Origin: Tilletia caries
Lineage: Eukaryota > Basidiomycota > Exobasidiomycetes > Tilletiales > Tilletiaceae
Direction of reading: 5' to 3'
Assembly (NCBI GenBank): GCA_032718865.1
Contig: JALUTQ010000040.1
Coordinates: 310,001-374,000 of the forward strand
Length of the DNA: 64,000 bases
In this document: positions 1 through 64,000 of the stretch, piece by piece
How positions within the stretch are numbered: the stretch's first letter is position 1
Layout: every line of letters starts with the position of its first letter
Position numbers and translations under genes: made by a program
The notes under the pieces: generated by a model
What the model was told of the DNA's origin: nothing
Seen by the model: only the letters and a program-made list of their open reading frames with translations
Databases searched by the model: none

Positions 1-703
1 CTTCCCTGGCCGCCGGTTCGACCATGTGACTTCGAATTTGAGCGAAATTTCCAATTCCGCTCTACGAGTCCAGCGAGAGCTCCCACCTCTCCAGCTCATG
101 GCCGGAATCTACAACTATCAGATGCGGGTCTTTTACGAGAGGAAGCAGGAAGCGGCCATTTGGATGCAGATCCTAGCGCCCCATCCCCACGAGCTCTTCG
201 TCGCGGCACTTCAGCGTGCTCGGAAGATGACGTGCATCCCCGCCGACAATCTTAGCGGGCTGGTGATCGGTGAAACAGGCGATCAATACGAGGTCGATCT
301 GGCTGCGGACCCGAAAACCCAACTCAGTTTCTGCCCCTGTGGGGTTCCGAGTCTTATGCTGCTCCCTTGCGCTCACCTCTGCGCACTTGCCTTGACTCTG
401 AAGGTGGCCCCCGTACTCTATGCTTACGGGTACTGGACGAGAGCCACATGGCGCGCTACGTACTCTAAAGCTTACGTGGCAGTGAGCACCGACGGGCTGA
501 CGTCCAACAACGTGGAGGTACCCAGCGCCAAGACGAAGAAAGGACGCCCACAAAAGGCTCGTAAGGAAGCAGGTCAGGGTCCCAGTTCGACTCCCTCCTC
601 CAGCAAAAACACTTCGCCCTCTGTCTCCTTCTGTAGCTCGTGTGGCGAACCAGACCACACTGCTAGGCACTGCAAGGCCTACTATGAAGCCGCCTTGCAT
701 TAG
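1..703 (+). CDS. MULE (Mutator-like) transposase, C-terminal part, cut by window edge
   Basis: The frame is open from base 2 to the stop at 703, so the start lies outside the window. The first visible residues (RRFDHVTSNLSEISNSAL) match the region around the third acidic catalytic residue of MULE transposases, the N-x-x-E-x-x-N stretch. Around residues 100-125 is a SWIM zinc finger of the form CxC-x10-CxH (CPCG...LPCAHLC). A KKGRPQKARK basic stretch and a zinc knuckle, CSSCGEPDHTARHC (C-x2-C-x4-H-x4-C), follow near the end. This order (catalytic core, SWIM, basic linker, knuckle) is the usual C-terminal plan of MULE transposases, which cut and paste DNA in the nucleus. The repeated terminus at 868-943 lies just downstream. 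The visible part has no stop or frameshift. Confidence 0.88.
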   Translation, partial: FPGRRFDHVTSNLSEISNSALRVQRELPPLQLMAGIYNYQMRVFYERKQEAAIWMQILAPHPHELFVAALQRARKMTCIPADNLSGLVIGETGDQYEVDLAADPKTQLSFCPCGVPSLMLLPCAHLCALALTLKVAPVLYAYGYWTRATWRATYSKAYVAVSTDGLTSNNVEVPSAKTKKGRPQKARKEAGQGPSSTPSSSKNTSPSVSFCSSCGEPDHTARHCKAYYEAALH

Positions 704-819
704 TTGTCATCTTCCAATTTCCAATTTCCATTCTCTCCCAAAAATCAATGCACATGCTGCCCTCGTCTTGAATATCTCCTTTTCAGGCCGACCAGTAGTA
801 GTAGTGAGAGTGAGTGATG

Positions 820-945
820 TACTGTGTCATGTGTTGATTCTGTCTATGATTCTCGGCCGATAAAGTCACTGTGTCATTCTGTGGTTTAAAATTTCCCTGT
901 GTCATTATGTGGTATTCGGAGGTCAAGTGTGTCATTCTGTGGTAT
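820..945. repeat. Iterated terminus of the left-edge MULE
   Basis: Three direct copies of TGTGTCATTCTGTGGT or a one-base variant lie at 868-883, 896-911 and 928-943, with a weaker copy near 820. Read on the minus strand the core is ACCACAGAATGACACA. Such iterated subterminal words are typical transposase-binding ends. The position just past the transposase stop suggests this is the right end of the element that begins outside the window. The target duplication cannot be checked because the left end is not in view. Confidence 0.6.
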
Positions 946-1260
946 ACCTCCTCTAGAGACATCAAAGAAGAGCGTTCAGCGGACGGATGGGTGAAAGAAG
1001 TGAGCAAAGGTAGGGAACTCAAGCACGAAGAAGCTGTGCAAAGAAAGCGTCAGTACTGTCCATTTATGTTGTGGCACTTCTTTAGTGGATGTCTGCAAGT
1101 AGCGGTGAGCGGATTGTTGTAGAAGATTCTGGAAGGTGCTCTGAGCTCATCTCGGATGGTTTTGTCAACTTCTGTGGGTTTCAACGAAGTGTGGCATGCC
1201 TTTCTCAATTTTGGAGCAACTACTGGACAGTTTTGGAAGTCACTGTATACTATCGGCAAC

Positions 1261-1929
1261 TAGGGCTCGGCTGCCTCGGCACGACTATGAGATTTTACGA
1301 CTTTTACGACTATAGCCTCATACGACTATGACTATGACTATGCTCCAGAGAATGTAAGACAATAGTCGCCATAGTCGTTAAAAATCTGGTCTAAAAATGA
1401 TTTTGCGACTATAGTCGGACAATAGCTGGATGTCAAGGCTATAGTCGCAGCAAACAATTCGGCTGTAGTCCGACTATAGTATGTTATGGTCTGACTATAG
1501 CTTGGAGTTGCGACTATAGCCGCAGGCCCGACCGCCACCGCTATAGTCAGACTATGACATCTATTGCCCATGAAACACTATAGCCAGTCATAGTGCGACT
1601 ATTATTGTTGGATAGTCGAACCATAGCCTGACTATATCCGATTTTAGACAATTAAAAGCGACCTACACTATAATTATTTATAGTTTGAAATTGGACTGAT
1701 GGGAAAATTGTTGTCCCAAGTCCGACTATAGTGGCGCACAGGCGTTACAATTTTGGCTATAGTCACACTATAGTGCAAAATTTGGCTGCGCAAAATCCAG
1801 CGACTATAGTCGACTAAGGCACTATAGTCAGACTTACGACTATGACTATTTTGGATTTTCGACAAACGCTTACGACTACGACTATGGCTATGCCAAAAAA
1901 CGTGCGACTATAGTCGGAGCCGAGCCCTG
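1261..1929. mobile_element. hAT-type MITE, ACTATAGTC-word family (669 bp)
   Basis: The ends are inverted repeats: TAGGGCTCGGCT on the left and the complement of CAGGGCTCGGCT on the right. The flanks are TCGGCAAC and TTGGCAAC, an 8-bp target duplication with one mismatch, as expected for hAT transposition. The interior has no convincing coding frame. It is filled with the palindromic word CGACTATAGTCG and fragments of it (GACTATAG, CTATAGTC), repeated dozens of times in both orientations. It is non-autonomous. The mismatch in the duplication and one terminal base difference suggest it is older than the other MITEs here. Confidence 0.75.
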
Positions 1930-2147
1930 TTGGCAACAGGATGAAAGTTATATATTATGTATGTACTATAGTATGGATGTAATATAGTATAGTAGCTCAA
2001 TAATGTACTTTCGCGTCTTTCGATCCGTGAAATAAGCCGAACATACTATACTCGACTTCAAGTGTACTATAGTATACTGCAGTGCACTTCTAGCCTCCTC
2101 TTTTCAGCATAGTTCAGCATACTACTATCCTCAAGGATGTCAAAAGA
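1930..2147. other. AT-rich spacer without a gene
   Basis: Short stretch with many TATAGTA words (for example ATAGTATGGATG). I see no coding frame. Confidence 0.4.
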
Positions 2148-2228
2148 CTACTATACTATACTATACTATACTATACTATACTATACTATACTATACTATA
2201 CTATACTATACTATACTATACTATACTA
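2148..2228. repeat. Pentanucleotide microsatellite (ACTAT)n
   Basis: About 16 uninterrupted CTATA/ACTAT units immediately precede the start of the kinase-like gene region. Length is likely variable between strains. Confidence 0.95.
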
Positions 2229-2269
2229 TGCTTCTAGTGCACAGTATTTATTGGCTCTTCGTGAGTGTG

Positions 2270-4877
2270 CCGTTACATCGACGCGAAGATCGTCCTGAAT
2301 GCCTGGCTGAATCGAGACGTATCTTCTCTCTCTTTCCTGCTTCCCCAACACGCAGCCATCGGCCTCGCTGAAGCGGCAGCGCAGCGAGACACCCCGTCGC
2401 GACGCGCCGCTACCCGTCATTTGTGCAGACGTGGAGACCGGGCCGGACGCCCATCGAAATCTCCTGCGCCATGGCCGATCGCGCGGCTGGCCTTCAAACC
2501 CCGAGACGGACGCTACCTGCGCGTCTTCGACCTCGACCGCGCTCACACTGATATGGTGTTGTCCGATCTCAAGGCTGAACTGCAAGAACGTCCCGACTTT
2601 CCGTTTTCCGACTCGTGCGGAACTGGGTACTGGGTTCTACGGTCCCTTTCACGGTCTCGTGGTCGCGCAATCAATCAAGACCGAGTTACGACGGGCGGTA
2701 CCTTCTGCCAGCCCACTCAGTTTGGCCCGCGCTGCGGCCAACATCGTCCCGTTGATTCTCACCCTCTTAGTCAAACAAGACGGCCGGTTGTCCATGCGTG
2801 AGGCGCAGGTCGTGCTGATCTCGTCCGGACTTTACGGCGATACGATGTTTTTGGCGGCGCTGTGGGAAGGATTCCTTCCATTGCGGTTATCGGCATCTCC
2901 CAGGCGCGCGGGCCCCAACTCCCCACCGACCGGAGCCAGTGGAGCCGGCAGCGATCAACCGGAACCGGCCGTCGCACCAGCACCACACCCTGCCGACGCG
3001 CCAGGATCAGTCCCTGTCCCTGTCGCTCCAGGCCCTCAACTCGGCAAATTGGCTGCTGCTCCAGGCTCTCAACTCGAGGAAGTGGTACCAGTCCCTGTCC
3101 ACTGTCCCTGCAGACGCGTCAGCACCGGTCCCTGTCCCTGCCGCTCCGCGCTTTCACTCGACAAAGTGGCTGCCGCTCCAGGCCCTGCCGACGCACCAGT
3201 CCTTTTCCGTACCGCCGCTCCGAGATTAATCCTTGATTTTAACACGCCGAGTAGAATGGCGGCGTACTGGTCGGTACCCCGTCGTCACTGGGGCCCGTAT
3301 TGCCGGCGAGGGCGGGTTTGCCCAGGTGCACCAGTGTTCGGATCTTCTCATTCCGTGGAGGACGGTGGCCAAGAAGCGGCAATTCATCGATCCCAACGTA
3401 TCCGACCTTCCGCCGTACCTGAAGCGCGAGATTCAAGCGCTGCAACGATGTCAAGGGCATCCGAGTTTCGTCGAGATCATCGACATCATCTTCGAGCGGG
3501 CGAAAGGTCGCCCTTACCTCGACATCATAATGCTTCTCGCACGCACAAATTTGGCGAACCTTGTGCACAAGACACCGGGCGGACTCGGTCAGTTCCCGGC
3601 CAAAACATACTTTCATCAGATTCTGAACGGCGTCGGATGGATGCATTCGCGGCAATGGGTCCATCTGGATCTTAAGCCTGCAAACATCCTCATTTACAAC
3701 GACCATACCATCAACTATCAACAAGGCTCGGCCAGTTATTATACGTTGTCCATTTTTGGTCCGCAGTTAAGTTTAGTTGCAGTTGGAACCCGGCGCCGGC
3801 GCTTGCAGTTTAGTTTAGTCACAGTTTAGCCACTTACTATCATTACAGTTAACTTAATTTTGCGCCTGTCACTATACGTTACTTACAGTTATTTATAGTA
3901 ACTTAATCGCGTCTCAGTCACCCAATTCACGCAGTATCTACCTCAAGATGTCTGGTACTATTCTAGTTTGCCTTTAGGCACGTACTTTGCCGCCTCTGAG
4001 CCCGCTCGTACATGTTTCCTCTCTTGACTACCTCCAAAGACCCATGCTTTTTAGTTATTTTTAGTTACTTGTTACAGTTATTATTAGTAACTGTGGGCAC
4101 AGTTGTTAATAGTTAATTGTTCCAGTTAATGTTAGTTACCGGATACAGTTATTAGTTGACTACTATAGTTGTGATTAGTTACTGTGCGCACTGTCAGTAA
4201 CTTTAAGTAACTGTAAGTGACTATAAGGAGCTATAAGTTCGCACGGTAAGTAGCTGTGAGTAGTTGTAAGTTGGGTCAAATCGTCGGCTTGCGAACGGCA
4301 ACTTTTAGTGACTATAAGTTACCGTGTCCGGGCCCATACAGTTTAAGTTGACTTAATTTTTCCGGAGGCTCCGCCGCCCGCAGTTTAGTCACAGTTTAAC
4401 TAGATTAAGTTAACTTACCCGCAGTTGCAGTTAGGTAAGTTGGTAAGTTGCCGAGCCTTGACTATCAAGATCACCGCCCTCAATCTGGCGCGCAAGAGCA
4501 CCTGGCAAAGGCTCGCACAGCCTGTTGGCACTCTGGGCTATCGGCCCCCGGAGGAGTTCTTCAACCATCCCCGGGCCGAGCCCTCTATGGATGTTTGGCC
4601 GCTCGGCACGATCTACGTTGAGATGAGGAACGCCCGGTACTTGTTCGACACCAGCGACACTATGATCTGCTTCCAACAGATGCTCAGTCTGGTCGGTTCC
4701 GCCCTCACAACCGTGTTCCAGCAACCCGAACCTGATGCGCACATTCGAGGGATGACCCATTTCCCAACACGCCCGCCCAACTACGGGCGTCTTGGACACC
4801 TGTCGATCGAAGAGCAGCAGATATTATGGTTGGAGCACACGCCACACTGGGACTCTTCAATAATGGAACTCACATGA
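2270..4877 (+). pseudogene. Degenerate protein-kinase-like gene with proline-rich linker, split by a MITE
   Basis: The C-terminal part resembles a protein kinase. There is a glycine-rich loop (GARIAGEGGFAQV), a VAKK lysine motif, and HLDLKPANIL at the catalytic loop (coded near 3660-3690), then after the MITE KITALNLAR and VGTLGYRPPE in the activation segment (4463-4550). The usual HRD has Leu for Arg, and the DFG motif reads ALN, so the metal-binding Asp is missing: a pseudokinase at best. Upstream, 2980-3230 codes a repetitive Pro/Ala/Val-rich linker (PVPVAPGPQLGKLAAAPG-like units), with apparent frame changes between 2270 and 3230. A 739-bp MITE sits at 3722-4460. Even after removing it and one target copy the two halves are out of frame by 7 bases. 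I cannot assign a biological role. Confidence 0.6.
3722..4460. mobile_element. hAT-type MITE, AGTTA-word family, copy 1 (739 bp)
   Basis: Terminal inverted repeats CAAGGCTCGGC are flanked by a perfect 8-bp duplication ACTATCAA (3714-3721 and 4461-4468). The inside is saturated with AGTTA, TAAGTTAACT, ACAGTTA and related words and has no coding frame. A nearly identical copy lies in inverted orientation at 13498-14235. It interrupts the kinase-like gene just after the catalytic loop. Confidence 0.9.
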
Positions 4878-5226
4878 GCATGATGTGCTGGCCTGTAGTG
4901 ATGGATATTGTATGAGGCTGTCTGGTCTGTGAGTGTAGTGAAGAGGCAGCTAGATCATCAGTAGCGGATGTGGCCCGCATGGAAAAAAAGACTAGACTTA
5001 CTGTTCGGGTACATGCACGAGTACGAGACTGGAATGTCGGCCCAGGCGATGGTAGTATAGGATGAGTTGTCAGTCTGTGTATCATGGAGCTAGTTGCCGA
5101 GGTACTGGTGTTCACCCGTGTTGGGGTCTGACGAGAAATCAGGTGCTTGTGCTGAGAGCCAAGGGGAAGGTTGCCGGTCGCCAGAAGGCTGAGTAAAAGA
5201 AGGGCTGCAGGCAAGAAGAAGTTCAT
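4870..5226 (-). CDS. Possible small secreted protein
   Basis: The minus-strand frame starts at an ATG at 5226. It begins with a clear signal-peptide-like segment (MNFFLPAALLLLSLLATG, hydrophobic residues about 4-16), followed by a short polar region ending SRQTPTR. The remaining frame has low complexity. A neighbouring frame reads TDNSSYTTIAWADIPVSYS, which looks more protein-like, so there is probably an intron or frameshift after about residue 37. I do not recognise the family. The location beside a decayed gene means it could also be a relic. Confidence 0.35.
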   Translation of the reverse strand: MNFFLPAALLLLSLLATGNLPLGSQHKHLISRQTPTRVNTSTSATSSMIHRLTTHPILPSPGPTFQSRTRACTRTVSLVFFSMRATSATDDLAASSLHSQTRQPHTISITTGQHIMLM

Positions 5227-5568
5227 GGTGACGGGCAGAAATCAAGATTATCAAAGGCTAACAGCCAAGGAAAGTGAAGGTTGAAGGTTGATGGTGTGCT
5301 GCTACTGTGAAAGAAGAGGCGTCGATAGTGAAAGGAAATGACGTTAGTTGAAGGCGATAAACAGGAAACGTGTATTACCAACACAGTACGCACCTGTGGA
5401 GGAGACCGGCGGGACTGAGAAGAACGGAGACACGACCAGTAGCCAGAAGGGGAGGGGGAGGAAGTCAATGAGAAGGAGACAGAAGCTGGAAATGAGACAG
5501 ATTTGTGAAGTAATCAGTAAGGGAGAAGCTTTGAAAGTCAGTCATCAAAAAAGAATAAGTGCATAAAG
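5227..5568. other. Spacer, nothing recognised
   Basis: Purine-rich stretch of low coding potential between the secreted-protein candidate and the broken gene to the right. No repeat ends or RNA gene seen. Confidence 0.3.
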
Positions 5569-6350
5569 TCAGTGAGTATATCGGCGAGCGCTGCTGCCTG
5601 CTGTGAGCAAACGGGTAACGAACAAAAAGAGAGATGTATCACGCACTCGGTCCGGTTCCGCTTTATGACGGGCTATTACATCGTCGAGGTCGAAGTCGAG
5701 CTCCTGAAGAAGCCTCTCGGCGCGCCCTCCTTGAAGGAGCAAGATTGAGGCCAACTTGAAGGCGAGGTTGAAGTTTGAAGAAGGCAGAAAGGCGAATGTT
5801 CCTCGTTGAGTGCCTTCGACAAGTGCTCGGAGCATCAGGTCTCGATCGAGACAGGAAGAGCGCGGAAATGTTGGAGGGAGCAAAGGCTCCACAGGCTCCT
5901 CGTCAATCTTGACCAACGTCATTCTTTTCCCGTGACCGACGCCGGAAGGTTGCCAGATCGGCTGTCGGTTGCCGTCAAAACCGACGGCCCACGGGCGGGC
6001 CGAAAACGAGCGACCCTTCTTAACGCTGTGGGCGAGCAGCACAGCCTTCATGAGGCGCAAGAGCTGATTGATGCGGTGCCCGATGACCTCATCTTTCCGC
6101 TGAGGTCGGCCGTCCACCATGAAAAGACAAGCCGATCGGGCTTATCGCGTGGCGTGATGCCGAAGACTCGGCCCGGAAACCCGTCCACCTTCACCTCCCA
6201 CCGAATCTGGCCGTAGCGTTCGTACGCCGCGGCGTTGGCGTGGGCGGCGAAGAGGGTTGACGTGGGTACAGCGCTCTCGTCCACTTAGACCCGCAGTGTT
6301 CCGCCCCGAGGCCATGTTGCATCCCCCTCCTTAAGGTCCTCGATGATATA

Positions 6351-7679
6351 CGAGGTGGAGGGCAGAAGTCTTCGAATGAAATTAAAATTCACCAAAACCA
6401 CCACCTCACCACACCCTCTCCCAACTTCACACACTTAGCATCTCTACATTTTCTCTACACAAACACAATGCCGCGTGTTGCTGCTGCTCGTAGACCTCCT
6501 CTGACGCCTTCCAGGCGTGGCCGTATTCAATATATGATTGAAATGGGCCATACATACGAGTACATTGCCAAACAAATCGGCTGCAGCCCCAGTACCGTTG
6601 CCTACACAAAGGCACGCTGGGAAAAAGACAAAGTCACATAACACACTCCCGCGCAGCGGCCGTCCTCCTACGCTGTCTGCACGGGACTGTCGTCGGGTAG
6701 TCCGCACCGTGCTGTTGATGCGATGGGCGACATGGCGAGGCGTCGCCGAAAATCTGACCCGACACGGCCTACCCATCAAGCCGTGGAAGGTTAGGCGCAT
6801 TGCTCACAAGCATGGCATAGCGCGCTATATCGCCCGCGAACGTCCAGCACTGAGTGTTGCTGCGGTCAAAAAGCGAAAAATCTGGGCAAATAAGAACCGG
6901 ATTACTGACTGGCGCCGAATTATCTTCACGGACGAGTGTTCTTTGGACACTTCTAACCTTAGGCGCAAGCCCTTCGTCAGCCGCTTTCGAGGAGCCGCTG
7001 CGGTTCCTCAGAACACTTCTAGGAGCTTCAGAACGGCTCGCAAAACGGTTATGATCTGGGCAGCAATCGCCTACGGGAAGAAGTCTCCACTGGTACGATT
7101 GTCGGGAACGGGCTACCGCAAGGTCGATTCGAAACGCTACATTGAGCACGTCATTAATGGGGCCTTACGCCCCTTTGTGCTGCAGTGTGAGCTCGAGGAG
7201 TTCACGCCCTACAAGGTCGTGGAAGATAACGCTTCCATTCATAACTCGAAGGCTACCAACAAGGCTCGGAAGGAGGCGGGTATTCAGCGCCATTCTCACC
7301 CGCCACTTTCTCCGGATCTCAACCCGATCGAAAAGGCTTGGCGCCTGCTCAAGTCCCGTCTTCGTGCTCGTAACCTCAGCCAGACCAAGCCCGACGAGCT
7401 TTGGGAGGCGGCCAAAGAGGAGTGGGCAAAGATCGAAGTAGCTCATCTCAACAAGTACATCGACGATATGCCCCGACGTGTCAAGGTCGTCAGGCAGCGC
7501 CACGGTCAATTTTCCGAGTAATCTTACTCTCAAACATCTCCATTGCTTCAACTTCTACTATTGTCATATGTGTGGTTGTGACTGGAAAGTGTGAGGTTGG
7601 TATTGTGGTGAACGGAGAGAGTATGAGAATTATGGTGTTTGGTGTTGTGTTCATTCGAAGACTTCTGCCCTCCACCTCG
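6351..7679 (+). mobile_element. Tc1/mariner element (1,329 bp) with perfect 30-bp inverted ends
   Basis: The ends are inverted repeats beginning CGAGGTGGAGGGCAGAAGTC and identical for 30 bases. They are flanked by TA on both sides (6349-6350, 7680-7681), the standard Tc1/mariner target duplication. It contains one transposase gene and is inserted inside the unknown gene at 5569-8437. Identical ends argue for recent insertion. Confidence 0.93.
6468..7521 (+). CDS. Tc1-type DD34E transposase, apparently frameshifted
   Basis: An ATG at 6468 starts a helix-turn-helix N-terminus (MPRVAAARRPPLTPSRRGR... IAKQIGCSPSTVAYTKARWE) that ends at a TAA at 6639-6641. The catalytic part is in the next frame, through LPRSGRPPTLSARD to the stop at 7521. 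It has the three acidic motifs FTDECSLD, EDNASIHNS and NPIEKAW. I count 34 residues between the second Asp and the Glu, giving DD34E, the Tc1 signature. No intron with proper splice sites bridges the two frames, so a one-base indel near 6630 most likely inactivates this copy. The enzyme would bind the inverted repeats and move the element by cut-and-paste into TA sites. Confidence 0.85.
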
Positions 7680-8437
7680 TAGTAGCCCATGATCAGGCTG
7701 AATCTGACTGAGCGCACCCCCTGCTCGTACACAAACGATCCCAACGTGATGGGAATGCCAGTGTCGGTCGCCCGGCCCAGCTTGATGAGAGATCTCATCG
7801 GATCGCAAGAGGTCTGAGCGGAAAAGGTGTTGAGAATCGACCGCGTGTCAGCGGTGATGAGGCCGAGCTCGAGCTGTACCAGAGGATCCGAGGTTGCCAT
7901 CCTCCGGACTTGATCCAGCTGACCCTCCAAAGCTCCCTTTCCCACCCCTTGCTGACCCTCTCCCTTTCCCTTCCCCGCCTCAGCGTCCTGGACCTGGGAG
8001 ATTGCCCACTCCACCAATTCCGGAAGGCTATCGATGTCTGCCTGCCCCCAGCGTACGTAGGAGGGGTGGCAGGCAGAGGAGAACGAGGCGACGCGAGACC
8101 CTGGTGGGGTGGGCCCAAAGGAGAGGGTGGGGACGGGGGAGGGTCCGGAATGGCCGAGTAGGGTCGCGCGCGCGTATGAGACGGCGACGTGGCCGAACGC
8201 GAGGCAGTGGAACGGCGCCGGCATGTCTCCGATCGCCTCGAACAATGTCATCATGCGAAGCATGAGCATCGAAGCGATTGTGGATTTGCCGATGGGGAGA
8301 TCCTCCACCGCGAGCCCAGCCTCCTGCTCCGCGCTCTCTCTCTCGACGTCGACGATTGTGTTGATGTCGTCGACGGAGGTAGCGGCGGGTTCCTCGAGGA
8401 GGGCAAGGGACTTGACGGGAGGCAGGGAAGGGGGCAA

Positions 8438-9764
8438 GGACGAGCCGCTCTTGACGTTGGTGGGGTCGACATCGAGAGGGAAGAGGACGATGTGTTTATC
8501 GATGTTGGATGATGCATGCTGAAGATCCTTGACAAACGCCGCCCAAGTCGTTTGTGCCCGCCCTCCTGCGCCCGCCCTCCTGCGCCGTGAGGATTGCGCT
8601 GCAGGGGGTTGACACTTTGATCATCTAGATTGGGAAAATGGAGAAAGCATCAAGATCAGAAAGCAGAGAGAGGGAGTGTGAGGGCAAGCCCATGAACCCG
8701 GTGAGGATACACACCACGAAGAGGCTGAGAATGATGCGATGATGACGACGAGAACTCTGGCGACGACGAGGGAGGGAGGGGCGAAAAAAAAAAAAAAATA
8801 GGCGGCGGCTGGCAAGTGGCAGGTGGCACTGTGGCAAGTGCAAGTGGCGCGCTCACCGCACACGTGGGCAGCAGCACAGCATCTTGGTGTCCTGTAATTT
8901 TTTGCGGCGGTGTTTTGTGAGTTTGTAATTTTATTTTTCATTTCATTTCAATTATTTTTTTTTTCAAAAATAAAACAATTGTGCCCCTCATTGATCTTGA
9001 GGGAAGGTGCGGGCTGCCTTTAGTGCTTTGAAAAATTCGATGTGATGATCGGCGCTTTCGTCTTTCGCCTTTTCTTTTTCTGTTTCTTTTTCTTTTTCTT
9101 TTTCTTTGTTGTTGTTGTTGTTGCTGCTGGCCGGTCGGTCGCCCTAGGATTTCAAGCGGAGCTCTTGGACGGGCCGCCGATGCTGGTCTTCCGATAATCC
9201 GATCACTGTGAGATCCTACGTTTACACTTCACGACCAGCAGACGCGTCATGTATGCGTAGTTGGGGCGAAGAAGAAAGCTGAGGAAGAAAGTGGTCATTT
9301 ATGTAGGGACGCGAGCTGAGTGTGACGGACCTGCAAGAGATGTGTTCCAGAATTATGTGATGCTTAGGATCCTGTGGGTTGTGATGTGTTAGGATCCTGT
9401 GGGTTGTGATGTGTTAGGATCCTATGATGCGTAGGATCCCAGCTCAGACACAAAATTATGGCGTCAGAAATCACGGCGTCGTCTGAAACCTGTAACCAAA
9501 GCTTGAACGACTCCGGCCGTAAAGAATCGCGCACTCGCTATATATAGAGGTCCATCATCCCTGATCCCGCAGACCTCGACGGTGTGACTGAAAGATTTTG
9601 ATTCGTTCAAGGCAGGTTGGGTAGAAATTTCAGGCCATGCTGTTCTGACAGTTTTCGAGCTCAATAAAAGACGAGCATGAATGAACGTTAATTTCCTTAC
9701 GGCCGGAAGGCGTCCTGGGCCCTATAAACCCCAAAACTCTAAAGAGTTCGGGGAATTACCAGAA
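8438..9764. other. Intergenic stretch with simple repeats
   Basis: No gene supported. It contains an A-run near 8786-8800, a TTTTTC/TTG tract at about 9059-9130, and a 29-base tandem repeat with GGATCCTGTGGGTTGTGATG units at about 9363-9440. TATATATAGAGG at 9539-9550 resembles a promoter but has no gene attached. Confidence 0.4.
9363..9440. repeat. Short tandem repeat with BamHI-like GGATCC core
   Basis: Two full and one partial unit of TTAGGATCCTGTGGGTTGTG plus ATGTG, followed by two further GGATCC cores. Confidence 0.7.
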
Positions 9765-10414
9765 GCAGCAAGAATAAAATCGTAATAGAAAGGAACGTAG
9801 GAATATCAGTACTCAGACAGTCAGACCTCAGTACTCCTAGTCTCCTAGTCAGTAGTCAGTAGTCAGTAGTCAGTAGTCAGTAGTCAGTAGTCAGTAGTCA
9901 GTAGTCAGTAGCATTCTGGGGCACCATCACCTGGTAGATGTAGGCGTGTATTTCAAGCAACTTACGACTGGCACGACTTGTAAGTTGTAGGCAGGTCAGG
10001 GTTGAAGGTTAGTGAACGCTGGAGTAAGTTGGGCAGTTGGAAGCTGCGTGATGCGTTCGTCAAAAAGTTGAAGACCTTTCAACTTTCTCGGAGGGTTTTG
10101 AGTTTTGACTATGGCTATGAACTTCCTCGGAGGGTTTTGACTTTTAACTATGGCTATCGAAGGCGTGGGAAAAGTGGAGGTGAAAGAGAGACAGAAACGG
10201 GCAACGAACGGCGCAAGGACGGCATGTGAACAGCAAATTGCTATCTGCATAAAGAAAACTGGGAGAAATCGAGAGTGTCGATGGATGCTTAGAACACGGA
10301 CACCCAGGCGAAGTTTGAGAAGATTTAAAGGAGTTTTGAAGAATTTCATTCGAGGGATGTTGCAACACTTTTTCTCGGCCGTAAAAATCTATGGGGCAGA
10401 TATAACCCCATACT
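9765..10414 (+). repeat. Dispersed ~650-bp repeat, copy 1
   Basis: It starts at AGCAGCAAGAATAAAAT and ends at GGGGCAGATATAACCCCATAC. It is about 90% similar by eye, in the same orientation, to 38549-39214. It contains a TAGTCAG heptamer microsatellite (about 9843-9911) and the twin phrase CTCGGAGGGTTTTGA. There is no coding frame shared by both copies, no inverted ends and no TG...CA ends. It may be a solo LTR-like or SINE-like unit of unknown family. Confidence 0.65.
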
Positions 10415-12097
10415 ACACTACCGGACGACCCGAGTCTTTTTGAAAGACTTCAGAAACTCCGCAGGAAGACTCAGGGACAATTAGAGCCCATATGGCTCAG
10501 GAAGGGTTTCTCAGATTTTCTACACCCTTCCGGAAGACCTCATGAGGGAAATCCTCTCAAATCTTCAGGAGGGATCTGTCCAAATAGTTGGTCACAGCAG
10601 CGACTTCTGACGCTCAAACATCCATTGTCTGAGCCTGCACCGTGACTGGGCTTATTGAGCAAAATAGAAAAATCGGAAAAAATAGAAAAAGATCGTCGAG
10701 ACCAGGATTTGACCCTGCGTACGCACCAAGAACACAAGCGCAGGAACTATCTCAGATCGGCGCGGAGTGACTAATAGTTATGATAGTTATGCCTTTATGC
10801 GGCGGACGGGCAGCTCACTTGGGCAGGCCGAGATAGCTACTAGATAGTGGTGCCCAGTAGCTGCCTAGTAGCTGGGAGTCACTCCTTGCCACCAGTAGTA
10901 GCTATCTTACCTAGCCACTAGCCTCATCAACTGACGAGCGACTGCTAGTCGATCCGAGTAGCTCTAGTTCGCTGGCTGTGGCTAGGAGTCGCTTTCTCAG
11001 TACTGCCGCCGCCCTGCCTCAATCAATCACTCATCTCATGCGCAGGCGCTCCGACCTTGCATCCACCACCTCCCTTCCATGGATGGCTCATTCTGATGTC
11101 TTCCAGCACCGCTCCACCACATCCTCGCACCGAAGAACGTGATGGTGTCCTACCGCGAGCTGTCCAAGGAGCCATACTGTGCGCTCTCGGCTCAGAACTT
11201 CAAAGTTATTAGCGCGTACGGACAGAAACAATGCTGGCCTGATCGTTCCTACGCTGCATTAACGTGAGATCGCCGAATAAGTAAGAGCAGGCGATGTCGA
11301 AGGACCGCCGGTCTTGCTCGGCTGGCGCGATCGCGGCGGAGGCGGCGGCATTGTCTGGCTGGTCTTGTTCGGCGGCGGCCTCGCGTTGCGCGACGGCCTG
11401 GGTTACGAACTGGGGCAGGGCCCGCTCGTTGCTCGTCATGCCGGATGCCAGTCTTGGGCTGGGCGACAGAGTGGAGAGTTGCGGTGAAGGGGGATATGGA
11501 ATAGTGGCAGGCTGTGGCAGCTTGTGGACTCTGGGAGTCCGAGGATTCGTGTGAAAAGTTTCAGGTAAGAAGCCACAGACTGTGACGTGACTCGATGGTC
11601 ACTGGGAGTCACTGTAGCTGCTAGTTCACGTGACCGTAATTTGCACTGAAATAGTTACTCTCCAACAGATCCATTCTTCTCTCGTCTTTCCTGGTGCTTG
11701 ACACTTGTATGTGGACGTGTGATCCTCCGTTCCAGTGTTTCGTATCTAGTAAGTCATGGCACGCAGCGGCGCTGTTACCGCCCAGCATGGCCAAGGTGCA
11801 GGCGGGCAACACGGCCGTGTTGGTGCGAGTGGTGTCAGCGATCTAATGGTGTCTCTCTTATTGTTTGCGCGCAGGTTCACTAAGTCACCGTCAGGGCGTG
11901 AGACCTTTACTAAGTTGCGTAACAGCGTAAAGCAGGCGGTTGTCTGGGTTCTGATTGATGTTTGGAACGAAGTCAAGAGGGTTAGGCCGTCTGGCCGTTA
12001 GAGTAACAAGTTTTATCTACACGGAGTGCGAAAAAGAGAAAAGGAAGTTGCTTCGGTGGATTGTTGTCTTGTCGTAGCACTTTGACGTGCTGTTATC
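10415..12097. other. Stretch with no supported gene
   Basis: 10770-11010 is rich in TAGTAGCT/AGCTACTAG words, like the interiors of the MITEs elsewhere, but I could not find inverted ends. A 76-codon minus-strand frame at 11439-11209 is rich in Ala/Gln and unplaced. A 10690-10760 segment looks vaguely tRNA-like on the minus strand but does not fold acceptably. Confidence 0.3.
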
Positions 12098-13310
12098 TTA
12101 CATCAGCTCGTATGGACGCTTCTGCCCACGTCGGACTGAGGGACCGGGAGCGTCCGCTGCTGGAGTTTGAGGGGCCGAGGGTCCAGGTAAGGTTGTCCCC
12201 GGAGTAACGCGGAGGGCTCCGCCTCCGCACTTCCAAATTCCGCCGGAATTTTGACTTTCTGAGGCGAGCTCCGCCTCCGCAGACTAAGACAGAGCGGAAA
12301 AAAACCAGCTCCGCGTTCCGACGGAATTATACAAAAGTTGAAATCCCAGCTCCGCGCTCCGCGTTTTTTCTGTGAGTTTTCGTAATGCTCCTCCGTGCTC
12401 CGTGTATGCGGAGCTCGGAATTCCGCGGAATTCCGTCGGAGCGCAGTGGTAGTATAAGTTGCTCTCAGAATGACTCTAATACACTCAGAGCTATACATTC
12501 ACCATCCGACATTGTTGCGGTATTGACTCCAGTGCTATTTTTGAAGCTCTCAACGGATGATGGTGCCTGTTTTATCCCCTGCGGGTGTCTCGAGGATGCC
12601 TATTTTTCTCGAAATTCCGCACTTTCCGCGGAAATTTTTGCGGAATTCCGGCGGAGCGCACCCAAAAATGAGGTCACGTGACCCTTATTTTTCAACTATC
12701 ACGTGACCTCATAGCTCCGTCGGAATTCCGCGGAAATTCCGCCGGAATTTTTCACACAATTTTGACGACTCCGCGCTCCGCACTTTTTGGCAAGTAGGCC
12801 CAGGATTGGGCTCCGCCTCCGCACAAATTCCGGCGGAGTCCTCCAAGCGGACTCCGTGCTTTTTTAAGATCAAAAATTTCTCGAAAGTGAGCTCCGCGCT
12901 CCGCCTCCGGCGGAGCCCTCCGTCGGAGGAGTGCGGATTCCGCAAAACCCCAGCTCCGCGTCAACTCCGGGGACAACCTTAGGTCCAGGTGTGCTCAGAT
13001 CCGAACTGGTTTTCGCGGCGTTGTCCAGGAGCTTTTCCAGATCGTCGTTGTCGATCTCGTCCGGCATCGCCCCTTCGGCGTGTAGGCGGTATGCATGCTC
13101 CCGCGGACGAATTCGTTGTTTTGATTCCTTGCCCCGATGCATGCGATGAACGAGGAAGCATTTGAAGGTGATGAGCCAGGCGATCACCCATGGGTGGAAG
13201 GTGCCGCAAAGGATGCGGAAGAGACAGTTGTGAGAGGGGAAGTGTATGGCACTGACCCGCCAATCCGATCCGCGGGCGTAGTATTGCTTCACACCAATGA
13301 AGCGAGACAT
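12098..13310 (-). pseudogene. Unknown gene, last exon, interrupted by MITE
   Basis: The minus-strand frame is open from 13310 and contains a hydrophobic stretch (FHPWVIAWLITFKCFLVHR) and an acidic/basic tail (DEIDNDDLEKLLDNAAK). Removing the MITE at 12188-12981 and one copy of its duplication joins DLSTPGP to SAPQTPAADAPGPSVRRGQK in frame, ending KRPYELM with a stop at 12098-12100. It may be the last exon of the gene running from 17874, but I could not fix the connecting splice. Family unknown. Confidence 0.45.
12188..12981. mobile_element. hAT-type MITE, CTCCGC-word family, copy 1 (794 bp)
   Basis: Inverted ends TAAGGTTGTCCCCGGAGT are flanked by a perfect 8-bp duplication GGTCCAGG (12180-12187, 12982-12989). 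The interior is packed with GCTCCGCCTCCGC, CGGAATTCCG and GGCGGAG words. A near-identical copy in the same orientation is at 16843-17630. It sits in an exon of the unknown minus-strand gene. Confidence 0.93.
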
Positions 13311-13497
13311 TCAGTGATCATAGTCAGATCCACAGTCAGATCGACGGAATAAACAAATAGCCAACCATAGACTGAACTTACTCGCTCTTCGACTTTCCCC
13401 GCCTCTGATCCGCACTGAACAACAGCGCCCTCCCACAGTCCTCCATGCACAACCCTCCTTGTGCAGAAATCATCGCCGCAATGTTCTCAGGATTCAG

Positions 13498-14235
13498 CAA
13501 GGCTCGGCAACTTACCAACTTACCTAACTGCAACTGCGGGTAAGTTAACTTAATCTAGTTAAACTGTGACTAAACTGCGGGCGGCGGAGCCTCCGGAAAA
13601 TTAAGTCAACTTAAACTGTATCGGCCCGAACACGGTAACTTATAGTCACTAGAAGTTGCCGTTCGCAAGCCGAAGATTTGACCCAACTTACAGTTACTCA
13701 CAGCTACTTACAGTGCGAACTTATAGCTACTTATAGTTACTTACAGTTACTTAAAGTTACCCACAGTGCGCACAGTAACTAATCACAACTATAGTAGTCA
13801 ACTAATAACTGTATCCAGTAACTAACATTAACTGGAACAATTAACTATTAACAACTGTGCCCACAGTTACTAATAATAACTGTAACAAGTAACTAAAAAT
13901 AACTAAAAAGCATGTGTCTTTGGAGGTAGTCAAGAGAGGAAACATGTACGAGCGGGCTCAGAGGCGGCAAAGTACGTGCCTAAAGGCAAACTGGAATAGT
14001 ACCAGACATCTTGAGGTAGATACTGCGTGAATTGGGTGACTGAGACGCGATTAAGTTACTATAAATAACTGTAAGTAACGTATAGTGACAGGCGCAAAAT
14101 TAAGTTAACTGTAATGATAGTAAGTGGCTAAACTGTGACTAAACTAAACTGCAAGCGCCGGCGCCGGGTTCCAACTGCAACTAAACTTAACTGCGGACCA
14201 AAAATGGACAACTTATAATAACTGGCCGAGCCTTG
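13498..14235. mobile_element. hAT-type MITE, AGTTA-word family, copy 2 (738 bp)
   Basis: Same family as 3722-4460 but inverted. Ends CAAGGCTCGGC; perfect 8-bp duplication GGATTCAG at 13490-13497 and 14236-14243. Excision in silico joins WRLNPENIAAMISAQGG in one frame on the minus strand, so it disrupts an exon. Confidence 0.92.
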
Positions 14236-14243
14236 GGATTCAG

Positions 14244-17200
14244 CCGCCATCCTCCTGCTTTCAACGATTTCGTAGAAGCCTTGCTGGGATAAAGATTCTG
14301 CAAAACTTAAATTGTTGAGCGTAGATAAAAAGACGGCGGACAAGCGTGAGAACTCACAACATTCACAGCAAAGCTGGTCAGGCCAACTTCGACCCCATGA
14401 AAATCCCGCAGCAGTTGTGCCCAGACGTCCTCGGCGACGTCTAATTCATGCTCCGTTGCGTCTGCGACGACACTGTCCGAAGCCCAAGCCAGCTGCCACG
14501 CGCTGGTGACGTGCATAGTCGCGGCGCCCGGATACGGACCAAAGCAGGCCAGAAGCCCTCCGTGAAAAAGGATCGTCGCTAGATTGTTGGCCGTGCTCGT
14601 TGAGAAGGCCCTTCCTATGTACTTTCGAAGATGCAGCTAGAGAGAATAGAAACATCACAATTTGCATAGATCAGCAACTAGACCATTTAACGAATTGCGT
14701 CACAAGTCTGATTCTCCTTACCTTGATGCGCTGAACACACGCCATCGCCGAGTGGAGGCCAACCGAAGTACTATTCGTGTCCACGAAGTACGGCAGAATG
14801 TACGAGGACACGATGGCCTGCCCCATCGCGTCGCACCGCTTCTGATCAATCTTGAGCAATGCGGTCTTGATGTCCTCCAACAGTCAACACTCGATCCAGG
14901 TCAGCATTCGCATCGTAAATGTGTTGTGCTTGTTTCTTGACTTCCGCGGCACGTTTCAGGCCGAGAGGTCCAGACGATCCTAGCTCATTCGCTGCGTATT
15001 CTTGATTCGTTTGTTGATAGGCAAGCGCTACCTTGGCCGCACTGGCCTTATCCTCCTCGCGTTGCGCGTCCACGTCCGGGTGGTTGATTGTCCAAAAGGC
15101 GGTTCTATGCTGGAGGTTTCGATGTGCAGCTCCCAAACAGCCTTGGATGCCTGGCGTGAACACCCTCATCGACTCTCGATATGTGTCGACGCTGCTGCCT
15201 GTGAAAGAAAAAGACCTGCCGATCAGAATCGTGAAATATGAACAGATGAACTCTACGGCTACCCACTGATTTCTTCCATGTCACGAGGGTAAATTGCTTG
15301 CCAGTTGGAGGGATTGATACTCGAACTGGAATTTTGCTGCAAAATAGCCTTGATGGCAGCAGCGGAAGGGAGACCGCTCAAGGCCGGAGCCAGCTCCTCG
15401 ACAATGCGCTTGGGGAGATTATTTGACACGCCACCGCCACGAGCAATGTTGCCAACTGAGCCACCAGAGGCTGCCTGAATCGCTGCGGATGGAAGCTGTA
15501 GCTGTTCGACGCTTTTAGCGCTCGGCTGCGCACTAGGCAAACATCGTTGATCACCCGCCTGGGCACTATCGATAGCTCGAAGCTGCACCAGAAGTGTGAA
15601 TATACGATATTGTGGACAGTCCATACGACTTTCCGCGGGAGTCGGCAGCTTCATTGTGGACCCATACTCGAGCAAGGGGTGGGTATTGCTGGCACGGGCA
15701 GAGGCTCGATCGAGACGTTCTTGAAGAAATCTTGACCTTGTTCAAGTGCCCATATTAGAAACCCGGTAGAGAATGTATGGCGTGTCGAATCACTCGAATC
15801 CCAAAATGGGGAGGAGTTCAGCGCCGCCATGTTGTACTTGTAGTCGTATTGGGTGTCGCCGGTTTGGCTGATACGGATCCAATCGGGAGGTGCTTTGTCC
15901 ACAATCGCTTGTAGGACCGGAATTATGCGACGCCCGTCCAAAACGACGTACTTCCTAGGATTTGAGAGAATCTGCTCCTTTACAGATTTGGACCAGCCCT
16001 GTATTACAATTCACAGTATACTCATATCAGCAAGATCACGCCGTTCGCTGATTGTATGATTCAACTCACCAGATCTTCCCATCCTCTCCAGAAGTCCGCT
16101 CCGATCCGCATTGCCGCCTCTCGCGATTTCTCTTGTTTCATGACTGTTGTCATGTTGCGCGTGAGTCGCACCGTTCCCGCACCAACTCCAATTCCGATAA
16201 AGGGATTGAACGTCCCTCCGGCGCGAACAATCCTCTCCACACAGACTTCACGTGTCAGCATCTGTCGGCTGTCATTGGATTTACAAAAGGGGACATCAGT
16301 CAAACTGTCACATATATCATTGTCTATCGTGTCAGACTTACGTTTCCTTTGGTACGTTCGGACTGTGCTTGAGGTTGGTGAAGATGGGCTTTAGCCGGTT
16401 CGCCCTTTTCGGATTAGTTTGTGTCAGATGCTTGAAGAAAAGGCCGTAGTGTCGCCCGTTCACCTCCACCTCCGCGATCCGACCTGCGCCAAGTTTCGAG
16501 CCGACGGCGGCGACTGCGATGTAGGGCCTCAGAATCGTGTCCAGTGTTTCAATTAGGGTAGTCGTCGCCTGTGCTCTTCGTGCCTCCGGCATGTCGGCCC
16601 AGGTGGACGGCTTGCGGACCTGCTCGAGCTGTTGCCATGTTGCTTCTGTGATGTGTTTGAGAGCCTCCTCGTTCGGGTAGAAGCGAGTGGTCTTCATGAA
16701 TGCCGGGACGGGTTTTCTGCCTCCTCCCTTGCCTTTTCCGGCATCCTCCTCCTTGGCTCTTCCTTTGCCTTTTCCGGCATGCTCGTACTCGTACTCTTCG
16801 TCGCTGAGCTCGGAACCCTCTTCCTCCTCCAAGTCCTCCTCCTAAGGTTGTCCCCGGAGTAACGCGGAGAGCTCCGCCTCCGCACTTCCAAATTCCGCCG
16901 GAATTTTGACTTTCTGAGGCGAGCTCCGCCTCCGCAGACTAAGACAGAGCGGAAAAAACCAGCTCCGCGTTCCGACGGAATTATACAAAAGTTGAAATCC
17001 CAGCTCCGCGCTCCGCGTTTTTTCTGTGCGTTTTCATAATGCTCCTCCGTGCTCCGTGTATGCGGAGCTCGGAATTCCGCGGAATTCCGTCGGAGCGCAG
17101 TGGTGGTATAAGTTGCTCTCAGAATGACTCTAATACACTCAGAGCTATACATTCACCATCCGACATTGTTGCGGTATTGACTCCAGTGCTATTTTGAAGT

Positions 17201-17874
17201 TTCAACGGATGATGATGCCTGTTTTATCCCCTGCGGGTGTCTCGAGGATGCCTATTTTTCTCGGAATTCCGCACTTTCCGCGGAAATTTTTGCGGAATTC
17301 CGGCGGAGCGCACCCGAAATGAGGTCACGTGACCCTAATTTTTCGACTATCACGTGACCTCACAGCTCCGTCGGAATTCCGCGGAAATTCCGCCGGAATT
17401 TTCACACAATTTTGACGACTCCGCGCTCCGCACTTTTGGCAAGTAGGCCCAGGATTGGGCTCCGCCTCCGCACAAATTCCGGCGGAGTCCTCCAAGCGGA
17501 CTCCGTGCTTTTTTAAGATCAAAAATTTCTCGAAAGTGAGCTCCGCGCTCCGCCTCCGGCGGAGCCCTCCGTCGGAGGAGTGCGGAGTCCGCAAAACCCC
17601 AGCTCCGCGTCAACTCCGGGGACAACCTTACCTCCTCCTCCGCATCCGAATCGGCTCCAGTGTTTTCCGTGGTATCTCCTTTGGCGCCGCGCGCCGCAGG
17701 AGCGGGAGAAACAAGAACAAACTGCTCGCCGGCAGGACTTGTTATGATGCCACTATGCGCGGATGTATCCGTGCTCTGGTTTGAACTGGGAGTAAAGGCC
17801 CACTGGGCATCGCTGTAGTCTACGGTTGCGCTGCGCGGTCGCAGTTCATATGATTGGCCGGCGGACCTGGACAT
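14244..17874 (-). pseudogene. Unknown multi-exon gene disrupted by MITEs
   Basis: The best start is the ATG at 17874 (MSRSAGQSYELRPRS). The N-terminus is Ser/Pro-rich, then acidic. After removing the MITE at 16843-17630 with one duplication copy, the acidic run joins in frame (DSDAEEE-DLEEEEGSEL) and leads into a KGKG linker and a folded-looking region (RFYPNEEALKHITEATWQQL ... GRHYGLFFKHLTQTNPKRAN). Later exons include TRQMLTREVCVERIVRAGG with FNPFIGIGVGAG, KYVVLDGRRIIPVLQAIVDK, and CFGPYPGAATMHVTSAWQLA. Several GT-AG introns are clear (for example GTAAGT at 16340 spliced to CAG at about 16268). I do not recognise the family. It may continue into 13310-12098. Confidence 0.5.
16843..17630. 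mobile_element. hAT-type MITE, CTCCGC-word family, copy 2 (788 bp)
   Basis: Ends TAAGGTTGTCCCCGGAGT; perfect 8-bp duplication CCTCCTCC (16835-16842, 17631-17638). Very close to the copy at 12188-12981, with only scattered single-base differences, so both are recent. Inserted in the first exon of the gene above. Confidence 0.93.
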
Positions 17875-18660
17875 TGCTGAACTTCGCAAGCCTTGTTGGG
17901 TGAACCGTGGAGTGTTAGGTGGACCGTGAAGGTGAGTTCAAGAATGCAAGGTAACGATTGCGAAGTGAAAGTTGTGGGACGGGGAGGTAAGGTCCGGTGT
18001 CCATCTCAACCGAACTGGGTGATGTGAGCGGTGAGCGTTGCGCAACGCTTAAGAGTGACGTGTACTCGTAGCATCCAAAGCGAGATCAACGTCTGTTCCG
18101 ATCAGAAGCAATGTAATCAGCAGGGTCGGATTCGGGAAGCGACCGAAGGGACTTGCAAGTTGCAAGGGTGCAAGGGAGGAGAGCAAGCAAGCGTGCAAGC
18201 AAGCAAGCCGAATTGCAGCGACTGCCGATTGGTTGGGGACGAGTAGTCTGGCCTCCGGGCTCCGAGTGTTTCTGGGAAAACCAAGGCGGGCGGTGAGGTA
18301 CCTATTGATGCTGAGCAAGCAGAGAGTTGCGATGGAAACATGTGGAAGTCGTCATGTGGTGTGTTGTGGAGCCAGCTTTGCGGGAAAGGGACATGGGTAC
18401 AGAAGAGAGAGCAGAAGAGAAAGGCGAGACAGAAGGGAGAATCGCACCCGAAAAAGCTGTGCAGACAAAGTAATCGCTGTGTCCCAGGGTCCACTCAGTA
18501 AATCCCTATCCCCTGCTGTGTCTGCTGTGTCCCAGGGTCCATTCGGTAAATTTCTGCTGTGCTTGAAAGTTCCTTCCCCAGTCTCACCGCTTCTTCTGCT
18601 GTGCTGCTCAAGTGAGAGAGAAGGAATCTCTCGCTCCGCCTTAACGATATGCGCTCCATG
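17875..18660. other. Region without an assignable gene
   Basis: It contains GCAAGCAAGC-type short repeats (18160-18215) and two GTGTCCCAGGGTCCA phrases 50 bases apart (about 18480 and 18529). No supported coding frame. Confidence 0.3.
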
Positions 18661-19610
18661 ATGTGCTCGATGCGAGGATGAGGGGTTCAAAGAGGAATTG
18701 GATGTGCAGTCCCCGTCGAAGAAGACGAAACATGCAGCAGCGACATGCATCCTCAACGAACTCAGCATGGAGGTTAAGACGGTCGTCCTTGGTCGTCCTC
18801 CAGCCTCCTTGCGCTCCGACTTGGGTGGGCTTCCAGACTGCCTCATCAGGAAGGGTAAAGGTCGTGTACGTAGTGCGAATCGGCATGAACGTGGACAAAG
18901 CTCGCCCATCTGAGCAGGCTCGGGAACGGCCACTGACTGGTTCTTTCCCTTCTTCTCCTCCTCCCTGGCTTCGATCGCCTTCTCGGGTCTGACACCTGGG
19001 CCTGACACCTTGTCCACGGAAGCCGAGTTGACGAAGTCGCAGAACCGACCGTGGCTGCGTATGAAGACGGTTGCTGGGCCCAGGAGTGCTGTCGGAGCGT
19101 TGGCTTGGATTTGTCAAGTTGCTGGTCTTTTCGGCCAGAGCGGATGAGAACCCGTGAAGGAAGACCGGCTGGCCGTCTTGATATGCGCCGGAATCTTGAT
19201 CACAAGCGGCGGGATGGGCCTTCGGCACAGTGCTCTTCGGCGGCGTGTAGACGGCACGCGTGTGTCGCATGTCCTTCATAGCCACCCCCGGCGCAAACTC
19301 AATGACGAATGCTGGTGCAAGCCCACTTTGCAGCCATCGTAGCACGCCTGGCACGAATCAAAGTCCTTGCACGACGCACAGCGGGATCGCCACTCGTACA
19401 CGGGAATGTGCATGTGGAATACCGCATTTATCGCAGACGTACTTGAAGTCCTGCTCCTGGACTCGGGCCAGTTCTGCGCCGTTGGAAGGTTGAGCGTGAG
19501 GCAGACGGGAAGAAGCGAGGACGGACGGGCCTTCGGAGGTGGGCGTCCAGCTGGCTGGTTGGATACGGATCTACTTTGCCCGGTTGTAGGTCCGACTTGC
19601 TGAAGCATGT
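18660..19610 (-). pseudogene. Fragment with a ZZ-type zinc finger
   Basis: On the minus strand 19440-19310 reads VCDKCGIPHAHSR, then in the next frame YEWRSRCASCKDFDSCQACYDG with KVGLHQHS. This is the ZZ finger pattern (C-x2-C, C-x2-C, C-x2-C, then H-x-H). The one-base frame slip between the two parts has no plausible intron, so the copy looks damaged. Downstream frames to about 18660 (FMPIRTTYTTFTLPDEAVWK, HAEFVEDACRCC) may be further exons. ZZ fingers bind peptides or zinc in adaptor proteins; no more precise role can be given. Confidence 0.4.
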
Positions 19611-19655
19611 CGCGGTCTTGGGATTTACTTTGCCCGGCTGTCGACTTGCTGAAGC
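19571..19655. repeat. Imperfect direct repeat
   Basis: CTTTGCCCGGTTGTAGGTCC with ACTTGCTGAAGCAT recurs about 55 bases later as CTTTGCCCGGCTGTCG with ACTTGCTGAAGCAT. Confidence 0.7.
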
Positions 19656-19669
19656 ATCATCCTGCAGAT

Positions 19670-20025
19670 TGTCGAGTGCTGGTATTGTTCTACGACCAAG
19701 CCGACAGCCCAACGAGGACGGCGAGATCGTGTACGAGGCGCGGTATGCCGACGAGGACGACAGCGAAGAAGATGTACAGGAGGGTGGTGGATCATCTTCT
19801 GATGAGACGCCAGTAGCGTCTCGATTTGAGGAGGTGAAGGCTGGTGAGAAGGAGAAGACGGATGCAAAGGAGGAGAGTGCATCGGCATCAGGATCAACAG
19901 GATCAGTAGACGGGACTGCCGCGAAAGCATCATCGACACAAGCAGAGGCGACAAAATCGGATGCGGGTGCGACGGAGGACGCGAAGAAGGACGACGCTAT
20001 GGCTGGTGTGGAGTCGACTGCTTGA
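19670..20025 (+). CDS. Acidic C-terminal exon of an unknown gene
   Basis: After an AG at about 19668 a plus-strand frame reads RPSRQPNEDGEIVYEARYAD and then a long acidic, Ala/Ser/Glu/Asp-rich, probably disordered tail, ending at the stop at 20025. The codon pattern and composition look like a real protein end. I could not trace upstream exons with confidence. It overlaps nothing else on this strand. Confidence 0.4.
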
Positions 20026-20867
20026 ATGCGACCGTGCAACTACGCCCCCAAAATAAAGTCCTGCCCCGCCCGTTGGAAAAGACGATGCTTCCTGGAACCC
20101 CCTCTCCCCCTTTCCCTCCAACAAACCCTCAACATCCCCTGCCCGCTCGGTTCTGCAAGTTTCTTTTCCGATTTTCGATATATACAGTTGGTGCTCCTCT
20201 CGAAGCCTGGTGCAACAATAACCATCATCAAACGAACGAACGAATGAACGAACGAGATCCATCCGTCATCAACCACCATGCACATTTTCCTTCCCTCCTT
20301 CCTTCCGCCAAAACAAAGGTTGCCTTCCCTCCGGCCTCTTCAACAACAAAAATCCCTACACCTTCAAACCCTACCCCGTCTTCTCTTTACTCTATTTCGC
20401 TCCTCCTTCGTTCATTCCTGCGGTTTTTCTTTCTCCTTCTCTATCTCGCTTTCCTGTATGGTTGTCGCTCACATTTTCTTACGCCTCTCTCTCTCTCATC
20501 GCTCATTCCTCCCTTCCGCTCTCCCCCGCCTTCGACCTCCTTCCCCCCAAACGCTCGCGGTGTCTTTCTCTCTTGTTCTTCCTTTTTTCCGGCCTTCTTT
20601 GTTCCGCTGTGGTCTTTTTTCTCTCTCTCTCTTGAAAATCTTTTGACGATTCTACTGCTTCTGTTCGGACTTCGGGCTGTTCGATCCGGGGTCCCAAGTG
20701 CGTGTGCGCGCCACTTTTAATGCGTGGGATGTTTCGATGGCTGCAGGTCGTGCTGTCCTTGCTTTCGTTGGAAGGTGGTGTTGTGCATTTTCACGTGACT
20801 GTTGAGATGATTATGCGAAGATAAGCGCTGATAAGCGATAGGATGGTGTTATCGTAGCGCGATACGC
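20026..20867. other. Pyrimidine-rich spacer
   Basis: 20100-20700 is extremely C/T-rich with many CTTCC and CTCTCTCT runs, giving long but meaningless frames. A tetranucleotide ACGA run (ACGAACGAACGAATGAACGA) lies at about 20234. No gene seen. Confidence 0.4.
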
Positions 20868-22688
20868 GTGTTTAAAGTCATCGATCTGAGCAATCTCTGC
20901 ATAAGCGGGCATGCGGGATCGAAAAACACAGGCCAGGATATGGGGGAGTTTTGGTGGTTTATTTTGAGAATATTGTATATCGTCATTTTTCCTATGTCGG
21001 CGTCCACCTTCACCGCTTCACTCACTCCTCTTCTCTTTCCCTTCTGTTTCGACCCTGCCAAACGCGAACTGATTCACTTCCCTCCCCGCACGCGCACTAG
21101 ACCAGAGCTCTTCCCCGTCCGCCTAGGCCCAACTCCTGCAGACGTAGTGGAGCCGGTACAGTGGGATTCCACAGTGAAGTGGCTCGGCATCTGGCTGAGT
21201 CCTACACTGGATTGGGCGCCGCACGTGCGCAAGCTCGTTGCCCGCGCGAAAGGCGCTGTGGCCTGCCTCCGCATGCTCGCGAACACGGTTCGGGGACCAT
21301 CTGCCCTTCTTCTCCGCCGCGCATTCGTCTCCTGCGTACTCCCAATCATGACGTACGCGTCTCCCGTGTGGTGGCGAGGCGTCAAACGCCAGCCTCCCCC
21401 TCCACGCCGGGCACCGGGACGAGCAGCACCGGCTCCAAAACCGGTTGGGGTCCAAGGCGCAGTCGGTATCGCCAGCGCGTTGGATCGGGTTCAAAACATG
21501 GCCATGCGGATCATCCTTCCGGTCTGGCGAACAACTCCCATCATGGCGCTCCAGTGCGAAGCAAGTCTACCACCCATGGCCCCCCTGCTCGACTACCTGC
21601 TCGAGCGCTACTCAATCCGAACTCGCACCTTGCCAAGCCTTCATCCAGTCACACGCCGCACCGCTGGCGCCGATGACGAGCTCCTTCGCGTGGCACCGCG
21701 CCAGACCAACCCGCTGCTGGACAAGGCCCGCGCAACCCAGCTGGTCGAGAGCCACCGCACCACAGCCGCCCCACCTTGGGGAGGGGGTCTCGCACAGCAC
21801 CCCGGGTTCACACTGCAGCTACCTGACGGCCGAGACAAAGAGACGGTACCTGCTCAGCATCCTGCCCGAGCCAGCGGGGACCACGGGACCGTTCAGGTAT
21901 ACACCGACGGTTCCCTGCAGCTGCACGGCCGGAACCGCAAGGTCGGGGCCGCTTATGTGGTGCATTGGTGCACAAGGGCTGGCACGGAATGCATCACAGA
22001 ACGGAGCATTAATTTGCGACCCGACTCGGAAATCTTTGACGCGGAGGCGTATGGGCTACTGCGGGGGGTCTCGGCTGCCTGCGACATTGCCTCTCGCACG
22101 GGAGCCGAAAAAGTGAGCGCTTTCATTGACAACTCCTCAGTACTGCAAGCCCTGGTCGCCGACGCACACCACAACAGCATCAGCGGCAAGTTCCTCGCGT
22201 CCCTCCGGGAGAAAATCCTGTCCTGGATGTCCAACGACCCTGCCCGCCAAGTCTGCTTGTCGTGGACCCCAGGACACAGCAGCGTCGTCGGCAACGAGCG
22301 AGCGGATCAAAAGGCCAAAGAAGGTGCCTCTGCGATCCGCGCCGACGAGCGCAAAATTTGGCCGACTCAAAGCCTCGCCTCTGCACGCCGCACTGCGAAG
22401 GAAAAGATGGTCCGTCAGTGGCAGCACTTGTGGTCTGTAGACCCTCGTCACCGGAACTACCGCCGCCTCCGCACCACCCCACCTTCTTTGAAGCCGGGAC
22501 CTCATTTGGCCTCGATGCCCAGGAAGGTCTTGGGCCTCTGGCTCCAAGCCAAGACAGGACATGGGGATTTTGCACCATACCACCAGCGGCCCCAATTCAA
22601 GCACCCAGACGCCCATCTTTTCTGCCGCTGCGAGCAGTTGAGAAACGAGGGCGCCATGGTCAGCGCAACCCCTGATGTGACCCGCTGA
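20868..22688 (+). mobile_element. 5'-truncated LINE (Tad/I-like): RT end plus RNase H
   Basis: One frame of about 600 codons. From about 21000 it matches the tail of a LINE reverse transcriptase (PFCFDPAKRELIHFPP, then VKWLGIWLSPTLDWAPHVRK and FVSCVLPIMTYASPVWW). The catalytic YADD part is absent, as expected of 5' truncation. A complete RNase H1-type domain follows: VQVYTDGSLQ (Asp), SEIFDAEAYGLLRGV (Glu), SAFIDNSSVLQAL (Asp), then SWTPGHSSVVGNERADQKAK (His/Asp). Near the end, FCRCEQLRNEG is a short Cys motif. An RNase H after RT is typical of Tad- and I-clade LINEs of filamentous fungi. The first ~45 residues before 21000 are probably not element sequence. No poly-A tail is evident after 22688. 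Confidence 0.82.
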
Positions 22689-23957
22689 GCAGTCTACATC
22701 ACTCACCGTTTGTACGGGAGGTTTCTTGAGCTTCTTGCTATACAGACAGGGTATGGTCCAGTAGATGCAGCGTTGGATTCAGTGAAGAGATAGAAGTAAG
22801 AACAAAGAAAGAATGTGGTGCGCATGAAAACTACTGGAAGATTCTTCATCGTGAGAGGGCTTCTGAGACTCCTAGAAACTGGTAAAGGGAGGTCTACCCA
22901 AAGGAAGGTGGCCGACCGAGACCCATAATTCAACTAGCGTCCCAAGACTCGACTCCACCCTCTCCGATGCCACACCTATGCAACACACCAACCAATTCTC
23001 ACTCTCCACCACCCCCCCACCCCATGCGCTTTCCACCCCCCTCTTCAACCAACCTGCCGGCATTGATCTCTTTGCCGAGTACGTCAGCCTCTCTCGGGCG
23101 TACGACTGCAACAAGGCGGCGTAAACAATCTTGATGCACCGTGCCTACCCGGAGCCATCACCTCCACGAGGCTTGGGTCCGGCGGTTGCGAGGTCATTGT
23201 GGGCTGCTAGAGTAATTTTGGCATTCAGACACTGGCTAGACAACACCTTCCCGCACTCTCTTGCTCCTCCTCCTTATCATCTGCCCCCTCTCAGCTTTAT
23301 GTTGACGCTTCGCCCGTGCGCCCAGCTCCATCACTCGTGTTGTTGTGTGGAGTTGCCGGTCACTTCCCACGCCTGTAGTGGTTTAATTAGTGACGTGAAA
23401 TACACTTCCTTATGGAACGCCGTTCCCTTCACCCTTTTCATGTCCATCTCGGTTTCCATTTCCATTTTGATCTTCACCACCACGATACCTTCCACGCACA
23501 CGGCACACCAGTCACTCGTCCACATCTGTGGGTATTGGCTGACTTTCCGCATGCTGACACTGATCAGCAGCTTCTAACATACTTCCTCGTTCCTCGTCTT
23601 CTTTCCCCTCCCATCCCATCTTCTTCTCGCAGACTGCAGCTGCCGCTGCTATCACCACCGCTGCCGCTGCCACCACACCACCGCTGCCGCTGCCATCATT
23701 GCTCCCGCTGCCGCTGCCACCATCACTGCTGCTGCTGCCGCTGCACCACCGCTGCCGCCGCTGCCGCTGCACCACCGCTGCCGCCGCTGCCGCTGCACCA
23801 CCGCTGCCGCCGCTGCCGTCCGTTACACGCTCATCAGTACGTCTCACGCGATGTATGGCAGTAAACCTGTGCCGCGTGCATACAAACAGCTGACGGACTT
23901 CTTCCCTTGTGCAATTCAGACTTGTACCACTCAGAATCTATATAGTATATCTACCCA
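22689..23957. other. Spacer with triplet repeat
   Basis: No gene is supported from 22689 to the integrase gene. It contains a (CTGCCG/CACCAC)n tract and low-complexity frames. ACTTCCTTATGGAACGCCGTTCCCTTCACC at about 23405 recurs in inverted form near 39232 (GGTGAAGGGAACGGCGTTCC), so this is a fragment of a dispersed repeat. Confidence 0.4.
23630..23828. repeat. GCC/GCTGCA triplet-hexamer repeat
   Basis: Tandem CTGCCGCTGCCACC and CACCGCTGCCGCCGCTGC units coding only Ala/Pro/His/Leu runs on either strand. Expected to be length-variable. Confidence 0.85.
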
Positions 23958-25820
23958 ATGGACACGTCGTCAATATTGCCTGCGGAGGCCATCACTCTGG
24001 GTGCTCTTGCAACCCAATCAATGGAGCCATTTCAACAATTTCTGGACGATGCAGGACGAGACGTGATGATGGTCCCATCGCATCTTGTGGCTATACAGGA
24101 AGTGATCGATGCATTCGCCACATTCGTCCTCTCTATTCCCTCCGCACAATACGATCCCATCATGCGGCGACTGGTGCACATTCGGGAGCAACTGGACCAT
24201 TTGGAACGATCGATGCCTGAGACTCGACCACAGCCTCGATGGCAGCGCAGCGCTCACGGCCAACTCATGCTCCACATAGACAACGACGTACTATGCGAGC
24301 TCGTCGAGCTGCAATTCACCGATCACATCATCTCGAACATGCTTGGAGTGTCTATAAGTACCATTGAGCGACGTCGTCGTGAATTGGGACTACGCAAACG
24401 AGGGGGTCCCGTCGTTTCAGAGGAGGAACTTCACGCTGTGAGTAGGAGTTGTCTTTGAGTCCTTTCACACGTCATAACTCATGAGGCATGAGGGCTTATC
24501 ATACTATGCCCATTTCTTTCAGGCAATCAAATCAACGTATGCGCTTGGCTTCGAGGCAGGAGAGAGAGGCATGCGTGGAGCGCTGCGGTGTGTGGGAGTA
24601 AACGTGAGCCGTGAACGATTGCGTCTGGCTCTGCAATCAGTCGATCCGCATAGGCTTCAGGCGCGATGGGCCAAAACTATTCGACGCCGAGACTACTATG
24701 TTCCTTTCGTGAACAGTCTCTGGCACATCGATGGCCATCACAAGCTCATCAAGTACAAGATTGTGATCCACGGAGGCGTAGATGGCAAAAGCAGGACGGT
24801 TACATTCATGCAGGCTAACTCCAACAATCGAGCCGAGACGGTTACCACCTGCTTCCTCGCCGGCGTACAGCGGTGGGGCTGGCCCAGTCGTGTCCGCGCC
24901 GATCATGGAGGGGAGAACCTTGGCGTCATGCAGGTCATGGAGCAGGCGCGTGGTATGTTCTCCATTCTCCAGCCTTTCGGACATCTTCCTTTCACTGAAT
25001 CGTTTGCCTTCACATCTCACAGGACAAGGGCGTGGTTCATTCATACAAGGTCCTTCTACCCGCAATCAAAGAATCGAGCGCATGTGGGTGGATGTGCAAC
25101 GCTGGAACACCGCCAAATATAAGGCCATGTTTGAGACACTAGAAGACGACGGGATCCTTGATGTGGCCTCTCCCATCCACCTCTGGGTACTGCATGTCGT
25201 GTTCCTCCCTCAACTCAACAGAGCACTTCAGCACTTTGCGGACGTGTGGAACAGACACCCGATCCGCACCGCTAATCATAACTGGAGTCCAGAACAAAAG
25301 CACACCGCAGGTCAGTTTGGAGAATCACACGTGTATTGCTGTGAGATTCCAAGTGATATTGATGCCACTTGTCGGTTTTTCTACAGGAGTTTTGGATGCG
25401 GAGAGGAAAGGGTTCGATCTGCGTGCTCAACCCGCGGCGTTGGAGGACGAGGAGGCCGGTGAGCATCTTCGTCAGCATGCAATGAGGAACTTTGCAGAGT
25501 ACGGAGACGACATACCGAGACGAGGACGGGAACGGAGGGCGGATGATCCTCATGTTGTTGTTGAGCCCGTGGATCGAGGCGTTTCCGCCCTGCTGCTGGA
25601 TCTTGAAGTCCAATCATGGATCGAAGCTCAGGTTCCGTTAGCATGGCCACCGGGAGAGGATCTGGGGATTGGAAGGTACTCACGGACGCTGGATGTGGTG
25701 GTGGATCTATTGAAGGAGCAAGTCAGTGCAACGTCCGCTTGTATTTCGACTCGCCCCATAACTTTCTCACTTGCCCGCTTGAGGTTTCCCCCGTTTGCCC
25801 CCTGCCACTGCTACAAGTGA
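23958..25820 (+). CDS. Intron-rich integrase-core protein (DDE, rve-like) with HTH
   Basis: ATG at 23958. Four exons joined by clean GT-AG introns: 24438-24522, 24953-25022 and 25311-25386. The N-terminal third is alpha-helical, then a helix-turn-helix (FTDHIISNMLGVSISTIERR, RELGLRKRGG). The core reads WHIDGHHKLIKYKIVIHGGV (first Asp), PSRVRADHGGEN (second Asp) and NQRIERMWVDVQRW (Glu), the integrase catalytic triad. This family (WHxDG...RADxGGEN...NQRIERxW) is widespread in basidiomycete and fish genomes as genes without obvious element ends. Whether it is a mobile element or a domesticated gene is open. The last exon runs into an inverted repeat at 25729, so the natural C-terminus after about residue PPGEDLGIGRY may have been replaced by inserted DNA. 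Confidence 0.8.
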
Positions 25821-26088
25821 CCCCATTGACTGCGCACCTTTTCCCGCTCACAGCCTCCGCTCCCCCGTCTAGAGCCTCCGCTCACCCTTCTTCCTGCACC
25901 CACCTACCCTTTTTCTCACCATCGATTTGTCCCTGTATCCGCTCCGTTCCCCCGCTTACATAGAGAAAATAAGTCAACGAAATGGAAGAACACCCTGACA
26001 ACTAAGACACCAATTGACGGGGTGTGCATGACTTCATATTGCGGAACAGAGAGACTAGGGTGCATGCTGCATGCTGCATTATTGATGA

Positions 26089-26840
26089 CTACTCAATAAG
26101 GCCGCACTTCTGCATGAGGCGGAGGTGGTAAGGGTCTTTGGGGATGACCTGCGGAACTCGATCTTCACGACGACGGATATTGGGATTGGGCGTGAACACC
26201 GCCAGGGCGTTGGCAGTGGTCTGCTCGTACGTGGGCGGGCGACGACGCTGCAGTAGCTCAGACAAATTGGTGTCATGGCTGAATTTCAGAATCGAGCAAG
26301 TGTGAATGTGTGAGTGTGCATTGCGTCCAAAAGCCATAGGCCCCAAATAAAAGCAACGAGACTCAACACTCACTCTGTGGATCGCATGTACACGGACAGT
26401 GGAGTCCTGGCAACGGGGCGATCATTGAAAAGCCGTGAAATTTTTTTCTTATTTCCTGCGCCATCTCCATCGTCCCGCTCCTCGTCCCCGTCCTCGTCTT
26501 CCGCATGATCGTCGAAGTATGTTTTCTTGACCCATTTTTCGGTAGGCGGTTTGGGTCGGGGACGTGCATCTTTGAAAGGCTGCATCTTGACTTCCTTCTT
26601 CTTCTGCTCGTGCTCCTCTGCCGCCGCCCGCTTCGCCCGCCTCCTCCTTTTCATCTCCTTGTAAAGAGCACGCAGCTGTGCACCTCGTTCTTGCTCGAGT
26701 GTCCGCACCTTCTCCTGTCGCTGCGCATTTCCCACCCCGCTCCGATGACGTTTCATTGCCCTGAATCGCCCTCTACGTCCCCTAGGCGCCTTCAAAGGCG
26801 GAGGATGAGGAGGCAGAGGTGGAAGTGGCGTATCATCCAT
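26089..26840 (-). CDS. Unknown basic protein (218 aa, two exons) inside the MULE unit
   Basis: Start ATG at 26840; exon 1 26840-26374, intron 26373-26279 (GTGAGT...CAG), exon 2 26278-26089. The frame is uninterrupted across the splice (YMRST-DHDTNLSELLQRR) and the total is exactly 219 codons with the stop. The N-terminus is proline-rich (PLPPLPPHPPPL). The middle is strongly basic with a likely coiled coil (RTLEQERGAQLRALYKEMKR), then acidic (HAEDEDGDEERDDGDGAG). The C-terminus looks folded (PPTYEQTTANALAVFTPNP ... KDPYHLRLMQKCG). No family recognised. The basic region suggests nuclear location or nucleic-acid binding. Its place between the inverted ends suggests an accessory protein of the element; capture of a host gene is the alternative. 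Confidence 0.6.
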
Positions 26841-27189
26841 TGGGACTTGAGGTGTGGAAGGTTGTGGTTACTGTACACTGTACAAAAATCAATGCACCGT
26901 CTTTCATAACCCTTTGATCCAGATTCTAGCATTCGTGCACGGTCCACCAATTGTGTGGCAACGCTAAACGGCCGAACCGGTTTACGTCAGCAGTCAACAC
27001 TCAACAGAATAAATTTGTCAGGGTCTCTGAGTGTTGCCGGCTGCACCCCGCGCCTTCTTCCCCTCTTCCCTTTTGTGTTTTTTCTCTCTCCCTACAACCA
27101 CCTCCACTGCACTCATCGTTCGCTACCTCCCTTCACTTCAACGAAGCATTGCTTGATGCGACCCCAGGCTTGCCTGAAGGTGTTGCTTG

Positions 27190-28188
27190 AGCTATATTGC
27201 TGAGACGTGACGCAACGATTGGTGCTCCTCATTACATCAAAAATCCACCTCCAGCTCACACTCCGACCTGCCGTGGTGAGTTCAGCCCAATTCACGTACG
27301 CCAGGCTCACTACTCGGAACATCACCGCCGCTCACGATCTCGCGCTCTCCATCATCTTCCCTTGCTCGTTTTCGTCCCCCCTCTCTCCCCACGACAATTT
27401 CGCTGCCTCGGTCGTTCTCGTTCTGCCTCGGTCGCAATCTGCACTCGACTGCACGGTGAGTCGATCGACGCATCTACGACCTTGAAGTCTATTGCGTTGT
27501 GCTCATCAGTTATGTTTCCTCCCTCTTCCCTTACCCCCACTCGTCTCCCACGCGTCTCTCGCCCCGTTCCTCCCGTTGGCCTCGTTCGTCTTGCTCGCCC
27601 CGCTTCCGCCATTCGTCCTGCTCACTCTGCACGTCCCGTTGCTCCCGTCCGTCCCGTCCGTCCCGTCCGTCCCGTCCGTCCCGTTGGTCTCGCTCGTCCC
27701 GTTCGACACGTCCGTCCTGTCCTTCCTGCTTGCTCTGTCCGTCCCGTTGGTTACGTCCGCCCCGCTTGCTCTGTCCGTCCGGCGTTCGCCCCGTCCGGTC
27801 GCTTTGTCCCGCTCGCCCCGCTTCTCTCTTTCAGCTCGCTGGCCCGGATCACCTCTCCTGTTTTGCCCGTCTGCAGTCGCCCTTGTTCCGCTCGTCTTTC
27901 TCGTTTCGTCGCCGATCGCCCCCGCTCGTCCAGCTCTTCTCTTCCGTCCCCTGCTTGCCTTTTCGGTTTCGTCACGATCGGTTCCCCCGTCTCGCCAGGC
28001 GTCCGCCTTTCCACACGCCATCTTTCGCTCATCGAGCCCGTCTCTCCTCTCCCGTTCAAGCTCAAGCTATCCACAGGACCACAGCTCGTCTCGCTGCTTT
28101 CTGCTTTGCCGGACCTTTGCTCGTCAGCCCACCGACAGTCAGTCGCTCTCCTCCAGCTTCCGTTGTTGCGTTGCGTCCTTCCCTTTCA
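27190..28188 (+). other. Leader region of the MULE transposase gene
   Basis: C/T-rich sequence with a CCGTCCGTCC minisatellite (about 27640-27700, units of TCCCGTCCG). Long frames here are low-complexity (Ser/Pro/Arg) and not credible proteins. Probably promoter and untranslated leader. Confidence 0.4.
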
Positions 28189-31100
28189 ATGTCGGAACAC
28201 AGCGAGCCCGGCTCTGAGGGCTCTGATGCCGAATCCATGGACAAATCGTGGCAATTGGAGAGATCGGATGCGTCGCAGGAAGACCTCGACGGATCTATGT
28301 CCGACACAGATCCAGTGTCGGCAACACAGTTGGACACTCTGTTCGGCCCACAGTACATCCTGGACGCCAATTACGCGACCGTCACTGGCGCCAACGTCCC
28401 CTCCCCATGTGCGTTCCAAGCTCTGGATCCACGCAAGAGAAGTCACGGCAAAGCATGGATGAAGGTGGCTTCCGTTCCAACGCGCTACTTATACCAATGG
28501 TTTGAATATCAGGTGAGTTGTTTGCCATGTGAGACAATCTCGTGCTCCCTCTGTCCCTCTTCTTTTGCGTTTCGTAGTGGGCTGACTGTTTCATTTGGTC
28601 TGCTGTCTTACATAGAGGAACGACTACACATCTCATGACCAGACGATCGCGGACTGCGTGCGGCTTTTCTGGGTGGGACACCCCGGCGACTCGCCCCGCG
28701 ACGTGTCGGCACGATTGTTCAGCGTCGAGTTTGTTCCCGAAGCGAGCAAGAAGGATCAAGCATCCTTGCGACGTGAGAAGGGCGTCGTGTTCCAACATCA
28801 TTTCGAATGCAAGGGCATGTGCAACGTATCAAAGAGGAGTGCCGAAGACGCTTGCGACGACGATGACGACAGCGACTCCACCAAGAAGCCCAGAAGCAAA
28901 AGAATCCGAGTACCAGCTTGTACAGGTGATGTCCGGATCATGGTGAGTCTCTAACTTAGGTCCAAGGTCGCAGACTGCAGTGGCTGACAGGGATGATATA
29001 ATTGCTCTATTTTCTCTCTTTGGTTTAGATCGAAGTCTATGCGGACGACCTCAGCAAATGCGTCATCTACCAACGAGGATCGCATCCTCCTGCTTCAGAC
29101 GAACATTACTTGCAATACAGTCGGCGCATTCGCTTGTACCTCATGGAACGAGGTTCTCAGTCGGGTATGACCCCTTCAAAGCTTCGACTCGGTGAGTATG
29201 TTTCCGTTTTGCGTCACTCTGGAATCTTGGACGTCGAGGCGAAGAGGCTGACACTGGGGCTCTTTACATGTCGTTCTGGCCGACCAGAAATGCAACAAGG
29301 CTTGTCAGGACTTGGAGATGCGGGGGCACTGCCGCGGATGTTTGTCCGGCCCGAGTGGCGACTTCCTACAACTCAGCAAGTGGACCGAGTGATTGCTGGG
29401 CTCCGCAGAGCTGTCAGGCTCCATTCCGATCCCTTCGTCGCCGTCGATCTGTTCGTAGGCTTGAACCCGAACCTCATCTTTGCGTACGAACCTTTGGTTG
29501 TGACCAGCACCCGCAAGCAGTTTAGCGTCGGCATCAAATCATCCTGGTCGATACAGAACCTGATACGGTGGCAAGGACACACAGTCTGCTTGGACTCGTC
29601 ATGGCGCAACAAGAACGAGAACAGAGCCCCACTCACATTCGTTACTACGACGAATGCAGCGAGCCATATGGTACCTTGTACGTTTACTGAGCATCCCTAT
29701 CGTACGCATACCCACCGGTCTGATTACTGATAGCTCATACTTCACGTTGGATTTTCTCACAGGTGCAGCATTTCTATCTGCCGATATCACATCTGCATCT
29801 TTGCAGCATCTCCTGGAAGCACTCGAAGACGAGGTATTGGCCGAGGCTAGAGCCATTTGTGACAAAGACGACCGTGAGTGGTGATCTCTCCATGTCATCG
29901 AGCCCAAGCTTCAATGTCACTGTCCCTGACGTCTGCTGTTGGACCTGATGATACAGAGAAAGGCCTTCGCAAGCAAACAGAAGTGAAGGTCCTAGTCATG
30001 AACGCACGGAAGATCGTGGAAGCTGGGTCCTGGCGTCCCGCCAGCGTCATGATTGACAAGTGTCGAGCAGAATTCAACGCCTTACAGTCCAGTGAGTAGA
30101 GCCCGAGCTCATGAGTCATGGCTCGCCGTACCGTACAATTCTCACTGGAGCCGAGGACTGATCAGATTCGCTTGTGGAACTTGTGCAACAGTCTGGCCAG
30201 ATGTGCAAGTACGTGTCTGTCAGTTCCACATCATGCAGGCAACTTGCCGCTGGGACAGAGAGACGAGGAACGTGGCTGTTCGACCCCCCGGAATTGCAAA
30301 ACAAGACAAGCCGGAGATCTGCAAAGCCTTTCGGGAAGCTCAGCGATGCAGCAGCCTCGACGATTGGGCCAAGTATCTACAGACCTTCGAGACACGAATC
30401 AAAGAGGTGCTCAAGAGCTACCCAGCTGCAACAGTTACTCAAGTTCTTAAGTACTTCGCTACCAACTGGTGGTGTACACCCTGGCATGGTGAGCTGATTC
30501 TATTTGTGCACATGCATATGCCCATTCAAAGAATGATCACTGATTTGCGGTTCATCTGGATTGCACAGCACTCGTCACGGATGTCGGGCTTCAAGCAGGA
30601 CAGACACGAGACGGCATCAACACAAACAACACAATTGAAAGGGCGTTCAAGACCTTCGATGAGATCTTCCTGGCTTGTCGTGTCAACAAGAGGTGAGTTC
30701 AGCGTTGGTTCTCAAGCACTACGGAATGCCTGGTCAGCAAATGGGTCACGCGAGCGCTGACTGGGTCAATCACTGCACTACATGGTCATTTTCAGGGTGG
30801 ATCGTCTCGTCCAGGTGCTAGCTTGCGATTGGCTGGTGTACTACGAGCTGTACAGCTCCGGAGAGCCACGACTTTCCCCCAAAGACCGCAAGACGATGCT
30901 AGATGCGCATCATCTATGGGAGACACAAGCCGTTGTTCCAGTTGGTACATCTGGTACCTCGTTCTGCGTTCGGGGCTCAGACGTCTAGTGAGTGACTTCA
31001 CTGTGCCTTGATGGGCCTGTATAAGTATCACTTCAGGTCTCCATGTTGACAGCTTTGAGCATATGCCATATTGCAGCAACGGTGCGAGCGAACCCAAGCA

Positions 31101-32657
31101 TACATGGTATCTTTGGCATCGTCTCACCTCCGATGTACATGCTCGCGGTGGCTTCAAAGCGGCAAGCTCTGTGCTCACATGCATGCCGCTCGGCTACTCG
31201 CAACCATGGGCAGCGTGCTTCAATGCCAAGGTTCGTGCTTGTTCTCTGAATGTCCCTTCCTCAATGTCCCTTCCCCAAGCCTAACTACCGGGGATTCACG
31301 TTCCTGACCTTTGTACGTCTGCATCTCCACAGTTCACGAGCAAGAGGGTGTCGCAGCTTTACGCAATGCCAACCTGAAGCTGAGCTCCAGCACCATCTCG
31401 GACGCCAAGCTGGACTCAGAGCTGGAGGAGGTGTTGAGGGTGCTGAGCTTGCACAAGGACACAAGCTCCGCCAGCTCAGCTCTTCCTCAATCCGAGACGG
31501 CTTCCCGTTCTACGTCGACGCAAGCTGCATCACTGGAGCGAGGAGGGGGGCGGCCGGCAAAGATCACTCCCTTGCACCAGCGTTCAAAAGCTAGCTCCAA
31601 GCAGACAGCATCGGCCCTTCGTTTCAGTCAGAAGCCTGGACCGACGCGCACGACACCCTGGATCGGCAAGCACATCGCGCCCTCAGCCTCATCTTCTTCA
31701 GCGTCGAAACCATCTCTCACCACACTTGCTGTGGGAACATCTGGGCCGTTGGTGATGCCCCGTGGCTCTTCGACCCCAATCGCAACGAAGAATGAGCTGG
31801 AGAGGCAAATTGCGAATATGGACGAAGGCACTGCGTTGCGAGTTCAGGTATCGAGCTTTGCAAGTACCCATCTAGTCCAAGCAGACTTCAAAGGGTTGCG
31901 GCCCGGAGCATGGCTTACAGGAACCACGATCATGTTATTTGCCCAACATGTACACCATTCCAACCTCAGCCGAACACGATCCGTCAGCAAGGTTGGACTC
32001 CACGCCCAGCGCACGTTTTTGGCATCCTGCGATCTGTTTCAGAGTCCATGCTCCGAGCAGATGATGAGCAAGCGGGTCGATGAATGGTATCCAGCAAAGG
32101 TCAGAACCTCACTCCCTTTCTGCCTTCCCTTTTGCCTCCTTGATCCACATCCAAACCTTATTGACATCCTTACCTCTTCTTGTCTTATCGCAACGCAGAG
32201 CCTCATGAACTATGAGCAGATCATTGTTCCGGTCAACTTCAGTAACACACACTGGGCCACTATCATCGTCAAGCCCTCCGAGCGCAGCATTCTTCTCGTC
32301 GATTCCTCTCCATCAGCCGCAAGACAGGCATCCGCCGAACGTTTCTTCCGAACGTTTCTTGCACAGCGGGCGGAGATGGAACTTGGGAAGGGACATGACG
32401 TTCCTTCCGAAGCATTACAAAGAGACACATGGAACTTCGCCTACAACACCGCAGAGGACTCCAACTTTCCCCAGCAAGACGATGGGCACAGTTGCGGCCT
32501 TATCACCTGTAAAGTTATTGAGGCCGCACTCAAGGGCAAACAACCGACGTGGAAGGCTTGCAGTGGCATGCGCGCTCAGATTCTTGAAGAGCAGGAGGCC
32601 CTGACCTTCCGATCGGAACTCTTCCTGTTTCTCAAGGACTGCCTTGATTCTTCTTGA
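28189..32657 (+). CDS. MULE transposase fused to a ULP1-type cysteine protease
   Basis: Start ATG at 28189 (MSEHSEPGSEGSDAES). It has about a dozen exons; clear introns include 28513-28615, 28943-29028, 29192-29287, 29678-29762, 29874-29956, 30092-30191, 30489-30568, 30693-30795 and 32100-32208. Transposase part: TVCLDSSWRNKNENRAPLTF (first Asp), VMIDKCRAEFNALQS (second Asp), IWPDVQVRVCQFHIMQA (the MULE CxFH block), then NTNNTIERAFKTFDEIF (Glu). I see no clear SWIM finger. A Ser-rich linker follows, then a ULP1/C48 domain: WLTGTTIMLF entry, SNTHWATIIV (His), ILLVDSS (Asp), FPQQDDGHSCGLITC (Gln and catalytic Cys). All four protease residues are present, so it may be active on SUMO-like substrates. 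No stop breaks the exons; the 31230-31333 junction is not resolved. Confidence 0.82.
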
Positions 32658-33433
32658 CGATTGCACTTACAGTCCTACTACCCCCAGTAGTCTTTCTCTA
32701 TCTCATCTACTTTGCTACTTTCTACTTTCTGGATGCTACCTGTTCCCTGACTGTCTTTACTTCCAACTCTCTACTCTCTGGACTCTGGACTCTACCATAT
32801 GAGTCCATATCTACGCTCGTTTATCATTGATCGTTTTGCCCTTCGTCCTTCTACTTCTCTTCTATCGTCGTGAATGCTGCTCCTACAGCCCTACTGCCTT
32901 CCAATCCCATGAATCTTATACTTGACTCTCATCCATGGACCATGGACCATGTGTCCACAGTCCATGTAACATGTTCGCCGCAGCAGTCAGATGCGTGTAT
33001 GACATGGTGTTCCGAAGTCTGAAGCCCTGAGACTTGAGAGTCTGAAGTCGCTCGTGCGGTGGCCACAGCTGACACGCGCAATTTTGCGTGACGCATAATG
33101 GACGAAGGTAACGCCACGTTGTGATAGATTAACGTATTCATTAGTTTCACTGGCGGCCGCCTCGTTTAATTCTGCCCTCTCGACTTTTTTTTTTCGGCGC
33201 CAGGGGTGGTGTGGGGATTGCTGTCAGGAGGGGTAGCGGAGGTCTTTGAAGGGTCAGTGGTCTGTTTCTATCGGGCAAATGGGATGGCAAAAAGGGCAAA
33301 CGGAGGATGGCAAAAAGGACGGATGGAGCCCTAGTAGCGGGGCGCAAGGATGAGGATGGCGGCTCAAACATAGATTTGCGTATGGGGAGATATGGGGCAA
33401 TGACATCGTTCTAAAGGGATCAATGTAATCGAG
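32658..33433. other. Right arm of the MULE unit, no gene
   Basis: T/C-rich downstream region, then a palindromic cluster (CCATGGACCATGGACCATGTG at about 32935) and a T-run at 33186. 33255-33420 contains repeated GGATGGCAAAAAGG and GGGCAAAC words that look like subterminal repeats. Confidence 0.4.
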
Positions 33434-33827
33434 TAATGGGACAAACGGAGGAAAACTCAAGCGGGCAAGTGGAAAACATATGGGGCAAGTGGGAAAACCC
33501 AGCGGACGTTGCGTAGTTTTGCATTGAAGGAGGCAGGGGAGGTGTGATCCTGAAAATCTGTAACACCAAAGAAATAACATTCACCATGGCCATGAAGTCT
33601 GCCAGTCGCCACAGCCCACATTACAGAGACACTCACCATGCCCTCGCCATGGCCCGACTTCAGACAGCTTTCAGGCCTGCGTTCCGGCAGGAAGCACAAG
33701 TCCACTTCCTGCCAGACTGGGGCCTGGTCTGAACGTCGCTCACGGCACCGGTCTTGCGACCTTTTTGGCCCCTGAATGTCAGGCAGCCGATGTGATACTG
33801 CAGGAAGAAAAGGGCATCTGTGTCAGC

Positions 33828-36266
33828 GCAGATCATGAATGAGCATCGTGCGCGCTGGCCGCTGTGCTATACGCCTGTACCGCGTGGTACAGTCTCCTCT
33901 CACCCATTGCCGACATGTTGAGACATCGCAGCAGACCCACTGTGTAGAAAGCAAATGAATATCAGTGCGTGGACACAAACAAAGATGCGCAAGCCACCGA
34001 TTCTTACTGACCTCATCCGCCATCACAGGCTCGTCTTCGACCTCAGAGAAGTACTCAACTTCGATGAGCCTGTCGCACAGCGGGCACATGCTCTTCGGGC
34101 TGATCTCTTCCTCTTCCCCATCCTCCATGTCCTCCGCTTCTCCCACCTTCTCTTGCTCGTGCCCGTCCCCTCCTGCCTTCTTCTTTTTGCTTGCACCCTT
34201 GTTGGCTCGACCACGCTTTCCCTTGTGGGCCATCCTCGCAACGACGATGTTAGACTTCTTCTAGAAATCAAAAAGAATGTGCTTGTATGTCAGGAAGGAG
34301 TAGGTACACGCAATGGAACGCAGGAGCAACAGACCTTCAGATTGTTTCCCTTCCCAGCAGAGGCAGAAGAGGACTTGGTTTTCTCGCCCCCGCGGACACT
34401 GGACTCGTCGTCGTGGCCTCGACCATCGTCCTCATCGCTTGAGATGACGATCTGAGAGCAATACGTAGCAGCAGAAGGTGGGAGAAAGTAGACACAATTA
34501 TCAGCAATATTCTCAGCTAGGTGACAGGTGCTCGTATCAGGGCATAGAAGTCAGAACCACGAACCACAGTCCACATACCGCATCTGCAGGATACACTTCC
34601 TTCCCTTTCCCTTTGCTTCCCAAAGACCCCTCTCCCTTGCCCTCCTTCTTGACCTCCAATTTCACCGCAGAGATCATTGAGCACCTGTGCGCCTCAAAGC
34701 GATGTTTTGGCATGGTCGCCTTGCAGGCGGCACAGGTGCTTGTAGTGCCCGACGGAGCCTGGTAGACTTCGCGCTGGAAGGCCACGCGTAAAGGGGGAAG
34801 CTGTGAAGATGGGTCAGAGGTGGGCTCGCTGGGTCGTGTACATTCAATGTATGCCTGCTTCGTCTTGTAGGCACGCTCGAGATCCGCAGCAGTCGGGTAG
34901 AATGGTGTACCTGGAGTGCTGTGGTACTCGGTCAAGAAGTGATTCTGCTTAGATGTGGCACACCAACTGTAAGAACAAAAAAGGTCGTAAGAATGCATAG
35001 TCCATACTTTGCAGCTGCGACCTGCGTACAGCGCAATGCATCATTAGCCAGAAGAGAATGATGACCGATGACGGACAGAAGGGAACGGAGAGCAGTAGGA
35101 GGGGGAATGACAGAACACGCATCGTCGCCACTCACGCAAAAGAGTAAGTCTTTAGGTCCTCCCCAAACCGTCCGAATGACTCAACAACGAAGTCCCACAC
35201 CTGATCCGCCGACGCGTTCCGAGAGAGACTGGGGCTGTTCAGAATGCAGCCCCATTGTGCCAAGACGGGCGTGAAGTTGTCGGTAGCGATGCGCTGCCCC
35301 AAAGTTCCCCACCACGGCAATAAGTAGATCTGAAATGAAAGTGTCGGCGTCAACAGCAGTGCATACGACAACGTGAAACGTCGCTCCCTCTCACCTCGAT
35401 ATGAAACATCAAAGAACTCACGCAATCATTGGAAAAGTGGACCGTGGCTTTGTCACGCGATGAGCCAGAGCCACTGGCCCCACCAAAATTGCTGACTGAT
35501 GATCCAGTGCGGCTCAATGGACCGTTGTTTTGCGTCTTGTTGACCACGCCCAAGCCCCTGAGCAACTCAGCCGCGCTGTAGGCAGAGCTTGAACGCGGTA
35601 ATTCTGAGCTCGATGTCTGGATAGATGCTCCTGTCATTGAGGGGCGAGGTCGTTGGACCCCAGAAGCCGCTAGTTTGATTTGATTCATCAAGAAGGAGCC
35701 ATCATCAGCACAAGTCTCAACAGGATGAAGAACCAGTGCCTGGGCCAGATACCTGCTTCATCCAACTCACCAGCAAGAAAGGGATGAAGGGCTTCTGCTG
35801 TAGCTGGCTCCGGATCGACACGAGCCGGTGCTCCACGATCCGAAACGATGCTATTGAGCTGATGATTGTGTTGACGAAGGTCGGCGTTGTCCGAACGTAG
35901 AAATTTGATGTCGGATCGTAGATCTGCGTACGCGCGCGCTGAGATGGACTGTAGGGTGTGTGCACAGGAAAGGGTCAATACCGGTTTCATTGGCTCATTC
36001 CTGGAAGGCTGGAACAGCTGCACTGAGGTCTGAGAGCTAGAAAAAGGGCACTGCCATCGCTCTGGCGTCTGCATTAATACGCACAATCCTCGGACTGGGC
36101 TGTGGAGCTTCATCGGGCTCCAATTGGTCACCTAGAGAGTAGATAATAAAAAACCGGAAAACTATCAGTAACAACGGGAGAGACTGGAGTCCGGACTCTG
36201 GATTCTGGAATGAATGAATGATGAAGATGGATGAGGAGACTCACGAGGCGGCGTTTTGTCTGACAT
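33828..36266 (-). CDS. Unknown multi-exon protein with a C-terminal PHD-like zinc finger
   Basis: Proposed start ATG at 36266 (MSDKTPP), spliced after eight codons (GTGAGT at about 36244) to DQLEPDEAPQPSPRI. Later exons read SARAYADLRSDIKFLRSDN (coiled coil), a Ser-rich segment (SMTGASIQTSSSELPRSS), YLLPWWGTLGQRIATDNFTP with FGRFGEDLKTY, WCATSKQNHFLTEYHSTPG, CAACKATMPKHRFEAHRC (possible zinc site), an acidic/Lys-rich stretch, then MCPLCDRLIEVEYFSE and WVCCDVSTCRQWVRGDC. The last two together resemble a PHD finger. Most exon borders have good GT-AG sites. Convergent with the MULE gene. Function unknown; chromatin reading is only a guess from the finger. Confidence 0.5.
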
Positions 36267-36717
36267 TGTCAGCCAGTGCAACAATGTACTTGCGCAGCAG
36301 AAGAGTCAGCGGAGAACTAAGAAGGCGGCGGGTGGGTGTGGTGTTGCCGTGTTGGTGCCTTGGTGATGGGAACGAAGACGAACGGGAGAGGTGGTGAGTG
36401 GTGTCATTGGTGACAAGGTCGATGTCAAGATGGAAATGGAAACCGAATCCCGCCGGCCTGGCTTTTGAGCCAGAGTGTTCCCCAGACTTTTTGAGGCCAT
36501 GAGTTTATAGAAATTAGAACATGAACGGGAGATGAAAGGTAGCAAGAGTGAAGAGACTGCATGCCTTGAGGACTGATGTTGCTTAATGCTTGGTCTGAAT
36601 ATCTTAGACTCGAATTCTCAAAAGACGTGCTCAATGCTGTGACCTGTCAGATGTGAATGGCATACCCAAACAATGGTCCAGAAGCACGTAGCACAGTCAA
36701 TCATCCAAATGACATAG
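36267..36717. other. Spacer, no gene
   Basis: Contains GAATGAATGATGAAGATGGATG-type short repeats just left of it and nothing recognised otherwise. Confidence 0.3.
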
Positions 36718-37389
36718 TAAGGATGGGCCCCTACTCCGGCTGCCTCCGGCTGATTTTGACATGCTTTTTCGCGCTCCGTACTCCGGCTAAATTGAGTAAA
36801 ATTTCAAAGTCCACTCCGTACTCCGGGGTGACGGAGCGCGACTACTCCCCCGAAACTCCGTACTCCGGGGAAAGTTCGCAGAGGTCCTACAAAACTTGAG
36901 AAATGTGGACCCTTTCATTGATTGCCGCTCTTCCAACCATGTTTTTGTTCGACAGAATCATCGTTGGCGGTCGTAGAGCTCAACAACACACAATATGAAC
37001 CCCAAATGAGAAATCTGAAAAGAAATTTTGCCAATTTTTTGAAAATCAGAGCAAAATATGCCCATTTCTGACTTAAATTTTCAAAATTGCGACCTGATTT
37101 TGAAAAAGGCAACGCCCCGGAGCACCCCGGAGTTTCGGGGAAACTCCGCACTCCGTCTGGCATTCGAGCTAGTCACTCCGTACTCCGGCGAAAAGTTAGC
37201 TCTAGGCCTTGCCGTACTCCGTACTCCGGGGACATGACAGGCTTGCGCTCCGTACTCCTGCAGAATCCAATCAGCGGGAGTAAATCCTCGAAAATGCACT
37301 CCGTACTCCGTACTCCCCCGGAGTGAGGCCCCGACTAGTCGGGGAACTCCGGGAAACCCACTCCGGGGCTTACTCCGCGCCCATCCTTA
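36718..37389. mobile_element. hAT-type MITE, CTCCGTACTCCGG-word family, copy A (672 bp)
   Basis: Inverted ends TAAGGATGGGC; perfect 8-bp duplication TGACATAG (36710-36717, 37390-37397). The interior repeats GCTCCGTACTCCGG. The right end, read inwards, shares GGAGTAAGCCCCGGAGTGGG with the right end of the large hAT element at 56975, so that transposase is the likely mover. Confidence 0.93.
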
Positions 37390-37702
37390 TGACATAGACG
37401 CCCTCCGCGCCTCGCTCTCAGGGTAGCGAAAGCTACCCTTCGAGCTCTCCGCCGTGAGTTGTCACACATGACGTATATGATGAGCGGATGAGCCCATGCG
37501 CAGATAAGCTGATGAGCAGATCAGTATCTCATTCATCTGATAGAATGGCGCTCAGTGTGTGAGTGCATTCGTTCTTGCAAGAGGGTTCTGAGAAGTCAGA
37601 ACATCAGCAATGCTGCCCGCGATGATGCATGCAGCATGCAGCATGCAGCATGAATGCATATGACAATGGGTCAATATTGTAACTTGTAAGGCCAAGTCCG
37701 GT
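37390..37702. other. Spacer between MITEs
   Basis: No gene. Contains a GCATGCAGCATGCAGCATG tandem (about 37622-37650). Confidence 0.4.
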
Positions 37703-38479
37703 TAAGGATGAGCTCGGAGCGCCCCGGAGTGCTCCGTATTCCGGGGCCCATACTCCGGTGCGCTCCGCTGACTTTCTGTGGTGCTCCGTGCTCCGTCTCT
37801 TTTCAGAGTTACACCAGCATCTTACTCCGTACTCCGTCACGATAAGGAGCACCAGAGAAAACTTACTCCGTGCTCCGTCAGATTATGATGTGTTTCAGAA
37901 AGTCTACTCCGTACTCCGTAGCTACGGAGCCCGGATACTCCGGGGGAGCTCCGTAATCCGGGAGATAATCTCACAAATCTCGAAATATGGTACGATTTCA
38001 AAAATGTGTATGCTCATGATCAAGCTTGTAGCAGCTGTGGTTAAGAGAACAGGCTGAGAGCGCTTGTAGAGTTGTTTTGGTCAGATTTAGACTGCGAGAT
38101 GAGATTTCTAAAAATGAATTTTGAGAATTGACCCCAAAATACCCTCAAAATACTCATGTTTATGAGAAAATATTTTTCTTATGAGAAAAATGTGGAGGTC
38201 CCGAAGCGCCCCGGACTCCGGGGGTAACTCCGTACTCCGTCACATTTCGCAGGTATTTACTCCGTACTCCGGGGAATTTTTGCAACGCCCAGAGCCCAGA
38301 GGTCATCTCCGTACTCCGGGGAATTTCCTACAACGCTCAAAAGTCAGCTCCGTACTCCGGCAACGGTGAGGTAAACTCCCGATTCTCACTCCGTACTCCC
38401 GGCTCCCCCGGAGTGCGGCCCCGGATAACCGGAGCGCTCCTGCAAAGCCGCTCCGGGACTTACTCCGTGCTCATCCTTA
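37703..38479. mobile_element. hAT-type MITE, CTCCGTACTCCGG-word family, copy B (777 bp)
   Basis: Inverted ends TAAGGATGAGC; perfect 8-bp duplication AGTCCGGT (37695-37702, 38480-38487). The left end continues CGGAGCGCCCCGGAGTGCTC, the same as the left end of the large hAT element at 41301. Words CTCCGTACTCCGG are iterated throughout, with an AT-rich core. Confidence 0.93.
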
Positions 38480-38548
38480 AGTCCGGTAGAACGTAGGAGA
38501 TTAAAATAGAAGCGATGAAGCTGATCAGGACCCCGGACTACCATCTAC

Positions 38549-39214
38549 CAGCAGCAAGAATAAAATTGGAATAGAAAAGAACGTAGGAATATCAGCACTC
38601 AGACAGTCAGACCTCAATAATCCTAGTCAATAGTCAGTAGTCAGTAGTCAGTAGTCAGTACCAGTAGTCAGTACTCAGTAGTCAGTAGCATTTTGATTTT
38701 TGGGGCACCATCACCATTCACCTGGTAGATGTTTGCGTGTATCTCAAGCAACTTACCACTGGCACGACTAGTAAGTTGTAGGCAGGTCAGGGTTGAAGGT
38801 TAGTGAACGCTGGAGTAAGTTGTGCAGTTGGTACTTGGTAGCTGCGTAATGCGTTCGTCAAAAAGTTGAAGACCTTTCAACATTCTCGGAGGGTTTTGAG
38901 TTTTGACTATGGCTATGAACTTCCTCGGAGGGGTTTTGACTTTTGACTACGGCTATCGAAGGCGTGGGAAAAGTGGAGGTGGAAGAGAGACAGAAACGGG
39001 CAACGAACGGCGGAAGGACGGCATGTGAACAGCAAATTGCAATCTTCATAAATAAAACTGGGAGAAATCGAGAGCGTCGATGGATGCTTAGAACACGGAC
39101 ACCCAGGCGAAGTTTGAGAAGATTTCAAGAAGTTTTGAAAGATTTTATTCGAGCGATGTTGCAACATTCGTCTCCGCCGTAAGATCTAAGGGGCAGATAT
39201 AACCCCATACTAAA
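38549..39214 (+). repeat. Dispersed ~650-bp repeat, copy 2
   Basis: Direct copy of 9765-10414, including the internal TAGTCAG array (shorter here, about 38627-38690) and the same end, GGGGCAGATATAACCCCATAC. It starts about 60 bases after MITE copy B. Confidence 0.65.
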
Positions 39215-39261
39215 GTCTGGGGAAATGAAAATGAAAAAGGTGAAGGGAACGGCGTTCCATA

Positions 39262-39432
39262 CTTCCTTCCTTCCTTCCTTCCTTCCTTCCTTCCTTCCTT
39301 CCTTCCTTCCTTCCTTCCTTCCTTCCTTCCTTCCTTCCTTCCTTCCTTCCTTCCTTCCTTCCTTCCTTCCTTCCTTCCTTCCTTCCTTCCTTCCTTCCTT
39401 CCTTCCTTCCTTCCTTCCTTCCTTCCTTCCTT
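39262..39432. repeat. (CTTC)n microsatellite, about 42 units
   Basis: Uninterrupted CTTC/TTCC tetranucleotide for about 170 bases. Frames through it are artefacts. Confidence 0.97.
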
Positions 39433-39594
39433 CTCTTTCCCTTCTCTTTCCTTCCACTTGCTCGCGATGTGCTGAATCCTCTTCTTCTTCCCTGGATCCC
39501 ATCATCATCTCGACCACCACAACCACAACTAGCACTCCTCTCTTCCCCTCTGCGTGGAGGATCGCCAACGACAAAAACAACAACAACAACAGCC

Positions 39595-40487
39595 ATGAGC
39601 AGCAAGGCAGGAGCAGCTTCTGCTTCCACCTCTGCTCATCCATCACCCGGCAAGCATCCTCTGCAAAACACTCGGCACCCAAGTCAGAAGCAGATCATGC
39701 TCGAGATATACAGCGCGAACGAGAACGAGCAGCCGCAAAGGAGGCTCAGCGTCAACACTGGGAACGAACCAGAGGTGCAGGTTCATCCGTCCTCGCCCTG
39801 TACGATGACTAGTTCAGAACGAAGGCGATCGACACTTGGCAGGCAGAAGATGTCTTACCAACTCTCGAACAGGTTCACACCAAGAAGTATGATGTGAGTT
39901 GTCGATCTCAGCACCATCGCCTGCCTTCATCAGGTCTGATGTTCCTTCCCCCGTGCAAGCAACGGCGCATGGAAACCCCACTCTCCTCCTGTCGCCTTCC
40001 GTCGCCTTCGTTGCCGGCTACGTTCCTGCCTCAGCCACTCGGCAAGCGTCGGCCACCATCGTCCAAACAACCGTGACTGGCGTCCTCGCCCGCCCAGTCG
40101 CAGCCAGCTGTGAGCAGCGCGCGAGTCGCGCTCTCGTGGTGCAAACTCGCACGGCGCGAGTCAAGTTTCAGCGGCTGTTTTTCTCGGCGAAAGCCAGCAG
40201 CGACAGCATGCGGTCGATTTATTGCCGCCCGGCGCACCAGGACATTGCCTTCGGAAGTCTGTCGCCCGACGGTGAATCGCTTTCATCAGCATCGGTGTAC
40301 GGGGCGCTCAGCAACGCGCAACCGGCATTCAAGGGTCCACTCGAATCAAACGCAGGCGGAACAAACTCCTCAGTCGCGTGGTCGGCACCCATCAAGAAGG
40401 CTCCCGACAAGCGCCTCCTCGGTCCCGTCCAGCCAACCGGCATGACGCTGGGCTCGGCTTTCACCTCGCCGAGCACGTCCCTCACGC
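39595..40487 (+). pseudogene. Unknown gene, 5' part, cut by inversion breakpoint
   Basis: Possible start MSSKAGAASASTSAHPSPG at 39595. After a probable intron beginning at about 39896 the frame reads Ser/Ala/Pro-rich sequence to SAFTSPSTSLT at 40487, where the MULE-type MITE begins. Replacing what follows by the minus strand from 59808 gives an in-frame continuation (SLT-PLEPTGPGPPSHEGN), so the rest of this gene now lies 19 kb away in reverse. No family recognised. Confidence 0.5.
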
Positions 40488-40947
40488 GAGAAAATCCACA
40501 GGATGGTACAGCTGAACGGCTAAATGAATCCCCAGGATGGCACACCTCAAATCAAAATCCACAGGATGGTACGGCACGTGATGCCATTGGGAGTCTTGGC
40601 GAAGTTTTTGCCTTGCGACCTTGGAAACGTCCGGCACGTCCAGCACCCAGAATAACGACAGGAATGCGTTCAACATCGTCGGAGGCAGCGGCAGCGGCAG
40701 CTGACTGAGCTTGCCAGAGAATCAGATTGGACCTCAGACGCTCTACGTGTATGTTCTTGCAGGGCAGAGATGCTTTGCTCAAGTTGAAGGCAGGGCTTTG
40801 AGACCATGAGAAGACTCCTGAAAACATAGAGAAATGACCTGGTGACCACCTAAACCAATCACGTGCCGTACTATCCTGTGGATTTTTGAGATGACATACC
40901 ATCCTGGGGATTTGACCCTCCAGCTGTACCATCCTGTGGATTTTCTC
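40488..40947. mobile_element. MULE-type MITE, GAGAAAATCC family, copy 1 (460 bp)
   Basis: Each inverted end has three iterated blocks: CCACAGGATGGTAC, CCCCAGGATGG, then CCACAGGATGGTACGGCACG. The left flank is CCCTCACGC (40479-40487) and the right flank TTTCGACCCG (40948-40957); they do not match each other but do match, inverted, the flanks of copy 2. The interior is non-coding in practice. It has the same length as, and near identity to, 59818-60277. Confidence 0.9.
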
Positions 40948-41040
40948 TTTCGACCCGGCGTCGGCTCCCGCTGACCCGGTCTGGCTCTAAGCTTGCCAAA
41001 GGAACTTGCGCTTGACCGCACTCGGTGCTCTCGTTCGAGA

Positions 41041-41292
41041 TCAGACCTGCTTGATGGCTAGGGATGATACGTAGAACGACTTGACTGAATGAATTACTCG
41101 AATGGCAGTCGGGAAGAAGGAAGTACATCGCGGATGCCTGTTTAAGGGGTGACTGTGATCCATCACCGCCTGATCGGGTTCGCGCCTTTGTTCTACACTC
41201 CCACTCCAATCTCGACTGTCACTACTGCCATCCTGGGGCCTTATCCCTGATCGAGAGTGCTTGGCCCTTCCTTGTCCGTGTGAACCTTGTTG
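41041..41292 (-). pseudogene. Displaced 3' piece of the inverted unknown gene
   Basis: On the minus strand, from the hAT insertion site (41292) the frame reads QQGSHGQGRAKHSRSG ... DWSGSVEQRREPDQAVMDHS to a stop near 41041. Removing the large hAT element with one CTCCCTTG joins it in frame to SDLTATEVTGPRE at 56984-57045. It is therefore probably one exon split by the hAT insertion. Confidence 0.4.
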
Positions 41293-41300
41293 CTCCCTTG

Positions 41301-41645
41301 TAAGGATGATCACGGAGCGCCCCGGAGTGCTCCGTACTCCGGGGCGCCAACTTCGGTGCACTCCGGGAGAGTTTCCCAAAGTTTAGCAGCACTCCGTACT
41401 CCGGGAAAATATTTCCCACTCCACAGATTGCGCTCCGTACTCCGCACCAAAATTAGTCATTGATTTTACTTCACTCCGTACTCCTGCAAAACTGACCAAA
41501 ATCTCGCGCGCTCACTCCGCGCTCCGGGGAGATAGTTGCAGCACACAAATGCTTACTCCGTACTCCGGGGGCGCGGAGTACGGAGTTTTCGCAGGAGTCC
41601 GTACTCCGGTGCTATTATCAAAAGACTCCGCACTGAGACGTGCGA
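41301..41645. repeat. Left subterminal word array of the large hAT
   Basis: Repeated GCTCCGTACTCCGG, ACTCCGTACTCC and GGAGTACGGAG in both orientations. Presumed transposase binding region. The counterpart at the other end is 56660-56975. Confidence 0.75.
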
Positions 41646-41649
41646 AGAG

Positions 41650-43320
41650 TCATTGAGACCCGGTGATGCCCAAAGAAATGCGCTGATAAGAGCAATCAAA
41701 CTCTGCCCTGAGACTCAGAGAACTCCTTCACCACTTCCGCCTGAGCTTGAGCCTGCTGTACATAAATATGGTGAATGCGATGTTTTTGCCACATCACATA
41801 CAGACTACCTTCCCGTCGTTTGTCTTGTTCCTTCCAGATCTTGCCAGTGGGACATATCTCCAAAAGTTTCTTCAATCTTCACAATCGGACAGAGACTCGT
41901 CCATGAGTTCCGTGGCTCATGCTGTTGTGCGCGACTTTACTGCCAAGGAGGGCGACAGCGAGGACAAGACACGGTCGGCATGAGCGAAGACTCTTCTCAT
42001 AACGTACGTTCTCAATGGTACCCTTGTGCACTTCCAGCATCTCGCTCATTCCCTTCTGCGTCCTCTCTTTGGCCTTCTCCTTTGAGATGACTATCATCCG
42101 AGCGAGCTCGGTAATTTCCTGGCTGTTGTCAGGATGAGCACCTTGCAGCGATACCAGTTCAGAGTCCACCAAGGGGGGCGTCATTGCGCAGACCGTGAGT
42201 CCCTCATCGAACGCGTTCCTCTGTTCCTTGTCATTGTGTCCTGTCTAACATTTCGTTCTCTCTGCTTCTCCTTTGTCCTCGTCAATCGTCACCGTCAGTC
42301 ATCAAGACTTTTCTGCCATGCTTCGCTTTGCTCGGTGAGTGTACATTCTCAACGTCATATGTTGCTGACAGCGCTCATGCCTACCTTTTATCGTCTAGAC
42401 CTACCGACCTAAGCTCATCAGCTTCCTGCACAGCTTCGGTATCTACCTCGGGACTCGGTTTGGGCCCGCCCTCTTCATCGCTACTATTCACGGTTTCACA
42501 CCTGAACAGAATTCAGGACGTGACCCGCCACCTCCCGCATTCTCGAGCATTGCATCTTTCATTCTCCGGTACCGGCGCAGGGAGTAACGTTGAAGAAATC
42601 GGCGGTGTTCTTAGTGCGTATATGACTCACGTTCACCAATCCATCCCTCATCCATGCATTACTCACCTTATTCTCATACACCCACAGCCATTGGTGACGG
42701 GATGTCTCGGAAACGTCTTATCCCTCATTAGCGGCGCAGACCATTCTCGAGCTATACGGTAAGCCAAAGAATGGTGCTCTCGTTCCCAACATTTGATTCA
42801 CTTGTCCCGAATTACAGGCACCATCCAACACGTCGTCTGCATCGACTACCCATCCGAGTACACCGCTTCTCTCCCCCCTCTCGGCCCGGTCCACCGCCTA
42901 TCGACTCTCGCTTCCGCAAAGCAGTCCTCTCGTACCCACCCCCACCGCCCCTTCCGAACTCTTCCGCCTTCTCCACCGCCCAATCCTTCGATAACCACGA
43001 CCGCGACCACTCCTTCTCCTGCTCTCTTCCTCGAACAAACTCCACTCCGCCCGAGCCGGTCGAGTCGGCCTATCCACTCGGCTGCGGTTTTCGAGGATCG
43101 CGAGCTGCTTTCCAGCTAGCTGGCGAGGCTGAATCCAACGTGGGAGGAGTATGGGCGGGATTTGATGTTGGGACGGGCTGAGGCTGCGGTTGCGTCTGCC
43201 ATGGAAAGGGCGGAAATGATGCACGGGGCGAGCAGAGGGGAAGGAGGAAGAGACCGAAGACGAACCCGGATGGTGATGTACGTTTTTATGAGGGGGAGCA
43301 GTGAGAAGAAGCTGTACTGA
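41650..43320. other. Cargo segment, mostly unassigned
   Basis: Short protein-like frames separated by intron-like GTGAGT...CAG stretches (for example 42196-42300), but no recognisable domain except the ATP1-like piece at 42560-42760. Probably fragments of several captured genes too decayed to name. Confidence 0.3.
42560..42765 (+). pseudogene. Second, more decayed ATP synthase alpha fragment
   Basis: GTGAGSNVEEIGGVLS, an intron-like GTGCGTATATG...CACAG, then the IGDGM-coding start of the next exon (ATTGGTGACGGGATG). This follows the same exon-intron-exon layout as the clearer copy at 44311-44726 ([26 protein letters not shown]...[15 protein letters not shown]). Similarity ends soon after. 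Confidence 0.5.
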
Positions 43321-43341
43321 CACTGCAATCCGACTGATCAG

Positions 43342-43795
43342 GTTGACCTTGGCACGAGCTTCAAGTACCCATCGTGCCCGAAATGCGGCGGAGTCCTCAA
43401 GCCGTGAGCACTATCTATCCTTGCCTACCGGTAGCTGTGTATGACTTAACGCAATTCCTCTGTCTCTCTCCAGAGCGGTGATCTACTTTAGCGAGACGGT
43501 CTCGACCCTGCTCAAAGACCGCGGCACCTCCCTCGTACAACATTCCTCCTCCATGCTCGTCGTAGGAAGCTGTCTCGCAACCTATTCCGCCTTCCGCCTC
43601 ATCAAACAGACACTCGACCTTTGTTCTTCTTTCTACTCTTTGGATGCGGCGCGACGGCAGCGCGAGCTGATGATCCTCTATATCGGACCAACTTGCGCTG
43701 ATCTGCTTCTTTCGCTGAAGGCGAAAATTGAGCTGGGTGGTACGGAGGTACTTACTACTGCGGCTATAAGCTGGAGGGGGTCCTCTCTGTTTTAA
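43342..43795 (+). pseudogene. Sirtuin (Sir2-family) C-terminal fragment
   Basis: Exon 43342-43403 reads VDLGTSFKYPSCPKCGGVLKP, with the second zinc Cys pair of Sir2 deacetylases. An intron 43404-43473 is retained, and the next exon gives AVIYFSETVSTLLKDR and SMLVVGSCLATYSAFRL, the NAD-fold region VxFxE...VVGSSLxVYSAxRL. A later piece, ILYIGPTCADLLLSLKAKIE, matches the GPTRADG/KIE tail. The NAD-binding GAGxS motif, the catalytic His and the first Cys pair are missing, so no activity is possible. The intron shows capture at DNA level. Confidence 0.75.
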
Positions 43796-44310
43796 GAAAG
43801 TATCACCTTCATGACAACGACAAGCAACACCAGTAAGGTGGTCAGAGAGCTATAAAAGGAGGGGTGGATTCGATGTGCGCATGCTGTCTTCCCTTCACTT
43901 GCTGAGATGAACACTGAATACCCCCCTTTCCATCACCAGCTTTTCCAACAGACTTGCCCGCCCAATCCGTCGCTCATGGAAAACAAAAAAGATCGCAATG
44001 CCTGTCTGAAGGAGAGGTCCAATCCCTATTGGGCAGGAAGGTGAGTGTTGACAAAAGGATGGGAAGGGAAAGTGTTCTTGGCTCACCTTTACCGTTTCCA
44101 TCGAGATCAGGTCAAGGGCATCGATGGGACAAGATCGGCTTCAACAACAACTACCTGGCCTTCGTCCAGCTCGAGCCTGTCTCCGAATCTTTGCGGAAGA
44201 GCACTGACCAGGTCACCCATCGCCTCCGTCGCTGTCAGTATCGAACCGTGCGTGTTTACTGGGGGCGCAGCTGACTCTCTCTCTCAATCCTACCCGCACT
44301 CGCGCTGCAG

Positions 44311-44726
44311 GCCCGCCGCGTGTCCGTGGCTGCATCCGCCGTCCGCACGTACGCAATCGCAAAGCCCGCCGCATCCGAGGTCAGCTCCATCCTCGAGCAG
44401 CGCATCTCCGGTGCCGGCGCGCGGGGTGATGTCGAAGAGACCGGCCGCGTCCTCAGTGCGTATCCACACACACACCATCCACACTCCCATGCCCCCATCC
44501 ATACAGTACTCACCCTTCTCTCTCACGTACCTCACAGCCATCGGTGAAGGTATCGCCCGCGTCTACGGTCTCCGCAACGTCCAGGCCGATGAGATGGTCG
44601 AGTTCTCGTCCGGCGCCGGCGGCATGTGCCTCATCCTCGAGGCCAACGAAGTCGGTCGGTGTCTCTGTCTTCGGTTCCGATCGTCTCATCCGTGAAGGCG
44701 ACAACGTCAAGCGCACTGGTTAGATC
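44311..44726 (+). pseudogene. ATP synthase subunit alpha (ATP1) N-terminal fragment
   Basis: Exon 44311-44455 codes [20 protein letters not shown] and [12 protein letters not shown] ... VEETGRVLS, the mitochondrial presequence and start of F1 alpha. Intron 44456-44537. The next exon gives [39 protein letters not shown] and, after a 4-base GTCG duplication that shifts the frame (about 44652), [20 protein letters not shown]. The piece ends there, before the P-loop. It is a truncated, frameshifted copy inside the hAT cargo; the working gene must be elsewhere. Confidence 0.85.
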
Positions 44727-44763
44727 ACCGTAAGGCGCTCTTCATGACGACAGACGGCCATCA

Positions 44764-45400
44764 TGGTCTACCACGTTCGCTCCGAGTCCACCACCGTCGG
44801 ACGGAAGGATATCGTCCTCATCTTCTACCTCTATGCGCTTCTCGAGATCCTCGCCGTCTTCTTCGACTCGGCCATTATCCCGACCTACTCCCAAGTTTAT
44901 CTTTGATTCACTGCGGTCTATATCGGCCTCTCCACTGCCATATTCTGGTATCTGCTCGTCAACTGCTTCGTTGGCTTCCAGTTCGCAGGGATGGCACAAC
45001 ACAGTCACTATGGGTGCGTCCTATCAACTTGAGCGCGATCCATGTTGGTTCAGCTGACCCTCATCTCCTCCCTCGCTCTCTGATCTCTCTCTGTGTTTTA
45101 ATTCCTCCAGCTGTCCTCGCTCGCCTTCTTCTGAGTCAGCTTCTACATCTCGACGGCCTGCTTCAAAGGCGTCACAGGAAGGTCATCAGCATCCCAGGCA
45201 GGCCTCTGCATTGTCCAGCCATCTTCCCATTGTCTGTGTACTCATCTACGGCCTCCTTTCAGTCGTACTCGTCGTCCAGACCCAGGACGACCGCTGGCTG
45301 CTGGGCGACATCACCTTCGGCGTCCTCTTCTTTGCCGCCCGGTGCGTTCTCATGTTCGCCTTCTCCGACCAGATCTACGCAACGCACCATCGGCTCCCTA
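44764..45400 (+). pseudogene. CHS7-type chitin synthase export chaperone fragment
   Basis: The frame [20 protein letters not shown] with [19 protein letters not shown], then after a TGA stop FTAVYIGLSTAIFWYLLVNC and FVGFQFAG, matches the transmembrane middle of fungal Chs7 chaperones, which bring chitin synthase out of the ER. Further on, PIVCVLIYGLLSVVLVVQTQ with DDRWLLGDITFGVLFF (about 45226-45350) matches the next helices. An in-frame stop, a frameshift near 44990 and retained intron-like sequence (GTGCGTCC at about 45012 to CAG at 45112) show it is dead. Confidence 0.75.
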
Positions 45401-45459
45401 TCATCCCACCCTCTTCAACTATGTCCGACGACGACCACAATCGCAATAATCATCGGACC

Positions 45460-47147
45460 TACGCGTGCATGCTGGAACGAATCGAGGCAGAGCTCATCTC
45501 GATTCTGGACAGGTTGTGTTCAACGATGGCAAAGGAGATGTGTCAAATGTGAAAGTTGGCGGTCGCAAGCTCAAAGAACATGACAGTAAACAGGAGGAGG
45601 AGTGGGTTTGTGCGCCCATTGCTTTCCTCCCTTTGCTCGCTGAACTGACTTCTGAATACTCCTTTTCTTTCTCATCATCAGCTTTTGAAGCACACTTTGG
45701 CCAGGGCACAGATCAGGTCACGGTCCAAGACGAGGTCGTTCTTTGAATGCCCAAGAACAAGGGAAGTAACGCAGATCCACGTCAGGTCTGTAGTACTTGG
45801 AATCAGGCTAACTTTCCACTCTTGCCTCTCTTTTTCCACCTAGTCTCAAGGTCGAAGACGAGGTTGCCGCACTGGAGCTTGCCTACGCTCATGATGGTGC
45901 CACGTACTCATGTCCTGCACGGGGCCGATATCCCTTTTGCGAGATTCAGGGTAGGAACGCTGCCTGGTGCGAGTCCCTCTTCACCAGATTGTCTTCATTT
46001 TCCTCCTTGGACATCTCTGAACTTGATGTCTTTGCCTGCAGTACTACCCAACGAAAGATTGTGGCATACGCTCAGTAAATCACAAGCAGGCTTCGAACAG
46101 GTTCATTGCGGTGTCGAAGACGAGGACCCGGCAACGGTGCGAGCCGGCGAGGCCCTTCCGTGTCCGAAATGCTGGCGATCGTCGACGGATCTAACTCTAG
46201 CCGTAAGCCTCTCTTCATGACTTCATCATAACGATACACGATGTACTCACTCATCACTGCACGGTCTTTTGCCTCCCGCTCCTTTCCCTCCACTTCCAGC
46301 TTTCCACAGGCTCAGACGAACTCAGCTCAGTTCCTGCACCGCTCACCCACCACACCCCACATATTCTCAGTCACGATGCTGTTCAGGTCTGCTACCAGTG
46401 CCTCCGTCTCCGGTCTCGCCCGCGGGCCGCGCATCCATCACTGCCGTCGCTGGTAGCATCGTTTACGCCGGTATCAGCGTGAGTGCCGTTGATTCGATGC
46501 GGGGATGCCAAGAAAGGATCGGCTCTCACAGTCTCACACTGGCGCAAGCAAAAGCTGAATCGAGGCTCATCTTCCTTCTTCCATTCCTGCATCCTAACCA
46601 GGGTCACGTCGACAGCATATGTTAAGGCTCACGGTATCCTTCCCCGTCGGTCCGTCAACCTGCTTACGGAGACCGATCTCAATGCCATCGACGCCATGGT
46701 TTCATCGGCCGTGGATAGCGTGAGCTCAAACTGATCGTTCTTCGCAATGGCAAGGACTGACGCGGAGACTCTCCCTGACCTTCAGCATTACCGAAGGACA
46801 GGTCTTCCTCAGAGGCTGATTCACTCTTCGGCAAGTATCCCAATCCATGCCGGATTCTACAAGTCCGTCGATGAGTTATGACCTTCATTCTGCTCTGTCT
46901 TTAACGATACAACACGCAGCCCAACATGAACGATGAGCTCTGTTTTCCCAGGTCGACGTCCTTGATCTCTTTCAGGGTGTAATCAACATCGGTCATCGAT
47001 ACGATAGTATATGCTTCAAGAAGACGTGTGTAGATGATCTTGCAAAAAGCTTTGATTGGTCAATTTCTCAGCCATGTATCTGGAAGCTGGCTGACAAGTG
47101 ACAGGTTGTCGATCAGCAAAGTTGTTTTGATCCGCGCTAAAGTTGTC
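45460..47147. other. Cargo segment with unassigned gene pieces
   Basis: 45890-46200 may contain a CSL-type zinc finger like diphthamide proteins (HDGATYSCPARGRYPF, later EALPCPKCW), but this is weak. 46377-46732 looks like a mitochondrial presequence exon (MLFRSATSASVSGLARG), an intron, and STAYVKAHGILPRRSVNLLT; I could not name it. The rest shows nothing. Confidence 0.3.
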
Positions 47148-47430
47148 CGTTCTGTGGGACTTCAGTCGCGGCTAAGGCTGCCCGTTAACTGAGAGTGTCC
47201 GTTGTGTGGGACTTGGTCCCTCGCTGAGAATGTCCGTTCTGTAGGACCTGGTTCATCTGGAGGGTGTCCGTTCTGTAGGACCTGGTTCATGACTGGAGGG
47301 TCTCCGTTGTGTGGGATCTGGTTCTTCGCTGAGTATGGTTGTTCTGCTGGAAGGTGTCCGTTCTATGGGACCTGGTTCAAGTGGGTCATGACTGAGAGTG
47401 TCCGTTCTGTAGGACTGCTCTGGGATATCG
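47148..47430. repeat. Degenerate tandem array, GTGTCCGTTCTGTGGGACYTGG units
   Basis: Seven or eight copies of TGTCCGTTCTGTRGGACYTG at 25-60 base spacing. On the minus strand the core is CCCACAGAACGGACA, similar in form to the MULE end words elsewhere in the window. It lies between the cargo and the 3' end of the hAT transposase. Confidence 0.7.
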
Positions 47431-47472
47431 TTCTCTGGGAATTTGTATGCTCGCCGTAGATCCTCGCCGTAG

Positions 47473-50400
47473 TCAGTTGCTGATGGCATTCATGTCGACG
47501 TCTTCCTCCTCAACAGATGTGTCGTGCGTCTTCGATCGTTTCTGGGCGCGCACAAGTTCCGCTTTCGCCTTCCGCTTTGTCTTCCTGACGTTCTCTTCAT
47601 CAGCAAGGACAGTTGGCAGGAGGTTCTCCGGCACTGAACGTTCGTCAAACCATTTCCCCACCGTGACCAGTTGCGCGATACGATGGGCCTTCAGTCGGTG
47701 TCGAAGGGGCGTGACAACCCGACCGGCCCTCGAGAACAATCGTTCCACTTCGACTGACGTAGCTGTTGAAGGTATCAAGATGGTCTCGGAGTCAGCAGAG
47801 TAGTCATGGCTATTCAAACGTAAACAAAGATCAACACACCAGGGCAGCCAAACACATCAAGAGCGAGGTTGGCGAGTCCCGAGTACTCGTTGCCCTTCTG
47901 CTTCTCGGACCACCACCAGCGCAAAGGATCGACGTATACCGGCTTGCCGTTCTCGATTTGCACCATGGTTATGCCGCCTAGCCAGTCGTCCACCGCATCG
48001 TGAATGGGGACACTCTTTTGCTTTTCTTTAGCCAATCGCATCAGAGCTTGAGTCGTTTTGTCCAGCTTGTTGAAATCGTCCGTCTGTGAGCCGGGAGTAG
48101 GTTCTGCGTCCTCGATCTTGATCTCGTAATGACTGCCGAAAACAGAACGCAGAATCTTGACTGCCTTGTTTTGCCAGTCGCGAGGCCACTTGTGGACCTT
48201 TATGTATTCTGCTCGGTAATTGGGATGCAGCACTGAATATCATGCAGTAAGGGCAGAGTTGAGTGTTCAGGACATTGGTCGACGCAAAGAGGGAGCTGTA
48301 ATCACTATAGCATTACTCACAGATGGCGAGAACGTAAACGTCAGCCTGTTCCGTTAGACCATAGTATTTAGCATTGACGAGTTGGCCGCGTGTGACTGCC
48401 TCCTGCCAGACAAGGTCTTCCTCCGAAGTCTGTAAAGCACTGAAATGATAGTCGATGTCTTCAAAAAGTCCGATCACCTCGCTGATGGTGGGGGAGAGTT
48501 TGGACGAGAACTTCAGAGTGGCATTAGCCAAAGGCTTCAGCAGCTCAAAGATCTTGCGGAGGTCAGCCTCGTCCGATCGCTTTAGACGCTTGTCCTTTGG
48601 TACTGGCGAGTCCGCGCGCTCGGTGAACGCAATGATTCCGTCCCAAAGGTCCAAGCCACGACCGAGCATGTTGTGCGTAGAGTCCCAGCGGGTGGCCACA
48701 TCACGAAGCAGGGTATGGGGTCGCGGAGAGGACATACGAACGCAGTCCGCTTGGAACTTTCTGCGCTTGGTGGGACTGTAGCGAAGTTGACTGGCAAGCC
48801 AAGCGAGTTTTCGCAAGCCCAATCCGATCTGCTTGTTGCGGGTATCGAGCTCCTTCTGGACACGGGGTGATCGCTTGGAGCTATCTTGCTCCTGAAGAAT
48901 CGAATTGATGGCCTCGTCGTCTTCTTGAACGACGACAACCTCAGGATGAAGAGCAGTGGAGATGTCGAGATCATCTTCTTCCTCGATCGGCTGGCGAGTG
49001 TTGTCAAGCTCGTCGGAGTCTACGACTGCGTCGGCGTCCTCATCGTCCGTGGGCTCATCGAGATCGCCAAAGTCGTCTTCAGCATCTACGTCCCAATCGT
49101 CTCCTTCTTCAACATCGTCATTCTCGATCGCAGCTTCGTCATCCTTCGACTGGGAACCGCCTACATCTTTCCCATCGTAGGTCTCCTGAGCGGTCTTCGT
49201 GCCTGTTTTCTTCTTTGCAGTATGAGCCGTGAGCGCCTTCAGCACCGCCTTGCTGATGAGGTTGAGGACGTGTGCCGAACATCGTACGCGACAATTGACC
49301 TCGCCGTCCATCTTGAAGCGTGGTAGACCACCCTTGGCGGAAAGCAGCCTCATCATCGTCGTATTCTCGGACGCATTGTCGCTCACGATGTTCCAAAGGC
49401 GGTCGGCGATGCCGTATTTCTTGAGAATATCGTGCGTAGCGTCTGCGAGGTGTACTCCTTCATGTTGATCGAGGAAGGGGATCATTTCCAAGAGACGACG
49501 AACCGCACAGCCTGAGTCTTGGTAGCAAACGATCAAGCCGAGAAACGCATATCCGTTGGCACTGGTCCATACATCGATGGCCAAGTGGAAGCAGCCTTTG
49601 ACCTTGGAGAGTTGGGCTGAGATAGCATCGGTCATACCTTTGAAGACACGATCGATATCTCGGCTGACTGTGTGTCGAGAAGGCATCAATTTTTGTTGAC
49701 CTTCGGTTAAAAATGCGAGAAACCCTTCGTCCTCGACGATCGACAATGGTCGACCAGATCGCGATACCCACGCAACTGAGAGTTGGCGAGTCATGCTGGG
49801 CGTAAGCAAAATTGAATCATTCGCAGCCGTGGCACTCTGCTTTGCAAATAAGCCGGGAACAGTTGATAGACTGCGCCGTCTTTCGGATCTCGTCATGTGC
49901 GTGAGGAGATTGGAGGTCGAGCTCTGCGAGCAAGGTCGAATAACGTCGACTGGAGGCTGGCAACATTTGCAGGGGAAGATGATGCAAGTCGTCCCGTCCT
50001 TGTTTTGCCCGATCTTGGGCATGTGGTAATTAACGTAGACCGTACTGGCAGGCTTACCAGGGCCAGACGGGATCCACTCCTTGCCTTCCTCGGCAGCCTT
50101 TCGCTTGTCGTCTGCGTCCTTGTGAGCACGACGCCAGACGTTCACGGCGGCATCTGGGGAAAAGGGAGTAATATGAGACACCAAATCAGATTCCACCGGT
50201 CACGGACCTCAATCCTCATGCATGATACAACAGGACTCAGCATCAACAAAACCATTCTCACCTAAAGCAGCAGCAGGCGTTCCATCTTTGCGCATGTGGG
50301 AAGAAGATGAGCTGGCTGTGGTTTGACTGTCCTCGCCGTCAGTAAAATCGATTGGGTGCTCGACAGTGCTTCCGATACCGTTGATCGTGTCGGTGTTCGA

Positions 50401-53400
50401 GTCGTCGGAGTTTTGGGGCGCCCTGATCTGCTGCGATGATGGTGGTGGGGGCGGAGGCGGACCCATAAGGGTGGTACGGCTGGATGAAGGCGAAAAGGCT
50501 GTTGTTATTTTCGGAGTCTTGAGCACCGTGCCTTTCAGAGAAGGGGTCTTCTTTCCGACTTTGCTTTGTGCAGAGGCGCTCGAACTCGCACGACCGGCAA
50601 AGGTCGCTTTGTTGGGAGCTGATTTGCGTAGCTGTGTGGTAGAGGGAGTGGCTCGACGCTCGTCGTCCGAGTCTTCGGAGTCTTCGGAGTCAACATGGAG
50701 GCTTGGGTCGTAGGGTCGAGGTCGCGGCCGAGTCACCTGAGCCTGACTGGACGACGGTTGCTGCTGGCCGGCCTCATTTTCGACCACAAAGCCAGCGAGG
50801 CCGACTGGTTGCCGGCGATCCGTGTCTGGTCGCGTCGAATAGCGATGGGCAGGCGCAGGAGTTTCCCCAGGAGGTTAACCACAGGATGGTACGGAGATTT
50901 TTGAAAAACCACAGGATGGTACGCCCCTTATCTTACCATGGGAGGGTACGGAGATACCATTCGCCGACCTCATTTCGAGGAGAAGATTGAAAGTGCTTTC
51001 TGGGAAGAAAAGTCTCAGGATACAGCACCCTCTAATCGCAACCGATCGCATCGCAGAAAGGCCTGTTTTGCTCTCCTAAGCCTCACACGCCTACCATTGG
51101 ATTTTCAGGTCAGTTATTCAGGAGCCGCGAGAGCTTCGGCGGTCTGAGGCGGGCCAAAAATTGGAAATTTTCGACCCAGAAATACCTTTGATCTGTGCTT
51201 AATGAGATGAGGTCGGCCATACAAGGTCCTCATACCCTCCCATGGTAAGATAGTGAGCGTACCATCCTGTGGTTTTTCGAGAATTTGTGCACCATCCTGT
51301 GGTTAACCTCGTTTCCCCAGGCTGTGCTGAACGGTATATACGCGGTATACTCGTTCTCTTTCTTTCTCGGTTCCTTTCTCGGTTCCCTTTCTTTTCTTCT
51401 CTCTTCCTCTTCCGCACAACGCCTCACAATCGTTGCGCAACGTTGCCACTTTTCCCTCCCTTTTCTTCACGCACCTTTTTTTCCGTACTTGCAGCTCGGC
51501 TATAAAAGGCGCGATCTCATTTGTACTTAGAGGAAATTGATTCAGCCTTCACACACATTACAACACAAGAACAAGAAACACTAATCCAGATACAACCAGA
51601 GCACAGGTACATAGTCTGTCCATTACATGGTGATGAGAGTGGGATTCGAACCCACGCCCTTTCGGACTACGGCCTCAACGTAGCGCCTTAACCGCTCGGC
51701 CATCTCACCCTCGCGAAATCTCAAGATGATTCCACCAATGATTCAAATACCTCGCTTGACAGTCCGCGGTTGTTCATTGCGGACAAGTCTGTCTTCCACA
51801 CCGCGCGTCGTCTGAACCCAAACGACGAGAACCCCCCGCTGTCCCAGCCGACGAGAGCGTTCGGTAACATCGTTCCCTTGCCCGTCAACCCCGCTTCTGG
51901 GTCTGGTCGCGGCTATCGGTCCCATGTTCCCCTCACGGTACAGGTCCGACTCAACGACACCGACGGCCGCGCGCTCTCTTCCCTCCTCGACACGGGCGCG
52001 TCCCTGTCAGTGATCGATGCGGGTCTGCTCAGACGACTGGGCGGCGTCCCTTCGGGAGCACCCATGAGAATACACGGACTCGGAAACGTGATGACGCTCG
52101 GATGGGTCACCATTCCTGTTTTCCTCCACGCTCAAGATCCTTACGGCGCGGCCACCCACATCTCCTTCTCCCAGGACTTTCACGTCCTGCCGTCGTTCGC
52201 GCCTGGCCTTTGCCTGGGCCGCGATTTCATCGACGCTCAGGACCTTTCGGTCTCCCCGGTTCGCGGTCGAGGCCGGATCGGTCGTTACACCTTCCAGGTC
52301 AACGAGCGTCTCCCGGGGCCATACGGTCAGGAGCCGGAGCTCGTCACGACGTCCGATGTCGATCTCTTTGCGGGCGAGCAGCGCTGGGTTCCGGTCGGTG
52401 CTCATTGCTTGGCCCCGGACATCGATTACGCCGTGATTCCTCGCCTGTCGACCGCACCGGATGAGTCGGTGCGTCTGTTTGGTCCCGCTGGCTTGCTGCG
52501 CCACGCTCCCGTCGGTCACGTTCTGCTGGGGAACTACGGCTCTTGCACGTTCCACCTTCGGAAGGGAACGATCGTCGCGGATGCTTATGCGGCCCGCGTT
52601 GGGGATGTTACGGCGGACGCTGGCGAGCTATTCGCCCTGACGCCCGCACGGTCGTCCGCCGCCACGGCCGGCTCTTCCTCTCCGGAGTTTCTCCCGTCCG
52701 ACGTTGAGCTCGCCTTGCCGTTGGACGCTTTCGAGCTGGCAGATGCTACCGGGTCCAGTCTCACTGCGGACGCCGCCGTCTCCCTGGTCGATGACCAGTT
52801 CCGCGTCGGCATCGACACATCGGGTGCTCCGCATCCCGACATCGTGGCTCTGCTCCGTCGGCACGCTGAGGCTTTTGCGTTGGATGGTCGTCCGGGTCGC
52901 GTTGACGACCACGACATGGAGATCAACCTGCTGCCCGCGGCCACTCTTCGCTCCGACGCTCCCCGCCGGGCCAGTCCAGAGAAGCGCGCCGCTATGGACA
53001 CGACCATCGATCAACTTCTGTCCTGGGACGTGATCGAACCGTCTTCCAGCCCGGTTTCTTTTCCTGTCGTGATGGTTCGGCAGAATGGGAAATGGCGTTT
53101 TTGCGTCGATTATCGGACGCTCAACACCAGCACTATCCCCGATCGATATCCCCTGCCTACTATCGACTCGATCTTTCAGACGCTCGCGGGCAAGAAGGTG
53201 TTCAGCTCTCTGGATGCGATCCGAGGCTATCATCAGCTCGGCGTCAAGGAATCGGATCGCTGGAAAACGGCATTCATATGCCATCGGGGTCTATTTCAGT
53301 ACAAGCGTGTGCCGTTTGGACTTCGGAATGCGCCGGCGGTTTTCCAGCGCCTTATGGACCAGGTTCTTGGGCCTCTACGGTGGAGCCAGGCGGTCATATA

Positions 53401-56232
53401 CATCGATGACGCCGTCGTTGCAACGGATTCGATGGAGGAACACCTGCGGGCGCTGGAGATCCTCCTCCGTTCGGCGACGAGCACTGGCTTGAAGTTCAGC
53501 CCCGCCAAGTGCACGTTCGCGGTTCCCTCTCTGGTCCTGTTGGGACGCAAGGTCTCCGGCGCGGGCGTGGCTGTTTGGGAGGAACGGGCGAAGGCAGTTG
53601 AGGACCTCCGCCGGCCGACGACCCTCCAGGAGCTTTACCACACCCTGGGACTGTTCGGCTACTATCGGTCCTTCATCCGCAAGTTTGCCGAGTTGGCGTC
53701 CCCCCTCACCAAGCTCTTGCGGGGGTGGCGATACGAATCGGCCGACGGCCACACTCGGTTGGTGAACACCGAGGGGAAGGCGGTCACGGCGAGCAAGGTC
53801 CCTCTTCAATGGGAAGCCGAGCAACAACACGCCTTCGACACACTTCGCCAGGCTGTCGCCAACCCACCCATCTTGGCCCATCCCAACTCCTCCCGACCAT
53901 ACGTGCTGTATGTCGACGCGAGCAAGCATGCTTTGGCCGCGATCGTGCATCAAGTCCATGACTCCGAGGTGCCCGCTTCTTCGCCTGCTCAGTTGAATCA
54001 TCTGGGTCTCTCTCAGTTGCCGACGACGGTCGCCCGGGAGCGTTGGCATGCGTGGCTTGCCGAGGATCGTTTCTTCGGCCCGATTCTGTCCCGACTTCAG
54101 GACTCTGCTCCTGATCCTGATTGGGCGATGTCCGGGGGGATCTTGGTTCGACGATTGGACGATCGCGTTGCGCTGCCGTTGGCCGCGGTGCCCACCATCC
54201 TGCGAGCCTTGCACGACGACCAAGGTCATTTTGGATTCATGAAGACCTTCCTGTCGGTCACGCGCCAGTTCTGGCGACCTGGACTGTCCACGGTCGTCCG
54301 ATCCTGGGTAAAGCACTGCGGAACTTGCCAAGCGACCAAACAGGCTCCGAAGACCGGTTCATTGAGCATCCAGAACGATCCATCCCTGCCGTTTGAGTCC
54401 GTGTCGTTCGATCTGGTCTACGGATTCCCTCGATCCCAGGCCGGCAACGACACCGCCTTGGTGATCCAGGACCAGTTCTCCCGCATGGTTCTCCTTCATC
54501 CATGTGCCAAGGACATCTCGGCGGAAGGCGTTGCGGCGGTGTTCAGCGATCGCGTCTTGAGGTACGGCTGGCGCCCTCGTCGCATCGTCACCGACTCGGA
54601 GGCGCGCGTCAGTGGGGCCGTAATGACCGCCGTGGCGTCGTCCTTAGGTGCCGAAACTGCGCCCTCTAGCCCGTACCATCAGCAGGCCAACAGTGTTGAG
54701 CGCGCCGTCCAGACCATCCAACGCGTCTTGGCCTCTATGGCCCTGGACTCCCGTGCCCACTGGGACCGCCGTGTCCTGCCGTCTGTCGAGCTCGCCATGA
54801 ATAGCTCACCGGCTCTGACTACCGGGTACCGGCCATTCGACCTCATCTTCTTGTCGCACCCCGACGTCGTCCACGCGGTCTTTGACACTGGCGAGCACCT
54901 TGGAGTCGGCTCTTTCCCGGAACGTCTGGCGGCGGCCCGCGAACGACTTGAGGATGCTCGTAGGCACATCGCCGGTCCAGAAGCAGCGCTACGACGGGAA
55001 GCGCGCGCCGGTTCCGCCCTTGGCCATCGGGATGCGCGCTTGGATCCGCTTGGCCGATCGACCCGTCGCTGGCACCGGCCAGGACAAACTCGCCGCCAAG
55101 AAACTTGGGCCCTTCCTCGTTGAGGAGGTCCTCAGTCCGCACCGTGTTCGTCTTCGCCTGCCCGATCACCTGCAGATTGACCCCGTGCTGAACGTCGAGC
55201 AGCTGGATTTCGCGCCGACCGACGTCGATCCTTTCGCCGCTGAGCGTACACGATTGACGGATTCGGGTGGTGCTGCTCCGTCGTCGGTCTCGGGTCAGTC
55301 TCCTGACGCTGCGCTGCTGGATGATCCTCTTGTCCCCTCCGCCCCGGACGACGGGCTGGGCCTCGCTGTCGTTCCTCGCGTTCGACGGGCGCCACTCACT
55401 TTGCGGGAGTTCGACCTTGGGACGGTCTCGGCCGCAGCCCCTCCGCCGGTCGGGTCGGATGCGTTGGCCGATGCGTTGGCCGGGCCCATCGGGCGTCCTC
55501 GTCGCCTCGTGGTGGATGGGCGCGAGAGGGTGCTACAGGAGCGACCTGTGGCTTTCTTGTCCCGGCTAACCTCGCCGGCGGAAAGCAAGCTCGTCGCGTC
55601 GGAGCTCGAGCTGGTGTGTTTCACGTGGGCTTACCACAAGCTGGCGCACTTGTTCGAGGGGGTTTTGGTCACTGTCGTCACGGACCACGCCCCAATGGAG
55701 CACATGCTGGTCTCCTCCAACTCGATCCCGTATGGTCCGACCATTTCGCGCTGCCGGGCTGTGGTGATGCCACATCTCCCCAATCTGCGGTTCGTCTACC
55801 GTCCCGGGGCGCTGCACACCAACGCTGATGCTCTCTCGCGCCTGCCGCCAGCCTCTGGTTCTGAATCCTGACCAGGGACGGTCAGCTCTTCGCGGTGGGG
55901 ATGTGCTGAACGGTATATACGCGGTATACTCGTTCTCTTTCTTTCTCGGTTCCTTTCTCGGTTCCCTTTCTTTTCTTCTCTCTTCCTCTTCCGCACAACG
56001 CCTCACAATCGTTGCGCAACGTTGCCACTTTTCCCTCCCTTTTCTTCACGCACCTTTTTCCGTACTTGCAGCTCGGCTATAAAAGGCGCGATCTCATTTG
56101 TACTTAGAGGAAATTGATTCAGCCTTCACACACATTACAACACAAGAACAAGAAACACTAATCCAGATACAACCAGAGCACAGGTACATAGTCTATCCAT
56201 TACACAGGCTCGTCTGGAGAGTCAAGCACCAT
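47473..56232 (-). CDS. hAT transposase, four exons, split at codon 9 by two nested transposons
   Basis: Start ATG at 56232 (MVLDSPDE). Codon 9 is completed at 50870 after skipping the MITE and the Ty3 element. Exons: 56232-56208 plus 50870-50262, 50153-48321, 48232-47840, 47762-47473; introns have GT-AG ends. The sum is 3,150 bases, exactly 1,050 codons with the stop. Domains: disordered N-terminus; BED-type finger (CKCCQPPVDVIRPC...SSTSNLLTH); catalytic core with FHLAIDVWTSANGYAFLG (Asp), NIVSDNASENTTMM (Asp) and RCSAHVLNLI; a long acidic insert; then the C-terminal hAT dimerisation block DPLRWWWSEKQ ... ANLALDVFGCPATSVEVERL with FSRAGR. No stop lies in the exons. It recognises TAAGGATG-type ends. 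The two insertions should abolish expression of the N-terminus. Confidence 0.88.
50861..51320. mobile_element. MULE-type MITE, GAGGTTAACC family (440 bp) with 10-bp duplication
   Basis: The element proper is 50871-51310; its duplication GTTTCCCCAG is perfect at 50861-50870 and 51311-51320. The inverted ends start GAGGTTAACCACAGGATGG and carry a second CCACAGGATGGTAC about 35 bases in, then CTTACCATGGGAGGGTA. A 10-bp duplication and iterated ends indicate MULE-type mobilisation. Its interior differs from the 460-bp family. Confidence 0.93.
51323..51627 (+). repeat. 5' LTR (305 bp)
   Basis: Begins TGTGCTGAACGG and ends CATTACA. It has a pyrimidine-rich block and a TATA box, TATAAAAGG, at 51501-51509, with transcription expected to start some 30 bases on. 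Confidence 0.93.
51628..51709 (-). other. Primer-binding site that is a whole tRNA-Leu copy including CCA
   Basis: Read on the minus strand, the 82 bases directly after the LTR fold as a complete class II tRNA: acceptor GGTGAGA with TCTCATC (one G-U), D arm GCCGAGCGGTTAAGGC, anticodon stem CTACG/CGTAG with loop TTGAGGC (anticodon GAG, Leu), an 11-base variable arm, T arm GTGGG-TTCGAAT-CCCAC, discriminator A, then CCA. Ordinary primer sites match only the last 8-18 bases. Eukaryotic tRNA genes do not encode CCA, so this derives from a mature tRNA. Pol III A and B boxes (TGGCCGAGCGG, GGTTCGAATCC) are intact. Confidence 0.9.
51710..55871 (+). CDS. Ty3 Pol polyprotein with split RNase H, one frameshift, no ATG start
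   Basis: The frame is open from the tRNA copy on, with no ATG before the protease site LLDTGASLSVI. RT: PVVMVRQNGKWRFCVDYRTL ... LFQYKRVPFGLRNAPAVF and VIYIDDAVVA (YIDD). Then the first RNase H strand, LYVDASKHALAAIVHQ, breaks off and goes straight to the integrase zinc finger (DQGHFGF...KHCGTCQATK) and catalytic core (VSFDLVYGF, IVTDSEARV, NSVERAVQ). An extra G near 54974 shifts the frame; the continuation VQKQRYDGKRAPVPPLAIGM has the GPF module KLGPFLVEEVLSPHRVRLRL. The missing RNase H part follows at about 55500-55856: PVAFLSRLTSPAESKLVASE, VTVVTDHAPMEHML and NLRFVYRPGALHTNADALSR. The domain order is thus PR-RT-RHa-IN-RHb. Confidence 0.88.
55894..55901 (+). promoter_or_regulatory. Polypurine tract of the Ty3 element
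   Basis: GGTGGGGA directly precedes the 3' LTR, the position of the plus-strand primer. Confidence 0.7.
55902..56204 (+). repeat. 3' LTR (303 bp)
   Basis: Nearly identical to the 5' LTR, TG...CA ends, TATA box at 56078. Followed by the CAGGC target copy. Confidence 0.93.
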
Positions 56233-56975
56233 GAATGTGAGACCGAAAAAAGAAGCAGGTGCCGAAAGGAAAGAAGGGAAAGCGTGAAGAGTAAGGACTA
56301 GCTGAGGGAATTGGATCTGGGAGGAGGTTGAGGAGAGAAGAAGAGTGAGAAGTGGGACAAAAGCAGGAGTACATCTTGAGAGCCTCTTTTGAGCAGTGTC
56401 TGATCCCGAGAAAGATGCCCCAAGGCTCCATGCTTCGCCTGCGCAGGACGCAGCGGCACAGAGGTCAGTGAAATAATGCCGTGACGGACAGATATCGCTG
56501 TTTTGTTGCAGAGAACCGGAGTAGACCGTGAGAACTGAGAAGACCGCAATAACCTTACGGGACAAACTTCATTCGGGGGCAGCTGTGCCTCGGCGGCATC
56601 GGCCGACGGTCGATCTATCATTCAGCCGCGCTGAACTATTAATGTCACGTGACTTGAGAGTGCAGGAGCGCCCGGGAGTTCGGCGAAATAGTCGGGGAAA
56701 CTGAAATTTTGAAAAGCTCGCTCCGTACTCCGCACAAATATTGGCAGTCAACTTTTCGTCGCTCCGTACTCCGGCCAAAATTTGGCCACAGCGCAAATCT
56801 TACTCCGGGCTCCGGTGCAGTTGCTGGCCCCGTGCTCCGTACTCCCGGACAACAAGATCAGCGGGAGTAATCATCGAAAAGCTCGCTCCGTACTCCCGGC
56901 CCCCCCGGAGTGAGCCCCGGATAATCATGACGCTCCGGGGAACCCACTCCGGGGCTTACTCCGTGATCATCCTTA
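56233..56975. other. hAT leader and right subterminal array
   Basis: 56233-56640 is the presumed promoter/leader of the transposase (which reads leftwards). 56660-56975 repeats GCTCCGTACTCCGG words up to the end, CCGTGATCATCCTTA. No other gene. Confidence 0.6.
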
Positions 56976-56983
56976 CTCCCTTG

Positions 56984-59817
56984 GTCCCGTTACCTCCGTC
57001 GCCGTCAAGTCTGAACCGGACTGCTCGGGCCGGGGCAACATTCCAACACTCCCTCCTGCACCGTACCGAGAAAGAAGACTTGATTCACCGCAGGTGGTGT
57101 CGGAGTTGCTGCGGAAGGGAAGTCGGTGTGACGTCGCGAGTGGCCAACCTCGGCCTGAACGACTGCCTTAGAGCATGCTTGAGAACCGATCCGTAGTGGG
57201 CGGATTGGTTGGCGCTGCGCCGACAAGCTGCAGAAGGACGTCGGTAGCGCCCTGAAACGACGGTCGGATGGCTGAGGAATGAGTGTCGCTCAGTGTGGAC
57301 CGTATGGTCTTGCATGGCGTGCAGCTCGACAACTTGTGAGGCCACCATGTCATACACCAGGCTGATAGCCGAGGAGGGCTCTCGGTGCTGCCGATCCAAC
57401 GCGCTGTGGTTGGCCATCGCGCTCATAGTGAGGAGCAAAGCGCTTACACGATCATCCCGCACCTGAATTGCCGTACGGTTCGAGAGAATGTATGGCTTGC
57501 CGGTCATGCGAGAAGGCGCGGTCGGAGAACTTGGTGGTGATCCAAATGATGTTGCGTTACGTCGTATCAGACCGGCGCTCGCAGCCGTTCCCCGCTCTGC
57601 CAAACGCTCGATGTGGGATGGAGGTGGACCGTCACCAAGACAAGCCGTCGACCTCGCTGCGGTGTTTGTCCGAGAGAACAGCTGGTGGTTTGCTGTTTGG
57701 TGCTCGATCGTGAATTGGGTTTGGCCAAAGGTGTGCTTCGTAGTAGGTCGAATATTTTGACCGATTCCACCCGCACCACACACCATCTCCACATCGTTCG
57801 CACACACCCTACTGTGAACATGCTCCTGCCACTCCGAGTCCACCCACATGTACCACACTGCTGGTGCGGTTTGGCCGTGCATGTCTGCGTGTTGCTCGGG
57901 ATACAACACAGCGGCCAATTCACCCATGCACCCTGGTGCACATGTTCCTCCGAACATCTGCATGTCGCATACGCTCGGCGCAGAGCTGATGCTCATGCCG
58001 CTAACTACGACTGCTGCTCCCAAGCGACTGGAACCGACGTTGTGGACGTAGCCGGTACTGGTGCTGATTATGGGGACCAACGTCGAGCTGCAGGAGTGTC
58101 GCGCCGTATTGGTTCTGGTGTTCGCAGGGATCACGATGTGCCCAACGTGAGATTCTTGGGAGTTCCGAAAAGCAGTGTCTTTCGCCGACAGAGAATTGAT
58201 CATCACCATCGCTACGCGAGGGGACTGTAGCAGCTGGATCCTCGTAGGCGCTGAGGTCGCCATTGACGCAGAGCGCTGTCGGTCTTGGGGTCGCTGCCAT
58301 CGGTCCCAGGGTCATGTTGCGTCCGGTTGATGAGCTGGTGGACGGTAATGACGATACTGCTTCGTGTCGGAATGCAGAGAAGGTGGCCGTTGTTCTTGCG
58401 CACGTTGTTGATCCCCGCGGCCCGCACACGCGCTATCCGGACCAGTCGCTTGCTATAAACGTATGATGTCACACGGAGTGTGGCAGTCCCGCTCGTATGC
58501 GCGGCCACGTCTGTGGTTCCGGCTCCCTCCTGCTGTACTCCCTCCTGTTGTACTCCCTCCTGCTGTACTCCCTCCTGCTGTGCTCCACCTTCCTGCTGTG
58601 CTCCCTCCTGCTGTGCTCCCTCCTGCCTCGTTCTCCACTGCGCCCCGTTCCCCTGACTCGCTGCTTCCAGAACTGCCTGAGCCGGTCGCCACTGCTGTAG
58701 CTGAGCTGGGCTGAAGGAAGCTCCGCAGCTGTTGACATCGCCGTGGCTGTGATCAGCGGCGTCGTGACGAAAGGCTTGTGAGAGGTTCGCTGCTGCCGAA
58801 AGGCTGAAGAGGGGCTCGCAGCTCTTGGTATCGCTGTAGTCGTGGCCGACAACGCCGGGGCAGGAACCATGTGCCACGCTAGTTGCTCCTGCAGCAGCTT
58901 CTTCAGCAAGTCGAGGTCGCCTTCGCGACTTCGCGGGCTGCACCTCGCGGGATTCGAGGCCGATGCCGGGGCAGGAAGCTTGAAGGGCGTAGTTTGCCGC
59001 TGCTAGTGGAGGTGCTGGAGCTGCTGGTGTTGCTGCAGCAGTCGATGCCGTAACTCGCGTTGCCGCGCCTCGTGAGTGACGCTGGAGCTGCGACTCCCTT
59101 GGCGCCGTCGACTGGGGATCGATGCTAGGAGAGTAAGGTACCCTTGTTGCGAGTAGTGGTGGTAGAGGTCGAGGCCACGTCTCCGATTGCGTCGTCGTTC
59201 GCATCGTCGAACCACAAGGCACAATCACCTCCGTAAGCGAACCCGACCGCTTCGTTTCCTTCACCACCGGCTTCACATCCTCATCCCCTCCAGTCATCAC
59301 TCCCCCCTTTACAGCTCCCTCCGTCATCGCTCCCTCCGTCATCACTCCCTCTTGCATCGCTCCGACCGCCATTACTCTCCCTACCACTGATCCACCTTCC
59401 ACGTCTCTCTCCGGCACAGGCTGCTCTCCGAGCGAGCTGCTGTCCGCCCGATCCACAGTGTCCAAAGTAGCATGTACCTTGACAGCTTGTGAATACCGTC
59501 CGATCTTGAGCAAGATGTGCGAGACTCCTGCATGCTGCTGCTGCATCCGCCACTGCACGTCTGCTCAGAGACCGTAAGCTTGAGCATTCCGAAGCCGGGA
59601 AGATCGGCAATCCTCGACTGCTCGATGTCGGTATAATGGAGCTTGGCGACAATTCGCCGTCCGAGCTCGTCAACCAAAACTCTCCCCCCTCGAGCCGTCG
59701 AGCGATCATTACCGTAAGGCCACGCCAAAGGATAGGAAGAGCCGTCGGGAGGACTCGTTGAGTGATTCCCTTCGTGTGACGGGGGACCCGGACCTGTTGG
59801 TTCTAGCGGCGTGAGGG
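56984..59817 (-). pseudogene. Main body of the unknown gene, inverted away from its 5' part
   Basis: Reading leftwards from the MITE at 59817 the frame continues the 39595-40487 piece: PLEPTGPGPPSHEGNHSTSP, then LAWPYGNDRSTARGGRVLVD and ELGRRIVAKLHYTDIEQSRI. Near 59540 the frame changes (intron not fixed) to QWRMQQQHAGVSHILLKIGR, followed by acidic, Ala/Ser-rich and repetitive sequence, including [10 protein letters not shown] repeats coded by 15-base units at 58525-58625. From 58263 to 57085 another long frame could be an exon or a shadow. The family is not recognised. Separation from its start by the inversion means the gene is broken. Confidence 0.45.
58525..58625. repeat. 15-base minisatellite (CTCCCTCCTGCTGTA)
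   Basis: Six to seven units CTCCCTCCTGCTGT(A/G) in tandem; on the minus strand they code QQEG(V/A) repeats. Confidence 0.85.
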
Positions 59818-60277
59818 GAGAAAATCCACAGGATGGTACAGCTGGAGGGTCAAATCCCCAGGATGGTATGTCATTTCAAAAATCCACAGGATGGTACGGC
59901 ACGTGATTGGTTTAGGTGGTCACCAGGTCATTTCTCTATGTTTTCAGGAGTCTTCTCATGGTCTCAAAGCCCTGCCTTCAACTTGAGCAAAGCATCTCTG
60001 CCCTGCAAGAACATACACGTAGAGCGTCTGAGGTCCAATCTGATTATCTGGCAAACTCAGTCAGCTGCCGCTGCCGCTGCCTCCGACGATGTTGAACGCA
60101 TTCCTGTCGTTATTCTGGGTGCTGGACGTGCCGGACGTTTCCAAGGTCGCAAGGCAAAAACTTCGCCAAGACTCCCAATGGCATCACGTGCCGTACCATC
60201 CTGTGGATTTTGATTTGAGGTGTGCCATCCTGGGGATTCATTTAGCCGTTCAGCTGCACCATCCTGTGGATTTTCTC
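59818..60277. mobile_element. MULE-type MITE, GAGAAAATCC family, copy 2 (460 bp, inverted)
   Basis: Inverted near-identical copy of 40488-40947. Left flank GCGTGAGGG (59809-59817), right flank CGGGTCGAAA (60278-60287). Each is the reverse complement of a flank of copy 1, showing exchange of flanks. Confidence 0.9.
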
Positions 60278-60718
60278 CGGGTCGAAATCTAACAGGAAAA
60301 AGTTCATTTTGGAGTTTTCGTGGAGAACCCACCAAAACTCCACGATCCATCCTCATTTTTTTCCACTGAGTATGATTCGCGCCGTTGATATTCCTGCTCA
60401 AAAGAATCTGGCATTGCGGAAAACAGAGAGAAGCCTAGTGATACAAAAAGAGGAAGGTTCAGAAGGGTAAATCGGGGGCGGATGTTGCGGCGGAGATCTA
60501 CTGTAAAGATGATGGTGAGGGAGGCAACTGCAGATTGGGAATACCTGCGTCTTTTTATGAATGGGCTGCAAGAGCTTTTCGAGCCGGGGGCCATCTTTGA
60601 GTTGTGTTGGCGGAGGGATGACGGTGCCAGGGTGCGAACAAAGTCCACGGACTCGCGCTGCGGAAGCCAACACCGGGAGAGGAGTTGCTGAGAGGCAAAG
60701 GACCCAGGTTGGGCAAGG
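60278..60718. other. Downstream region of the transporter gene
   Basis: No gene. Presumed 3' untranslated region of the minus-strand transporter and spacer up to the MITE. Confidence 0.4.
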
Positions 60719-63120
60719 TCAAGCCGTCTCGGTGGCAAGCTGCACACGATCGATCTTGTCGCTACCCGCATCCTTCTTGGAGTCCTCCTCCTCGCTGGCA
60801 TCATCGCCAGTAGGCAAACCCCTCTCCTCCCTGACGTGCGCGTCCGCATCGGCGTGGTTTTGCTTGGCCTGGGTCTCGATGTCGGTGGAGTACGTTGCCC
60901 ATTTGCGGGCGGGCACCTTCGCGTCCAGCATCTCGTTGATGCTCTCCAGCGAACGGCCGAATGTTTCGGGGAGGAAGAAGTAGACGAAGACCATTGCGAT
61001 GAGAGTTCCGCAGCCGTAGATCCAGCCCTATCGTAGACAAAGAGAGAGGGAGATTCATGAGCATGGCGTGCTGGGGAGAATCGTTGCAGGAAGGCCAAAC
61101 TCACAATTTGGGGACCCAGACCGGCCTTGTCCTTGTCGAAGAGATAAGGCAAGGTGAAGGTGACGAGGAAGGCGATGACCCAGAAGCACCCGGTGCCAAG
61201 GGACATGACCTTCTGCCGATTCCTCCCACTACCCGCCAGCTCCGATGCCGCGACCTATAATAATATCTTCCTTGTTATCAGTAATAGTCACCAATACTTT
61301 ATATGTTAGTATCTATGTCTGACCCACCCAAGCCAAGGGCCCCCAGGCGCAGTTGAAGAAAAAAACATAGATGCAGATACAGGCTGCGATCACCCTGTTC
61401 TGCAACTCGGTCCGACCATTGATCGTGCCCAGGGCGGCCATGAGGAAGAGGGCGAGGAACATAGGGATCGAGGTGAGGAGGAGCAGAGGTCGACGGCCGT
61501 ACCGGGCAACGAGGGGGAAGGATACGAGCACACCTGCGACTTCGAGCACGTCCACGACGATCGTCACCAAGAACTCGTTCGTCACGCCAACGTCTCGGAA
61601 GAACGTCGTCGTGTAGCTGGTAACATGAGATGTGGAAAGTTTCAGCGATCGCGAACCGGAAAAGGGAACGAGTACAGCGATGGGAAAGGTGACTCACGAG
61701 AAGATGAACTGGACTCCGCCGATCTGTTGACATGCGAGAATCCCGAGGACGAGGAGGAACTTGCGTCGCTCGACAGGGTGCTTGATCAATTCAGACCAGC
61801 CGCCCTTCTGGGACTGCGCCAATTCGCGCTCGTTGTTCCTGGATGCAACAAAGGTCGCATATTCAGCCTCGACGACCGCCTGCGGGTTGATCTGCGTCTT
61901 GTTGATCCTCTGCAAGGCCCGCTTGGCTTCGACATCCCGGTCCTTGGAGACGAGCCAGCGGGGTGATTCTGGCACGAGGAAGATTCCGAGGGCGATGAAG
62001 GCTACGATTCCCAGGTTAATGGTGATGGGGATGCGGTACGATGCCGAGGAGTCGATCCCTTTGGTTCCCTGGGCGACGCAGGCACCGATGACCTGTCCGA
62101 GGGCGAGGAAGAGTTGCCAGCAGGAGACTATCACGCCACGAATCGGGGTGGGAGCGATCTCGCTCAGGTACAGAGGAGTCGAGTTGGAGATCAGACCGAT
62201 TCCGACTCCGAGAACGAAACGACCGCCGGTGAGGACTCCGATGCTGCTCGTTGTGACCAACTGGATGATGGCGCCTATGGCGACTTGGGCGCAAGCTCCG
62301 AAGTAGACTCCCCTTCGACCGGCGAAGTCGCCGATGGGAGCGGCGGCGAGACTGCCGACGACTTCACCGGCCTGGACGATGGAAGCTAGGAGCGAGCGTT
62401 GACCACTTGTGACGTCGAACTTGCCGTTGGGTTGGAGAGAGCCGAAGTCGCTCAGGAAGCGTTCCATGGCCAGAATGCCAGCCTGTCCATCGAGAAGGAT
62501 TTCAAAGGGAGGCGGGTCAGCGTCTCGAAACATTCAGATCCCTGTATGAATAGCGCTAGACTTACGAAATAAGTACCATCGTAGCCATACAATACGGCCC
62601 CGATCACCGCCACCGCACAGAAGAGGATCGGCCTGGAGTTCGCCCTGCTGAGTAGATTCGTGTCTCCCACGACCGGTCCTTTAGAGGAGATGACTGCTGC
62701 ACCACCCATGATGAGATTGACTTCTTCGTCGTCCTCGCTTTCAGATTCTTCGTCTTCGTGGACGTCGTCGTTGTCGTGTTTGCGGTCGACGCTCTTCTGG
62801 GTCGAGACGGCGTGATAAGGGGTTGGAGAGCGGGAAGAGGAGGAGGAGGAAGAGGATGAAGCGTTGGTATGTCGGGCTGTTTGGGAAAGAGGAAGGGAGG
62901 AGTGACAAGCAGGGTTCAGGTGGGGGGAGGGGGAAAGGGAAAGGGTTGGGGAAAGAGCGGGGCCCGCGTTTTGAACGTCTCGATCCAAACTTTCTTCATC
63001 ATCGCCCTGTTGTTGCTGTCTGAGGAGGAGGACCGCCGCAACACCCGACGACGACGAATCAGCGTCAGCTGTCCTGAATCTGGAGTGAGAAGAAGATGAG
63101 CCAAGGCTGTTTAGCCGCAT
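60719..63120 (-). CDS. MFS sugar transporter (sugar porter family), five exons
   Basis: ATG at 63120. Exons 63120-62566, 62482-61698, 61616-61328, 61254-61105, 61027-60719; all introns are 73-83 bases with GT-AG ends. A long Ser-rich, acidic cytosolic N-terminus (about 150 residues) precedes the first helix (ILFCAVAVIGAVLYGYDGTY). Family signatures: PIGDFAGRRGVYFGACAQVA, GRFVLGVGIGLISNSTPLYL with SEIAPTPIRG, VPESPRWLVSKDRDVEA, VARYGRRPLLLL, GPLAWVAASELAGSGRNR and FLPETFGRSLESINEML. Twelve helices are expected, in the plasma membrane, importing hexose or a related sugar by proton symport; the substrate cannot be told. No lesions: the only clearly intact host gene here. The 460-bp MITE lies 440 bases past its stop. 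Confidence 0.92.
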
Positions 63121-63646
63121 TGCAATTCAAGTGAGTTGACCGGGCGTTTCCCTCGTCCCTCAACGCCTCAACGCAAGTAAGGTCGTTCCTGTCAAAAATT
63201 GATGAGGTTCCTGTTCGGTCAATGGTGGAAGATGAAGCGACGGACGCCCGCTAGCCTGGTCCCCCGCACTCCGTTTGTCCTTTCGACGCCGGTGAGCGTG
63301 AGAGCGACCCAGCGAGAGGAAAGGAAAAGGGAGATGGTCGATGGACGATGGTCCTTGCTCGGTCTTCGCTCGTGCCGCGAATGGGTTTAAAGTGGTTTGC
63401 TTCTCGAGGGCCCGAGCGAAGTCAACCTCGAAAGTTTCCCTCCCAGAGACGCGCCGCGCGTGAAGGCGTGAGGGTGACGCGGTGACGAGGGGGGAGAAGG
63501 CGGGGGAGGGGACCCAAGTGAGGTGAGGCGATGGACGGTTGCGTGGCCGTCCGGGGACGCGATCTCACTTCGAAGACCGTGCCGCCTCATCTCAACCTCG
63601 CCCCCCGCACTTCCAACCCAAGCCGGAGCAGCAGGAAGGAGAAATT
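63121..63646. other. Upstream region of the transporter gene
   Basis: Presumed promoter and leader of the minus-strand transporter. No second gene recognised. Confidence 0.4.
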
Positions 63647-64000
63647 TCACAGGATGACCCCCATTTTTATCTAAGTTGACAGAATGACCCTCACCTTATC
63701 TCTTCACAGGATGACCCCCTCCCAGAAAGCAGAGGAAAACCTTTCTCTACTGATCCACACCATGACCACAGAACGAGGCGAACACAGCTGACGTTTGGCA
63801 CAAAGCTTTGCGCGCCTACAACAAAGCCAACAACGTTGAAGGTATTGAAATCGAATCATCCAAAGATGAGCAGTAGATGCTGAGAGAAGGGTCAATTCCA
63901 AGGCAAAATTCTCTCGGCCGAGAGGCGCTCTTTGTTCGCTTCGTTCTGCCCTTTTTTGCGCGGACCATTGCTCGACGGTGCGTCTCTCGAATTGTCAATA
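63647..64000. mobile_element. Left end of a further MULE-like element, cut by window edge
   Basis: TTTCACAGGATGACCCCC, TTGACAGAATGACCCTC and TTCACAGGATGACCCCC occur at about 63647, 63681 and 63706. This is the same style of iterated CACAGGATG end words as at 868-943 and in the MITEs. The rest to 64000 has no clear coding frame. The other end is outside the window. Confidence 0.5.

Follow-up and report, generated by a model that had tools for sequence, protein, structure and literature searches.

Inheritance of the primer-binding site in Ty1 and Ty3 was reportedly described by Lauermann and Boeke in 1994 and 1997, aberrant integrations of Rous sarcoma virus are said to have been described by Oh et al. 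in 2006, and tRNA retropseudogenes arise from mature tRNA. According to the accessible part of one report, the primer-binding site of Ty1 and Ty3 of yeast is inherited and is not a copy of the tRNA (PMC7472051). In HIV, the available excerpts of another report state that plus-strand synthesis on unmodified tRNA reaches the 5′ end of the tRNA with a minor product stopping at position 37 (P1, P5; PMC13191261), and the shorter strong-stop products alone are said there to be active templates (PMC13191261). In the titles and abstracts of the open-licence literature searched, no LTR element containing an entire mature tRNA was reported.

An element of this kind is present in the genome of Tilletia caries (38.1 Mb, 40 contigs). 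The window, by which we mean the whole stretch of 64,000 nucleotides analysed (C35:310001–374000), contains a 4.9-kb element with two LTRs, a target duplication and a polypurine tract, as known for Ty3/gypsy elements, and a tRNA copy is placed exactly between its 5′ LTR and its pol frame, the first base after the 5′ LTR being the start of the tRNA copy. The features of the element are as follows.

51318–51322, no strand: left target-site duplication CAGGC; the identical five bases follow the 3′ LTR.
51323–51627, plus strand: 5′ LTR (TGTGCTG...ATTACA), a direct repeat of 55902–56204 with 98.7% identity.
51628–51709, minus strand: complete mature tRNA-Leu(IAG) copy with CCA, spliced and with G34 (ARAGORN, Rfam, comparison with genes L002–L004).
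51628–51639, plus strand: the 12-nt stretch TGGTGATGAGAG, the primer-binding site normally retained in these families (140 genomic ATGGTGATGAGAGNG sites; 12–15 nt in sampled normal copies).
51674–51676, minus strand: anticodon GAG, which is AAG in the genes; the gene intron would fall 3′ of position 37, between 51673 and 51672 (gene comparison, spliced anticodon pattern).
51707–51709, plus strand: the ACC join, a 3-nt identity of the tRNA-copy end and the acceptor in the sister element L086 (L086:4191–4193; sister comparison).
51710–55123, plus strand: 5′ part of pol with protease, RT, the first RNase H half and the zinc finger and core of integrase (ORF 51770–55123), without gag and leader (Pfam; comparison with L086 and protein P0001).
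54882–55871, plus strand: 3′ part of pol in a different frame, with SH3_Tf2-1 and the second RNase H half; the pol frame is interrupted here (ORF list, Pfam, comparison with P0001).
55894–55901, plus strand: polypurine stretch GGTGGGGA adjoining the 3′ LTR; the same motif precedes other 3′ LTRs.
55902–56204, plus strand: 3′ LTR, direct repeat of the 5′ LTR.
56205–56209, no strand: right target-site duplication CAGGC, matching the left copy.

The identity of the LTR pair was calculated over 308 aligned positions. The ORF at 51770–55123 has protease, RT, RNase H and integrase in the Ty3/gypsy order, where the Pfam matches for protease and integrase core are below the Pfam cut-off and only the first RNase H half lies before integrase. 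The gag gene expected of a Ty3/gypsy element was not found in the window element, and the sister L086 has an ORF at that place (1803–3878). As judged from these comparisons, the window element is classed as a deleted Ty3/gypsy copy and not as a separate family. Among the 120 protein matches to the window listed of 225, all were named Tilletia. The T. controversa protein P0002, which starts inside pol, showed 100% identity at 85% query coverage in the search table; when two pieces of the element were compared with it, the values were 99.9% and 100%. The T. laevis protein P0001 was considered as a carrier of the tRNA and rejected; although the alignment starts within the tRNA stretch, the protein has normal pre-pol sequence at its N-terminus. 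The window also contains a 460-nt inverted repeat (40488–40947 and 59818–60277; 99% complementary, 18.9 kb apart), a 78-nt inverted repeat (50871–50948 and 51233–51310; 88% complementary) that ends 12 nt before the 5′ LTR, and tandem 15-nt repeats resembling CCTCCTGCTGTACTC within a minus-strand ORF at 58511–58651.

The original prediction was confirmed: a full 82-nt tRNA, CCA included, follows the 5′ LTR without a gap and reads on the minus strand. ARAGORN found a single tRNA in the 64-kb window, a tRNA-Leu with anticodon GAG at 51628–51709 on the minus strand, and Rfam RF00005 matched 51631–51709 (60 bits, cut-off 29, E 1.8e-10), the CCA being encoded at 51628–51630. The free RNA fold of the copy had −33.1 kcal/mol (z −2.29; 7 of 200 shuffles equally good) and recovered the acceptor, T and variable arms. 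Because the D/anticodon region was paired differently in this energy fold, the full cloverleaf is supported by ARAGORN and Rfam and not by the fold. The copy thus matches the tRNA model that defines a tRNA gene, and its body equals the exons of the cellular AAG genes except for position 34. A close T-run terminator was not found, the first run of four Ts lying ~120 nt past the CCA on the minus strand. With its whole body kept, the copy at 51628–51709 (minus) could be a new tRNA-Leu(GAG) locus.

The origin of the copy was investigated by searching the genome with its 82 nt. This gave 23 places, and all 23 candidates were scored; they comprised the window copy, 4 cellular tRNA-Leu genes and 18 LTR-adjacent shorter matches. 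Since the other 22 matches are all tRNA-Leu genes or LTR-adjacent sites, chance is excluded as the source of the similarity. Three of the cellular genes read AAG (L002, L003 and L004) and one reads CAG (L007). The search for a tRNA-Leu with identical body and an AAG anticodon, as had been suggested, thus yielded three genes, each having a body identical to the copy, A34, a 16-nt intron between positions 37 and 38, a downstream T-run and no encoded CCA. The CTTAA of their intron could pair with TTAAG around the anticodon. The CAG gene differs from the body of the copy in the D loop. As compared with L002–L004, the window copy shows three simultaneous changes, namely the loss of the intron, G in place of A34 and the addition of CCA, which are the marks of a retrocopy of a mature tRNA with its editing visible. 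As these three genes were the only ones found with the same body, the changes indicate that a mature tRNA was copied, and the sequence supports the copy being made from an AAG tRNA that had been spliced, given its CCA and converted from A34 to I34, the latter read as G.

A search of the whole genome agreed with this. The spliced anticodon pattern, with any base allowed at 34, occurred at three genomic sites (L032, L042 and L043) whose LTR tails are mutually unmatched, and G34 was present in 3/3. L028 is ambiguous at position 34 and was left out of this count, neither for nor against editing. When the pattern of the tRNA 5′ end was searched with up to 2 mismatches, five sites were obtained: the three AAG genes, the CAG gene and the window copy. 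By this pattern and the spliced anticodon pattern, a native tRNA-Leu(GAG) gene with this body, which would have spoken against the editing argument, was not found in the assembly. The proposal that GAG is a footprint of inosine editing at A34, left by copying of a mature tRNA, is therefore supported by the lost intron, the CCA and G34 in 3/3. Like tRNA retropseudogenes, the copy is a spliced tRNA with CCA that was turned into DNA; unlike them, the tRNA would have been the covalently attached primer and not a free template. Among the other contigs, C18 (113,789 bases) has dense, organellar-looking tRNA genes and is probably the mitochondrial contig.

The motif ATGGTGATGAGAGNG, which joins the last LTR base to the start of the tRNA copy, was present at 140 genomic sites and at 0 in the reversed control, and an exact 18-nt match was present at 20 of the 140 sites, again with 0 in the control. 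The normal sites match the tRNA for 12–15 nt in 11/11 sampled (picked from the first 100 of the 140 sites, outside the long set), with no further tRNA sequence. In this the sampled normal copies are like Ty1 and Ty3, as far as the accessible account of those elements goes, in keeping a short site; unlike them, a minority of the Tilletia copies, counted as 20 long events, have acquired more of the tRNA, at most the entire molecule. The 20 events are the 20 exact 18-nt sites plus the variant L017, with L037 and L038 merged as one duplicated unit. Their lengths are 18, 25, 29, 36 (four), 44, 45 (six, one with a mismatch), 46 (two, each with one change), 48 (with a mismatch), 54 (two) and 82 nt. 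The mismatch in L017 is at position 4 of the match; L024 has one inserted base and is exact up to 41; L028 has a mismatch at 28 and continues to 48 (48 or 49 nt); and L036 has a mismatch at 40 and continues to 46. The long copies occur across several LTR families and in many lengths, and they start at CCA where the LTR ends. On this comparison, normal copies are considered to keep the short site and the long copies to be a separate class.

The end points of the long copies were not spread evenly. Nine of the 20 end at 44–46, just before G37 (position 46 is the partner of G37), and clustering as tight was obtained in 2 of 200,000 trials of a uniform-model simulation, which used a length of 33 for L030 that was later read as 29 from its sister L098, leaving the 44–46 cluster unaffected. 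Chance extension of the matches was ruled out by this clustering. A single copy stops at 18, beside A58, where an m1A58 stop would fall, and A58 was copied as A in 19/19 copies passing it. Because m1A is often misread during reverse transcription, the lack of such misreading suggests that the primer may lack m1A58 or that the enzyme may be unusual. We know of no modification that fits the ends at 36 (4/20) and 54 (2/20). Nine bases separate the end point at 36 from that at 45, and another nine separate 45 from 54. The accessible part of PMC13191261 places m1G37 in tRNAs reading C-initial codons except CAN, in Salmonella and by a mechanism called common to eukaryotes. The CUN leucine codons fall under this C-initial rule, so m1G37 is expected in this tRNA-Leu; for the Tilletia primer, both m1G37 and I34 are expectations from general rules. 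Over-extension in HIV-1, as described in the excerpts of PMC13191261, is like that of the Tilletia copies in that the primer tRNA is copied past 58, to 37 or to the 5′ end; it is documented there by in vitro work and modification mutants, whereas in Tilletia the long products are fixed in the genome, integrated after joining elsewhere. The Tilletia copies look like the read-through plus-strand strong-stop products known from HIV, preserved in a genome.

The junction partners of the long ends were identified for 10 of the 20 events and deduced for L027. For the other nine no partner was found. Among the best 40 of 280 candidates scored in the genome search for these partners, no second copy of the junction segments was found. 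The sister L086 has leader, gag and pol, and the window sequence after the tRNA joins it at 4191, at an ACC with which the tRNA copy also ends. The window element lacks L086 1922–4190, and the join lies 2.27 kb behind the L086 primer site; the T. laevis protein P0001 reads PAPTVYETLVKSQ across this point. The whole tRNA, which had been taken for the primer-binding site of the element, therefore proved to bridge a deletion of leader and gag, the sampled normal sites having 12–15 nt. In L042, the join after 54 nt of tRNA leads 3.95 kb deep into an element of the same LTR family that has two LTRs. L028 joins a leader close to the primer site, and L030 joins 44 nt into a leader at a shared CG. The body joined by L037 shares 99.8% identity with the L040 body, and the join falls 581 nt past the point where the tRNA copy of L040 itself begins. 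No bases are shared at the joins of L042, L040 and L037. The ends of L031 and L040 return to U5, which produces the order LTR, tRNA36, LTR tail and short site. The LTR family of L040 has six pairs at a spacing of ~6.56 kb whose 90-nt segments are 100% identical (C33, C32, C21, C15, C7 and C3) and is probably young. A composite on C5 (L009/L028 and L022/L027/L095; C5:446200–458009, minus strand) has tRNA copies of 48 and 36 nt that bridge two LTR families, in the order LTR_X, tRNA48, gag-pol body, LTR_W, tRNA36, 169 nt and LTR_X, the outer LTRs being 99.4% identical. The 169 nt are presumed to be the 3′ end of an X element because LTR_X with the polypurine motif follows.

Such joins could also be scars of end joining, in which a U5 cDNA end carrying the copied tRNA tail was ligated to other DNA by host repair. 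Five copies lie behind a 3′ LTR, as marked by the polypurine motif upstream (L026, L027, L033, L036 and L041), and two join inverted LTRs, that of L035 being 94% like the LTR_X tail and the other being L017. The 45-nt tRNA copy of L017 (C3:1898768–1898812) lies at the centre of an LTR palindrome of 98% over ~1.2 kb. Furthermore, HIV 2-LTR junctions with tRNA primer sequence have been published (available parts of PMC5618025 and PMC9198661), and the Tilletia copies are like these junctions in having primer sequence left at the U5 end; they differ in that the Tilletia case is a complete, edited and spliced tRNA in a two-LTR element with a target duplication. Against such ligation, the target duplication was present in four of the five copies tested (window, L034, L042 and L029), where 5-bp duplications flank elements with the tRNA copy behind the 5′ LTR; it was looked for in the C5 composite and none was seen. 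These duplications imply that the join preceded integration, which refutes end joining for the window copy. As a general account it is quite unlikely, and for the five 3′-LTR copies host repair is possible.

A selected, extended primer-binding site, inherited in its long form and pairing with a larger part of the tRNA, would agree with the recurrence of twenty events over several families and with L034, whose LTRs mark it as young (100% identity over 303 nt) and whose leader follows its sister's without a break over the ~80 nt compared. This sister, L110, has 13 nt followed by TTGATCGCG, whereas L034 has 45 nt followed by TTGATCGCG, an exact insertion at the edge of the primer site. Also against an inherited site, near-identical LTRs carry 12, 36 or 82 nt, and the lengths cluster at tRNA positions and not at one family length. 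Among the copies read, no sister group at different loci with related leaders had one long site in common, except for the duplicated unit L037/L038. The sisters of the window element that were seen have 12 nt (L078, L079 and L082) or 36 nt (L022/L027), none with the 82-nt site, and a family-wide 82-nt primer site is ruled out by them. The suggestion that other copies of the family might share the 82-nt site did not hold, and the window copy is a single event, yet it falls within a recurrent class. An inherited long site is, on these grounds, very unlikely. Capture of a true tRNA-Leu(GAG) gene or a genomic tRNA piece beside the LTR, by insertion or recombination, would explain a full-length copy that scores as tRNA, but it is highly improbable given the encoded CCA, the absent intron and the A34 to G change without any such gene in the assembly, and given that other copies of diverse length likewise begin at CCA right at the LTR end; insertion of genomic tRNA is ruled out by the CCA, the missing intron and position 34.

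The reading that we prefer, and regard as very probable, is that these elements are primed by mature tRNA-Leu(IAG) and that overshooting plus-strand strong-stop DNA was transferred elsewhere and integrated. In the window element, the polymerase making plus-strand strong-stop DNA would have run beyond both A58 and G37 until it reached the 5′ end of the primer; the full mature tRNA is there as the product, and plus-strand strong-stop synthesis is its presumed maker. The 3′ end of this long product would then fail to pair at the primer-binding site, and its terminal ACC would meet the identical triplet that the minus strand offers at the start of pol, where synthesis would resume with the loss of leader and gag. 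The join and its 3-nt identity are seen directly against L086, and strand transfer by reverse transcriptase would account for them. The finished linear DNA would have integrated with the 5-bp duplication that flanks the element. The overshoot would recur in several LTR families, stopping most often one base before G37, the expected m1G37. The tRNA tail would loop out at the primer site or transfer elsewhere, and the long ends would then join leader, body interior, U5, inverted LTRs or other elements.

The primer tRNA is removed by RNase H, and the RNase H-like domain of pol is split in the Tilletia elements scanned. In 3/3 full-length relatives scanned (P0001 of T. laevis, P0003 of T. indica and P0005 of T. 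walkeri), Pfam profile positions 1–52 or 1–53 of 100 follow RT, and the second half lies at the pol C-terminus, behind integrase and SH3. The window ORFs 51770–55123 and 54882–55871 have the same two halves (profile 1–52 and 54–99). Late primer removal by a split RNase H would keep the tRNA available as template for longer; a link between this split and the read-through is conceivable and rather doubtful.

A wider reading, which we put forward tentatively and at somewhat less than even chances, is that read-through is a standing side route in these elements. The tRNA tail would act as a sticky end that moves the LTR off the primer site and to other elements, yielding gag-less or chimeric elements such as the LTR_X-tRNA48-body-LTR_W-tRNA36-LTR_X composite on C5, and each join would document how one primer tRNA molecule was modified (with I34, with an A58 that did not block and with a G37 that did). 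HIV overshoot products are already known, and what none of the titles and abstracts searched reports is the genomic record, a complete, spliced, edited and CCA-tailed primer in an integrated element together with its siblings. The plus-strand stop base of the primer and the consequences of a failed stop are described, in the parts of the literature available, mainly from in vitro and mutant-cell work on HIV, and here one natural genome keeps ~20 stop failures with their end points, and the outcomes for half of them. The overshoot can be integrated, and it can remove gag or join elements, and the splicing and inosine editing of single tRNA molecules are preserved in DNA. Any genome with LTR elements can be searched likewise for LTR-adjacent tRNA copies of more than 18 nt.
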